Made by a program: the position numbers and the translations under genes | Part shown: piece by piece, positions 1 to 31,543 of the stretch | How positions within the stretch are numbered: the first letter of the stretch is position 1 | Layout: each line of letters opens with the position of its first letter | Virus record (IMG/VR): IMGVR_UViG_3300020183_000308 | Span: 1-31,543 of that record | Length of the DNA: 31,543 nucleotides | Origin: a virus | Reading direction: 5' to 3' (one strand) | Notes under the pieces: generated by a model | Seen by the model: the letters and a program-made list of their open reading frames with translations, nothing else | The model's database searches: none | Told to the model about the DNA's origin: nothing

Positions 1-1207
1 CCCCGGTCTTGGGCTGACCGATAAAAAAACGCAATTCTGAGTTTGGATCTTGGAATTTATTGACAATTTCCTGGCGCTCATCCGCTGGAGTGTCTCCGTA
101 GTAGGTCGCCGCACACCCTCCGCCGTAGGTTTTGGACAGAGCCTCGTGAATCTTGAGAATGTCATGGGTGTAGGTGGCCCAAATAATGGCTTTTCCATCA
201 CTCTCTTCGATCACTTCCATCAACGCATCGAGCCGATTACTAGGGATTTCCCTAATCTCCCCGTCATCTGATCGAATGTGTCCACAGCAGATCTGGTGCA
301 TACGCATGATCTGAGTCAGAGCGGTGGTGGTTGTGGTGATCGAACCATCTCCCAGGATTGAAAGCGCTGTCTTTTTCATCTGCTCGTAAGCCTGCCCTTG
401 TTCCTCGGTCAACGGAACATCCCTGCTGACGTAGACCTTCTCGGGGAGATCGATGCACTCCTCCTTGGTTACCCGGAAAGCAAAGGGCTGGAGCTTCTCG
501 TTGAGCTCGTCCAGACGCCGATAGCCCACAACTTGGTTGAAGGATCTACTACCCATAGTCTTTTTGACTACTACTGCGTAGCGCATTTGGAACGCAAAAT
601 AGCTGGCAAAGCCCAAAAGATCAGGGTCCAGGAACGCACATTGTGTATACAAGTCCAGCGGGCTTTTGGTGATCGGGGAGCCTGTCAGGATCCTGCGAAA
701 CGAGGCAAACCTGCCGACTTTGTAGATGTTCTTGGTGCGCTGAGCCGTTGGGCTCTTGATTGTTGTGCTCTCATCCACGGCCATCAGTGCCGTGTGGGAC
801 AACAAAAAGCGCTCTGCAAACTTAGTGCCCTTGGGGCTGGAGAATGCTTCCACGTTCATGACCATGATGTGCAGCTTGTCGTCAAGGTCAAACATCTTCT
901 CCATGGCCTGCTCTTGTTTTTTAGACGGCTGTGGGCTCCAGAGAGCTACAGAATACGTCACGTGATCAGGCATGTGCTTTGGAATTTCAAGCTCCGCCCA
1001 GTTGCGGTAGACGCCCTTCGGAGCAATGACCAATGCTCCGTTAATGTGGCCGTTATCGTACAGCATTGCCATGTTGTTGATGAGCATGAACGACTTGCCC
1101 GTGCCCATGTCAGCGAACAACGCCGTTGTCCGGTCATCCCAGAAACGGTGTAAGTAAGCCGCTTGATGAGCATATGGCTCGTTCTTAAATCGGTAATCGA
1201 CTAGCAT
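1..1207 (-). CDS. SNF2-family DNA helicase/ATPase, partial (C-terminus beyond left edge)
   Basis: Reading the minus strand from ATG at 1207 gives 402 codons without a stop, running off the left edge. Seen: an N-terminal AHQ segment near residues 13-15 (Q-motif-like), Walker A MGTGKS (34-39), motif Ia VIAPKGVYRNW, motif II VDEST (144-148, DEST in place of DEAH), motif III LTGSP (174-178), then the second RecA-like lobe with IIWATYTHD (341-349) and the beginning of motif V, GQPKTGG, at the edge. This is the pattern of phage SNF2-like SF2 helicases, which remodel DNA or protein-DNA complexes during replication or recombination. It is the only leftward gene and diverges from the rightward replication genes across a 73-bp gap. 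Motif VI is outside the window. Family call is strong; the exact role is inferred. Confidence 0.93.
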   Translation of the reverse strand, partial: MLVDYRFKNEPYAHQAAYLHRFWDDRTTALFADMGTGKSFMLINNMAMLYDNGHINGALVIAPKGVYRNWAELEIPKHMPDHVTYSVALWSPQPSKKQEQAMEKMFDLDDKLHIMVMNVEAFSSPKGTKFAERFLLSHTALMAVDESTTIKSPTAQRTKNIYKVGRFASFRRILTGSPITKSPLDLYTQCAFLDPDLLGFASYFAFQMRYAVVVKKTMGSRSFNQVVGYRRLDELNEKLQPFAFRVTKEECIDLPEKVYVSRDVPLTEEQGQAYEQMKKTALSILGDGSITTTTTALTQIMRMHQICCGHIRSDDGEIREIPSNRLDALMEVIEESDGKAIIWATYTHDILKIHEALSKTYGGGCAATYYGDTPADERQEIVNKFQDPNSELRFFIGQPKTG

Positions 1208-1219
1208 CTTTATCCTTTC

Positions 1220-1248
1220 TTGACAGGCAACTTCGCCTTGGGTATAGT
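1220..1248 (+). promoter_or_regulatory. Sigma70-like promoter for the rightward replication operon
   Basis: TTGACA (1220-1225), a 17-nt spacer and TATAGT (1243-1248). This near-consensus promoter lies in the divergent gap and points at the 1281 gene, which has an AAAGGAG ribosome site at 1265-1271. No comparably clear promoter was seen for the leftward helicase. Confidence 0.8.
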
Positions 1249-1280
1249 CTATCTCAGAAGTCATAAAGGAGAAAGACGGA

Positions 1281-1613
1281 ATGCCAAAAATTTACGTTGT
1301 GCAAGAGACTATGCGCCACAATCTTTTGCCAGCCCAAGCCTTTGGGGACTTGGTTTTTCTGTTGCCACCCGTGGCACAGATTACCTTTTCCCCAGGACCC
1401 ACGGTCCAGCGCATGAACCGCATCCTGAGCAACTTTACGGATGAGGACTACCTGCTCTTGATCGGGGACCCTGCCGCGATGTGTCTGGCCGCCGTTTTGG
1501 CGTCTAACAAAAATCGTGGTAGGTTTAAGCTTCTGAAGTGGGACAAGCGTGAAATGAAGTACTACCCAATTCAGATTGACGTCAACAAGAAAGGAGAAAG
1601 TGATGAGTATTGA
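1281..1613 (+). CDS. Uncharacterised phage protein, first gene of the replication operon
   Basis: 110 residues. The start is set by AAAGGAG ten bases upstream and by the consensus promoter at 1220-1248. The sequence has a hydrophobic middle (YLLLIGDPAAMCLAAVLAS, about 57-75) that could be a buried helix rather than a membrane segment, and ends with a basic, aromatic stretch (FKLLKWDKREMKYYPIQ). The segment LSNFTDEDYLLLIGDPAAM resembles small conserved proteins of tailed phages next to replication genes, but no function is known to me. It overlaps the next gene by 11 nt, so the two are probably translationally coupled. Confidence 0.8.
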   Translation: MPKIYVVQETMRHNLLPAQAFGDLVFLLPPVAQITFSPGPTVQRMNRILSNFTDEDYLLLIGDPAAMCLAAVLASNKNRGRFKLLKWDKREMKYYPIQIDVNKKGESDEY

Positions 1614-2160
1614 TGTATCGCAGTTGGAAAAGGATGCCGACGCATTGGGTCTTGCTGACCAATCGCTCACCGGTATTAGCGATCTGGCCAAGAAAGCTCT
1701 CTTGATCGAAAAGGAAATCGAAGATCTTGAGGCTACCTTATCAGAACGCAAAGAAGCGCTTCGGGACATAACAGACAATCGTTTGCCCGAGGCAATGCGC
1801 GAGCTCAACATGAACTCGTTCCGGATGGCTGATGGATCATTCATTGAAGTCAAGCCCTTCTACAGCGCAAGCATTCCGTCTGACAGAAGAGGCGAGGCCT
1901 ATGAATGGCTCCGTGCCAAGGGCTTTGATGACATCATCAAAAACACCGTGTCCGTGCAGTTTGGCCGTGGTGAGGATGGGAAGGCAGGAAACCTCATCCA
2001 AGAAATCCGTCAGAAGGGGATGATCCCCGAGCAAGCGGAGAAGATCGAGCCATCAACGCTCAAGGCCTTTATCAAAGATCTGGTCGAGCAAGGTGTTGAT
2101 TTCGACACGGAGCTTTTCGGCGCTTACATCGGCTGGAAAGCAAAAATCAAGTCCAAGTAA
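1603..2160 (+). CDS. Uncharacterised phage replication-module protein with coiled coil
   Basis: 185 residues from ATG 1603. An upstream in-frame ATG at 1576 lacks a ribosome site, while AAGGAG at 1591-1596 fits 1603. Residues about 25-60 form a heptad-like acidic/basic coiled coil (LLIEKEIEDLEATLSERKE). The C-terminal part carries STLKAFIKDLVEQG...DTELFGAYIGWKAKIK, a tail I recall from conserved hypothetical proteins beside phage DNA-metabolism genes. It lies 13 nt before the putative ssDNA-binding protein, so a role in replication or recombination is a contextual inference. No catalytic motif is visible. Confidence 0.8.
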   Translation: MSIDVSQLEKDADALGLADQSLTGISDLAKKALLIEKEIEDLEATLSERKEALRDITDNRLPEAMRELNMNSFRMADGSFIEVKPFYSASIPSDRRGEAYEWLRAKGFDDIIKNTVSVQFGRGEDGKAGNLIQEIRQKGMIPEQAEKIEPSTLKAFIKDLVEQGVDFDTELFGAYIGWKAKIKSK

Positions 2161-2173
2161 AAGGAAATTAACC

Positions 2174-2938
2174 ATGAATCAAGTAGCCAAAAAGCAGTCC
2201 ACCGAACTAGCCCTCGTCAACGATATGTTTGAGGCCGATGCATCCAGTGGCATGGAGAACATGTCCCAGGAAGACCTCGCACTTCCGTTCCTCAAGGTGC
2301 TTTCACAACTGTCCCCGGAACTCGAGTCAGTCGAGGGTGCAAAAGCAGGCATGATCTTCAATACGGTTTCCAACCAGCTCTACGATGGGCAAAAAGGAAT
2401 CCTCGTTCTGCCCTGCTACTATGAGCGCAAGTACATTGAATGGGCACCTCGTGGCCAAGGCAGTGGCGCACCGATCAACGTCTACCCCGCCACGAGCGAC
2501 GTCATGTCCCGCACGTTCCGCAAGCCAGGAGATAGCAAAGACTATCTGGAGAGCGGCAACTACATCGAGAACAGCGCCCAGCATTACGTTCTTGTGCTCG
2601 ACGAGAAGGGCGACCATCCTGCTTTGATTGTCATGAAGGCCACACAACTTAAGAAGTCACGCAAGTGGAACAGCATGATGATGACCGTCAAGATGAATGG
2701 CAAGAACGGTCCGTTCACGCCTCCGTCGTACAGTCAGGTCTATCGCCTGACCACGTCCAAGGAGTCCAATGACAAGGGCACTTGGTATGGTTGGGAAGTT
2801 GAGCGTGTCGGTCCCATTGAAAACCAATCTCAGTATTTAATGGCCAAGGGGTTTGCCGAGTCCGTTAAGTCTGGGGATGTGCAAGTCAAGCACAGCGATG
2901 AGGCTGCCGAAGCTCCAAAGGCACACACCGCATTTTAA
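2174..2938 (+). CDS. Putative phage ssDNA-binding-type protein
   Basis: 254 residues from ATG 2174. The longer in-frame start at 2093 overlaps the preceding gene and lacks a ribosome site; AAGGAAATTA precedes 2174. The central part (GILVLPCYYERKYIEWAPRGQGSG, then KWNSMMMTVKM and WYGWEVERVG) looks beta-rich with exposed aromatic and basic residues. The C-terminus is acidic and ends in Phe (HSDEAAEAPKAHTAF), like the acidic, aromatic-ended tails of SSB and gp2.5-type proteins. It sits directly before the primase and is followed by a terminator-like hairpin. Function is inferred from context and tail chemistry; homology to a named SSB family is unproven. Confidence 0.62.
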   Translation: MNQVAKKQSTELALVNDMFEADASSGMENMSQEDLALPFLKVLSQLSPELESVEGAKAGMIFNTVSNQLYDGQKGILVLPCYYERKYIEWAPRGQGSGAPINVYPATSDVMSRTFRKPGDSKDYLESGNYIENSAQHYVLVLDEKGDHPALIVMKATQLKKSRKWNSMMMTVKMNGKNGPFTPPSYSQVYRLTTSKESNDKGTWYGWEVERVGPIENQSQYLMAKGFAESVKSGDVQVKHSDEAAEAPKAHTAF

Positions 2939-2946
2939 TGAGCTAG

Positions 2947-2973
2947 GGCCCAGTCCTCCGGGGCTGGGCCTTT
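2947..2973 (+). terminator. Terminator-like hairpin after the putative SSB gene
   Basis: Stem GGCCCAG (2947-2953) pairs with CTGGGCC (2964-2970) around a 10-nt loop and is followed only by TTTCGT. The short T-tract suggests a partial (attenuating) terminator, which would set a higher SSB:primase ratio. Confidence 0.6.
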
Positions 2974-2992
2974 CGTACAGAAAGAGAAGCTC

Positions 2993-4522
2993 ATGCTCGA
3001 TATCTCTCAATTCAAGTTGATTTTTGAAGGACTTGATATTGCTTATGGCACATACCTCATAGAGGGTGAACGAGAAGATGGAAAGAAGAACGGGAAGGCC
3101 ACTGTTATCCGTAAGTCCCCAGGGGATGATCTTTGGGAAAAGCACCTCATGGGTGTGGAGCCTAGTCTTGGGATCATTCCGATCCGTTCAGATAACACCT
3201 GTACCTGGGGGTGTATTGATATTGACCAATACCCGCTCGACCACAAAGCCCTCATCAAGAAGATTCGACGGCTCGAACTTCCATTAATCGTCTTTCGCTC
3301 GAAGTCCGGAGGCGCTCACGCTTTCATGTTCTGCCGCGACCCTATCTTAGCGACTGATATGCAGAAAAACCTCAAGCTGTTTTCGTCCTACTTGGGCTAC
3401 AGCGGCTGTGAGATCTTCCCAAAACAAACCGAAATCCTTGTTGACCGTGGCGACACGGGCAACTTCTTAAACCTGCCCTACTTTGGTGGAGACAGCGGGA
3501 CACGCTACGCATTTAAAGACGACGGCACCGCCGCTACGCTCGAGGAGTTTTACGAGCTCTACGAACAATATGCCGCCGCTCCAGGCAGTGAGACCTCAAA
3601 GCCTGTCGTTCCAATCGACTCGGACCTGCCTGACGGCCCCCCGTGCTTGCAGTATCTCTGCTCACAGGGCTTCCCCGAAGGAACACGGAACAATGGTCTC
3701 TTTAACATCGGCATCTATTTGAGGAAAGCTTTCTCCGACACGTGGGAAGACGAGATCCTTAAGGCCAATCAGAAGTACATGACCCCGCCCCTGCCACTCA
3801 ACGAGATCAATCTGTTGGTGCGGCAGTTAAAGCGCAAGGACTACCACTACAAGTGCAAAGATGCACCGATCAGCAGTCACTGCAATTCCAGTCTTTGCAA
3901 GACACGCAAGCACGGCATCGGGCAGGCCAGTCACGAGGGCCCAACCATCGCGGCGCTGTCCAAATACGCCAGCGATCCACCTCTGTGGTTCCTAGATGTA
4001 GAAGGCAAGCGCATCGAGCTCACGACCGAGGAGCTCCAGCAACAGCACAAGTTCCAAGTTGTGTGCATGAATAAGATTAACGTTGCACCACCGACCATGA
4101 AGAAGGATCAGTGGGAGCGCCTGCTCAATGCACTGCTCAAGGAGATGGTCGAGAGCCAAGCCATTACAGAGGCGCCGGAAGATACCAGCAACGAAGGCCG
4201 CTTCTACGATCTGCTCGAGGAGTTTTGCACACACATGCAGAGCGCCTTGGAAAAAGACGAGCTCCTCATGGGCCGCCCGTGGACAGACGAAGAAGAGGGC
4301 ATGACTTATTTCCGGCTCAAGGACCTCGAGTCCTACCTTGTTCGTCAACGTTTTACGTTCATGACCTCGCCCAAGATTGCCCAGCGCCTGCGTGACATGG
4401 ATGGCTCCCCTGTGTCCGTGACGATTAAGAGCCGCACCGTTCGCCTGTGGAGAATCCCGTCATTCAAGCGTCAGGATGCTCCATTCCACGTAAAGATTGA
4501 GAGCAAGGAGTCGCCGTTCTAA
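2993..4522 (+). CDS. Archaeo-eukaryotic-type (AEP/TOTE-like) DNA primase
   Basis: 509 residues. Seen: WGCIDIDQY with the metal-binding D76-x-D78; FRSKSGGAHAFMF with the SGGAH motif (105-109) typical of AEP catalytic cores; and LNLPYFGG (159-166). This matches the AEP family that includes the TOTE-conflict-system primases, which make primers on ssDNA and replace DnaG. After a linker, residues about 215-310 hold C218 (PPCLQYL), RNNGLFNIGIYLRK, and C288, C297 and C302 before KHGIG, a four-cysteine arrangement like a PriCT/PriL-type domain that could hold Zn or an Fe-S cluster. The last 200 residues are unrecognised. Its stop overlaps the helicase start (TAATG). Confidence 0.88.
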   Translation: MLDISQFKLIFEGLDIAYGTYLIEGEREDGKKNGKATVIRKSPGDDLWEKHLMGVEPSLGIIPIRSDNTCTWGCIDIDQYPLDHKALIKKIRRLELPLIVFRSKSGGAHAFMFCRDPILATDMQKNLKLFSSYLGYSGCEIFPKQTEILVDRGDTGNFLNLPYFGGDSGTRYAFKDDGTAATLEEFYELYEQYAAAPGSETSKPVVPIDSDLPDGPPCLQYLCSQGFPEGTRNNGLFNIGIYLRKAFSDTWEDEILKANQKYMTPPLPLNEINLLVRQLKRKDYHYKCKDAPISSHCNSSLCKTRKHGIGQASHEGPTIAALSKYASDPPLWFLDVEGKRIELTTEELQQQHKFQVVCMNKINVAPPTMKKDQWERLLNALLKEMVESQAITEAPEDTSNEGRFYDLLEEFCTHMQSALEKDELLMGRPWTDEEEGMTYFRLKDLESYLVRQRFTFMTSPKIAQRLRDMDGSPVSVTIKSRTVRLWRIPSFKRQDAPFHVKIESKESPF

Positions 4523-6030
4523 TGGAGACCAAGAAGATATTTGGCCCTCCAGGGACGGGAAAGACCACGTTCCTCCTCAATACCGTTGAACAGCTGTTGA
4601 ACGAGGGCATTCCTCCAGAAAGAATTGGCTATTTTGCTTTCACCAGAAAGGCCGCCCACGAGGCAAAGGAGCGGGCGCTTAAGAAGTTTCCGCACCTAAA
4701 CGCAAAGAGCTTTACCAACTTTCGTACTATCCATAGTCTGTCGTTTGTTTCCTTGGGCATCCGCAATGAGCAGGTGCTCAAAGACAGCCACATCCGGGAG
4801 TTCTCCCAGGAGATCGGCATCCAACTGAAGTTCTCTCAGGGCGATGAGAGTTGGGAAGTCTCCGTGGACCACCCAGCCTTTGCCGTCATACACTTGGCAC
4901 GGCAAAAGATGGTCGATCTTCAGGTGGCCTACAACGCCTCTGAGCTTCAGATGACTTGGTTCGAGTTCAAGTTTCTACATGATTCCTACCGGCAGTTCCT
5001 GCTCAATAACCACCTCTACGATTTCACTGACATGCTGGAGATGTTCTCCAACGCCTTTGACGATGCTTACCCATCCTTTGATGCAGTGATCATCGACGAG
5101 GCCCAGGACTTGACGCCCTTGCAGTGGAAGATTGCCAAGCGGCTCCTTGACAAGACCAATATTTCCTACGTCGCAGGCGATGACGATCAGGCCATCTTTG
5201 GCTGGAGCGGCGCAGATGTAACGGCCCTGCTTACACTGCCAGGAGAAAACGTCGTCCTCGAGCAGTCTTACCGGGTGCCTCAGGCCATCCACGACCTGAG
5301 CGCCGAGATCATCCAACGTGTGCGCTACCGAGTTGATAAAGAGTGGAAGCCCATGGACACCGAGGGTGCGATCCACAAGATCTTCAATGTGCGTTCGATT
5401 GACTTTGAGAATATTGAGGGCAATTGGATGGTCCTGGCCTCCACAAATTACATGCTCAACGAGATTCACGAGCACCTAAAAAGCGTTGGAATTCTTTTCG
5501 AGCGCAACCACGTTCGTTCGATTAGTGAGGGCACCGTTGATTCTGTCTACGCATGGGAGCGCTTACGCAAGGGCGATTCGATCAGCGCCAAGGAAGTCAA
5601 GAACATCTACAACCTCCTGGGCCCCGGCATGGTCCGGCGAGGGTTCAAGAAGTTTGACGGCCCCGACACGCAGCTCTATTCCTTTGAAGAACTGACCACG
5701 AGCCACGGGCTTGACATTGCAAAAGAGACCCCATGGTACGAGGCGCTGGTTCGCATCCCCGAGCCACAAGAGGTTTACATCCGTGCCGCTCTTCGCAGGG
5801 GCCAGTCTCTTCGCGGCGAGCCACGCATTCGCTTGTCCACGATCCACGGAGCCAAGGGCGGTGAGGCTGACAACGTCGCCTTACACATGGATCTGTCCTC
5901 TAAATTTATGGACCTCTACCACCAAAAGCCCGATGACATTCACCGCTTGTTTTATGTTGCCGTAACACGGGCCAAGAAGAATCTCTATTTGGTTCTTCCC
6001 AAAGACTACTCGAAAGCTTTTCACATATGA
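4522..6030 (+). CDS. UvrD/Rep-like superfamily 1 DNA helicase
   Basis: 502 residues with a complete SF1 set: Walker A GPPGTGKT (8-15), motif Ia FAFTRKAA (38-45), motif II IIDEAQD (190-196), motif III GDDDQAIFGWSGAD (219-232), motif IV LEQSYR (246-251), motif V STIHGAKGGEADNV and motif VI FYVAVTRAKKNLYL near the end. It is shorter than cellular UvrD (about 700 residues), as usual for phage UvrD-like helicases. It should be a 3'-5' ssDNA translocase that unwinds DNA at the fork. It is coupled to the primase upstream (1-nt overlap) and the polymerase downstream (ATGA overlap). With no DnaB-type helicase in the window, it or the SNF2 protein may be the replicative motor. Confidence 0.95.
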   Translation: METKKIFGPPGTGKTTFLLNTVEQLLNEGIPPERIGYFAFTRKAAHEAKERALKKFPHLNAKSFTNFRTIHSLSFVSLGIRNEQVLKDSHIREFSQEIGIQLKFSQGDESWEVSVDHPAFAVIHLARQKMVDLQVAYNASELQMTWFEFKFLHDSYRQFLLNNHLYDFTDMLEMFSNAFDDAYPSFDAVIIDEAQDLTPLQWKIAKRLLDKTNISYVAGDDDQAIFGWSGADVTALLTLPGENVVLEQSYRVPQAIHDLSAEIIQRVRYRVDKEWKPMDTEGAIHKIFNVRSIDFENIEGNWMVLASTNYMLNEIHEHLKSVGILFERNHVRSISEGTVDSVYAWERLRKGDSISAKEVKNIYNLLGPGMVRRGFKKFDGPDTQLYSFEELTTSHGLDIAKETPWYEALVRIPEPQEVYIRAALRRGQSLRGEPRIRLSTIHGAKGGEADNVALHMDLSSKFMDLYHQKPDDIHRLFYVAVTRAKKNLYLVLPKDYSKAFHI

Positions 6031-7898
6031 ACCTGACGTTCATCAAGCCCTCCAAAACAGAGTGGCTCCCACCGGATGCGCTCCCCGATCTATCGTCGGC
6101 GACAGAAATAGCCATCGACCTTGAAACACGGGACCCAAACATGAACGCCGAGGGCCCGGGCTGGCCGACCAAGCAGGGCGAAATCGTCGGTTTTGCCATT
6201 GCCGTGGAGGGCTGGAGGGGTTACTTGCCCGTCAAGCATGAGGGTGGGGGCAATTTGGACGAGGGTATCGTTCGCCGATACGTCCAAAGTGTTCTCGATC
6301 TACCCGCAGACAAGATCTTCTTTAATGCCGCCTACGACGTGGGCTGGCTGTGGGCCGAGGGATTTAAGATCAACGGCCGCATTCTCGATGCCATGGTCGC
6401 CGCCGCTTTGGTGGACGAGAACCGCATGAGCTACAGCTTAAATGCCCTGTCCTTTGACTATCTCAAGGAGCTCAAGTCTGAAGAGGGACTGCGCAAGGCC
6501 GCCGCAGAGTTTGGTGTTGACCCAAAGAAAGAGCTCTGGAAGTTGCCTGCCATGTTCGTTGGAGAGTACGCCGAGCAGGATGCGGCACTGACCTTGAAGC
6601 TTTGGCAAATCATGAAGATTGAGTTGATCAAGGAAGAGTGCTCCAACATCTTCGAGCTCGAGACAGCGCTCACGCCTTTGTTAATCAAGATGACCCAGCG
6701 CGGCATTCGGCTCAATACCAACAAGGCCGAGTCTGTCGGCAACTATCTGCAGGCCAAAGAGCAATCCTTACTCAAGCAGATTAAGGATCTCTGCGGGGTT
6801 TCGGTTGACATTTGGGCGGCGGCCAGCATTGCTCGGGCCTTTGACAAGCTCAATCTTTCCTATAGCAAAACCGAAAAGGGCTCCCCAAGTTTTACCAAAG
6901 GGTTTCTCTCCACCCACCCCCATCCGATTGCACAGATGATCGTCGGCGCTCGGGAGTACAACAAAGCCTCAGGGACCTTTGTCCAAAAGCTTCTGAACTA
7001 CGCCCGCCACGACGGCAGGATCCACTCCCACATCAACCAAATCCGATCGGACGATGGCGGCACGGTAACCGGGCGCTTTTCCATGAACAACCCCAACCTC
7101 CAGCAGATTCCTGCTCGGAACCAGGAGATCGGCCCGATGATCCGGGGCTTGTTCTTACCGGAGGAGGGAGAGGAGTGGGCGAGCCTGGACTACTCCCAGC
7201 AAGAACCACGGCTCACGGTCCACTATGCTGTGTCCATCGAACTTGCCAGCGCCATAGAGGCGGCTAAGAAATATCGAGAGAATCCCGATGCGGACTTCCA
7301 CCAGATGGTGGCCGATATGGCAAAGATCCCCCGAAAGCAGGCCAAGACCATTGGCCTGGGGCTGACCTACGGCATGGGGCGGGCCAAGATGGCCAACGAA
7401 CTGGACCTGAGTGATGCAGAAGCGGCAAGTCTGATCGCCCAGTTTCACGACGGCGTCCCGTTCCTGCGCTCCCTGATTACCAGCGTCCAGGCCCGTATCG
7501 ATGACCCCGAGTCCAGGGGTTCGATTTTTACCCTGCTCGGCAGGCGGTGCCGGTTTCCTCTTTGGGAGCCCGCGACCTACGGCCCATTGCACAAGGCCCT
7601 GCCACGCGATGAGGCCATGGCCAAATATGGGCACCCGATCCGCCGCGCTATGACCTACAAGGGGCTCAACCGGTTGATCCAAGGCTCGGCCGCCGACCAA
7701 ACAAAAAAGGCCCTGCTCGATTGCTTTAACGAAGTTGGATGCGTTGCCTTGCTTCAGGTGCATGATGAGCTGTGCTTCTCGGTCAAAGACCGGGCGCAGG
7801 CAGAAGAATTAAAGAGGGTGATGGAGGGCTGTGTTAAGCTGGAAGTTCCTTCCAAAGTGGACCTAGAGATGGGCCCATCTTGGGGGGAAGCAGCTTGA
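6027..7898 (+). CDS. Family A DNA polymerase with 3'-5' exonuclease domain
   Basis: 623 residues. The exonuclease domain is intact: D31-L-E33 (Exo I), N100-AAY-D104 (Exo II) and Y181-AEQ-D185 (Exo III). There is no 5'-3' exonuclease domain, as is normal for phage Pol A. The polymerase domain has TVTGRFSMNNPNLQQIP (347-362), motif A LDYSQQEPR (387-395), motif B (O helix) R436, K440, L444 and Y448-G449, and motif C QVHDE (577-581). L444 aligns with Phe762 of E. coli Pol I. ATG 6027 overlaps the helicase stop by 4 nt. The gene ends shortly before a strong terminator and closes the replication operon. Confidence 0.97.
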   Translation: MNLTFIKPSKTEWLPPDALPDLSSATEIAIDLETRDPNMNAEGPGWPTKQGEIVGFAIAVEGWRGYLPVKHEGGGNLDEGIVRRYVQSVLDLPADKIFFNAAYDVGWLWAEGFKINGRILDAMVAAALVDENRMSYSLNALSFDYLKELKSEEGLRKAAAEFGVDPKKELWKLPAMFVGEYAEQDAALTLKLWQIMKIELIKEECSNIFELETALTPLLIKMTQRGIRLNTNKAESVGNYLQAKEQSLLKQIKDLCGVSVDIWAAASIARAFDKLNLSYSKTEKGSPSFTKGFLSTHPHPIAQMIVGAREYNKASGTFVQKLLNYARHDGRIHSHINQIRSDDGGTVTGRFSMNNPNLQQIPARNQEIGPMIRGLFLPEEGEEWASLDYSQQEPRLTVHYAVSIELASAIEAAKKYRENPDADFHQMVADMAKIPRKQAKTIGLGLTYGMGRAKMANELDLSDAEAASLIAQFHDGVPFLRSLITSVQARIDDPESRGSIFTLLGRRCRFPLWEPATYGPLHKALPRDEAMAKYGHPIRRAMTYKGLNRLIQGSAADQTKKALLDCFNEVGCVALLQVHDELCFSVKDRAQAEELKRVMEGCVKLEVPSKVDLEMGPSWGEAA

Positions 7899-7936
7899 CG
7901 TGTAATCTCCTTCTTCTCCTTACATGGGGGAATTTG

Positions 7937-7968
7937 GTCACCGGGGACCTTCCCCGGTGACATTTTTT
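7937..7968 (+). terminator. Strong intrinsic terminator after DNA polymerase
   Basis: A perfect 10-bp stem GTCACCGGGG / CCCCGGTGAC (7937-7946 / 7952-7961), 5-nt loop ACCTT, then ATTTTTT. The following ribosome site AGGAG (7969-7973) begins at the end of the T-tract. Confidence 0.92.
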
Positions 7969-7979
7969 AGGAGAGCGCA

Positions 7980-8228
7980 ATGCTAAAGATTGACGGACAC
8001 GACAACGCGATCCTCGGACCAGCCTTGATCTGGAGCACCGAGGGCACAAGGACAGAAGTCCTCGTCTACGATGCCGAAATTATCCGAGCCAACCTCATGA
8101 TCGACGGCATGAGCTCAGAAGAAGCCCGAGAATTCATCGAATACAATATCGAGGGCGCCTTTGTAGGAGCCGACACGCCAATACTGGTATGGACTCAGGA
8201 CGAATGGGGCGATTGGGTTGACAGCTGA
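7980..8228 (+). CDS. Small conserved phage protein, acidic
   Basis: 82 residues from ATG 7980 behind AGGAG (7969-7973). The C-terminal half, EAREFIEYNIEGAFVGADTPILVW, matches a pattern I recall from small conserved hypothetical proteins in many tailed phages; function unknown. The protein is acidic and soluble-looking. The ribosome site abuts the T-tract of the polymerase terminator, so this gene is either expressed only on read-through transcripts or the hairpin stabilises a processed 5' end. Its last codons contain the -35 box of the next promoter. Confidence 0.82.
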   Translation: MLKIDGHDNAILGPALIWSTEGTRTEVLVYDAEIIRANLMIDGMSSEEAREFIEYNIEGAFVGADTPILVWTQDEWGDWVDS

Positions 8229-8247
8229 TTGACTCCTATCCTATAAT
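8218..8247 (+). promoter_or_regulatory. Consensus promoter predicting a leaderless transcript
   Basis: TTGACA (8218-8223), an 18-nt spacer and TATAAT (8242-8247). The expected transcription start (about 8253-8255) coincides with ATG 8255. TCCTAT occurs three times across the spacer and -10 region (8234-8239, 8239-8244, 8247-8252), a possible direct-repeat operator. Confidence 0.82.
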
Positions 8248-8254
8248 CCTATAC

Positions 8255-8461
8255 ATGGACAAAACCAAATGGAAATCGGTCATCGTTCAGGTCGCTACTC
8301 ATGAAAAGATCAGGGATTTGGCGCACTTTCAGAAGTTGCCAATCAATCATGTTCTCGAGAGGCTCGTTGACGAGGCGTGGAACAAGATCTACGGACCACG
8401 AACCGCCCCAAGTCCATACTTGGACCAAGCGCCTAAGGGAGTTTTTCGCAGTAAAGCTTAA
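8255..8461 (+). CDS. Putative ribbon-helix-helix (Arc/MetJ-type) DNA-binding protein
   Basis: 68 residues. The N-terminal half fits a ribbon-helix-helix: a short strand with alternating residues (WKSVIVQVA), helix A (THEKIRDLAHFQ), a turn (KLPIN) and helix B (HVLERLVDEAWNKI). RHH dimers insert the strand pair into the major groove. The C-terminal tail (about 50-68) is Pro-rich and basic. There is no Shine-Dalgarno before ATG 8255, and the consensus promoter places the mRNA 5' end at the start codon, as for lambda cI from PRM. It is a candidate repressor of the repeated operators in this window. The fold is inferred by eye, with moderate confidence. Confidence 0.66.
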   Translation: MDKTKWKSVIVQVATHEKIRDLAHFQKLPINHVLERLVDEAWNKIYGPRTAPSPYLDQAPKGVFRSKA

Positions 8462-8486
8462 TTTCACAACCGAGAAAGGAGAAAGT

Positions 8487-8534
8487 ATGTGGCCCTACGT
8501 TATTGCAGCAATCATCCTGGGAGCAATCCTATGA
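8487..8534 (+). CDS. 15-residue hydrophobic micropeptide (MWPYVIAAIILGAIL)
   Basis: ATG 8487 has a strong ribosome site (AAAGGAG, 8476-8482) and opens 15 codons, nearly all hydrophobic. The TGA (8532-8534) overlaps the start of the next gene as ATGA. A peptide this short could just span a membrane. It may be a real membrane micropeptide or a translational leader that delivers ribosomes to ATG 8531, which lacks a good ribosome site of its own. Similar peptides occur at 11904 and 15107. Confidence 0.6.
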   Translation: MWPYVIAAIILGAIL

Positions 8535-8806
8535 CGCTACCCGTAGAAGAGCCAAAAAAAGAAGCCAGCGCGGCTGATCTTGCCAACTTGCAGTATTGGA
8601 AGAGTGTTGCCCGCCGTTACCGTCGCCAGCGCAATGAAGCCTTGGAGCAGGTGCATTTCCTGCGCGAGAAGCTTTTGAAGGAAACTGGTCGTGCCTATGA
8701 CGGGCATGACTATCTGCGCCTTGTCATCAAGACCGCCTCCAAGCCGTCTTGGAGATACAGGATCCTCTTTGCCGTTGAGCGTCTGCTCAAGGTAAGAGGC
8801 AAGTAA
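8531..8806 (+). CDS. Small basic phage protein, unknown function
   Basis: 91 residues from ATG 8531, overlapping the stop of the micropeptide as ATGA; a longer in-frame start exists at 8489 but would overlap the micropeptide fully. The protein is strongly basic with a long helix (NLQYWKSVARRYRRQRNEALEQVHFLREKLLKE, about 19-51, possibly coiled coil) and a basic/aromatic C-terminus (SWRYRILFAVERLLKVRGK). Nucleic-acid or membrane-surface binding would fit. No family recognised. Confidence 0.74.
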   Translation: MTLPVEEPKKEASAADLANLQYWKSVARRYRRQRNEALEQVHFLREKLLKETGRAYDGHDYLRLVIKTASKPSWRYRILFAVERLLKVRGK

Positions 8807-8836
8807 CCCCATGTATACAATCAAAGGAGATTCACA

Positions 8837-9202
8837 GTGATTACAAAAGCCAAACGCCGTGGCCGTCCGCCCGGATCCAAAAATAAGCCCACCACCCGCC
8901 GTGGGCGCCCGCCAAAGTCCGCCACCCCGGCCACCATCGATACGACCTTGGACCAACGCGCAGGGCGCTATGGGCTGTTTCTCGGTCAGGCCGAGATCTC
9001 TCAGAACTTCAAACAGGTGGTTTACCACTACTTGTTCAGCCGGGAGAAGACCTTGGACGTGGACCAAGCTGAGGCCCTCGAGATGATCGTCCATAAGATT
9101 GCCCGCATCATTAACGGCGATGCGGACTACTCCGACAGCTGGAGAGACATTGCAGGCTACGCCATGCTGATTAGCGATCGGCTTGAAGGCCACCCGCGAT
9201 GA
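8837..9202 (+). CDS. AT-hook protein, putative DNA-binding
   Basis: 121 residues from GTG 8837, chosen because AAAGGAGA lies at 8824-8831 and no ATG fits. The N-terminus has two AT-hook motifs, RRGRPPGSK (GRP at 9-11) and RRGRPPKS (GRP at 23-25), which bind the minor groove of AT-rich DNA. The rest (about 40-121) is a helical domain of unknown type. It could act on the AT-rich non-coding region near 11.6 kb or on AT-rich promoters; that link is inferred. The next gene starts in an ATGA overlap. Confidence 0.8.
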   Translation: MITKAKRRGRPPGSKNKPTTRRGRPPKSATPATIDTTLDQRAGRYGLFLGQAEISQNFKQVVYHYLFSREKTLDVDQAEALEMIVHKIARIINGDADYSDSWRDIAGYAMLISDRLEGHPR

Positions 9203-9471
9203 ACCCCAAAGACAGGAAGAAGATCATGGATGCTCTCATTAGCATGAACGCTGAGAGCAGGAAGCTCCACACCATGAAACAGCTTTCTATGACCGCAGTG
9301 CAGTTTGCCATTGACGAAGGCTTGGATCCTGTCGAGTCGGTAGTGGCCTTGGCTACTACCGTCGCAGTCATAGGCAGAGTCTCCGAGATTCCCCTGCGAG
9401 AACTCGTCGCCGCAACCGTTAAATGCTATGAGGACATGTATGCAAACCCAAACGCCCCAACAATGCAATGA
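9199..9471 (+). CDS. Small helical phage protein, unknown
   Basis: 90 residues, starting in an ATGA overlap with the AT-hook gene. Predominantly helical, with a basic start (MNPKDRKKIMDAL), a hydrophobic centre (DPVESVVALATTVAVIG, about 43-59) and ELVAATVKCYEDMYAN near the end. Not obviously a membrane protein. No family recognised. The overlap implies co-translation with the AT-hook protein. Confidence 0.76.
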   Translation: MNPKDRKKIMDALISMNAESRKLHTMKQLSMTAVQFAIDEGLDPVESVVALATTVAVIGRVSEIPLRELVAATVKCYEDMYANPNAPTMQ

Positions 9472-9664
9472 CCACCAGTGCAGTGACGTTGGCTTCGATA
9501 TCGTCACCATCAACCAATCAGCCCGCCTCCTGCAAGAGGCACTGGCCGAAGCCCACCCGAGCCAGGAACAACTCGATGCGGCCGAAGCACTATGTTTAAA
9601 GATCCACCGCTCGACCTGCGCCATCCTCGTTTGGGCAGAAAAAAAGAGAGTTGACAACGTGTAA
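9440..9664 (+). CDS. Small phage protein, unknown
   Basis: 74 residues from ATG 9440, which has GAGG at 9430-9433. An in-frame ATG at 9428 would give four more residues with a poorer ribosome site. It overlaps the preceding gene by 32 nt, large for this phage, so the start is uncertain. From QSARLLQEALAEAHPSQEQLDAAEALCLKI the sequence looks like two amphipathic helices. Its C-terminal codons contain the -35 box of the next promoter. Confidence 0.6.
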   Translation: MQTQTPQQCNDHQCSDVGFDIVTINQSARLLQEALAEAHPSQEQLDAAEALCLKIHRSTCAILVWAEKKRVDNV

Positions 9665-9679
9665 AACTACCCGTAGTAT
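9651..9679 (+). promoter_or_regulatory. Promoter with embedded operator ACTAC-CC-GTAGT
   Basis: TTGACA (9651-9656), 17-nt spacer, TAGTAT (9674-9679). The palindrome ACTACCCGTAGT (9666-9677) covers the end of the spacer and the first bases of the -10, where a bound protein would block RNA polymerase. It drives the membrane-protein gene at 9711. The same motif recurs at 12965 and 14377. Confidence 0.76.
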
Positions 9680-9710
9680 GAAGCTGTAATACTTAATAAA
9701 GGAGAAAGAA

Positions 9711-9953
9711 ATGACGTTCCTCAGAGAGAAGTACCTCTTGCCTGCCGCCTTTGCCGCTGTGTTTTTTTCTGGCATGGTGTTCTCGGCATTCATCGGTGGG
9801 CTCATCGTCCACGACCCAACGCCCAAGGTCATCGAAGCGTACAAGCAGGGAAAGCAGGACGCCCTGGCAATTAAGCGCGGCAATGTGGACCTCGAGATGA
9901 CCTGCGCCGCCCTATGGGAGAGCAAACAACCATTCCTGGGAGATCGCAAATGA
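9711..9953 (+). CDS. Small single-pass membrane protein
   Basis: 80 residues from ATG 9711 behind AAAGGAGAAAG. A basic start (MTFLREKYLL) precedes one transmembrane helix (about 10-33, PAAFAAVFFSGMVFSAFIGGLIV), then a soluble charged tail (DPTPKVIEAYKQGKQDALAIKRG) with WESKQPFLGDRK at the end. The tail motif EAYKQGKQDALA resembles small phage membrane proteins of unknown role. It has its own operator-bearing promoter, so expression is probably regulated separately. A holin or spanin role is possible, but no lysis genes are adjacent. Confidence 0.8.
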   Translation: MTFLREKYLLPAAFAAVFFSGMVFSAFIGGLIVHDPTPKVIEAYKQGKQDALAIKRGNVDLEMTCAALWESKQPFLGDRK

Positions 9954-10207
9954 GCTTGGAAAAAACAACCACGAGCTTGGAAATCTTAAAACTCAAATTG
10001 GACGGCCGCGAGGTTGTCGATGCGGAGTTGGCTGGGTTGGATAGCGCCGACTACCCCGACTTCTGCGATGCGTATTTTGACAGAGCATTCTTTGCTGACA
10101 CTGGAGAGGCATTGGAAGACGAACAACTCGACCGCCTCGCCGAACAAAACCCCGATGAACTACATGTCCTGGCCCATCGGACCATTCGCTATGGAGGAAG
10201 AGGATGA
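9950..10207 (+). CDS. Small acidic phage protein, unknown
   Basis: 85 residues from ATG 9950, in an ATGA overlap with the membrane-protein gene; the in-frame ATG at 9914 would lie well inside that gene. Strongly acidic. Middle motif SADYPDFCDAYFDRAFFADTGEALEDEQLDRLAEQNPDELH resembles short conserved phage hypotheticals of unknown function. No catalytic signature. Overlaps the next small gene as ATGA. Confidence 0.78.
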   Translation: MSLEKTTTSLEILKLKLDGREVVDAELAGLDSADYPDFCDAYFDRAFFADTGEALEDEQLDRLAEQNPDELHVLAHRTIRYGGRG

Positions 10208-10344
10208 AGATACTCGCTCGAATTCGTAGCAAGCGGAGAATTTTTAAAAGGCCTCGCCGCTACATTCTTTCTTTTTCTGAACTGCTCATATGCGACCGCC
10301 TGGGCATTCCAGTAGAGACCTACTTACAACAAAGGGGGGCCTAA
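10204..10344 (+). CDS. 46-residue basic protein
   Basis: ATG 10204 overlaps the preceding stop (ATGA), and TAA at 10342-10344 overlaps the next ATG (TAATG). GGAAGAGG (10196-10203) serves as ribosome site. The N-terminus is very basic (RIRSKRRIFKRPRRY, 6-20), followed by FSELLICDRLGIPVETYLQQRG. The part LGIPVETYL resembles the short end module also seen in the scaffold protein (LGVPLEEYAKYVRR). Its tight position between coupled genes supports it as real; function unknown. Confidence 0.62.
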   Translation: MKILARIRSKRRIFKRPRRYILSFSELLICDRLGIPVETYLQQRGA

Positions 10345-10589
10345 TGACCAACGACGAAATTCTCACGCTGGTTGCAGAAGTCATGACCAGCGGCATCAAG
10401 CAAGAAGGAGCACGGTACACGCTCCCCGAATCAATGGTGATCGAGCTGGTGCGACGTGCTCAGAAGGCAGAACGAGAAGCTTGCGCCTCGGTCCTCGAAA
10501 CAGACGGAGACGCCGAAGGCAAAGGACCCATATCCACGGCGTTGCGAGTACGCGCCGCGATCATCCGATCAAGGGGGAATCATGGCTGA
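10344..10589 (+). CDS. Small phage protein, unknown
   Basis: 81 residues from ATG 10344, chosen over the in-frame ATG 10290 because AAAGGGGGG (10330-10339) and the TAATG junction fit. Two helices (NDEILTLVAEVMTSG; PESMVIELVRRAQKAEREACASVLE) are followed by a charged loop and ALRVRAAIIRSRG. The AERE-C pattern is common in short phage hypotheticals. It overlaps the next gene by 8 nt. Confidence 0.76.
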   Translation: MTNDEILTLVAEVMTSGIKQEGARYTLPESMVIELVRRAQKAEREACASVLETDGDAEGKGPISTALRVRAAIIRSRGNHG

Positions 10590-10965
10590 GTACTGCTCCC
10601 AATGCGGCAACCCCATGTGCATGTGCCAGGAGATTAGACGAGCAGAACGGCCCCACACTAACGAAGCAATTCTCGACAACATGGCCAAAAACAACCGAGA
10701 CCTGCGCCAGGAAAACAACCACCTGCGGATGGAAATCGGACGTCTCAAAACAATGATGACCCCGAAACAATGGACAGGGCTCACGGACCAAGAAATCACC
10801 GATCTCTACCTCCTGGCAGGAATCATCCCTTGGACAAAACATACGTACAACAACGAAAAAGGGGCCATGACGCCCCTGGTGGACGACGGGATGGACGGGG
10901 ACGGCACCTGCTTGAGGCAGTTTGCTCAGCTGATCGAGGTTAAGCTCAAGGAGAAGAACTCATGA
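10582..10965 (+). CDS. Zinc-ribbon/coiled-coil phage protein
   Basis: 127 residues from ATG 10582, with AAGGGGGAA at 10571-10579. The N-terminus holds CSQCGNPMCMC (C5, C8, C13, C15), a compact metal-binding knuckle. Residues about 34-60 (NMAKNNRDLRQENNHLRMEIGRLKTMM) form a probable coiled coil. The C-terminal part has DQEITDLYLLAGI and DGTCLRQFAQLIEVKLKEK. A DNA-binding or adaptor role is plausible. Overlaps neighbours on both sides, so it belongs to the early operon. Confidence 0.8.
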   Translation: MAEYCSQCGNPMCMCQEIRRAERPHTNEAILDNMAKNNRDLRQENNHLRMEIGRLKTMMTPKQWTGLTDQEITDLYLLAGIIPWTKHTYNNEKGAMTPLVDDGMDGDGTCLRQFAQLIEVKLKEKNS

Positions 10966-11282
10966 GAAACCCAAGAAAAAGCATCATCTTCGGTAAAAGA
11001 TTCCGGTTTACCGTCTACGACCTGAAAATGCTCACCGACGGGAAATTCACTACCCTGCGCTCTCAGGTCCTCCAACTGGCCCAAAAAGGCATCATCCACC
11101 ACGTCGATACCCTCCCCCCTCAACACGTCAAGGTCTACGAATCCAACGTGGACCCACTCGTGCTCTTGAAACAAGGATCCCTCGCTTGGCTCCCACCCAT
11201 CAACTACGTGCCGGAATCCACCTACTTGAACAACCCCTTTAACCTGAAAAACGCCATCGACATGCGCTGGAGAACTCAATGA
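10962..11282 (+). CDS. Small basic phage protein, winged-helix-like
   Basis: 106 residues, ATGA overlap with the gene before. The first half (FRFTVYDLKMLTDGKFTTLRSQVLQLAQKGIIHHVDTLPPQHVKVY) reads like a small winged helix: helix, TTLRSQVLQLAQKG recognition-like helix, then beta wing. The second half is aromatic and Pro-rich (AWLPPINYVPESTYLNNPF). A DNA-binding role is suggested by pattern only. Overlaps the NrdR-like gene as ATGA. Confidence 0.7.
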   Translation: MRNPRKSIIFGKRFRFTVYDLKMLTDGKFTTLRSQVLQLAQKGIIHHVDTLPPQHVKVYESNVDPLVLLKQGSLAWLPPINYVPESTYLNNPFNLKNAIDMRWRTQ

Positions 11283-11464
11283 GATGCATCTACTGCGAGG
11301 GCGAGGAAACAAAAGTGCTCGACACCCGCAAATTCCCGGAACGCGAACCTTGGATTACCCGAACCCGACGGTGCTACACCTGCAACAAACGCTTTAAAAC
11401 CATCGAAATCCCCGCCGGAGACCTTAACTTTGAGGAAGAAAAGAACGGTGTAGAAGAGGTGTAG
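11279..11464 (+). CDS. NrdR-like zinc-ribbon protein without ATP-cone
   Basis: 61 residues. MRCIYCEGEETKVLDTRKF...ITRTRRCYTCNKRFKTIE places C3, C6, C32 and C35 with the same flanking residues as the N-terminal zinc ribbon of NrdR, the bacterial ribonucleotide-reductase repressor (MRC-x2-C, TKVxDxR, RRR-x-C-x2-C-x-KRF-x-T-x-E). The nucleotide-sensing ATP-cone (about 90 residues) is absent. It may be a free DNA-binding ribbon that mimics or competes with host NrdR, or a ribbon reused for another purpose. It ends in acidic residues inside the first copy of the 11-nt repeats. Confidence 0.8.
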   Translation: MRCIYCEGEETKVLDTRKFPEREPWITRTRRCYTCNKRFKTIEIPAGDLNFEEEKNGVEEV

Positions 11465-11513
11465 GAGAGGTGTAGGAGAGGTGTAGAAGAGGGGAAAAAG
11501 AAGTGTAGAAGCG
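11448..11513 (+). repeat. 11-nt tandem repeats (GTGTAGRAGAG), iteron-like
   Basis: Four direct copies start at 11448, 11459, 11470 and 11481. A degenerate unit (11492-11502) and a fifth copy (GTGTAGAAGCG, 11503-11513) follow in the same phase. The period is close to one helical turn, so bound proteins would stack on one face of the DNA. The first copy overlaps the end of the NrdR-like gene and supplies its stop. Confidence 0.8.
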
Positions 11514-11903
11514 TAATCCTAAAGCAAGACAAGGGACGCAAGCGAAGTGAGCGGTTATTTATGGATCAAGGATCAAGGAACAGGGACTAGGAAAGGAGGA
11601 AAATTGCCTTATTACGCTGAAAATTCAAAAAAAGTTTTTTATGTTCACCAAAAATCAAAATTTGACGTAATTGGTGTAATAGACGTAATTTCTATTTGTT
11701 TTCAATGAGTTATAAATTACAGAGAATTACAGTAGTGTTTTGACGTAATTATTGATGTTACAATTAACTATGCTTTTTAACCTTTCGTACTACAAACGTC
11801 CAGGAATTCATAAAAAACAACAATGAATTTTTTTTTTTTGAATTTCTAGCGTATATGGTGAAGACGGAAGGGCAAAAAGTTACACCTGTGAAGGAGAGAC
11901 GTA
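11514..11903. other. AT-rich non-coding region, candidate replication origin
   Basis: About 390 bp without a convincing long gene. From about 11600 it is strongly AT-rich. GACGTAATT occurs at 11664-11672, 11682-11690 and 11742-11750; the reverse half-site AATTAC occurs at 11715-11720 and 11725-11730, and GTGTAAT at 11674-11680. There is a run of 12 T at 11828-11839. With the adjacent 11-nt repeats this looks like an iteron plus DNA-unwinding element. A purely regulatory region is the alternative. Confidence 0.5.
11604..11708 (+). CDS. Possible 34-residue ORF with TTG start (uncertain)
   Basis: A perfect ribosome site AGGAGG (11594-11599) is followed four bases later by TTG 11604, opening 34 codons (MPYYAENSKKVFYVHQKSKFDV..., ending ICFQ). 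It lies inside the AT-rich candidate origin and includes two of the GACGTAATT motifs. No family recognised. It may be real, a decayed gene end, or a chance ribosome site in purine-rich DNA. Confidence 0.28.
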   Translation: MPYYAENSKKVFYVHQKSKFDVIGVIDVISICFQ

Positions 11904-11969
11904 ATGATATTTCTAGTGCTGATTGGCCTGTTCTTTGTGATGACCTTTCTTGAGGATCGACTCAAATGA
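11904..11969 (+). CDS. 21-residue membrane micropeptide upstream of terminase small subunit
   Basis: ATG 11904 follows AAGGAGAG (11891-11898) and opens 21 codons: a hydrophobic run (MIFLVLIGLFFVMTFL) with a charged end (EDRLK). The TGA at 11967-11969 overlaps the terminase start as ATGA. The ATG of the terminase gene has no other strong ribosome site, so the micropeptide probably couples translation. Its build (hydrophobic helix plus short charged tail) is like the 19-residue peptide at 15107. Confidence 0.68.
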   Translation: MIFLVLIGLFFVMTFLEDRLK

Positions 11970-12646
11970 GCTCGACGGTCCGAAAGAAGCAAGCGCAAGC
12001 TTTGTCCAGGGTGGCGCAGTATGACCCTGCGATACATAAACGAGGGCCCAAGCAAAGGAAGGTCCTGACCGAACGGGAAGTTAAATTTGTAGAAATATGG
12101 TTGTCCTCTGCTGGACAACTCAGCATGCGGGAGGCGGCGATCGAGGCAGGCTATCCGCCGTCCTCGGCGCATAGCAGGGCCACAGAACTGACCAACCCGG
12201 TCCGTAAGCCCCATGTGGTGGCCTACATCCAAAAGAGGCAAAGGGAGCTCGGAGAGAAATACGGGACGAACTTTGAGCGCCATATGAAGGATCTGCTAAT
12301 GATCCGGGATAAGGCAATCGAGGCTGGGGCTTGGGCGGCGGCAGTGCAGGCGGAATATCGAAGGGGGCAAGCCCTTGGCAATATTTACGTTGATCGCAAA
12401 GAGATCCGGCATGGGGTGATCGATAGCATGAGCAAAGAGGAAGTGCAAAAGAAGCTCGAGGAGTTACGTCGCCTGTATTCTCCCCGCCGGGAGGTCATTG
12501 ACGTAGAGGACACGTCTTTGGACGATGCGATAGAGATGGAAAGAGAAGCGGACCACACTACAGGGGAGGAGTTTGATGAAGCCGGAGACAGCGTTTTATC
12601 GGAGGATGAAGGCGGGGATGAAGAAGACGAGGATAACCCGCGTTGA
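11966..12646 (+). CDS. Terminase small subunit-like protein
   Basis: 226 residues. The N-terminal part, LTEREVKFVEIWLSS...LSMREAAIEAGYPPSSAHSRATELTNP...KPHVVAYIQKRQREL (about 34-95), is the helix-turn-helix DNA-recognition region of XtmA-type small terminases. A central helical oligomerisation region follows (about 100-165, EAGAWAAAVQAEYRRGQALGNIYVDRKEI). The C-terminal 60 residues are very acidic (SEDEGGDEEDEDNPR). It recognises the packaging site and hands DNA to the large subunit. Unusually it lies 6.5 kb before the large terminase, separated by the whole accessory module. It overlaps the nuclease gene by 71 nt. Confidence 0.84.
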   Translation: MSSTVRKKQAQALSRVAQYDPAIHKRGPKQRKVLTEREVKFVEIWLSSAGQLSMREAAIEAGYPPSSAHSRATELTNPVRKPHVVAYIQKRQRELGEKYGTNFERHMKDLLMIRDKAIEAGAWAAAVQAEYRRGQALGNIYVDRKEIRHGVIDSMSKEEVQKKLEELRRLYSPRREVIDVEDTSLDDAIEMEREADHTTGEEFDEAGDSVLSEDEGGDEEDEDNPR

Positions 12647-12965
12647 GTCCTGGGTGAACCTAGGTATCCCGGACTGCATCCTTTCCCTTGAGAAGCGCTT
12701 TTTGTTGATTGAACTGAAGGTTGCGGCGCCGAGCGGCCGGATAAAGTTAAGCGCTCATCAGGTTGCTTTTCATGAGGCGCACCGGGACTATCCCTGTTTT
12801 ATTTTGGCAAGTTTTGGAGAGGCGAGGAAAAGGGAGATTTGGCTTTACCCGTCGCACAGGGCGAAGGATTTAGCGCTGGGCGTATGCCAGCCGGATGTAA
12901 AGATTCCGGAGAATGCCGAGGGATGGCGAAAGCTTGAAGAAGCATTAGGGTTTTCCCTAAGTTGA
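12576..12965 (+). CDS. VRR-NUC-like PD-(D/E)XK nuclease
   Basis: 129 residues from ATG 12576, chosen because GGAGGAG is at 12564-12570. Core: E5 in helix 1, GIPD (30-33) with D33, LIELKVA (44-50) with E46 and K48, then LSAHQVAFH (59-66) with Q62. This is the VRR-NUC arrangement (GxPD...ExK...Q), a family with stand-alone phage members that act as structure-specific or Holliday-junction-type nucleases. Its overlap with the small terminase gene links it to packaging: clearing branched DNA before packaging is a reasonable inference. A promoter for the next gene begins at its stop. Confidence 0.83.
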   Translation: MKPETAFYRRMKAGMKKTRITRVESWVNLGIPDCILSLEKRFLLIELKVAAPSGRIKLSAHQVAFHEAHRDYPCFILASFGEARKREIWLYPSHRAKDLALGVCQPDVKIPENAEGWRKLEEALGFSLS

Positions 12966-13006
12966 CTACCGGTAGTAATGATGCTACAGTGTGGGTGTAG
13001 TCAACT
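12960..13006 (+). promoter_or_regulatory. Promoter with perfect palindromic operator and flanking inverted repeat
   Basis: TTGACT (12962-12967), 17-nt spacer, TACAGT (12985-12990). The palindrome ACTACCGGTAGT (12965-12976) overlaps the -35. The arms AGTTGACTAC (12960-12969) and GTAGTCAACT (12997-13006) form a perfect 10-bp inverted repeat around the -10 and start site, so a bound dimer or DNA loop could cover the promoter. Confidence 0.76.
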
Positions 13007-13023
13007 CATACAGGAGAATTACC

Positions 13024-13230
13024 ATGGCAAGAAAATGGCTTGTTGGCACCAACACCGCAAAGGTCGATGGTCCCTCATTCAAAACGAAGCGCGAGGCGAT
13101 CGAGTACGGCCGCCGATATATTCACGGCATTTTTATTGTTTGGAAGGCCGATCTGCACGAAGGGCAAAAGGCAGAGAACGGCGCCCGTCTTCGGGCATGG
13201 CTCCGTGATACGGCGGAGGCCTCAGCATGA
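13024..13230 (+). CDS. Small basic protein, unknown
   Basis: 68 residues from ATG 13024, after the shared leader ATACAGGAGAA (13008-13018). Sequence MARKWLVGTNTAKVDGPSFKTKREAIEYGRRYIHGIFIVWKADLHEGQKAENGARLRAWLRD: a beta strand, a helix (KTKREAIEYGRRYI) and another strand (GIFIVWKA), reminiscent of a small alpha/beta fold. The in-frame start at 12991 lacks a ribosome site. It is first in a four-gene operon (13024-14361) joined by ATGA overlaps. Confidence 0.76.
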   Translation: MARKWLVGTNTAKVDGPSFKTKREAIEYGRRYIHGIFIVWKADLHEGQKAENGARLRAWLRDTAEASA

Positions 13231-13559
13231 AAGTATCCGAACTCACAGGAGTCGCCCTTGATTGGGCGGTAACTAAGACCGAAGGATTTGACTCTGAGGT
13301 AGAAGGCCCCGAGTGGGGGTTGTGGGGCTGGGCAACCGATTGGGGCCAGGGCGGACCGATTATTGAGCGCGAGGGCATTTCGCTCACGTTTGAGAATGGA
13401 GATTGGATTGCAATCGCGCTCGGGCACACTTCAGACGGTAGGGCTATTCGGTACTTTGATTATTCCCCTCTGACTGCCGCCATGCGCTGTTACGTCGCGA
13501 GCAATTTTGGCGATGAAATTGAAGTGCCCCATGAACTCATGAGAGGAGAAAAGGCATGA
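13227..13559 (+). CDS. DUF2591 (NinX-like) phage protein
   Basis: 110 residues, ATGA overlap with the gene before. MKVSELTGVALDWAVTKTEG at the N-terminus, STDWGQGGP-like ATDWGQGGPIIEREGISL (36-53), WIAIALG and SPLTAAMRCYVASNFGDEIEVP at the end match the DUF2591 family, whose lambdoid member is NinX in the nin region. Function is unknown; members are common in proteobacterial phages. The last codons (MRGEKA) are encoded by a 21-nt junction identical to that at 14057-14077. Confidence 0.86.
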   Translation: MKVSELTGVALDWAVTKTEGFDSEVEGPEWGLWGWATDWGQGGPIIEREGISLTFENGDWIAIALGHTSDGRAIRYFDYSPLTAAMRCYVASNFGDEIEVPHELMRGEKA

Positions 13560-14077
13560 AGGACTACCCACCAGTTCAAGCACTCCGCGCCCATCCGAAG
13601 CGCATCATGTTTATTGAGGGGCAGGATAATCTGATTACGGGCGGGCAAGCTTACTTGAGTCGCTCTGGGCAGTCTGTTGCGGTGACCCTGTACGGGCCGC
13701 GCGACCCCCGTGACCCTGACGCATATCCAGTGCCCCGGCATCGCGTGTACCTGCCGGTGGAAATGGTCGAGGGCGCGACAAAACCCGCGCATCTGCTGAA
13801 CGCGGCACAACATAAAGCTACGCGTTGGCTTGATGACTGCAAAGCTGATTACTGGCACGGCGCACTTGTTGTCGCGTGTAGACCCTTGCGAGCGCACTAC
13901 AAACCCCTTTTGCAAGCGATTGCCAAGACTGCCCACAATCGTTGGGGCCACAGGTATTGGCGCAATGCGGAGGCTCGCGCCATGCTGGACCGCGAGCTTC
14001 GCTTGATTGGCGTCAAGATGCCGCCGCCCGTGTCTGCCATACGATTCCGTGAATTTATGAGAGGAGAAAAGGCATGA
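13556..14077 (+). CDS. Uncharacterised protein, basic C-terminal half
   Basis: 173 residues, ATGA overlap with the NinX-like gene. The N-terminal part (RIMFIEGQDNLITGGQAYLSRSGQSVAVTLYGPRDPRDPDAYPVPRHRVYLPVEMVEGA) appears beta-rich; the C-terminal half has helices with aromatic and basic residues (HKATRWLDDCKADYWHGALVVACRP; HNRWGHRYWRNAEARAMLDRELRLIG). No domain recognised. It ends in MRGEKA, as does the preceding protein, because the ribosome site of the next gene is built from the same sequence. Confidence 0.76.
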   Translation: MKDYPPVQALRAHPKRIMFIEGQDNLITGGQAYLSRSGQSVAVTLYGPRDPRDPDAYPVPRHRVYLPVEMVEGATKPAHLLNAAQHKATRWLDDCKADYWHGALVVACRPLRAHYKPLLQAIAKTAHNRWGHRYWRNAEARAMLDRELRLIGVKMPPPVSAIRFREFMRGEKA

Positions 14078-14361
14078 GCGCCAAAGAACTTTATCGCTTG
14101 CTGGACAATTACGCCGGAGCGTATGAGACGGTCGAATCGTTCGATGGGGTTCGCATCATTCGCTTTGAAGTAGAGGAAGACTCGGGGTTTGGCCTTTTGC
14201 CCCTCGATGAGGCCTCGGATGAGCAGGTTATTGCTTACGCGGATTCGCAGGGGTATGAGCTTACGCCGGAAGACGTGCAGGACATCCGTATCACCTCAGG
14301 CTATCTAGGGGAGACTGTATCTAGGGCGGTGAATGATTTTCTCGATGCGTTCGAGAGGTAA
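14074..14361 (+). CDS. Small acidic protein, unknown
   Basis: 95 residues, starting in the second copy of the ATGA junction. Strongly acidic (FEVEEDSGFGLLPLDEASDEQVIAYADSQG; TPEDVQDIRITSGYLGETVSRAVNDFLDAFER). A small alpha/beta fold is likely; an anti-defence DNA-mimic role is possible from charge alone but unsupported. Last gene of the 13024 operon; a new promoter follows at 14365. Confidence 0.74.
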   Translation: MSAKELYRLLDNYAGAYETVESFDGVRIIRFEVEEDSGFGLLPLDEASDEQVIAYADSQGYELTPEDVQDIRITSGYLGETVSRAVNDFLDAFER

Positions 14362-14364
14362 GGC

Positions 14365-14393
14365 TTGCAGGAATAAACTATCCGTAGTATTCT
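14365..14393 (+). promoter_or_regulatory. Promoter with near-palindromic operator ACTAT-CC-GTAGT
   Basis: TTGCAG (14365-14370), 17-nt spacer, TATTCT (14388-14393). The operator-like ACTATCCGTAGT (14377-14388) fills the spacer up to the -10 as in the 9651 promoter, with one change from the perfect palindrome. Confidence 0.66.
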
Positions 14394-14423
14394 AGCGTCT
14401 CAACTTATACAGGAGAAAATGCA

Positions 14424-15110
14424 ATGCTTAAGACGGTCGCAGTATCGAAAAATCAAAAGACGGGTCCTATCGCTGTCACGTATCGATCCGGAGCGGCGGA
14501 CGTGTTCGGCACGTGCCCCAAAACTTGCGGGCTTTTGCCTTGCGGGAAAACCGGGGCGGCGGAAATGGACTTGGATTATGTTCGGGCCGTGGTCGATGCG
14601 GTGCCCCGCCAGGGTAAGGCGTGGACGTACTCTCACTTTCCGGCAGATCAGTTGCCCTTCCCCGAAGAGGGTAAGACTGTAATTAATGCATCGTGCGATT
14701 CGATGGATGAGGCGGTTCGGGCCTTTTCCTCGTTTCGGCCCGCGACGGTTACCTTGCCAAAACAAGATTGGAAGAGCACTGAGTACCGGGGCGTTCGGTT
14801 CGTGCGTTGTCCGGCGGAATTGTCCGATACGTTCGCATGCAATGATTGCGGCGGCGGAAACCCGATATGCGCGCAACCCCATCGCGATTATGTGGTGGCC
14901 TTTTTTGCGCACGGCCCGAGTGCGAAGAGGGTAGGTACGGGCACTGGGGGTTGTTACGGTTCGAGCGGGCGGGTATCAATTCAATGGCACCACACTAAAG
15001 ACAATGGCGCGGCGGATGATGCGCAGGCGGTCCGGGAATTCGCGCGCTCGCTCCCCTCGGGCTCATTGCTCCGGCATCATGTGGTGGGTGATATGGGGGC
15101 CGCGCTGTGA
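14424..15110 (+). CDS. DUF7227-like cysteine-rich protein with apparently permuted order
   Basis: 228 residues from ATG 14424 behind ATACAGGAGAA (14407-14417). Seen: KTGPIAV (12-18) and CPKTC (31-35); AWTYSHF (66-72); FVRCPAE...FACNDCGGGNPIC (127-149) followed by VAFFAHG (158-164); then GCYGSSGRVSIQWHH (176-190) and LPSGSLLRHHVVGDMG at the C-terminus. I recall all of these blocks from the DUF7227-type phage/plasmid family, where the GCYA...IHW and LPxGxLWRHNxxGD blocks come in the first half. Here they come last. Nine cysteines suggest metal binding. Function unknown. The stop overlaps the GTG of the next micropeptide. Confidence 0.72.
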   Translation: MLKTVAVSKNQKTGPIAVTYRSGAADVFGTCPKTCGLLPCGKTGAAEMDLDYVRAVVDAVPRQGKAWTYSHFPADQLPFPEEGKTVINASCDSMDEAVRAFSSFRPATVTLPKQDWKSTEYRGVRFVRCPAELSDTFACNDCGGGNPICAQPHRDYVVAFFAHGPSAKRVGTGTGGCYGSSGRVSIQWHHTKDNGAADDAQAVREFARSLPSGSLLRHHVVGDMGAAL

Positions 15111-15166
15111 TCATTCTTTTATTAGTGTTTGCCCTAATGTGGATTTTGCAAGATTGGCTTGACTGA
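15107..15166 (+). CDS. 19-residue membrane micropeptide (GTG start)
   Basis: GTG 15107 overlaps the stop of the preceding gene (GTGA) and opens 19 codons: MIILLLVFALMWILQDWLD, a hydrophobic helix with a polar end. The ribosome site is weak (GGGGG, 15095-15099), so coupling by the overlap is likely. The last codons contain the -35 of the next promoter. Its design parallels the 21-residue peptide at 11904 (hydrophobic run then EDRLK). Real coding status needs proof. Confidence 0.55.
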   Translation: MIILLLVFALMWILQDWLD

Positions 15167-15187
15167 CGTCCCGGTATCCTATAAATT
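15159..15187 (+). promoter_or_regulatory. Promoter for the DUF932 gene
   Basis: TTGACT (15159-15164), 17-nt spacer, TAAATT (15182-15187). The -10 lies in TATAAATTATCGATAT, which shares ATAAATTATCG with the promoter at 16174. The -35 overlaps the end of the micropeptide gene. Confidence 0.66.
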
Positions 15188-15241
15188 ATCGATATGGCTT
15201 GAATGGTTCGGGCCTGCAACCTCAATACAGGAGATTTAAAG

Positions 15242-16075
15242 ATGACCGCTCACCGCTCGATTTACAATGAAAATGGAATTTCCGTCGATCAACTATCCGC
15301 CGCCGTTCCTTCGGTTTTCGCTCAACAGCCATTCTCGGGCGTGTCGTCCCGGTACGGGTTTGTTCCCACGATTGATGTGGTAGAAGACCTCCGCGCTTCC
15401 GGGTTTAAGCCTGTGCAGGCAGGGCAGACCCTTACCCGTGTCGCGGGTAAAAGGGATTTCACTCGGCACGTGCTCCGCTTCCGTCCCGATTACGCGCCCA
15501 CCGTGGCGGGCTCACACCCGGAGGTTGTGCTCATGAATTCTCATGACGGTTCATCCGGGTTTAAATTGTGGGCAGGGCTCTTCCGCATGGTTTGCGCGAA
15601 TGGGCTCATTGTCTGCACGTCCACCATGGGGGCCGTGTCCGTCCCTCACCGCTCGAATGCTGTTGAGGCCGTCCGGTCCCGTTCGTTCGATTTTCTCTCC
15701 CGTGTGGATAACCTATCCGACACTGTCGCTCGGTATGAGGCCCGCTCACTCACCGACGAAGAGGCTTTTTCTTTTGCTGAGATTGGCGCGCAAATCCGGT
15801 GGGGCTCCGAACGGCCTGCTGGTTTGAATGCTCGAGACCTGCTTATGGCTCGCCGGTTTGAGGATGCGAGGCAAAACCTGTGGACGGTTCTCAATACCAT
15901 TCAGGAGAATCTCACCCGTGGCGGCGTTAACCTCACCCGCGCAAACCGCCGCTCGAGCACTCGGGGCATGCGATCGGTGCAGGACGATACCCGCATGAAT
16001 GTCCGCCTGTGGGCCGCCGCCGATGAGTTTTTATCGGGCGATATTGTGGACGTCGAGGCCGTCGAGGTAGCATAG
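15242..16075 (+). CDS. DUF932 phage/plasmid-like protein
   Basis: 277 residues from ATG 15242, behind ATACAGGAGAT (15225-15235). Matches the DUF932 (phage/plasmid-like TIGR03299) family: SSRYGFVPTIDVVEDLRASGFKPV (34-57), RHVLRFRPD, VVLMNSHDGSSGFKLWAGLFRMVCANGLIV (about 96-125) and a helical C-terminal half. Family members are widespread on phages and plasmids of proteobacteria; their function is unknown. It is monocistronic, with its own promoter and leader and a hairpin-rich stretch after it (16104-16177). Family assignment is strong. Confidence 0.92.
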   Translation: MTAHRSIYNENGISVDQLSAAVPSVFAQQPFSGVSSRYGFVPTIDVVEDLRASGFKPVQAGQTLTRVAGKRDFTRHVLRFRPDYAPTVAGSHPEVVLMNSHDGSSGFKLWAGLFRMVCANGLIVCTSTMGAVSVPHRSNAVEAVRSRSFDFLSRVDNLSDTVARYEARSLTDEEAFSFAEIGAQIRWGSERPAGLNARDLLMARRFEDARQNLWTVLNTIQENLTRGGVNLTRANRRSSTRGMRSVQDDTRMNVRLWAAADEFLSGDIVDVEAVEVA

Positions 16076-16103
16076 GCGGAGACTATTGGGTCGGCCTATA
16101 GGA

Positions 16104-16177
16104 TAGTTATAAACTAAGCCCCATGGTCCGAGGGCCGTGGGGCGTGTAATTTGGTGCAAGGGCCGAGGGGCCCTTGC
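16104..16177 (+). other. Three inverted repeats in the 160-bp gap after DUF932
   Basis: TAGTT-ATA-AACTA (16104-16116); a hairpin with arms 16118-16126 and 16135-16143 (GCCCCATGG / CCGTGGGGC, one G-T pair); and a perfect 9-bp hairpin GCAAGGGCC-GAGG-GGCCCTTGC (16156-16177). None has a T-tract, so they are not classical intrinsic terminators. They may protect the 3' end of the DUF932 mRNA or insulate the next promoter, whose -35 lies in the last arm. Confidence 0.68.
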
Positions 16178-16207
16178 ATTGATTGCCGATAATTGATAAA
16201 TTATCGG
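16174..16207 (+). promoter_or_regulatory. Promoter with hairpin operator CCGATAAT-N6-ATTATCGG
   Basis: TTGCAT (16174-16179), 17-nt spacer, TAAATT (16197-16202). A perfect 8-bp inverted repeat CCGATAAT / ATTATCGG (16186-16193 / 16200-16207) brackets the -10. It shares ATAAATTATCG with the DUF932 promoter. Confidence 0.7.
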
Positions 16208-16236
16208 TTCGTTCAACTGATACAGGAGAATGCATC

Positions 16237-16515
16237 ATGCAATTGTTTTCTAAACAAGACCCAAGACGGCACGGCGGGCCGTATGATCGGGGCCGCGCTG
16301 ATTCATATTATCGGCGGCCTTTTGATCCGCATTACTTTGTCGGTGACACTTACTCGAGCCCGAGGGTTGCCGCCGCCGATATGTCGGCGGCGGAGACTGC
16401 GGCCTATGCTCGAGGGTTCTTGGACAATGAGCGGTACGGGGATTTTAAGGACTGGGGGTCACCCTTTGTCCATGTCTCTCGAGACATGGACGAGGATGAG
16501 GGGGGTTCGCCATGA
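16237..16515 (+). CDS. Small conserved phage protein, unknown
   Basis: 92 residues from ATG 16237, after ATACAGGAGAA (16220-16230). Motifs: PYDRGRADSYYRRPFDPHYFVGDTYSSPRV (15-44) and MSAAETAAYARGFLDNERYGDFKDWG (49-74), with an acidic end. I recall the RGxADSYYxRxxxPH...AAYxxGFxxNxxxGDFKDW pattern from small hypothetical proteins in phages and proteobacteria, without known function. The conserved His, Tyr and Asp residues could be structural. It shares a 4-nt ATGA overlap with the next gene. Confidence 0.78.
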   Translation: MQLFSKQDPRRHGGPYDRGRADSYYRRPFDPHYFVGDTYSSPRVAAADMSAAETAAYARGFLDNERYGDFKDWGSPFVHVSRDMDEDEGGSP

Positions 16516-16727
16516 TCGTATCTATATGCGTGGTGAGTAAAGAATATCGATGGGTCCAGGTCGAGGCGGAGAGCAAAGAGGATGCTATCGATAAGGCATG
16601 GGACGATATTGAGAACATCATGAATCGTAAGGCGGTGGATTACGACACTGAGCTCTATGTGGACGAAGGCGTTGAAGAGGGCTGGCGTCTCGATAGTTCA
16701 GTTAATGTTGAGCTCAAGCCCCGATAG
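16512..16727 (+). CDS. Small acidic protein, unknown
   Basis: 71 residues, ATGA overlap with the preceding gene. MIVSICVVSKEYRWVQVEAESKEDAIDKAWDDIENIMNRKAVDYDTELYVDEGVEEGW is a strand-helix-strand pattern: an N-terminal strand, a strand with alternating residues (YRWVQVEAES), a helix (KEDAIDKAWDDIENI) and a third strand. This fits a small alpha/beta fold common in short phage proteins. No own leader. A 15-bp hairpin follows. Confidence 0.76.
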   Translation: MIVSICVVSKEYRWVQVEAESKEDAIDKAWDDIENIMNRKAVDYDTELYVDEGVEEGWRLDSSVNVELKPR

Positions 16728-16752
16728 TTAAAAAGTAATGGACGGGCATAGA

Positions 16753-16784
16753 CCCTGCCGGTAAGGTTTACCTTACCGGCAGGG
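16753..16784 (+). other. Perfect 15-nt inverted repeat upstream of the 16817 gene
   Basis: Arms CCCTGCCGGTAAGGT (16753-16767) and ACCTTACCGGCAGGG (16770-16784) separated by TT. There is no T-tract after it. It lies where the other module genes have their promoter and no clear -35/-10 pair is visible, so it may be a terminator for the upstream pair, a processed 5' end, or a large operator. Confidence 0.72.
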
Positions 16785-16816
16785 TGCCGGTGACACTTAA
16801 TACAGGAGAAAAGGAC

Positions 16817-17251
16817 ATGGGCAATAGAGCCGTTATCACGTGGGGCACCGAGGGGTCTGAATCGGTGGGTGTTTATTTGCATTGGAATGGGGGCCGTGCG
16901 TCGGTCCGGGCTTTTTTGGACACGTGCAAAGCCCGGGGCTACCGGTCCCCGGCCAACGATCCGTCGTATGCCATGGCTGGACTGGTGGCCGTGATACAGG
17001 AGTTTTTTGGCGCCACTGGGTTATCCGTTGGCGTCGACGTGATAAACCGCATGGACTGCGACAACATGGACAACGGGGTTTATCAGGTGGGCGAGGGTTG
17101 GCAAATTGTTGACCGGTGGGGCGAGGGCTCGCAGTCGGTTGAGTTGACCATGGCGCCCATGCATGGTCGCGAGCTCGAGCAGTATGAGGGCATCATGGCC
17201 CAGCTGGCGCGAGCCAGGGAACCGGCAGCCATCGTGTTTGAGACGGTCTAA
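16817..17251 (+). CDS. Conserved phage/bacterial protein, unknown
   Basis: 144 residues from ATG 16817, behind ATACAGGAGAA (16800-16810). Opens with MGNRAVITWGTEGSESVGVYLHWNGGRASVRAFLDTCKARGYRSP, a pattern (GNRAVI...GVYLHWNGG...V.AFL..C...GYR.P) I recall from a family of unknown function found in phages and their hosts, followed by AMAGLVAVIQEFFG, LSVGVDVINRMDCDNMDNGVYQVGEGWQIVDRW. Conserved His, Trp and Asp residues might bind a ligand. Monocistronic, closed by a 24-bp palindrome. Confidence 0.8.
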   Translation: MGNRAVITWGTEGSESVGVYLHWNGGRASVRAFLDTCKARGYRSPANDPSYAMAGLVAVIQEFFGATGLSVGVDVINRMDCDNMDNGVYQVGEGWQIVDRWGEGSQSVELTMAPMHGRELEQYEGIMAQLARAREPAAIVFETV

Positions 17252-17255
17252 GGGA

Positions 17256-17279
17256 CTATCGGGGCTCGAGCCCCGATAG
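17256..17279. terminator. 24-bp perfect palindrome after the 16817 gene
   Basis: CTATCGGGGCTC followed by its exact complement (17256-17279) forms a strong hairpin just after the stop. There is no T-tract, so it may be a 3'-end stabiliser, a Rho-type stop or a symmetric protein-binding site. The next promoter starts 11 nt later. Confidence 0.65.
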
Positions 17280-17289
17280 GGATTAGGGC

Positions 17290-17328
17290 TTGACAAGTGC
17301 AACGATATTCGAGAGAATATCGTTGCAG
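17290..17328 (+). promoter_or_regulatory. Promoter with GATATTC-GAGA-GAATATC element, copy 1
   Basis: TTGACA (17290-17295), 17-nt spacer, GAGAAT (17313-17318). The 13-bp inverted repeat TGCAACGATATTC-GAGA-GAATATCGTTGCA (17298-17327) covers the spacer and -10. The same arrangement, with the same 8-nt distance from TTGACA to GATATTC, is repeated at 17802. Confidence 0.76.
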
Positions 17329-17351
17329 TCTAACCTATACAGGAGAAAATC

Positions 17352-17801
17352 ATGTTGCAAGATCTAATTAATGAAGATACCCGGGGCCCTGGCTTTCCCG
17401 CCAGTTACAAGTACGACGGCCTGCTGAGAGAACTTGCGGCCCTGCTGGTGCCGCACATTGTTGAGCATCCGGACATGCAGAAGTTGCTCGGCAGCGCGTC
17501 TCAGTTGGTCACCCGTGAGACTGTCGAAGAGATCGTCCAGGCCAAGATAGATGACCTGGGCCCGATGGACCGCGACATGATCCGTGAGGTTTGCGAAGAG
17601 GTCATCGATGCGTCGGACATCGATGACAAGATCAACGATTACATGTCCTCCAACTTTGAGATCTCGGACTATGAATCGGAGATCAAGGACATGGTCGACG
17701 TGGACGATGCGATCGAGAATTATCTTATTACTCACCTCGACGATCAGGTCACCCAGGCCGTCCAGGGCCTGACGTTCAACGTCGAGGTTTCGTCCAGGTA
17801 G
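17352..17801 (+). CDS. Acidic helical protein, unknown
   Basis: 149 residues from ATG 17352, behind ATACAGGAGAA (17337-17347). Very acidic and almost entirely helical in its second half (RETVEEIVQAKIDDLGPMDRDMIREVCEEVIDASDIDDKINDYMSSNFEISDYESEIKDMVDVDDAIENYL), with Asp-rich repeats of about 20 residues that may form a helical bundle. DNA mimicry is possible from charge but unproven. Monocistronic. Promoter copy 2 begins immediately at its stop. Confidence 0.76.
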   Translation: MLQDLINEDTRGPGFPASYKYDGLLRELAALLVPHIVEHPDMQKLLGSASQLVTRETVEEIVQAKIDDLGPMDRDMIREVCEEVIDASDIDDKINDYMSSNFEISDYESEIKDMVDVDDAIENYLITHLDDQVTQAVQGLTFNVEVSSR

Positions 17802-17840
17802 TTGACAACTGCGCTGATATTCGAGAGAATATCGGTGCAG
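17802..17840 (+). promoter_or_regulatory. Promoter with GATATTC-GAGA-GAATATC element, copy 2
   Basis: TTGACA (17802-17807), 17-nt spacer, GAGAAT (17825-17830). The core GATATTC-GAGA-GAATATC (17816-17833) is identical to copy 1. The outer stem CTGCGCT / GGTGCAG still pairs as RNA through two G-U pairs where copy 1 has Watson-Crick pairs. Confidence 0.76.
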
Positions 17841-17881
17841 TCTGTTGTTTCCTTCAACGCAGTCGATACAGGAGAATTACC

Positions 17882-18154
17882 ATGCAGATTCAAAAGGTCC
17901 TCATCCGTCGCAACGAGTCCTATGCCTCGTTCAAGCCCAATCAACTGATCCTCACGGTCGAACTCTCTGACCGCGATGGCAACACCCAACAGGTAGCGCT
18001 CGACGATCAGACGATCGTCGAAGTGTTGGAAGTGATCCGCGATCAGGTCGCAGTCAAGACCAAAGCCCAGGCCGCACTCGCCAAGCAGGCGATCGATTCA
18101 GCGATCGCGGCCCCGGCCCTCGAGGACGCAACCAGTTTGAAGATCGAAGCCTAG
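17882..18154 (+). CDS. Small protein, unknown; last gene of accessory module
   Basis: 90 residues from ATG 17882, behind ATACAGGAGAA (17866-17876). A beta-rich start (MQIQKVLIRRNESYASFKPNQLILTVELSDRDGNTQQVALDD) is followed by helices (QTIVEVLEVIRDQVAVKTKAQAALAKQAIDSAIAA). No family recognised. The strong terminator at 18188 ends the transcript. Confidence 0.77.
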   Translation: MQIQKVLIRRNESYASFKPNQLILTVELSDRDGNTQQVALDDQTIVEVLEVIRDQVAVKTKAQAALAKQAIDSAIAAPALEDATSLKIEA

Positions 18155-18187
18155 CTTCTCCTGCTGGGGCCTCGGCCCCAGGCAACG

Positions 18188-18217
18188 AGCCCAGGTGCGC
18201 GAGCACCTGGGCTTTTT
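18188..18217 (+). terminator. Strong intrinsic terminator ending the accessory module
   Basis: An 11-bp stem AGCCCAGGTGC / GCACCTGGGCT with GCGA tetraloop (18188-18213), followed by TTTT. A weaker hairpin (TGGGGCC / GGCCCCA) lies just before it. Confidence 0.93.
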
Positions 18218-18514
18218 GTTTGTCCCGTGTTTGCCAAACACGGCCGCTGAGCATGGTAGGCTCTGCCTACCATGCTCCGTCTTCTCTTGTCCAATACCAA
18301 ATAACAATAAAAAAAAGAAAATTGATAGGGAAAAACTAAACACCCACCCCGTCCCACAAAGGGTGGAGGCGGGGGTGGGCGGGCCCGCCTGGAGTCCCTT
18401 GAGAGTTGGTTGTGTTCCTTCTGTTCTGTCTGACTGCTTTCTTCCTTTTGGCCCCGTCTCTCCTGCTTCGCTCCTTTAAACTCAGTTTTAGCTAGCCAGC
18501 CAACGAACGAAAAC
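18218..18514. other. Non-coding boundary with hairpins and potential G-quadruplex
   Basis: No credible gene on either strand. Contents: hairpin CCGTGTTT-GCC-AAACACGG (18225-18243); perfect 13-bp hairpin GAGCATGGTAGGC-TCT-GCCTACCATGCTC (18249-18276); an A-rich stretch (about 18295-18340); and a G-rich block at 18361-18383 with four G-tracts of three or more and loops of 7, 1 and 1 nt, which meets the usual G-quadruplex definition. It separates accessory and packaging/head regions and could hold the packaging (pac/cos) site. Confidence 0.66.
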
Positions 18515-18544
18515 TTGGCAATTTCAGAACACCCCCGGTATCAT
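18515..18544 (+). promoter_or_regulatory. Sigma70-like promoter for packaging/head genes
   Basis: TTGGCA (18515-18520), 18-nt spacer, TATCAT (18539-18544), each one base from consensus. The 56-nt leader is AT-rich (AAAAAATTTTG and a second CAAAAAATTT) with GGAG at 18591-18594 before ATG 18601. Confidence 0.6.
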
Positions 18545-18600
18545 GCAAACACTTTTCCCACAAAAAATTTTGCAAAAAATTTAAACCTACGGAGACGTAT

Positions 18601-19182
18601 ATGCCTACAGGACAGAACAAGACAGGAAAGCATGGTGGCGCTGGTTCGAGGGCCAATAGGTATAAGCAGTTGTTATTGGATCAAGGGGTTGATCTCAAGG
18701 CTGCGACGGCTATGACAAAGGATCGATATGACGATTTGTCTCCGTATATAAGAGAGACTCGCACTGGCGGTAAGCAAAAAATCCCTATTACGTCGTCTGA
18801 GCTAGTTGAGATGGAAAAGATGGCGGAGCGTCAGGCCAACCAGTACAAGTCGTCTGGGAAGTATGTGTCTCCAGAGAGAAGAGAGGAGAAATTCGACATT
18901 ATTCGTGGGCGTCATCTTGCGGTGCGCCCAGAAAATGAGTATGAGTACAAAAAGAAGCAGATGACTCCAAGCAAAACATTGGAGCCATCTGGAACGGTTC
19001 GTCCCGTGGGCGGTGGTTCGGGATCGCGTGGTGGTGGGGGTGGTGGCGCGATGCCTGATGTAGATAAGCTTGGTAAAAACCCATTAAACATGGCGAAGGG
19101 TGGCCTTGCTACTCGTGGGTATGGTCTTGCAAGAAGGCCAGCAAAAAAGATGGTGAAGTTAGCGGGCACTAAAAAACGATGA
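18601..19182 (+). CDS. Basic, glycine-rich protein before the large terminase
   Basis: 193 residues from ATG 18601 with GGAG seven bases upstream. The N-terminal part (KTGKHGGAGSRANRYKQLLLDQGVDLKAATAMTKDRY) is basic; residues about 135-150 are a Gly/Ser linker (GGGSGSRGGGGGG); the end is basic (MAKGGLATRGYGLARRPAKKMVKLAGTKKR). The MAKGGLAT-type tail also occurs in the 1264-residue protein (MAQGGLVYRQ), a feature I associate with aquatic phage structural proteins. It may be virion-associated or packaging-related; function unknown. It overlaps the terminase by 4 nt. Confidence 0.8.
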   Translation: MPTGQNKTGKHGGAGSRANRYKQLLLDQGVDLKAATAMTKDRYDDLSPYIRETRTGGKQKIPITSSELVEMEKMAERQANQYKSSGKYVSPERREEKFDIIRGRHLAVRPENEYEYKKKQMTPSKTLEPSGTVRPVGGGSGSRGGGGGGAMPDVDKLGKNPLNMAKGGLATRGYGLARRPAKKMVKLAGTKKR

Positions 19183-20642
19183 CTGCCCAGATCCAAGATC
19201 CATCGGCCGAGATTGCTCGTCTGGAGTACAGGCTTGAGCAGTTACAGGTTCGTGAGCGGGCGAGGGAAAACTTTTTGGATTTTGTGCGGTATGTGTGGCC
19301 GGAGTTCATATGTGGCCCGCATCACAAAATCATGGCGGAGAAATTTGAGGCCTTGGTCCGTGGAGATTTGACCAGGGTCATTATTAATATTGCTCCTCGC
19401 CATGGTAAGTCAGAGCTCACTTCGTATTTGTTTTTAGCGTGGCTCATGGGTCGCGAACCAACGTCCAAGATTATTCAGGCGACGCACACGGGTGAGTTGG
19501 CGATGCGGTTTGGTCGCAAGGTGAGGAACCTGATGGATTCGGAAATTTATAAGGATATCTTTCCGGAGGTGGCCTTGGCGGCGGACAGTAAAGCGGCTGG
19601 GCGGTGGGAGACGAACAAGGGTGGGGAATATTTTGCCACTGGTGTGGGTGGTGCGATGACGGGTCGTGGTGCGAATTTTTTGGTTATTGATGATCCGCAC
19701 TCGGAGCAGGATGCGTTGTCGGAGACGGCGATGGAAGCGGCGCATGAGTGGTATACGTCTGGGCCTCGGCAGCGTCTGCAGCCCGGGGGTCGGATTTTGT
19801 TGGTAATGACGAGGTGGTCAAAGAAGGATTTGACCGAGATGGTGTTGAAGGATCAGGCCAAGGATTTGAGGTCAGACAAGTGGGATGTGATTGAGTTTCC
19901 GGCGATCATGCCCAGTGGCAAGTCGTGTTGGCCGGAGTTTTGGAAGATCGATGATTTGTTGGCGGTCAAGGCGGCGTTGCCGGTTAGCAAGTGGAATGCG
20001 CAGTGGCAGCAGAATCCGACTTCGGAAGAGGGGGCGATATTCAAGCGAGAGTGGTGGCGGGTGTGGCCGCATGAAGGGGTGCCCAAGCTGAAGTACATCA
20101 TTCAGAGCTATGACACGGCGTATTCTAAAAAAGAGACAGCCGACTATTCTGCTATTACGACGTGGGGAGTATTTCGGCCCAGTCCGGATGATCCGGACAG
20201 TTTGATTTTGTTGGATGCCAAGAAGGGGCGGTGGGATTTTCCTGAGCTCAAGCGAAAGGCCATGGAGTTTTACAAGTTTTGGAATCCGGATTGCGTGTTG
20301 ATTGAAGCGAAAGCTTCGGGGTTGCCACTCACTCAAGAGTTGCGCAGAACCGGTATTCCGGTAGTAAACTACTCACCTGGGGGGCGCAATAAATCGACGG
20401 ATAAGGTCAGTCGAGCGAACTCCGTGTCTCCGGTTTTCGAGGCGGGGATGGTATGGGCTCCGGACCAAGCGTGGGCGGAGGAAGTTGTTGAGGAGATGGC
20501 GGAGTTTCCGTTTGGAGAGAACGATGACCTCACGGACAGTGCTGTGCAAGCGGTAATCCGATTCCGCCAAGGGAGTTTTATTTCGCTCCCGGACGACTTT
20601 GAGGACGAGCCTTCTGAAGAACAACAGTACGTCTACTATTAA
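19179..20642 (+). CDS. terL: Terminase large subunit
   Basis: 487 residues with both activities visible. ATPase: Walker A APRHGKS (72-78), Walker B FLVIDD (167-172) followed by PHSEQD, and coupling motif TRW (211-213). Nuclease (RNase H-like, Terminase_6C type): YDTAYSKKETADYSA (D312 and D322), VLIEAKASG (E376) and GENDDLTDSAVQAV (D449, D450, D453). It forms the packaging motor at the portal and cuts concatemers. ATG 19179 overlaps the preceding gene (ATGA). It is separated from its small subunit by 6.5 kb. Confident call. Confidence 0.96.
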   Translation: MTAQIQDPSAEIARLEYRLEQLQVRERARENFLDFVRYVWPEFICGPHHKIMAEKFEALVRGDLTRVIINIAPRHGKSELTSYLFLAWLMGREPTSKIIQATHTGELAMRFGRKVRNLMDSEIYKDIFPEVALAADSKAAGRWETNKGGEYFATGVGGAMTGRGANFLVIDDPHSEQDALSETAMEAAHEWYTSGPRQRLQPGGRILLVMTRWSKKDLTEMVLKDQAKDLRSDKWDVIEFPAIMPSGKSCWPEFWKIDDLLAVKAALPVSKWNAQWQQNPTSEEGAIFKREWWRVWPHEGVPKLKYIIQSYDTAYSKKETADYSAITTWGVFRPSPDDPDSLILLDAKKGRWDFPELKRKAMEFYKFWNPDCVLIEAKASGLPLTQELRRTGIPVVNYSPGGRNKSTDKVSRANSVSPVFEAGMVWAPDQAWAEEVVEEMAEFPFGENDDLTDSAVQAVIRFRQGSFISLPDDFEDEPSEEQQYVYY

Positions 20643-20653
20643 GGACTGGGGCA

Positions 20654-23600
20654 ATGCAGACACCTGTGCCTAACCCGAACACAAAGCCGGTGATGCCGAG
20701 CATGGACAGTGATACACGGCCCACGGACCAGAACCTGCAGAAGTTTTTGGATTTCCTTGGCAAGGCTGAAGGGGCGGACTACAACGTCATTGTGGGTGGG
20801 AAGAAGTTTCAAGACTTTTCAAAGCATCCTGGGGTGGTGGGGCTGAGAACCAAAGAGGGTCCAAGTACGGCGGCTGGTAAATACCAGATCACGAAAACGA
20901 CTTATGATGACTTTGCCCCGAAGCTAGGGATTAAGGATTTCTCTCCGCAGAGCCAAGATCGCATTGCGATCGAGCTAATTCGGTCAAAAGGGGCCTTGGA
21001 GGATGTTGAGCGGGGTGATTTTCGCTCGGCGATAGACAAATTGGGCTCGACTTGGGCGTCTTTGCCCTCAAGTCCATACACGCAGCCCAAGCGTGGGTGG
21101 GATTTTGCTGAAACTACGTTGGGTGTGCCTCTTGGCGAGCGCACAAAAATTGCTCGGGCGGCGACTCAAACACAAAAAGCGACCAAGGGAGTGTCTCCAT
21201 CGGCTAAAAAACCGATGAAACTGGCTCCTTTGGACACTTTGCCAACCAGTTATCGCACTGCGCTGGCGTTGAACTTCTTAACTGACAGCGATCCGGAGGA
21301 CGAAGTTATGTCCAAAGCGATCGAAGTGCTCAGAACGACGCAAGAAGACAGTGAAAGGGGGGCGCCAGCGGGTGCAGCGACGCTTCAAAGGTATCTAAAG
21401 TCGCAAAAACCGGTTGATCCTTTCCAATTTTTAGTCCGTGAAGAGGAACCGCAGCAAATAATGCGTCCTCCAGCAATTCAGAAAATTCGGAGGATGGCGC
21501 AAGGAGGTTTGGTGTACCGCCAAGCGGGCAGTCTGCCTCAGGGCGAGCGCTCGGTGAATGAAGTGCCCCAAATTGGGCCAGATGGGAGGTTACTTTTACC
21601 GACACTGGAGCCTGAACGAAAGTTAAGTCTTGCAGAAAAAGCAAGGGGCCTGATAGAAACGGGTGCGACGATTGCAACGGGAGCTGTTGCGGCGCCAATT
21701 GCAGCGGCAACGGGCTTGGCTCGTGGCAAAAACATCAATGAGGCCAATGTAGAGGCGGGTAAGGTCATGGAAGCGATGACCTTCATGCCTAGAACTGAAG
21801 CTGGGCGCAGGTATTTAGAGCAATTTGGCAGGGCAATGCAAGAGAGCAAGCTTGATGCGTTGCTTCCGCAGGCTCAGCTGCTCAATGTGCGTGTTGCGCC
21901 GGGTGCTGCGAGGTATTTAGGCGAGCAGGCCAAGGGAAAAGTGGAAGAAGCGGTGATGCCGACTCTTCGCAAACAAGCTGGACGTGAGGATTTGACCCCT
22001 GAAGATGTCTACGGGGCCATGTTGGGAAAGCCAGCGGACGTAATGGCAGAAGCAGGGGCTATTTATGCCACTCGACCTCTTGGGCTAAAGGCGGATGTGG
22101 GCGCCGATGTTCGTTCGGCCAGTAAGGTCGCAGAAAGATATGCGGAAGAGGCTGCGTTAGAGTCCGATGACTACGTTAGAAATCTTAAAACAGAAATTTT
22201 CCGCACAAACGAAGATCTCTCAAGAGTAAATCAAAAGCTAGAAAATTTGTTGGCCACTTCTCCTAACCCGGAACTCTCTGATGAATATAAAGGATTGATT
22301 CGTCGAACTGAAGAATTAGAAGGCCAGAAAAGTATGTTTGAGGGCCGCTTGGCTCGTGAAAATGACCGTGCGCAAATATTTACAAACTTTGCGCCTACGC
22401 TTGAAGCTATTTCTAACAAAGCGGTTGACTACTTTTCAACCACATTTGGCACGGTCAAAGATCCTTTGTACAAGGCCTTTGTTGATGGGCGTTGGACACC
22501 AAAGTGGATGAATGAAGTTGAGCATGGTGGCATTTCAGGTGACATGCAGCTCAATTACGAGAGGTTCCTTGTTTCTGGATTAAAGGACCTGCCTTCTTGG
22601 AATGAGCCGGTTTCTGGAACTCCTGGCCGCGCGGCTGTTCCTGCGTATGGGCTGACTCTAGATGACGTTCGCGCCATGGCACGGGGAGAGAAAGGCACTC
22701 CTCTGCAACAGGAGCAGGCGGCGATTTCGTTATCGCAAATGTATGATGCATTGAGCGAGCAAACGGGAGAAATCATCAGCCCGTACACGGACGTTGGCTT
22801 TTTCATGAACCCCGAGGCTAAAAAGTTGGCAGTTCCTGTGGTGCAGGATGCAGCTGAAATAGCTTTGCGAAACATGAAAAAAGCTGCCATAGATCAGGAT
22901 CTTTTTGACTACGCCAAAGCAGATGGAGGCAAAGCGGCTAATGAAGCACTAGAGGCGATTGTTAGTCGTTTGAGAAGAGGAGCAAGCGAAAGATCGGAAG
23001 AGTCTAAACAAAGGACTGAAGCAAGTATTCAAGAGTTTATTCGTCAAATAAACGGCGCTTTGGATGACCGTGAGGTTTTTGAGGCAAGAACAAATGCCAA
23101 CGTAGATGCATTTAGGTCAGAGTTAAGAAGAAGCTTTGGGGGTAAAGAATTTGGTGCCGAGGAGTACGGGTGGGGAGAAAGGCCTGGGCTTCAACCAGAG
23201 AATATCTTGGACGCATTTGAGAAACACTATCTAAAAACGCTTAAATATTACTACGACAATCATGCAGATCCTGCTGTTGGAAAGGTAGCTACAACCGCCG
23301 ATCCAAAAACCGTCGCCATGACCAAGACGTTGTATGAGTTGGTTGGGACGCCAGCGATGAAGAAGAAAAGCATCCAAGAAATTGAGGCTGATCTTAGGCA
23401 AGCATTTGCTGGAAAAGAGCGCTGGAGGATTAGCGTAGATAATCGGACCCCAGAAGAAGTCGTAATGGCAGAGGCAATGGAAGCTGCCCATACTTCTATG
23501 GCAGATGTGTATGAGACCTTTTACAATCAAGTAACAGAGCAACAAGGTGCTCCGACATCTTCGCTGTCTTTCCGTCGAGGAAGAACTTATGGCAGCACGT

Positions 23601-24448
23601 TGGCACCAGACACAACAGACCCGTTTAGTAAGTCAGGGAAAGTTCTTGAGACAGGAGCTTCAAGGCTCAACATATTGAACACCTTGGTCCGTCATACGCC
23701 TGTCTTTGACGAAGCAATTAGAAAAGGCCAACCGGTCTATTCACTAGATTCCAACGTATTGTTTGACCAAGAGTTTAGTCCTTTTAATATGGAGGACATT
23801 GCCGAATATGCAGCAACCCTGTCTCCCAGGGATCTGCAAAAGGCTAGTTTCGCTGACCTAGTGGTTGGATCCGAAGGTAATTGGACAAATATCAATAACC
23901 CCAAAACAATCCTAAATCGAATGGAAAAAGGTCGCCCAGTGACCTCAGACCAAGCGCTTTTGGGAGTGACTAAAACACCATATGCTATCCCTTTAGTCAA
24001 CCCAGTTTTAGGCAAAAACAGAGACGTGGCAGGTTGGTACGAGATCACTAGCCCAGACGGCATGAAAGCGGAAGGGATGATGGCGCAGCATTGCATCAAA
24101 CAGCCCAGCTATTACAACCAGTACATGAATGGTGAGTCTAAGTTCTTTACCTTGCGCGATTCTCAAGGGTACCCCAAGCTGACTATTCAAATGCGCAATA
24201 AAGACTACCAGGGGCCAGACGAGTATCCGCTTATAAGCCCAACGATGAGCAGTGAGTTGCCTGGGGAGAACTTTTCCATAATTGCTCAGATTAAAGGCAA
24301 CTACAACAGCCCTGATGCAATGGCGTTTGAGGACGAAGTTAATAACTTTTTCCGCAACTACATGCGACAATACAACCTTCGGAATTTAAAAATTACAGAG
24401 GACTCAGACTACCTCACGCCTGCTTTGCGCGGCGAAGAGCCACTATAA
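20654..24448 (+). CDS. Giant lysozyme/PcfJ-like fusion protein
   Basis: 1264 residues from ATG 20654 after GGACTGGGG. Residues about 27-160 match lambda-type lysozyme (GH104, lytic transglycosylase): FLDFLGKAEGADYNVIVGG with E39 as probable catalytic Glu, STAAGKYQITKTTYDDFAPKLG (71-92), DFSPQSQDRIAIELI and WASLPSSPY. Residues about 285-295 have MAQGGLVYRQAG, and 330-370 an Ala-rich hydrophobic stretch that could be membrane-active. A coiled coil lies at about 505-575. The C-terminal 130 residues (GMMAQHC at 1141-1147, FFTLRDSQGYPKLTIQM, AQIKGNYNSP) resemble the PcfJ-like domain of phages and conjugative elements. Position between terminase and portal suggests a virion protein ejected with DNA, like polyvalent proteins. 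Confidence 0.78.
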   Translation: MQTPVPNPNTKPVMPSMDSDTRPTDQNLQKFLDFLGKAEGADYNVIVGGKKFQDFSKHPGVVGLRTKEGPSTAAGKYQITKTTYDDFAPKLGIKDFSPQSQDRIAIELIRSKGALEDVERGDFRSAIDKLGSTWASLPSSPYTQPKRGWDFAETTLGVPLGERTKIARAATQTQKATKGVSPSAKKPMKLAPLDTLPTSYRTALALNFLTDSDPEDEVMSKAIEVLRTTQEDSERGAPAGAATLQRYLKSQKPVDPFQFLVREEEPQQIMRPPAIQKIRRMAQGGLVYRQAGSLPQGERSVNEVPQIGPDGRLLLPTLEPERKLSLAEKARGLIETGATIATGAVAAPIAAATGLARGKNINEANVEAGKVMEAMTFMPRTEAGRRYLEQFGRAMQESKLDALLPQAQLLNVRVAPGAARYLGEQAKGKVEEAVMPTLRKQAGREDLTPEDVYGAMLGKPADVMAEAGAIYATRPLGLKADVGADVRSASKVAERYAEEAALESDDYVRNLKTEIFRTNEDLSRVNQKLENLLATSPNPELSDEYKGLIRRTEELEGQKSMFEGRLARENDRAQIFTNFAPTLEAISNKAVDYFSTTFGTVKDPLYKAFVDGRWTPKWMNEVEHGGISGDMQLNYERFLVSGLKDLPSWNEPVSGTPGRAAVPAYGLTLDDVRAMARGEKGTPLQQEQAAISLSQMYDALSEQTGEIISPYTDVGFFMNPEAKKLAVPVVQDAAEIALRNMKKAAIDQDLFDYAKADGGKAANEALEAIVSRLRRGASERSEESKQRTEASIQEFIRQINGALDDREVFEARTNANVDAFRSELRRSFGGKEFGAEEYGWGERPGLQPENILDAFEKHYLKTLKYYYDNHADPAVGKVATTADPKTVAMTKTLYELVGTPAMKKKSIQEIEADLRQAFAGKERWRISVDNRTPEEVVMAEAMEAAHTSMADVYETFYNQVTEQQGAPTSSLSFRRGRTYGSTLAPDTTDPFSKSGKVLETGASRLNILNTLVRHTPVFDEAIRKGQPVYSLDSNVLFDQEFSPFNMEDIAEYAATLSPRDLQKASFADLVVGSEGNWTNINNPKTILNRMEKGRPVTSDQALLGVTKTPYAIPLVNPVLGKNRDVAGWYEITSPDGMKAEGMMAQHCIKQPSYYNQYMNGESKFFTLRDSQGYPKLTIQMRNKDYQGPDEYPLISPTMSSELPGENFSIIAQIKGNYNSPDAMAFEDEVNNFFRNYMRQYNLRNLKITEDSDYLTPALRGEEPL

Positions 24449-24457
24449 GGAAAGACA

Positions 24458-26830
24458 ATGCCAAAGCCATCAAACATTGAAAAAGCAATCTACGGGTCAC
24501 CGGAGGAGGTGGACGTGATTGTGGAAGAGGAAGAAGAGATCGAGGTTCCTGAGGAAATCGAAATCGTCCTCGACGCCGATGGTGGGGCGACGATCAATAT
24601 AGGTGAGCCAGAGAAAGAGTTGGGCGACACCAAGCATTACGAGAATCTTGCTGCCAAGATGGAAGATGACGAGCTGGCTAAGATTTCTGAGCACATTTTG
24701 GCCATGTTGGATGCGGATACCAGCAGCCGCCAGGAGTGGGAGCAGACGTATTCCCAGGGCATGAAGCTTTTGGGCTTTCAGTTAGAAGAGAAGACCAAGC
24801 CTTTCCGTGGTGCGTCTAGTGCGATGGTTCCGTTGATTACGGAGGCCATTCTCCAGTTCACGGCGCAGGCCATGAAGGAGCTCATGCCCTCGAGCGGGCC
24901 CGTGCGCACGCAGGTGGTGGGCAAGAAGACCCGTGCGCGGGAGATGCAGGCGGAGCGTGTTAAGGAGTTCATGAACTACCAGATCACGACGGTCATGAAG
25001 GAGTACACCCCTGACTTTGACCAGATGCTCTGGTACGTGGGCTATGGTGGGTCGGCCTTTAAGAAGGTGTATTTCGACGAGAACAAGCGTCGTTGTGTGT
25101 CTCCGTTTATCACCCCGGACAACTTTGTCATGCCGTATCACGGCTCGAGCAATCCGTGGGAGAACGAGCGCTGTATTCAGATCGTTCCGATGTCTGAGAA
25201 TGAATTGCGCAAGCGTCAGGTCAATGGCACGTACTTGGATGTCGATGTTGCGGTTCCGGCGTACCCAAATACCACGCAGATTCAGGAGTCCGAGAACCGT
25301 GTTTCGGGGTTCTCGCCCAATAGTGAGGACGTTGAGTACACCTTACTTGAGGCTTATATTGAGTTAGAGATTCCTGGGGACTCGAAGGATGGGATCAAGA
25401 AGCCTTACATCGTCACGGTGGACAAGGACACTGGCACGGTGTTGTCGATTTATCGCAACTGGAGCGAAGATGATGAGACGTGTTGCCCGGAGCAGTATTT
25501 CGTGCATTACATGTTCCTGCCGGGTCCTGGCTGCATGGGGTATGGCCTTGTTCACATCATTGGTGGCTTGAACAAAGCGGCGACAGCTGCGCTGCAACAG
25601 TTGTTGGATGCGGGGACGTTGTCAAATTTGCCTGCTGGATTCAAGGCCAGGGGCTTGCGGATTGCCGACGATGACAAGCCGTTGCAACCTGGGGAGTTCA
25701 GGGACATTGATGCGGGTGGTGCGGAGCTATCAAGGGCGCTTTTGCCCTTGCCGTACAAGGAGCCGAGTCAGACGTTGTTTGTGCTGCTTGGGTTCTGTAT
25801 TGATGCGGGGCGCAGGGTAGCGAGCATTGCGGACATGCAGGTTGGGGATGGCAATCAGCAGGCGGCGGTGGGAACGACGATTGCGCTCTTAGAGCGTGGG
25901 TCGATGATTATGTCGGGCATTCACAAGCGGCTGCATTATGCGCAGAAGCTTGAGTTTGAGTTGATGGCCAAGTGTTTCCAAAAGTATTTGCCCGATGAGT
26001 ACCCGTATGACGTGATTGGTGGGGATCGGACGATCAAGCGGGAAGATTTTGATGATCGGGTGGACATTGTTCCGGTGGCCGACCCCAATATCTTTTCGGC
26101 GGCGCAGCGTATTGCCATGGCGCAGGCTCAGTTGGAGTTAGCCAAGAGTGCGCCTCAAATCCACAACATGTATGAAGCGTATCGGAGGATGTATGAGGCT
26201 TTGGGAACGAAGGATGTGGATGCAATTCTCAAACCGGATGATACGCAGAACCCCAAACCTAAAGATCCTGCTTCCGAAAATGCGGATGCGATTGATGGAA
26301 AAGAGCTTAAAGCTTTTGCTGGTCAACAGCATGATGCGCATATTGTTTCCCATTTGATTCAGGGAATGTCGCCGATCCTGCAGGGCAACCTGTTGGGGGC
26401 GGCAAACCTGACCAAACATGTTTTGGATCACGTTCGGATCAAGGCGGAAGAGCAGGTAGAGGCTCAAAACTTCAAAACATACGGTGTGGAAGCTCAAAGT
26501 ATGGTGTCAGACATTCAAAAAGAGGCTCAAGTTGCGATGCTCGTAGCGCAGGGCATGGCGGAGTTGCGTCAGCTGTCGTCACAACTTGCGGGAGAAGGTC
26601 CTGATCCTTTGGTGCAGTTGAAAGAGAAGGAATTGGCTCTGCGTCAGGCCGACTCTCAGGCCAAGGCGCAGGAATCGCAGGCAAGAATGGGCTTGGAGCA
26701 GGCAAGAATGCAACAAGATGCCCAGGAAACGCAGGCAAAACTGGCGCAAAACCAGCAAATTGCAAATGAGAAGGCTGCGATTGCTCGGGAGCGTCTTGAC
26801 ATCATGGAAAGGGGCCAAAATGCCGCTTAA
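24458..26830 (+). CDS. Portal protein (P22-like)
   Basis: 790 residues behind AAGGAAAGAC. It starts with a very acidic segment (VIVEEEEEIEVPEEIEIVLD, 20-39). The body carries features of P22-type portals: PFRGASSAMVPLITEAILQFTAQAMKELMPSSGPVRTQVVG (about 108-148), LWYVGYGGSAFKKVYFD, PDNFVMPY, HYMFLPGPGCMGYGLVHIIGGLNKAATAALQQLLDAGTL and QQAAVGTTIALLERGSMIMSGIHKRLHYAQKLE. The last 90 residues are a Gln/Ala/Glu-rich coiled coil likely to form the portal barrel. It makes the dodecameric packaging and ejection channel. Genes on both sides are head genes. The next gene overlaps its end by 11 nt. Confidence 0.9.
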   Translation: MPKPSNIEKAIYGSPEEVDVIVEEEEEIEVPEEIEIVLDADGGATINIGEPEKELGDTKHYENLAAKMEDDELAKISEHILAMLDADTSSRQEWEQTYSQGMKLLGFQLEEKTKPFRGASSAMVPLITEAILQFTAQAMKELMPSSGPVRTQVVGKKTRAREMQAERVKEFMNYQITTVMKEYTPDFDQMLWYVGYGGSAFKKVYFDENKRRCVSPFITPDNFVMPYHGSSNPWENERCIQIVPMSENELRKRQVNGTYLDVDVAVPAYPNTTQIQESENRVSGFSPNSEDVEYTLLEAYIELEIPGDSKDGIKKPYIVTVDKDTGTVLSIYRNWSEDDETCCPEQYFVHYMFLPGPGCMGYGLVHIIGGLNKAATAALQQLLDAGTLSNLPAGFKARGLRIADDDKPLQPGEFRDIDAGGAELSRALLPLPYKEPSQTLFVLLGFCIDAGRRVASIADMQVGDGNQQAAVGTTIALLERGSMIMSGIHKRLHYAQKLEFELMAKCFQKYLPDEYPYDVIGGDRTIKREDFDDRVDIVPVADPNIFSAAQRIAMAQAQLELAKSAPQIHNMYEAYRRMYEALGTKDVDAILKPDDTQNPKPKDPASENADAIDGKELKAFAGQQHDAHIVSHLIQGMSPILQGNLLGAANLTKHVLDHVRIKAEEQVEAQNFKTYGVEAQSMVSDIQKEAQVAMLVAQGMAELRQLSSQLAGEGPDPLVQLKEKELALRQADSQAKAQESQARMGLEQARMQQDAQETQAKLAQNQQIANEKAAIARERLDIMERGQNAA

Positions 26831-27059
26831 ATCTGGTAGTAGCAAGAAAACCATATCCTCCAACATCTCCGAGATGATGGGGTCGTATTCAAAAACTGGG
26901 AAATTGGGCACTTCCAAGCCAAAATCCAAGAAGAAAGCTCAAAAACAGGCTGTGGCCATTGCTTTGGGCAAGGCTCGGGAGGTCAAAACGCCTTCGACCA
27001 AGTCTGGTGTGAGCTACGTCCTGCGTAAGGACGCCAAAAACAAGACTATGATTGCTTAA
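26820..27059 (+). CDS. DUF6496-like small basic protein
   Basis: 79 residues from ATG 26820, overlapping the portal gene by 11 nt; the in-frame start at 26718 lies inside the portal coiled coil. MPLKSGSSKKTISSNISEMMGSYSKTGKL...KKKAQKQAVAIALGKAREV matches small basic proteins I know as DUF6496 (SKKTISxNI, PQKQAVAIALxxAR), frequent beside phage head genes. Function unknown; very basic, so DNA binding inside the head is possible. Confidence 0.82.
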   Translation: MPLKSGSSKKTISSNISEMMGSYSKTGKLGTSKPKSKKKAQKQAVAIALGKAREVKTPSTKSGVSYVLRKDAKNKTMIA

Positions 27060-27060
27060 T

Positions 27061-27243
27061 ATGAATCCATTTGAAAAAATATTAAAGTTTATTCGCCAGC
27101 GAAGGGCTGAATTGACTCAGGTTGTGGCCTCTGGGGGTGCTAAAAACATGGAACATTATCGCCACCTAGTAGGTAGTTTGGAGACGCTTGCGATTGTAGA
27201 GGACGAACTCAAGCAGATTTTGTCCGAAGTAGAAGAGCAGTAA
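27061..27243 (+). CDS. 60-residue helical protein, unknown
   Basis: ATG 27061 lies two bases after the preceding stop; a TTG nine bases earlier is possible. MNPFEKILKFIRQRRAELTQVVASGGAKNMEHYRHLVGSLETLAIVEDELKQILSEVEEQ is two helices with the pattern MEHYRHLVGSLETLxxVEDELKxIL, which I recall from small phage head-module hypotheticals. Function unknown. Confidence 0.78.
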   Translation: MNPFEKILKFIRQRRAELTQVVASGGAKNMEHYRHLVGSLETLAIVEDELKQILSEVEEQ

Positions 27244-27284
27244 ACGGGGCTCGCGGACCCATTCCGCGCAATAAAGGAGATGTG

Positions 27285-27725
27285 ATGGAAGAAATGACCG
27301 AACTTCAGAAGAAGTGGGCGAAGGAAATACAGGAGGAAGAAAAGCAGAAGAAAGATTCCATTGACCCAAATAAGATGGACGAGGGTGTTTTGGAACGTAT
27401 TCCGGTGCCAACTGGCTGGAGGATCGTGGTTCTTCCTTACAGACCGCCTCACACTACCAAGGGTGGGATTGTTTTGGCTAAAGAGGCCGTTGATAAACAA
27501 CAAATTGCCACTGTTTGTGGGTATGTGGTGGAAGTTGGGCCGCTGGCGTACAAAGACTCGGACAAATTTCCTAATGGTCCATGGTGTCAGAAGGGGGACT
27601 GGGTGATTTTTGCCCGATATGCGGGAGCTCGTATCAACATCGAAGGTGGTGAGATACGCATTCTTAACGACGACGAGATTCTGGCTCAAGTAAAGGATCC
27701 AGAAGACGTCCTTCACATGGTTTAA
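27285..27725 (+). CDS. GroES-like co-chaperonin
   Basis: 146 residues from ATG 27285 (AAGGAG at 27274-27279; a GTG one codon earlier is less likely). Residues 38-137 follow the Cpn10 fold: IPVPTGWRIVVLPYRPPHTTKGGIVLAKEAV contains the GGIVL mobile-loop sequence (60-64) through which GroES binds GroEL; then CGYVVEVGPLAYKD, GDWVIFARYAGARINIEGGEIRILNDDEILA. It has a charged N-terminal extension (about 37 residues) and an insertion before the GDWVIF strand. Like T4 gp31, it probably replaces host GroES so that the capsid protein can fold in GroEL. Its place beside scaffold and capsid genes fits this. Confidence 0.9.
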   Translation: MEEMTELQKKWAKEIQEEEKQKKDSIDPNKMDEGVLERIPVPTGWRIVVLPYRPPHTTKGGIVLAKEAVDKQQIATVCGYVVEVGPLAYKDSDKFPNGPWCQKGDWVIFARYAGARINIEGGEIRILNDDEILAQVKDPEDVLHMV

Positions 27726-27735
27726 GGAGGTTGCC

Positions 27736-28671
27736 ATGCCTAAAAATGCTCAAATGGAACTAGGTATAGATGTACCAAACCCTGATGCTGAGGTGCCGGA
27801 TAACGTCACGGAGCAGGATCAGGAAACAGAGGTCGTTTTAGAGGAAAAGGATGGGGAAACCGTAGCGGTAGTTGCGGATGCTTCTGAAACTTCTGACCAA
27901 AGCGATGAGAAAGAACACGAAGAATACAGCGACAGAGTCAAAAAACGCATCGACAAGATGACGGCCAAGCTTCGCGAGGCAGAAAGGCGCGAAAAGGCGG
28001 CTCTGGAGTATGCCCAGGGGGTGCAGGCTCAGTTGGCGCAGGCTCAGCAAAGGGCCCAAACCATGGACGAGCACTATGTGACCGAGGCTTCTGGCCGGAT
28101 TAAGTCCCAACTGGCGATTGTGGAGGCAAATCTGCAAGACGCCGTGGAACGTGGGGATGGAAAAGCGGCGGTTGACGCCCAAAAAATGTTGGCGCAGCTG
28201 GTATTACAGCAGGAGCGCATGAATGAGGCGGCTTCTAGGACTGCAGCGCAGCAAAAGATGCCTCAAATGCCCCAGCAGCCCGCACAGATCTATGCTCCGC
28301 CCCCTGCTCAGCCAAAACCAAGCCCTAAAGCTGAAGAATGGGCAGAGAAAAACGAGTGGTTTGGTGCGGATCAGGCCATGACTTATGCAGCTTTTGGCAT
28401 CCATAACCAGCTAAAAGACGAAGGGTTTGACTTATCGTCAGATGAGTATTACGATGAATTGAATCGGAGAATCCGAAAGGAATTCCCGCATAAATTCAAA
28501 AAACAGGACAACGTGCAAGTGAACGCCCCTACCGTTGCTCCTGCTACCCGTGGGCAAAGTTCCGTTGGGGTAAATGGGCGCAGGACCGTCAAACTCACAC
28601 CTAGTGAGGTGAGTATGGCAAGACGGCTAGGAGTTCCTTTGGAAGAGTACGCAAAGTACGTTAGGAGATAG
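27736..28671 (+). CDS. Scaffolding protein
   Basis: 311 residues behind AAGGAGG (27725-27731). Typical scaffold features: acidic N-terminal region (about 15-65), long charged coiled coil (DRVKKRIDKMTAKLREAERREKAALEYAQGVQAQLAQAQQRA, about 66-108), Gln/Pro-rich linker (MPQMPQQPAQIYAPPPAQPKPSPK, about 175-198), and a basic helical C-terminus ending ARRLGVPLEEYAKYVRR that would bind the capsid protein. Scaffold assembles the procapsid and then leaves. Called from composition and position between portal and capsid genes; homology could be weak. Confidence 0.8.
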   Translation: MPKNAQMELGIDVPNPDAEVPDNVTEQDQETEVVLEEKDGETVAVVADASETSDQSDEKEHEEYSDRVKKRIDKMTAKLREAERREKAALEYAQGVQAQLAQAQQRAQTMDEHYVTEASGRIKSQLAIVEANLQDAVERGDGKAAVDAQKMLAQLVLQQERMNEAASRTAAQQKMPQMPQQPAQIYAPPPAQPKPSPKAEEWAEKNEWFGADQAMTYAAFGIHNQLKDEGFDLSSDEYYDELNRRIRKEFPHKFKKQDNVQVNAPTVAPATRGQSSVGVNGRRTVKLTPSEVSMARRLGVPLEEYAKYVRR

Positions 28672-28673
28672 TC

Positions 28674-29150
28674 ATGGAAGATCAAGTTAAAATTGACCGC
28701 AGTGCTCGTTCGGCTTCTGGCCGTAAGTCAGAGGATCGTCGGCGCCCATGGGCACCTCCTTCGCGCTTGGATGCTCCCGCAGCTCCCCCTGGGTTTAAAC
28801 AGCGTTGGATTCGCGCAGAAGCGGGTGGTCAGGAAGATCGCAGCAATGTTGCTGGGAAACTCCGTGAAGGCTACGAACTTGTTCGTGGCGAAGAGCACCC
28901 TGAGTATGTGGTTCCGACGGCCGAAGATGGTCGCCATGCCGGAGTAATCAAGGTTGGCGGACTGCTTTTGGCACGTATTCCAGAAGAGACTGTGGCGGAG
29001 CGCAATGCCTACTACCAACGGCGCACCCAAGATCAGCTTGAGGCTCTTGATAATGATTTGATGAAGGCCAATGCCCATTCAACGATGGTCATTAACCGTC
29101 CAGATCGTTCTTCGAGAACCACTTTTGGCGGCCCTAAAGCCGACACTTAA
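28674..29150 (+). CDS. Capsid-module protein, unknown
   Basis: 158 residues, beginning two bases after the scaffold stop. N-terminal SARSASGRKSEDRRRPWAPPSRLDAPAAPPGFKQRWIRAE (11-50) is a basic, Pro-rich segment that I associate with small proteins between scaffold and capsid genes in aquatic podovirus- and siphovirus-like phages. Middle: YELVRGEEHPEYVVPTAEDGRHAGVIKVGGLLLARIPEETVAERNAYYQRRT. Possibly a minor head or capsid-assembly protein. No enzymatic motif. Confidence 0.82.
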   Translation: MEDQVKIDRSARSASGRKSEDRRRPWAPPSRLDAPAAPPGFKQRWIRAEAGGQEDRSNVAGKLREGYELVRGEEHPEYVVPTAEDGRHAGVIKVGGLLLARIPEETVAERNAYYQRRTQDQLEALDNDLMKANAHSTMVINRPDRSSRTTFGGPKADT

Positions 29151-29170
29151 CCCTTTAAAGGAAATTTAAA

Positions 29171-29743
29171 ATGGCAAATTCCAACAATCCTTTTGGAATG
29201 CGCCCTCTAGGCAACCTCTCTGCCACGGGAGCGCAAAAGCAGTATGGGTATCTAATTAAAGAGGACTACGGCACGAATCTTTTCCAAGGCGACTTGGTAC
29301 GTCTCGTAGGTGGATACATTCAACTGGCTGTCGCTGACGCGGCTGCCGTGGGCGTATTCAATGGTGTCTTCTATGATGACCCTGTTACTGGCAAACCAAC
29401 TTTTTCAAACAAGTTTATTGCCAACGCTGCCTTCACCGAAGATCTGCAGGCAGATATTATTGATGACCCCAGCCAACTGTTCTTGATCCAAGCTGACAAC
29501 AATGTAATGGTTCAGGCTGACATTGGCGAAAACGTCAACATTACTCAGGGAACTGGCAGCACTACTACTGGGCAATCAGGCATGACCACCACGGGCGCTC
29601 CTGATACCACTGCTGGTAGAAACTTGAAAATTGTCGGTCTGTACGACGCACCGGACAACGAACTTGGCGCTTTTGCACAACTCGTTGTGAAAATTAACAA
29701 TCACAGCTACAGCAGTGGTGGTGTGGCTGGTGTGGCATCGTAA
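29171..29743 (+). CDS. Putative capsid decoration/head protein
   Basis: 190 residues behind AAAGGAAAT. MANSNNPFGMRPLGNLSATGAQKQYGYLIKEDYGTNLFQGDLVRLVGGYIQLAVADAAAVGVFNGVFYDDP reads as a beta-barrel of decoration type; a Thr/Gly-rich loop (TQGTGSTTTGQSGMTTTGAPDTT, about 125-147) probably lies at the surface. Location immediately before the major capsid gene is where decoration or head-stabilising proteins usually are. Specific family not confirmed. Confidence 0.76.
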   Translation: MANSNNPFGMRPLGNLSATGAQKQYGYLIKEDYGTNLFQGDLVRLVGGYIQLAVADAAAVGVFNGVFYDDPVTGKPTFSNKFIANAAFTEDLQADIIDDPSQLFLIQADNNVMVQADIGENVNITQGTGSTTTGQSGMTTTGAPDTTAGRNLKIVGLYDAPDNELGAFAQLVVKINNHSYSSGGVAGVAS

Positions 29744-29755
29744 GGAGTCTGACAA

Positions 29756-30664
29756 ATGGCTATTTCCCGCGCACAACTAGTAAAAGAGCTTGAGCCCGGT
29801 CTCAATGCCCTTTTTGGTTTGGAGTATCAAAACTACGAAAATGAGCATGCAGAGATTTATGACACCGAGTCTTCGGATCGTGCATTTGAAGAGGAAGTAA
29901 TGCTCTCTGGCTTCGGCAACGCCCCAGTAAAAACTGAAGGCGCTGGCGTGGCTTACGACAACGCTCAGGAAGTCTATACTGCTCGCTATACCCACGAGAC
30001 GATTGCTCTTGCATTCTCTCTGACGGAAGAGGCGGTGGAAGACAACCTGTATGACAAGCTTTCGGCTCGTTATACCAAGGCGCTTGCTCGTTCCATGGCT
30101 CAAACCAAGCAGATCAAGGCTGCTGCCGTTTTGAACAACGCTTTCACCACCTCTACTGGCGGTGACGGCAAGCCTTTGTGTGCTGACGATCACCCGACTC
30201 TGTCGGGCCCGGTCCTCAAGAACGAGTTGACAGTCCCTGCCGACCTGTCTGAGACCGCTCTTGAGCAGATGTTGATCGACATCGCTGCGTTCACTGATGA
30301 GCGTGGCCTGAAGATCGCTGTTCAAGGTTTGAAGCTCATCATTCCTAAGGAACTCCAGTTCACGGCGGATCGCATCCTGAAGTCCACTCTGCGTGTTGGT
30401 ACTGCAGACAACGACATCAACGCCATCCGTAACATGGGCATGGTTCCCCAGGGCTACGCTGTTAACCACTTCCTGACCGACCCGGATGCGTACTTCATCA
30501 AGACTGACGCTCCCAACGGCATGAAGATGTTCCAGCGTGTGGGCATCAAGACGGCGTTTGAAGGTGACTTTGATAGCGGAAACGTTCGCTACAAGGCTCG
30601 TGAGCGCTATTCGTTTGGATTCAGCGATCCTCGCGGTATTTTCGGATCTCCCGGAGCTGCCTAA
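29756..30664 (+). CDS. Major capsid protein
   Basis: 302 residues behind AAGGAG. AQLVKELEPGLNALFGLEY at the start, EVYTARYTHETIALAFSLTEEAVEDNLYDKLSARYTKALARSMAQTKQIKAAAVLNNAF (about 72-130), LCADDHPTLSG (141-151), GLKLIIPKELQFTADRIL and DPDAYFIKTDAPNGMKMFQRVGIKTAFEGDFDSGNVRYKARERYSFGFSDPRGIFGS match the HK97-fold capsid proteins of the Mu gpT-like type. No N-terminal protease-domain extension is visible. A strong terminator follows, consistent with a highly expressed gene. Confidence 0.9.
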   Translation: MAISRAQLVKELEPGLNALFGLEYQNYENEHAEIYDTESSDRAFEEEVMLSGFGNAPVKTEGAGVAYDNAQEVYTARYTHETIALAFSLTEEAVEDNLYDKLSARYTKALARSMAQTKQIKAAAVLNNAFTTSTGGDGKPLCADDHPTLSGPVLKNELTVPADLSETALEQMLIDIAAFTDERGLKIAVQGLKLIIPKELQFTADRILKSTLRVGTADNDINAIRNMGMVPQGYAVNHFLTDPDAYFIKTDAPNGMKMFQRVGIKTAFEGDFDSGNVRYKARERYSFGFSDPRGIFGSPGAA

Positions 30665-30689
30665 AAGTCAGGTAGTTAGCTTGACTTGG

Positions 30690-30714
30690 AAACCCCGCTT
30701 AGGCGGGGTTTTTT
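30690..30714 (+). terminator. Intrinsic terminator after the major capsid gene
   Basis: Stem AAACCCCGC / GCGGGGTTT (30690-30698 / 30703-30711), loop TTAG, then further T residues to 30714. It isolates the capsid transcript from the HNH gene. Confidence 0.93.
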
Positions 30715-30741
30715 GCATTCTGGTTTTATCTGTGTCAAAAT
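30713..30741 (+). promoter_or_regulatory. Possible promoter for the HNH gene
   Basis: TTGCAT (30713-30718), 17-nt spacer, CAAAAT (30736-30741). The predicted start site falls at about 30748, the ATG of the HNH gene, which has no Shine-Dalgarno; a leaderless mRNA is possible. Confidence 0.45.
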
Positions 30742-30747
30742 GTTTTT

Positions 30748-31353
30748 ATGGACTACAGCACATACCCCTCTTCCCGATTGGAAGCCAAAGTTTCGGGAGC
30801 AAGTTACTACTTCACTGGCTTGCCTTGTAAGCATGGTCACGTTGCGTTGCGCAAGACCAAGGGATCTTGTTTGGAGTGTTTAAAAATTGAATGGGAAAAA
30901 GGAAAGACAACAAGGAAAGATTATTTCAGGTCGTATAACCACTCTGATGCAGGCAAGCGCTCTAAGCAACAGTATTACGAGCAAAACAAAGAAAAGGTTA
31001 TAGAGCGAGCCAAGAATCAGGCTGCGGAAGACAGGAAAAAGTACAAAAAAGCTTGGAAACAAGCTAATCTAGACGAGGTCAAGGCTAGTCAAAATGACCG
31101 TCGCAGACGGCATAAAAACGCCACGCCCGCATGGTTGACTGATGCGGACAAACGAGAAATTAGGCGCATTTACCGAGAGGCTATATCTAAGACGGCCAGC
31201 ACGGGAGTTGTGTACGTGGTGGATCATGTGATTCCGCTGAGAGGCAAGACTGTTTGTGGGCTTCATGTACCCACAAATTTGGCAGTCATAACGGCTGAGG
31301 AAAACTACCAGAAGAACAACAAGTATCTTGACACGGCGCCTGATCCGGCGTAA
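30748..31353 (+). CDS. HNH endonuclease, probable free-standing homing endonuclease
   Basis: 201 residues from ATG 30748. C-terminal HNH core: VVDHVIPL (D159-H160), CGLHVPTNLAVI (H173, N177) and ENYQKNNKY (N186, K189, N190). N-terminal zinc-binding-like part: LPCKHGH and SCLEC (C27, H29 or H31, C41, C44), then a long basic coiled region (about 50-122) that may bind DNA. It lies alone between the capsid terminator and the next structural gene, the usual site for intruding HNH genes in head modules. No intron or split gene is visible beside it, and the codon use is more AT-rich than that of the capsid gene. Confidence 0.88.
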   Translation: MDYSTYPSSRLEAKVSGASYYFTGLPCKHGHVALRKTKGSCLECLKIEWEKGKTTRKDYFRSYNHSDAGKRSKQQYYEQNKEKVIERAKNQAAEDRKKYKKAWKQANLDEVKASQNDRRRRHKNATPAWLTDADKREIRRIYREAISKTASTGVVYVVDHVIPLRGKTVCGLHVPTNLAVITAEENYQKNNKYLDTAPDPA

Positions 31354-31448
31354 AAAGAAGAATACCGAGACCCTTACCCATGCCGACTGACTCGGCAGAC
31401 TTAGTAGAGACGACATGGGGATGTGCTACTACACGAAAGGAGCCTTAA

Positions 31449-31543
31449 ATGGCCGTTCACTTTACAGGCCCAGTGCTATTCACGGGCAAAAACTCTCCTG
31501 GTCCTTGGTGGACCGACCAACCAGTTAGCAACAACGTTGACTA
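31449..31543 (+). CDS. Start of the next structural gene (partial, runs off right edge)
   Basis: ATG 31449 follows AAAGGAG (31436-31442), and the 31 codons present stay open to the edge: MAVHFTGPVLFTGKNSPGPWW, then TDQPVSNNVD. The start MAVHFTGPVLF resembles head or connector proteins that follow capsid genes, but too little is present for assignment. The 95-bp gap before it holds a small hairpin (TGCCGA / TCGGCA, 31381-31397). Confidence 0.72.
   Translation, partial: MAVHFTGPVLFTGKNSPGPWWTDQPVSNNVD

Follow-up and report, generated by a model that had tools for sequence, protein, structure and literature searches.

Organization of the locus

The window (i.e., the whole 31,543-nucleotide [nt] stretch of viral DNA analyzed in this work, probably from a marine phage) has a set of seven cassettes in the interval that separates its small terminase gene from its large one, each composed of an upstream sequence, the block ATACAGGAGA, and an ATG. 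The block occurs at positions 13008, 14407, 15225, 16220, 16800, 17337, and 17866 (overall span, 13008 to 17875), always on the plus strand and just before a start codon, and nowhere else in the window; sigma-70-like promoters are found upstream of the blocks. ATACAGGAGA exceeds a Shine-Dalgarno core in length and is reminiscent of start-associated sequences; related viral contigs carry eight (L006), six (L012), and four (L013) copies. The original prediction, which described a pair of promoter-hairpin elements at the last two cassettes, overlooked that both are members of this set of seven.

The two elements form a direct repeat (17290 to 17331 and 17802 to 17843; 42 nt, 88% identity, spacing of 512 nt), with all parts on the plus strand. 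In copy 1, the −35 hexamer TTGACA (17290 to 17295) precedes a perfect 13-bp inverted repeat with a GAGA loop, TGCAACGATATTC-GAGA-GAATATCGTTGCA (17298 to 17327; arms at 17298 to 17310 and 17315 to 17327), which is followed by the translation-start block (17337 to 17346) and an open reading frame (ORF) of 149 amino acids (17352 to 17801). In copy 2, TTGACA (17802 to 17807) directly follows the stop codon of this ORF, and the inverted repeat, ACTGCGCTGATATTC-GAGA-GAATATCGGTGCAGT (17808 to 17841; arms at 17808 to 17822 and 17827 to 17841), comprises 15 bp, including one T·G and one G·T pair; the start block (17866 to 17875) and a 90-amino-acid ORF (17882 to 18154) lie downstream. The coordinates originally given for copy 1 are correct, as are the common core GATATTC-GAGA-GAATATC and the equal distance of both hairpins from TTGACA; for copy 2, the original interval (17809 to 17840) was slightly shorter than the full stem. 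The outer stems had been described as differing with pairing kept, and this is indeed the case: between the copies, an A-T pair has been replaced by C-G through changes in both arms, and two other pairs have turned into wobbles.

Both dyads are significant against dinucleotide shuffles of the upstream regions (P ≤ 0.001; no shuffle matched the stem), and the RNA fold z-scores are −5.84 for copy 1 and −4.60 for copy 2. The 18-nt core is present at only these two sites in the 31.5-kb record, even when three mismatches are allowed. We conclude that the hairpin dyads over the two promoters are a real, selected element. Neither downstream ORF matched a family at an E value of <0.001, and analysis of the neighboring ORFs with Pfam and PHROGs revealed no obvious regulator as owner of the dyad. 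Rfam gave no match in the window and none at these stems in relatives.

By the shuffle test, four of the seven cassettes have a significant upstream hairpin (16220, 16800, 17337, and 17866), and no significant hairpin was found at cassettes 13008, 14407, and 15225 or at the promoters at 1263 and 9696. The best stem covers the −10 element at cassettes 16800, 17337, and 17866; the first of these (16739 to 16785, plus strand) has the promoter TGGACG-17-TAAGGT and a 15-bp stem at 16752 to 16785. At cassette 16220, the best stem (16155 to 16178) is located just upstream, and a second stem of 10 pairs, GCCGATAATT-GATA-AATTATCGGT (16185 to 16208), covers the −10 element of TTGCAT-17-TAAATT (16174 to 16208, plus strand). 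The stem letters differ among the cassettes of one genome.

Several other features of the region were observed. A second stem-loop on the plus strand, CTATCGGGGCTC/GAGCCCCGATAG (17256 to 17279; also CTATCGGGGC..GCCCCGATAG), lies ahead of copy 1, after the upstream gene, and its two arms covary in relatives (CTATCGAGAC..GTCTCGATAG in L006; also ACTATGGGGGGC..GCCCCCCATAGT). A three-arm layout, in which a middle arm can pair with either the spacer arm or a third arm in the leader, is seen at 16752 to 16797 in the window (ACCGGCA-GGG-TGCCGGT), at L006:8956, and at L012:4735. A dyad of the form ACTAC-C(C/G)-GTAGT (once ACTAT) is found at differing offsets near the core of three promoters (the regions upstream of 9696, 13008, and 14407) and is possibly a common operator. 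Ahead of the ORF at 18601, a 237-nt noncoding segment (18352 to 18588) shares 96% identity with L006, more than the 85 to 90% found over most of the aligned genome, and it may possibly be a packaging or replication signal. Finally, positions 11279 to 11464 encode a 61-amino-acid protein made up solely of an NrdR-type zinc ribbon (PF22811; E value, 7e−12).

Promoter elements and the predicted start site

Both copies have the predicted promoter TTGACA-17-GAGAAT, with the −10 element overlapping the loop and the right arm in copy 1 (17313 to 17318) and lying at 17825 to 17830 in copy 2 (both plus strand). The copy 1 promoter matches at 10 of 12 positions, which is not significant alone, as 3.7 such matches are expected in the region, and GAGAAT is without the usual first T. 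The position of GAGAAT is nonetheless preserved in copy 2 and in L006, as is the distance of TTGACA from the hairpin.

Given a −35 element at 17290 and a −10 element at 17313, transcription is predicted to start at about 17325, inside the right arm. The left arm of copy 1 would therefore be absent from the promoter's own RNA and be present only in read-through transcripts of upstream origin. The original prediction had offered a 5′-leader RNA structure as one interpretation; an RNA hairpin agrees with our analysis, and its placement in the gene's own leader does not, since the left arm is upstream of the predicted start.

Covariation in close relatives

At the hairpin locus, L003/L005 and L004 scarcely differ from the window. 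The more informative relative is L006 (IMG/VR 3300036770_004625; 59.7 kb), whose DNA is mostly 85 to 90% identical to that of the window. At the copy 2 site, L006 reads TTGACA-GCC-ACACCGATATCT-GCCA-AGATATCGGTGT; its copy 1 site is occupied by a cassette of another stem type, along with an extra gene and cassette. L006 also carries near-duplicate cassettes at 9505 and 9984. When the two window copies and L006 are aligned, 12 of the 13 L006 pairs are maintained, the sole break being the outermost pair; across the three copies, 97.4% of cells are paired and four pairs have changes on both sides, and only 6 of 500 shuffles did as well. In the L006 ortholog of cassette 16800, an inner G-C pair has become T-A through changes on both sides. 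Selection on pairing, as originally proposed, is supported by these data, and mismatched arms in relatives, which had been named as the observation that would count against it, are not what L006 displays.

Comparison of an isolate phage collection with window positions 14 to 20 kb gave only terminase-level similarity and one 139-nt match. The nearest terminase relatives of the window phage are HTVC023P/HTVC027P-like and not T4-like. Single-protein scans retrieved no further close relatives; pattern scans did better.

A wider class of marine hairpin promoters

Among all loci gathered by then, dyad centers cluster 16 to 28 nt after TTGACA (18 of 923 sites), and control hexamers display no such clustering. 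IMG/VR was scanned with the pattern TTGACA-N2..8-TATCCTA-N3..9-TAGGATA, which leaves the outer arm letters unconstrained. At least 83 distinct marine viral modules, many of them orthologs of one locus, fit TTGACA-N16-18-TAGGAT. In the 83 distinct modules among the matches listed, the spacing between the −35 and −10 elements is 16 to 18 bp only, although 12 to 24 bp was allowed, and the loop (5 to 7 nt) and gap (2 to 6 nt) vary. Among these same modules, outer position 1 is Watson-Crick paired in 82 of 83, position 2 is Watson-Crick (59) or G·T (23) in 82 of 83, and position 3 is Watson-Crick in 79 of 82. For the 39 distinct modules with a 7-nt loop among the matches listed, the three outer pairs are 97.4% paired, compared to 51.8% after shuffling, and 46 cells are doubly changed, compared to 12.8 in shuffles (0 of 500 shuffles reach this number). 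Since the spacing stays within 16 to 18 bp and pairing is kept, promoter and hairpin are both constrained; since arm letters change with complementarity kept, it is base pairing itself that is conserved and not sequence.

Many of the stems are perfect. The same placement with quite different stem letters is found at L235:4453, L310:5005, L333:68, and L321:833. Some of the phages with hairpin promoters carry a large terminase related to that of the window, and the Pelagibacter isolate HTVC027P has such a promoter (L341:8730). On the minus strand of HTVC027P, L341:7259-7379 matches the Rfam family Flavobacterium-1 RNA (RF02976; 90 bits).

The marine stems are not followed by a U-tract: downstream of the 83 stems (modules among the matches listed), T makes up 20% of the sequence and the longest run of T is 3. 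An ordinary intrinsic terminator was rejected on this basis. In the window, no U-tract follows the stem of copy 1, and copy 2 is weakly terminator-like.

Strand context and mismatch bias

Imperfect pairs provide information on the molecule in which the stem is formed: G·T on the gene strand is a pair in the sense RNA, and a protein-binding site or a cruciform should tolerate G·T and A·C alike. In the anchored TAGGAT promoters, G·T outnumbers A·C by 26 to 1 on the gene strand, and the stems of hairpin promoters with a downstream gene have 28 G·T and no A·C. Control hexamers also lean to G·T (32:20, summed), and the G·T count derives mostly from one stem class (GGGC/GTCC), with approximately 10 independent events versus 1 by hand count; as one class dominates, the bias is support rather than proof. 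The gene upstream of a hairpin promoter is on the same strand in 61 cases and on the opposite strand in none, compared to 84 and 63 for nonhairpin promoters (17 versus 90 downstream families at the gene-family level, P = 6e−5), a contrast that is indicative only, given that the nonhairpin set must include false promoters. The upstream stop codon usually lies 0 to 19 nt before TTGACA and, in copy 2, adjoins it. The presence of G·T with almost no A·C, together with an upstream gene that is never opposed, favors an RNA hairpin formed by the sense strand rather than a cruciform or an operator for a repressor.

Comparison with known systems

The closest resemblance is to the promoter-early stem-loop (PeSL) cassettes, described for the T4-like phages RB49 and phi1 (Arbiol 2010, doi 10.1093/gbe/evq006; Comeau 2014, doi 10.1093/gbe/evu129; cited in PMC4503421 and PMC5931544). 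In both cases, a sigma-70-like promoter fused to a stem-loop marks where small genes of a variable region meet. The window has the stem-loop overlapping or adjoining its promoter, and we measured the same geometry in RB49, where the stem lies over or just before the −10 element in 7 of 37 TTGAC-type promoters of the first 50 kb, with unrelated stem letters; we infer these to be the published PeSLs. Small genes of a variable region are represented by the seven interterminase cassettes and by the additional gene and cassette of L006. The changed stem type at the copy 1 site in L006 and the near-duplicate cassettes of L006 are no more than suggestive of gene shuffling of the kind mediated by PeSL cassettes. 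PeSL stems reportedly terminate transcription. The window differs in that its phage group has an HTVC023P-like rather than a T4-like terminase, and the marine set differs in its common ATACAGGAGA start block and its lack of a U-tract. Our verdict is that the window element is a PeSL-like cassette in an HTVC023P-like phage and that this unrelated, widespread group of ocean viruses is new for such cassettes.

In cluster K mycobacteriophages as well, a repeated start-associated block contains a Shine-Dalgarno sequence, and upstream of the block a SigA-like promoter and an inverted repeat overlap (SAS/ESAS; PMC3203893, PMC11373665). There, however, the arm sequence is conserved and departures from it break pairing (PMC3203893), and we found A·C and other mismatches in the arms of Adephagia, a cluster K phage. 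The window cassettes instead have free arm sequence and kept pairing; an arm sequence conserved across sites, as in ESAS, was not found, the arms differing within one genome. In T4, the lysozyme gene e sets a precedent for a read-through hairpin whose 5′ strand contains a promoter: the hairpin, which hides the ribosome site, can form only in long RNA initiated upstream, since the promoter of gene e itself is part of that strand (review, PMC3014915). Unlike in gene e, direct occlusion of the ribosome site is not predicted for copy 1, as its hairpin ends approximately 14 nt before AGGAG. The virion RNA polymerase promoters of phage N4 have a hairpin at the promoter core; the window differs from these in having standard −35 and −10 elements and a stem whose sequence is not conserved.

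Alternative explanations

The original prediction also suggested a dimer-binding operator, i.e., a dyad at which a dimeric phage or host regulator blocks RNA polymerase. Placement over the −10 element is that of a classic repressor site, both window copies have an identical core, and the copy 1 half-sites GATATTC and GAATATC are 11 bp apart, or one helical turn. Elsewhere, an operator has been proposed for the ESAS dyads of cluster K, which resemble such sites (PMC11373665), and in phage DSL-LC04 the half-sites TGTTTGTA/TACAAACA recur around promoters (L339:4200-4290 and 5850-5930). (At the first of these sites, an additional arm with TTTTTT after it creates a terminator-like leader stem.) However, a conserved half-site sequence and spacing was not found across modules, as only the window copies share the core: arm letters differ between cassettes of one phage with pairing kept, the loop ranges from 5 to 7 nt with the same arms, and the outer letters covary. 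The imperfect pairs are G·T and not A·C, whereas cluster K, for which an operator is proposed, does have A·C mismatches. We therefore regard an operator as unlikely, and a single repressor for all cassettes was rejected because the arms differ.

A DNA cruciform or extruded hairpin, acting as a supercoiling-sensitive promoter or recognized as hairpin DNA, as N4 virion polymerase promoters are, would fit perfect arms of 10 to 15 bp with short loops exactly over the core promoter, and it would account for pairing conserved without sequence. It is nevertheless very unlikely, as a cruciform pairs both strands and should make G·T and A·C equally rare, when in fact G·T dominates, and a normal −35/−10 promoter with strict spacing exists. 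Quasipalindrome correction converts imperfect palindromes to perfect ones, and such palindrome-repair mutation could also keep arms complementary; the dyads could then be functionless by-products of template switching, in line with the many perfect stems. We consider this highly improbable, given that it leaves unexplained the concentration of dyads at TTGACA and the exclusively same-strand context, and that G·T pairs persist uncorrected in many contigs. Also very unlikely is a leader hairpin that stabilizes the gene's own mRNA or tunes its translation: hairpins located entirely past the −10 element do exist in some related cassettes (L013:8635, L013:9029, L011:629, and L007 near 10400), but the left arm of each window copy falls in the spacer between the −35 and −10 elements, upstream of the predicted start.

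Proposed role of the cassettes

On balance, we consider it probable that the element is a composite PeSL-like cassette whose hairpin works in the sense-strand read-through RNA, insulating small genes, with its pairing under selection. Each cassette would combine a stem-loop and the start block ATACAGGAGA with a promoter of the host sigma-70 type that serves the next small gene. The left arm would fill the spacer between the −35 and −10 elements, and the right arm would hold most of the −10 element and the discriminator. Judged from the predicted promoter positions, RNA initiated at the cassette's own promoter would begin within or beyond the right arm and be devoid of the hairpin, whereas read-through transcripts of upstream genes would carry the hairpin a short way past the stop codon of the preceding gene. 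In such read-through RNA, the hairpin may insulate neighboring small genes by attenuation, 3′-end protection, or processing, sharing its DNA with the promoter of the next gene.

In a more tentative reading, which as a whole we find rather doubtful, the marine phage promoters could form a widespread class with a sequence-free hairpin that is absent from own-start RNA and folds in read-through RNA, such that the cell treats the two transcripts differently. Some cassettes (window positions 16739 to 16797, L006:8956, and L012:4735) might then re-pair the middle arm with the third leader arm as a two-state switch.

Covariation over many viral modules shows that promoter/stem-loop cassettes conserve pairing and not arm letters. 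The cassette type is thereby extended from T4-like phages to an HTVC023P-like marine group that includes the Pelagibacter isolate HTVC027P. It offers a compact and testable model of how small phage genes, each with its own promoter, may be kept separate.

Follow-up and report, generated by a model that had tools for sequence, protein, structure and literature searches.

A giant phage protein joining a GH104 lysozyme domain to a PcfJ-like domain, encoded in a cargo slot between the terminase and portal genes

The window analysed here is a 31.5-kb IMG/VR virus record (31,543 nucleotides, taken whole) from a freshwater-type phage. A large open reading frame (ORF) lies between the genes for the terminase large subunit (TerL) and the portal protein, in the order TerL, 1264-aa ORF, portal. 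The features of this locus are as follows:

19179..20642, + strand: TerL, upstream flank of the slot (phrog_38, E = 5.6e-114; Pfam Terminase_6C)
20654..24448, + strand: giant protein of 1264 aa, whole ORF, one intact reading frame
20726..21103, + strand: GH104 (lambda R-type) lysozyme domain, residues ~25-150 (phrog_90, PDB 3d3d/1am7, BB8 protein D)
20768..20770, + strand: codon of E39, the predicted catalytic glutamate
21494..21541, + strand: linker motif MAQGGLVYRQAGSLPQ (GG-V-Y/H-R-x-x-GS), from residue 281, found by eye
21647..21727, + strand: Ala-rich hydrophobic stretch, residues 332-358 (Kyte-Doolittle)
22130..22378, + strand: charged, probably helical stretch, residues 493-575, a putative coiled coil
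24011..24355, + strand: PcfJ-like domain, residues ~1120-1234 (sub-threshold Pfam match, relatives' profile, hhalign and predicted fold)
24458..26830, + strand: portal protein, downstream flank of the slot (phrog_1216, E = 1.2e-35; 57% identity to the portal of phage DSL-LC04)

The 1264-aa ORF follows the TerL stop codon after 11 bases and is separated from the portal start by 9 bases, and AAGGA-type candidate ribosome sites precede both this ORF and the portal gene. A 100%-identical copy was found in IMGVR 3300021093_000213, and an uninterrupted copy with 81% amino acid identity in the 59.7-kb contig 3300036770_004625 (L002), which is probably a complete genome, since it has a 126-bp terminal repeat. 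Comparison of the window ORF with the 81% copy gave an overall dN of 0.126 and dS of 0.93 (dN/dS ~0.14), with purifying selection in every region for which dS could be computed; the PcfJ segment is 75% identical at the amino acid level, with synonymous sites so saturated that dS was not computable there. We considered an assembly artefact as the source of the fusion, and it was ruled out by the intact 81% relative and the purifying selection. The uninterrupted state of this copy and the dN/dS value therefore indicate that the fusion is real and maintained, and the single chain of 1264 residues between terminase and portal, described in a previous sequence-only reading of this DNA, was confirmed in its frame, coordinates and length.

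Judging from sequence comparison, the N-terminus of this protein carries a GH104 (lambda R-type) lysozyme in which the predicted catalytic glutamate is kept. The domain matched the PHROG endolysin family phrog_90 (E = 2.7e-34) and the lambda lysozyme structures PDB 3d3d/1am7 (E = 5e-25, query residues 38-146), and it has the L-D-x-L-x-x-x-E-G motif in common with lambda R. E39, presumably the equivalent of E19 of lambda R (lambda numbering), was invariant in a three-sequence alignment of the window domain with those of Bordetella phage BB8 and Aeromonas phage ST4. The N-terminal lysozyme proposed in the sequence-only reading is thus borne out by the PHROG and lambda lysozyme matches and by the conservation of E39. 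GH104 was also the most conserved segment between the two copies of the ORF (96% amino acid identity, versus 73-90% elsewhere; dN 0.033). A scan of GTDB genomes with the GH104 query yielded a single Acinetobacter locus, at which the domain is found in a small ORF of 215 aa, and the same scan with the C-terminal half as the query gave no match.

The closest known GH104 domain, with 68% identity to that of the window, occupies the N-terminal ~130 residues of internal protein D (~1550 aa; L123, 4998-9653), the gp16-like core protein of the T7-like phage BB8. However, no similarity between the two proteins was detected outside GH104, and the BB8 gene lies between tail-tube and fibre genes, after the genes for internal proteins B and C, a position that we take to be that of T7 gp16. 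The N-terminal hydrolase of T7 gp16 works at entry, and during ejection T7-like core proteins make use of a wall hydrolase. The GH104 module has apparently been exchanged between unrelated podoviruses.

Profile, profile-profile and predicted-structure comparisons all relate the C-terminus to PcfJ. The domain contains the motif series E-G-x-x-x-x-HC-I..Y..G..FFTLRD..G.P.LTI..IIAQIKGN.N and matched the Pfam PcfJ family (PF14284, named after a conjugation gene of pCF10) with 17.5 bits (E = 0.0038), below the gathering cut-off of 25, so it is related to PcfJ but is not a formal Pfam member. The motif series and predicted fold are common to the window domain and PF14284, whereas the window domain has two additional residues (QP) following HC-I-K and a different spacing before the last strand. 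A profile built from 15 clear PcfJ members among relatives, with the window left out, retrieved the window protein with hmmsearch at E = 4.3e-6 (full sequence) and its 81% relative at 1.4e-5, together with the sister proteins of contigs L008, L010, L011 and L013, and the best unrelated ORF scored E ~1. With hhalign, the window C-terminus aligned with PcfJ (95%, E = 3.3e-8) over 113 columns, among them E-G, H-C-I, Y, F-T-L-R-D, G-x-P, L-T-I and Q-I-K-G-x-x-N, and profile-profile comparison with L013/L008/L011 gave E = 3.6e-7. AlphaFold2 modelled the C-terminal 264 residues with moderate confidence (pTM 0.66; core blocks mostly at pLDDT 85-92), and 11 of the 13 BFVD matches to this model with E<=1e-3 were named PcfJ-like; because PcfJ relatives were present in the input alignment of the model, this result partly depends on the sequence evidence. 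The outcome that would have spoken against the sequence-only reading, a C-terminal fold without relation to PcfJ, was thus not found, and the PcfJ-like assignment stands. In sister slot proteins, the HC of PcfJ is changed to HS, and the motif is lost in L110/L111, an argument against HC being a catalytic motif that every member needs. PcfJ is found on plasmids as well as phages. A tblastn search of plasmids and phages with the DSL-LC04 PcfJ domain as the query gave very few matches, and no paper on PcfJ function was found among the open papers searched. The giant slot proteins of 1655-1706 aa in L110 (4177-9294) and L111/L114 (4246-9210) have a PcfJ-like segment in mid-chain, in which YGLGGW replaces HCVGxY, and a second large ORF (600-880 aa) lies between each of these proteins and the portal.

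The middle ~950 residues had detectable homologues only in the window phage and its close relative, except for a single match: among named phages, residues 160-1264 retrieved only a functionally uncharacterised Manatee Spring phage protein, from an unrelated phage, which matched part of the middle region weakly (E = 0.04). An NCBIfam search of the 1264-aa protein gave no match. The Ala-rich hydrophobic stretch noticed previously is present, but it is not convincing as a membrane helix: the Kyte-Doolittle peak of 1.51 is no higher than in shuffled copies, 42% of which reach this value. The coiled coil proposed for the long middle region did not hold up statistically, as the heptad signal near residues 533-590 falls below the 95% shuffle level, and a coiled coil is therefore only plausible. 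A linker of the type GG-x-V-x-R-x-x-GS-P-x-YGE was seen by eye to recur between modules of the slot proteins of L008, L011, L013, L085 and the window (residues 281-293); it is possibly a recombination or spacer motif.

Relatives were gathered through the portal protein, and the contigs include near-duplicates, so the members listed below are raw and uncorrected for relatedness. The gap between TerL and the portal gene is close to zero in L014, L017, L019 and Pag-Yong1, and filled slots span 0.5 to 7.7 kb (the latter in L111), the long ones consisting of one or two large ORFs with products of up to ~1700 aa. PcfJ slot proteins were found in DSL-LC04, L097, L102, L103 and L107-L111, an N-terminal SLT transglycosylase with a PcfJ-like domain in L008 and L011, and the ADP-ribosyltransferase domain ART-PolyVal in L007, L008, L010 and L105, with PcfJ beside it in L007 and L105. 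The slot protein of L108 combines LPD23 with PcfJ, that of L018 is ParB-like, and in the cultured relative Pelagibacter phage HTVC027P the slot is taken by other large proteins (gp41/gp42). PcfJ lies in mid-chain in L104, L105, L107 and L110. When PcfJ alone was used as the query, blind to the flanks, every locus found had TerL and/or portal adjoining, and wherever both flanks were visible the PcfJ gene was between them; no locus was found elsewhere. The portal of L006 (2-2854) is 72% identical to that of the window, yet its slot protein is different, with no wall hydrolase or PcfJ in the available part, which shows that slot content is rapidly replaced. By its gene content, the gap between terminase and portal serves as a cargo slot in this phage clade, and PcfJ is its commonest detectable module.

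The slot protein of DSL-LC04 (OR003939), WJZ48068.1, is among the closest known counterparts of the window protein. This phage has a portal 57% and a TerL 63% identical to those of the window phage, and the protein, in the same slot, carries PcfJ near its C-terminus (Pfam E = 5e-9). However, it has 825 aa and no detected N-terminal lysozyme, and phmmer found no full-length similarity between it and the window protein. GenBank names it a 'PcfJ-like protein', and PcfJ is not mentioned in the DSL-LC04 genome paper (PMC10611076).

In the 59.7-kb, probably complete relative, a gene for a three-transmembrane (3TM) holin is directly followed by one for an M15 peptidase endolysin, a pair likewise annotated in DSL-LC04, and no other wall hydrolase was found among the scanned large tail and ejection-region proteins of this relative. 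GH104 would therefore not be needed for lysis, and the domain is best explained as an entry hydrolase. We consider the 1264-aa protein to be, probably, a virion-packaged polyvalent protein that is ejected, opens the cell wall and delivers a PcfJ effector. It would be produced late, along with the packaging and head gene products, become part of the virion and enter the host by ejection at infection. The N-terminal GH104 would then cut peptidoglycan locally, giving the ejection machinery and DNA a way across the periplasm. Carrying the chain through portal and tail would be the task of the long middle region, and once in the cytoplasm the PcfJ-like C-terminus may act as an early effector. Ejection has indirect support: the lysozyme heads a protein of the late structural operon, the complete relative has a separate holin and endolysin, a T7-like internal core protein begins with the closest GH104, and known polyvalent-protein domains are present in sister slot proteins. 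The lack of outside homologues for the middle region, the divergence of PcfJ and the absence of a clear membrane segment count against this reading.

Ejected polyvalent proteins are of an already known kind, and lysozyme-bearing examples in late phage contexts have been described as injected and as breaching peptidoglycan (Iyer et al. 2017, PMC5512222). The window protein is likewise very large and multidomain, joining disparate domains (a wall hydrolase, GH104, and the PcfJ-like domain) in 1264 aa, and is encoded in a late phage operon, between TerL and portal; ART-PolyVal and LPD23, two domains of the polyvalent class, are present in its sister proteins from this slot. Unlike those, the window protein contains no Pfam domain of this class (ART-PolyVal, LPD), and its lysozyme is of the GH104 type. 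The link to large polyvalent proteins suggested by the sequence-only reading was therefore right in kind, but PcfJ is named nowhere in the main text of the founding survey (PMC5512222). The GH104-PcfJ fusion and the use of PcfJ as clade-wide terminase-portal cargo appear undescribed, as neither was found in the open papers searched.

Three other readings were weighed. It seems unlikely, but worth considering, that the protein is solely a structural or ejection-channel component, with the lysozyme used at entry and the PcfJ-like end serving for packaging or docking rather than as a cytoplasmic effector. Among the modules detected in the slot PcfJ is the most frequent, and it always stands beside TerL and/or portal, some members have lost its HC motif, as in a structural module, and the C-terminal region of N4 virion RNA polymerase is required for encapsidation (PMC5512222). 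However, PcfJ is in mid-chain in four of the relatives named above, plasmids also carry it, and it is absent from several slot proteins, while several phages have no slot protein at all, so PcfJ is no general signal for packaging. It is quite improbable that this is a late protein of the cytoplasm that is not packaged and takes part in, for example, superinfection exclusion or host takeover, with GH104 being incidental or binding the wall rather than cutting it; slot proteins with no detected wall hydrolase do exist (DSL-LC04 type), but GH104 is the most conserved region of the window protein and keeps its catalytic glutamate, which implies contact with peptidoglycan. Most unlikely of all is a lysis protein, with GH104 as an endolysin bearing a large C-terminal extension and used at the end of infection: in phage lambda GH104 serves as the endolysin, and the database matches of the domain are mostly annotated as endolysin, lysin or lysozyme, but the closest complete genome and DSL-LC04 already have a separate holin and M15 endolysin, so that, judged from the former, the protein is not the sole lysis hydrolase paired with a holin, its gene sits in the packaging operon, 1100 residues extend beyond GH104, and the nearest GH104 begins an internal virion protein.

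PcfJ recurs in the slot, both joined to wall hydrolases of the entry kind and in company with ADP-ribosyltransferase domains, and is therefore a candidate for an early effector. A possible kinship with GNAT acetyltransferases is a lead rather than a result. The combination of GNATs with ARTs is known in polyvalent proteins (PMC5512222). In the model of the window domain, the predicted order beta1-alpha1-alpha2-beta2-beta3-beta4-alpha3-beta5 is that of the GNAT core, and canonical PcfJ has Q-I-K-G-K-G-N after beta4, at the GNAT CoA-binding position. GNATs bind CoA through Q/R-x-x-G-x-G/A, and it is this fit of topology and of a Q-x-x-G-x-G-like loop that makes the lead. Foldseek searches of the PDB with two separate models (window and L108) gave lists dominated by entries that we take to have the GNAT fold, but the matches were not significant (best E only 0.012 and 0.59), the top alignments, to malonyl-CoA decarboxylase, had very high rmsd, and PcfJ alignments used as profiles against PDB sequences gave no GNAT or other convincing match. 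It is a tentative possibility that PcfJ is an unrecognised GNAT-fold, acyltransferase-like domain that this clade ejects, often with an ADP-ribosyltransferase, and whose targets, modified immediately upon entry, would be host proteins or RNA.

Two further genes of the window may be mentioned. A co-chaperonin (Cpn10/GroES) gene is located in the head operon (27282-27725), and its position is kept across the clade, in DSL-LC04, HTVC027P, HTVC023P and Caulobacter phage RW. Directly after the major capsid gene, an ORF at 30748-31353 encodes an Endonuclease VII-like protein (phrog_1035, E = 5e-13).
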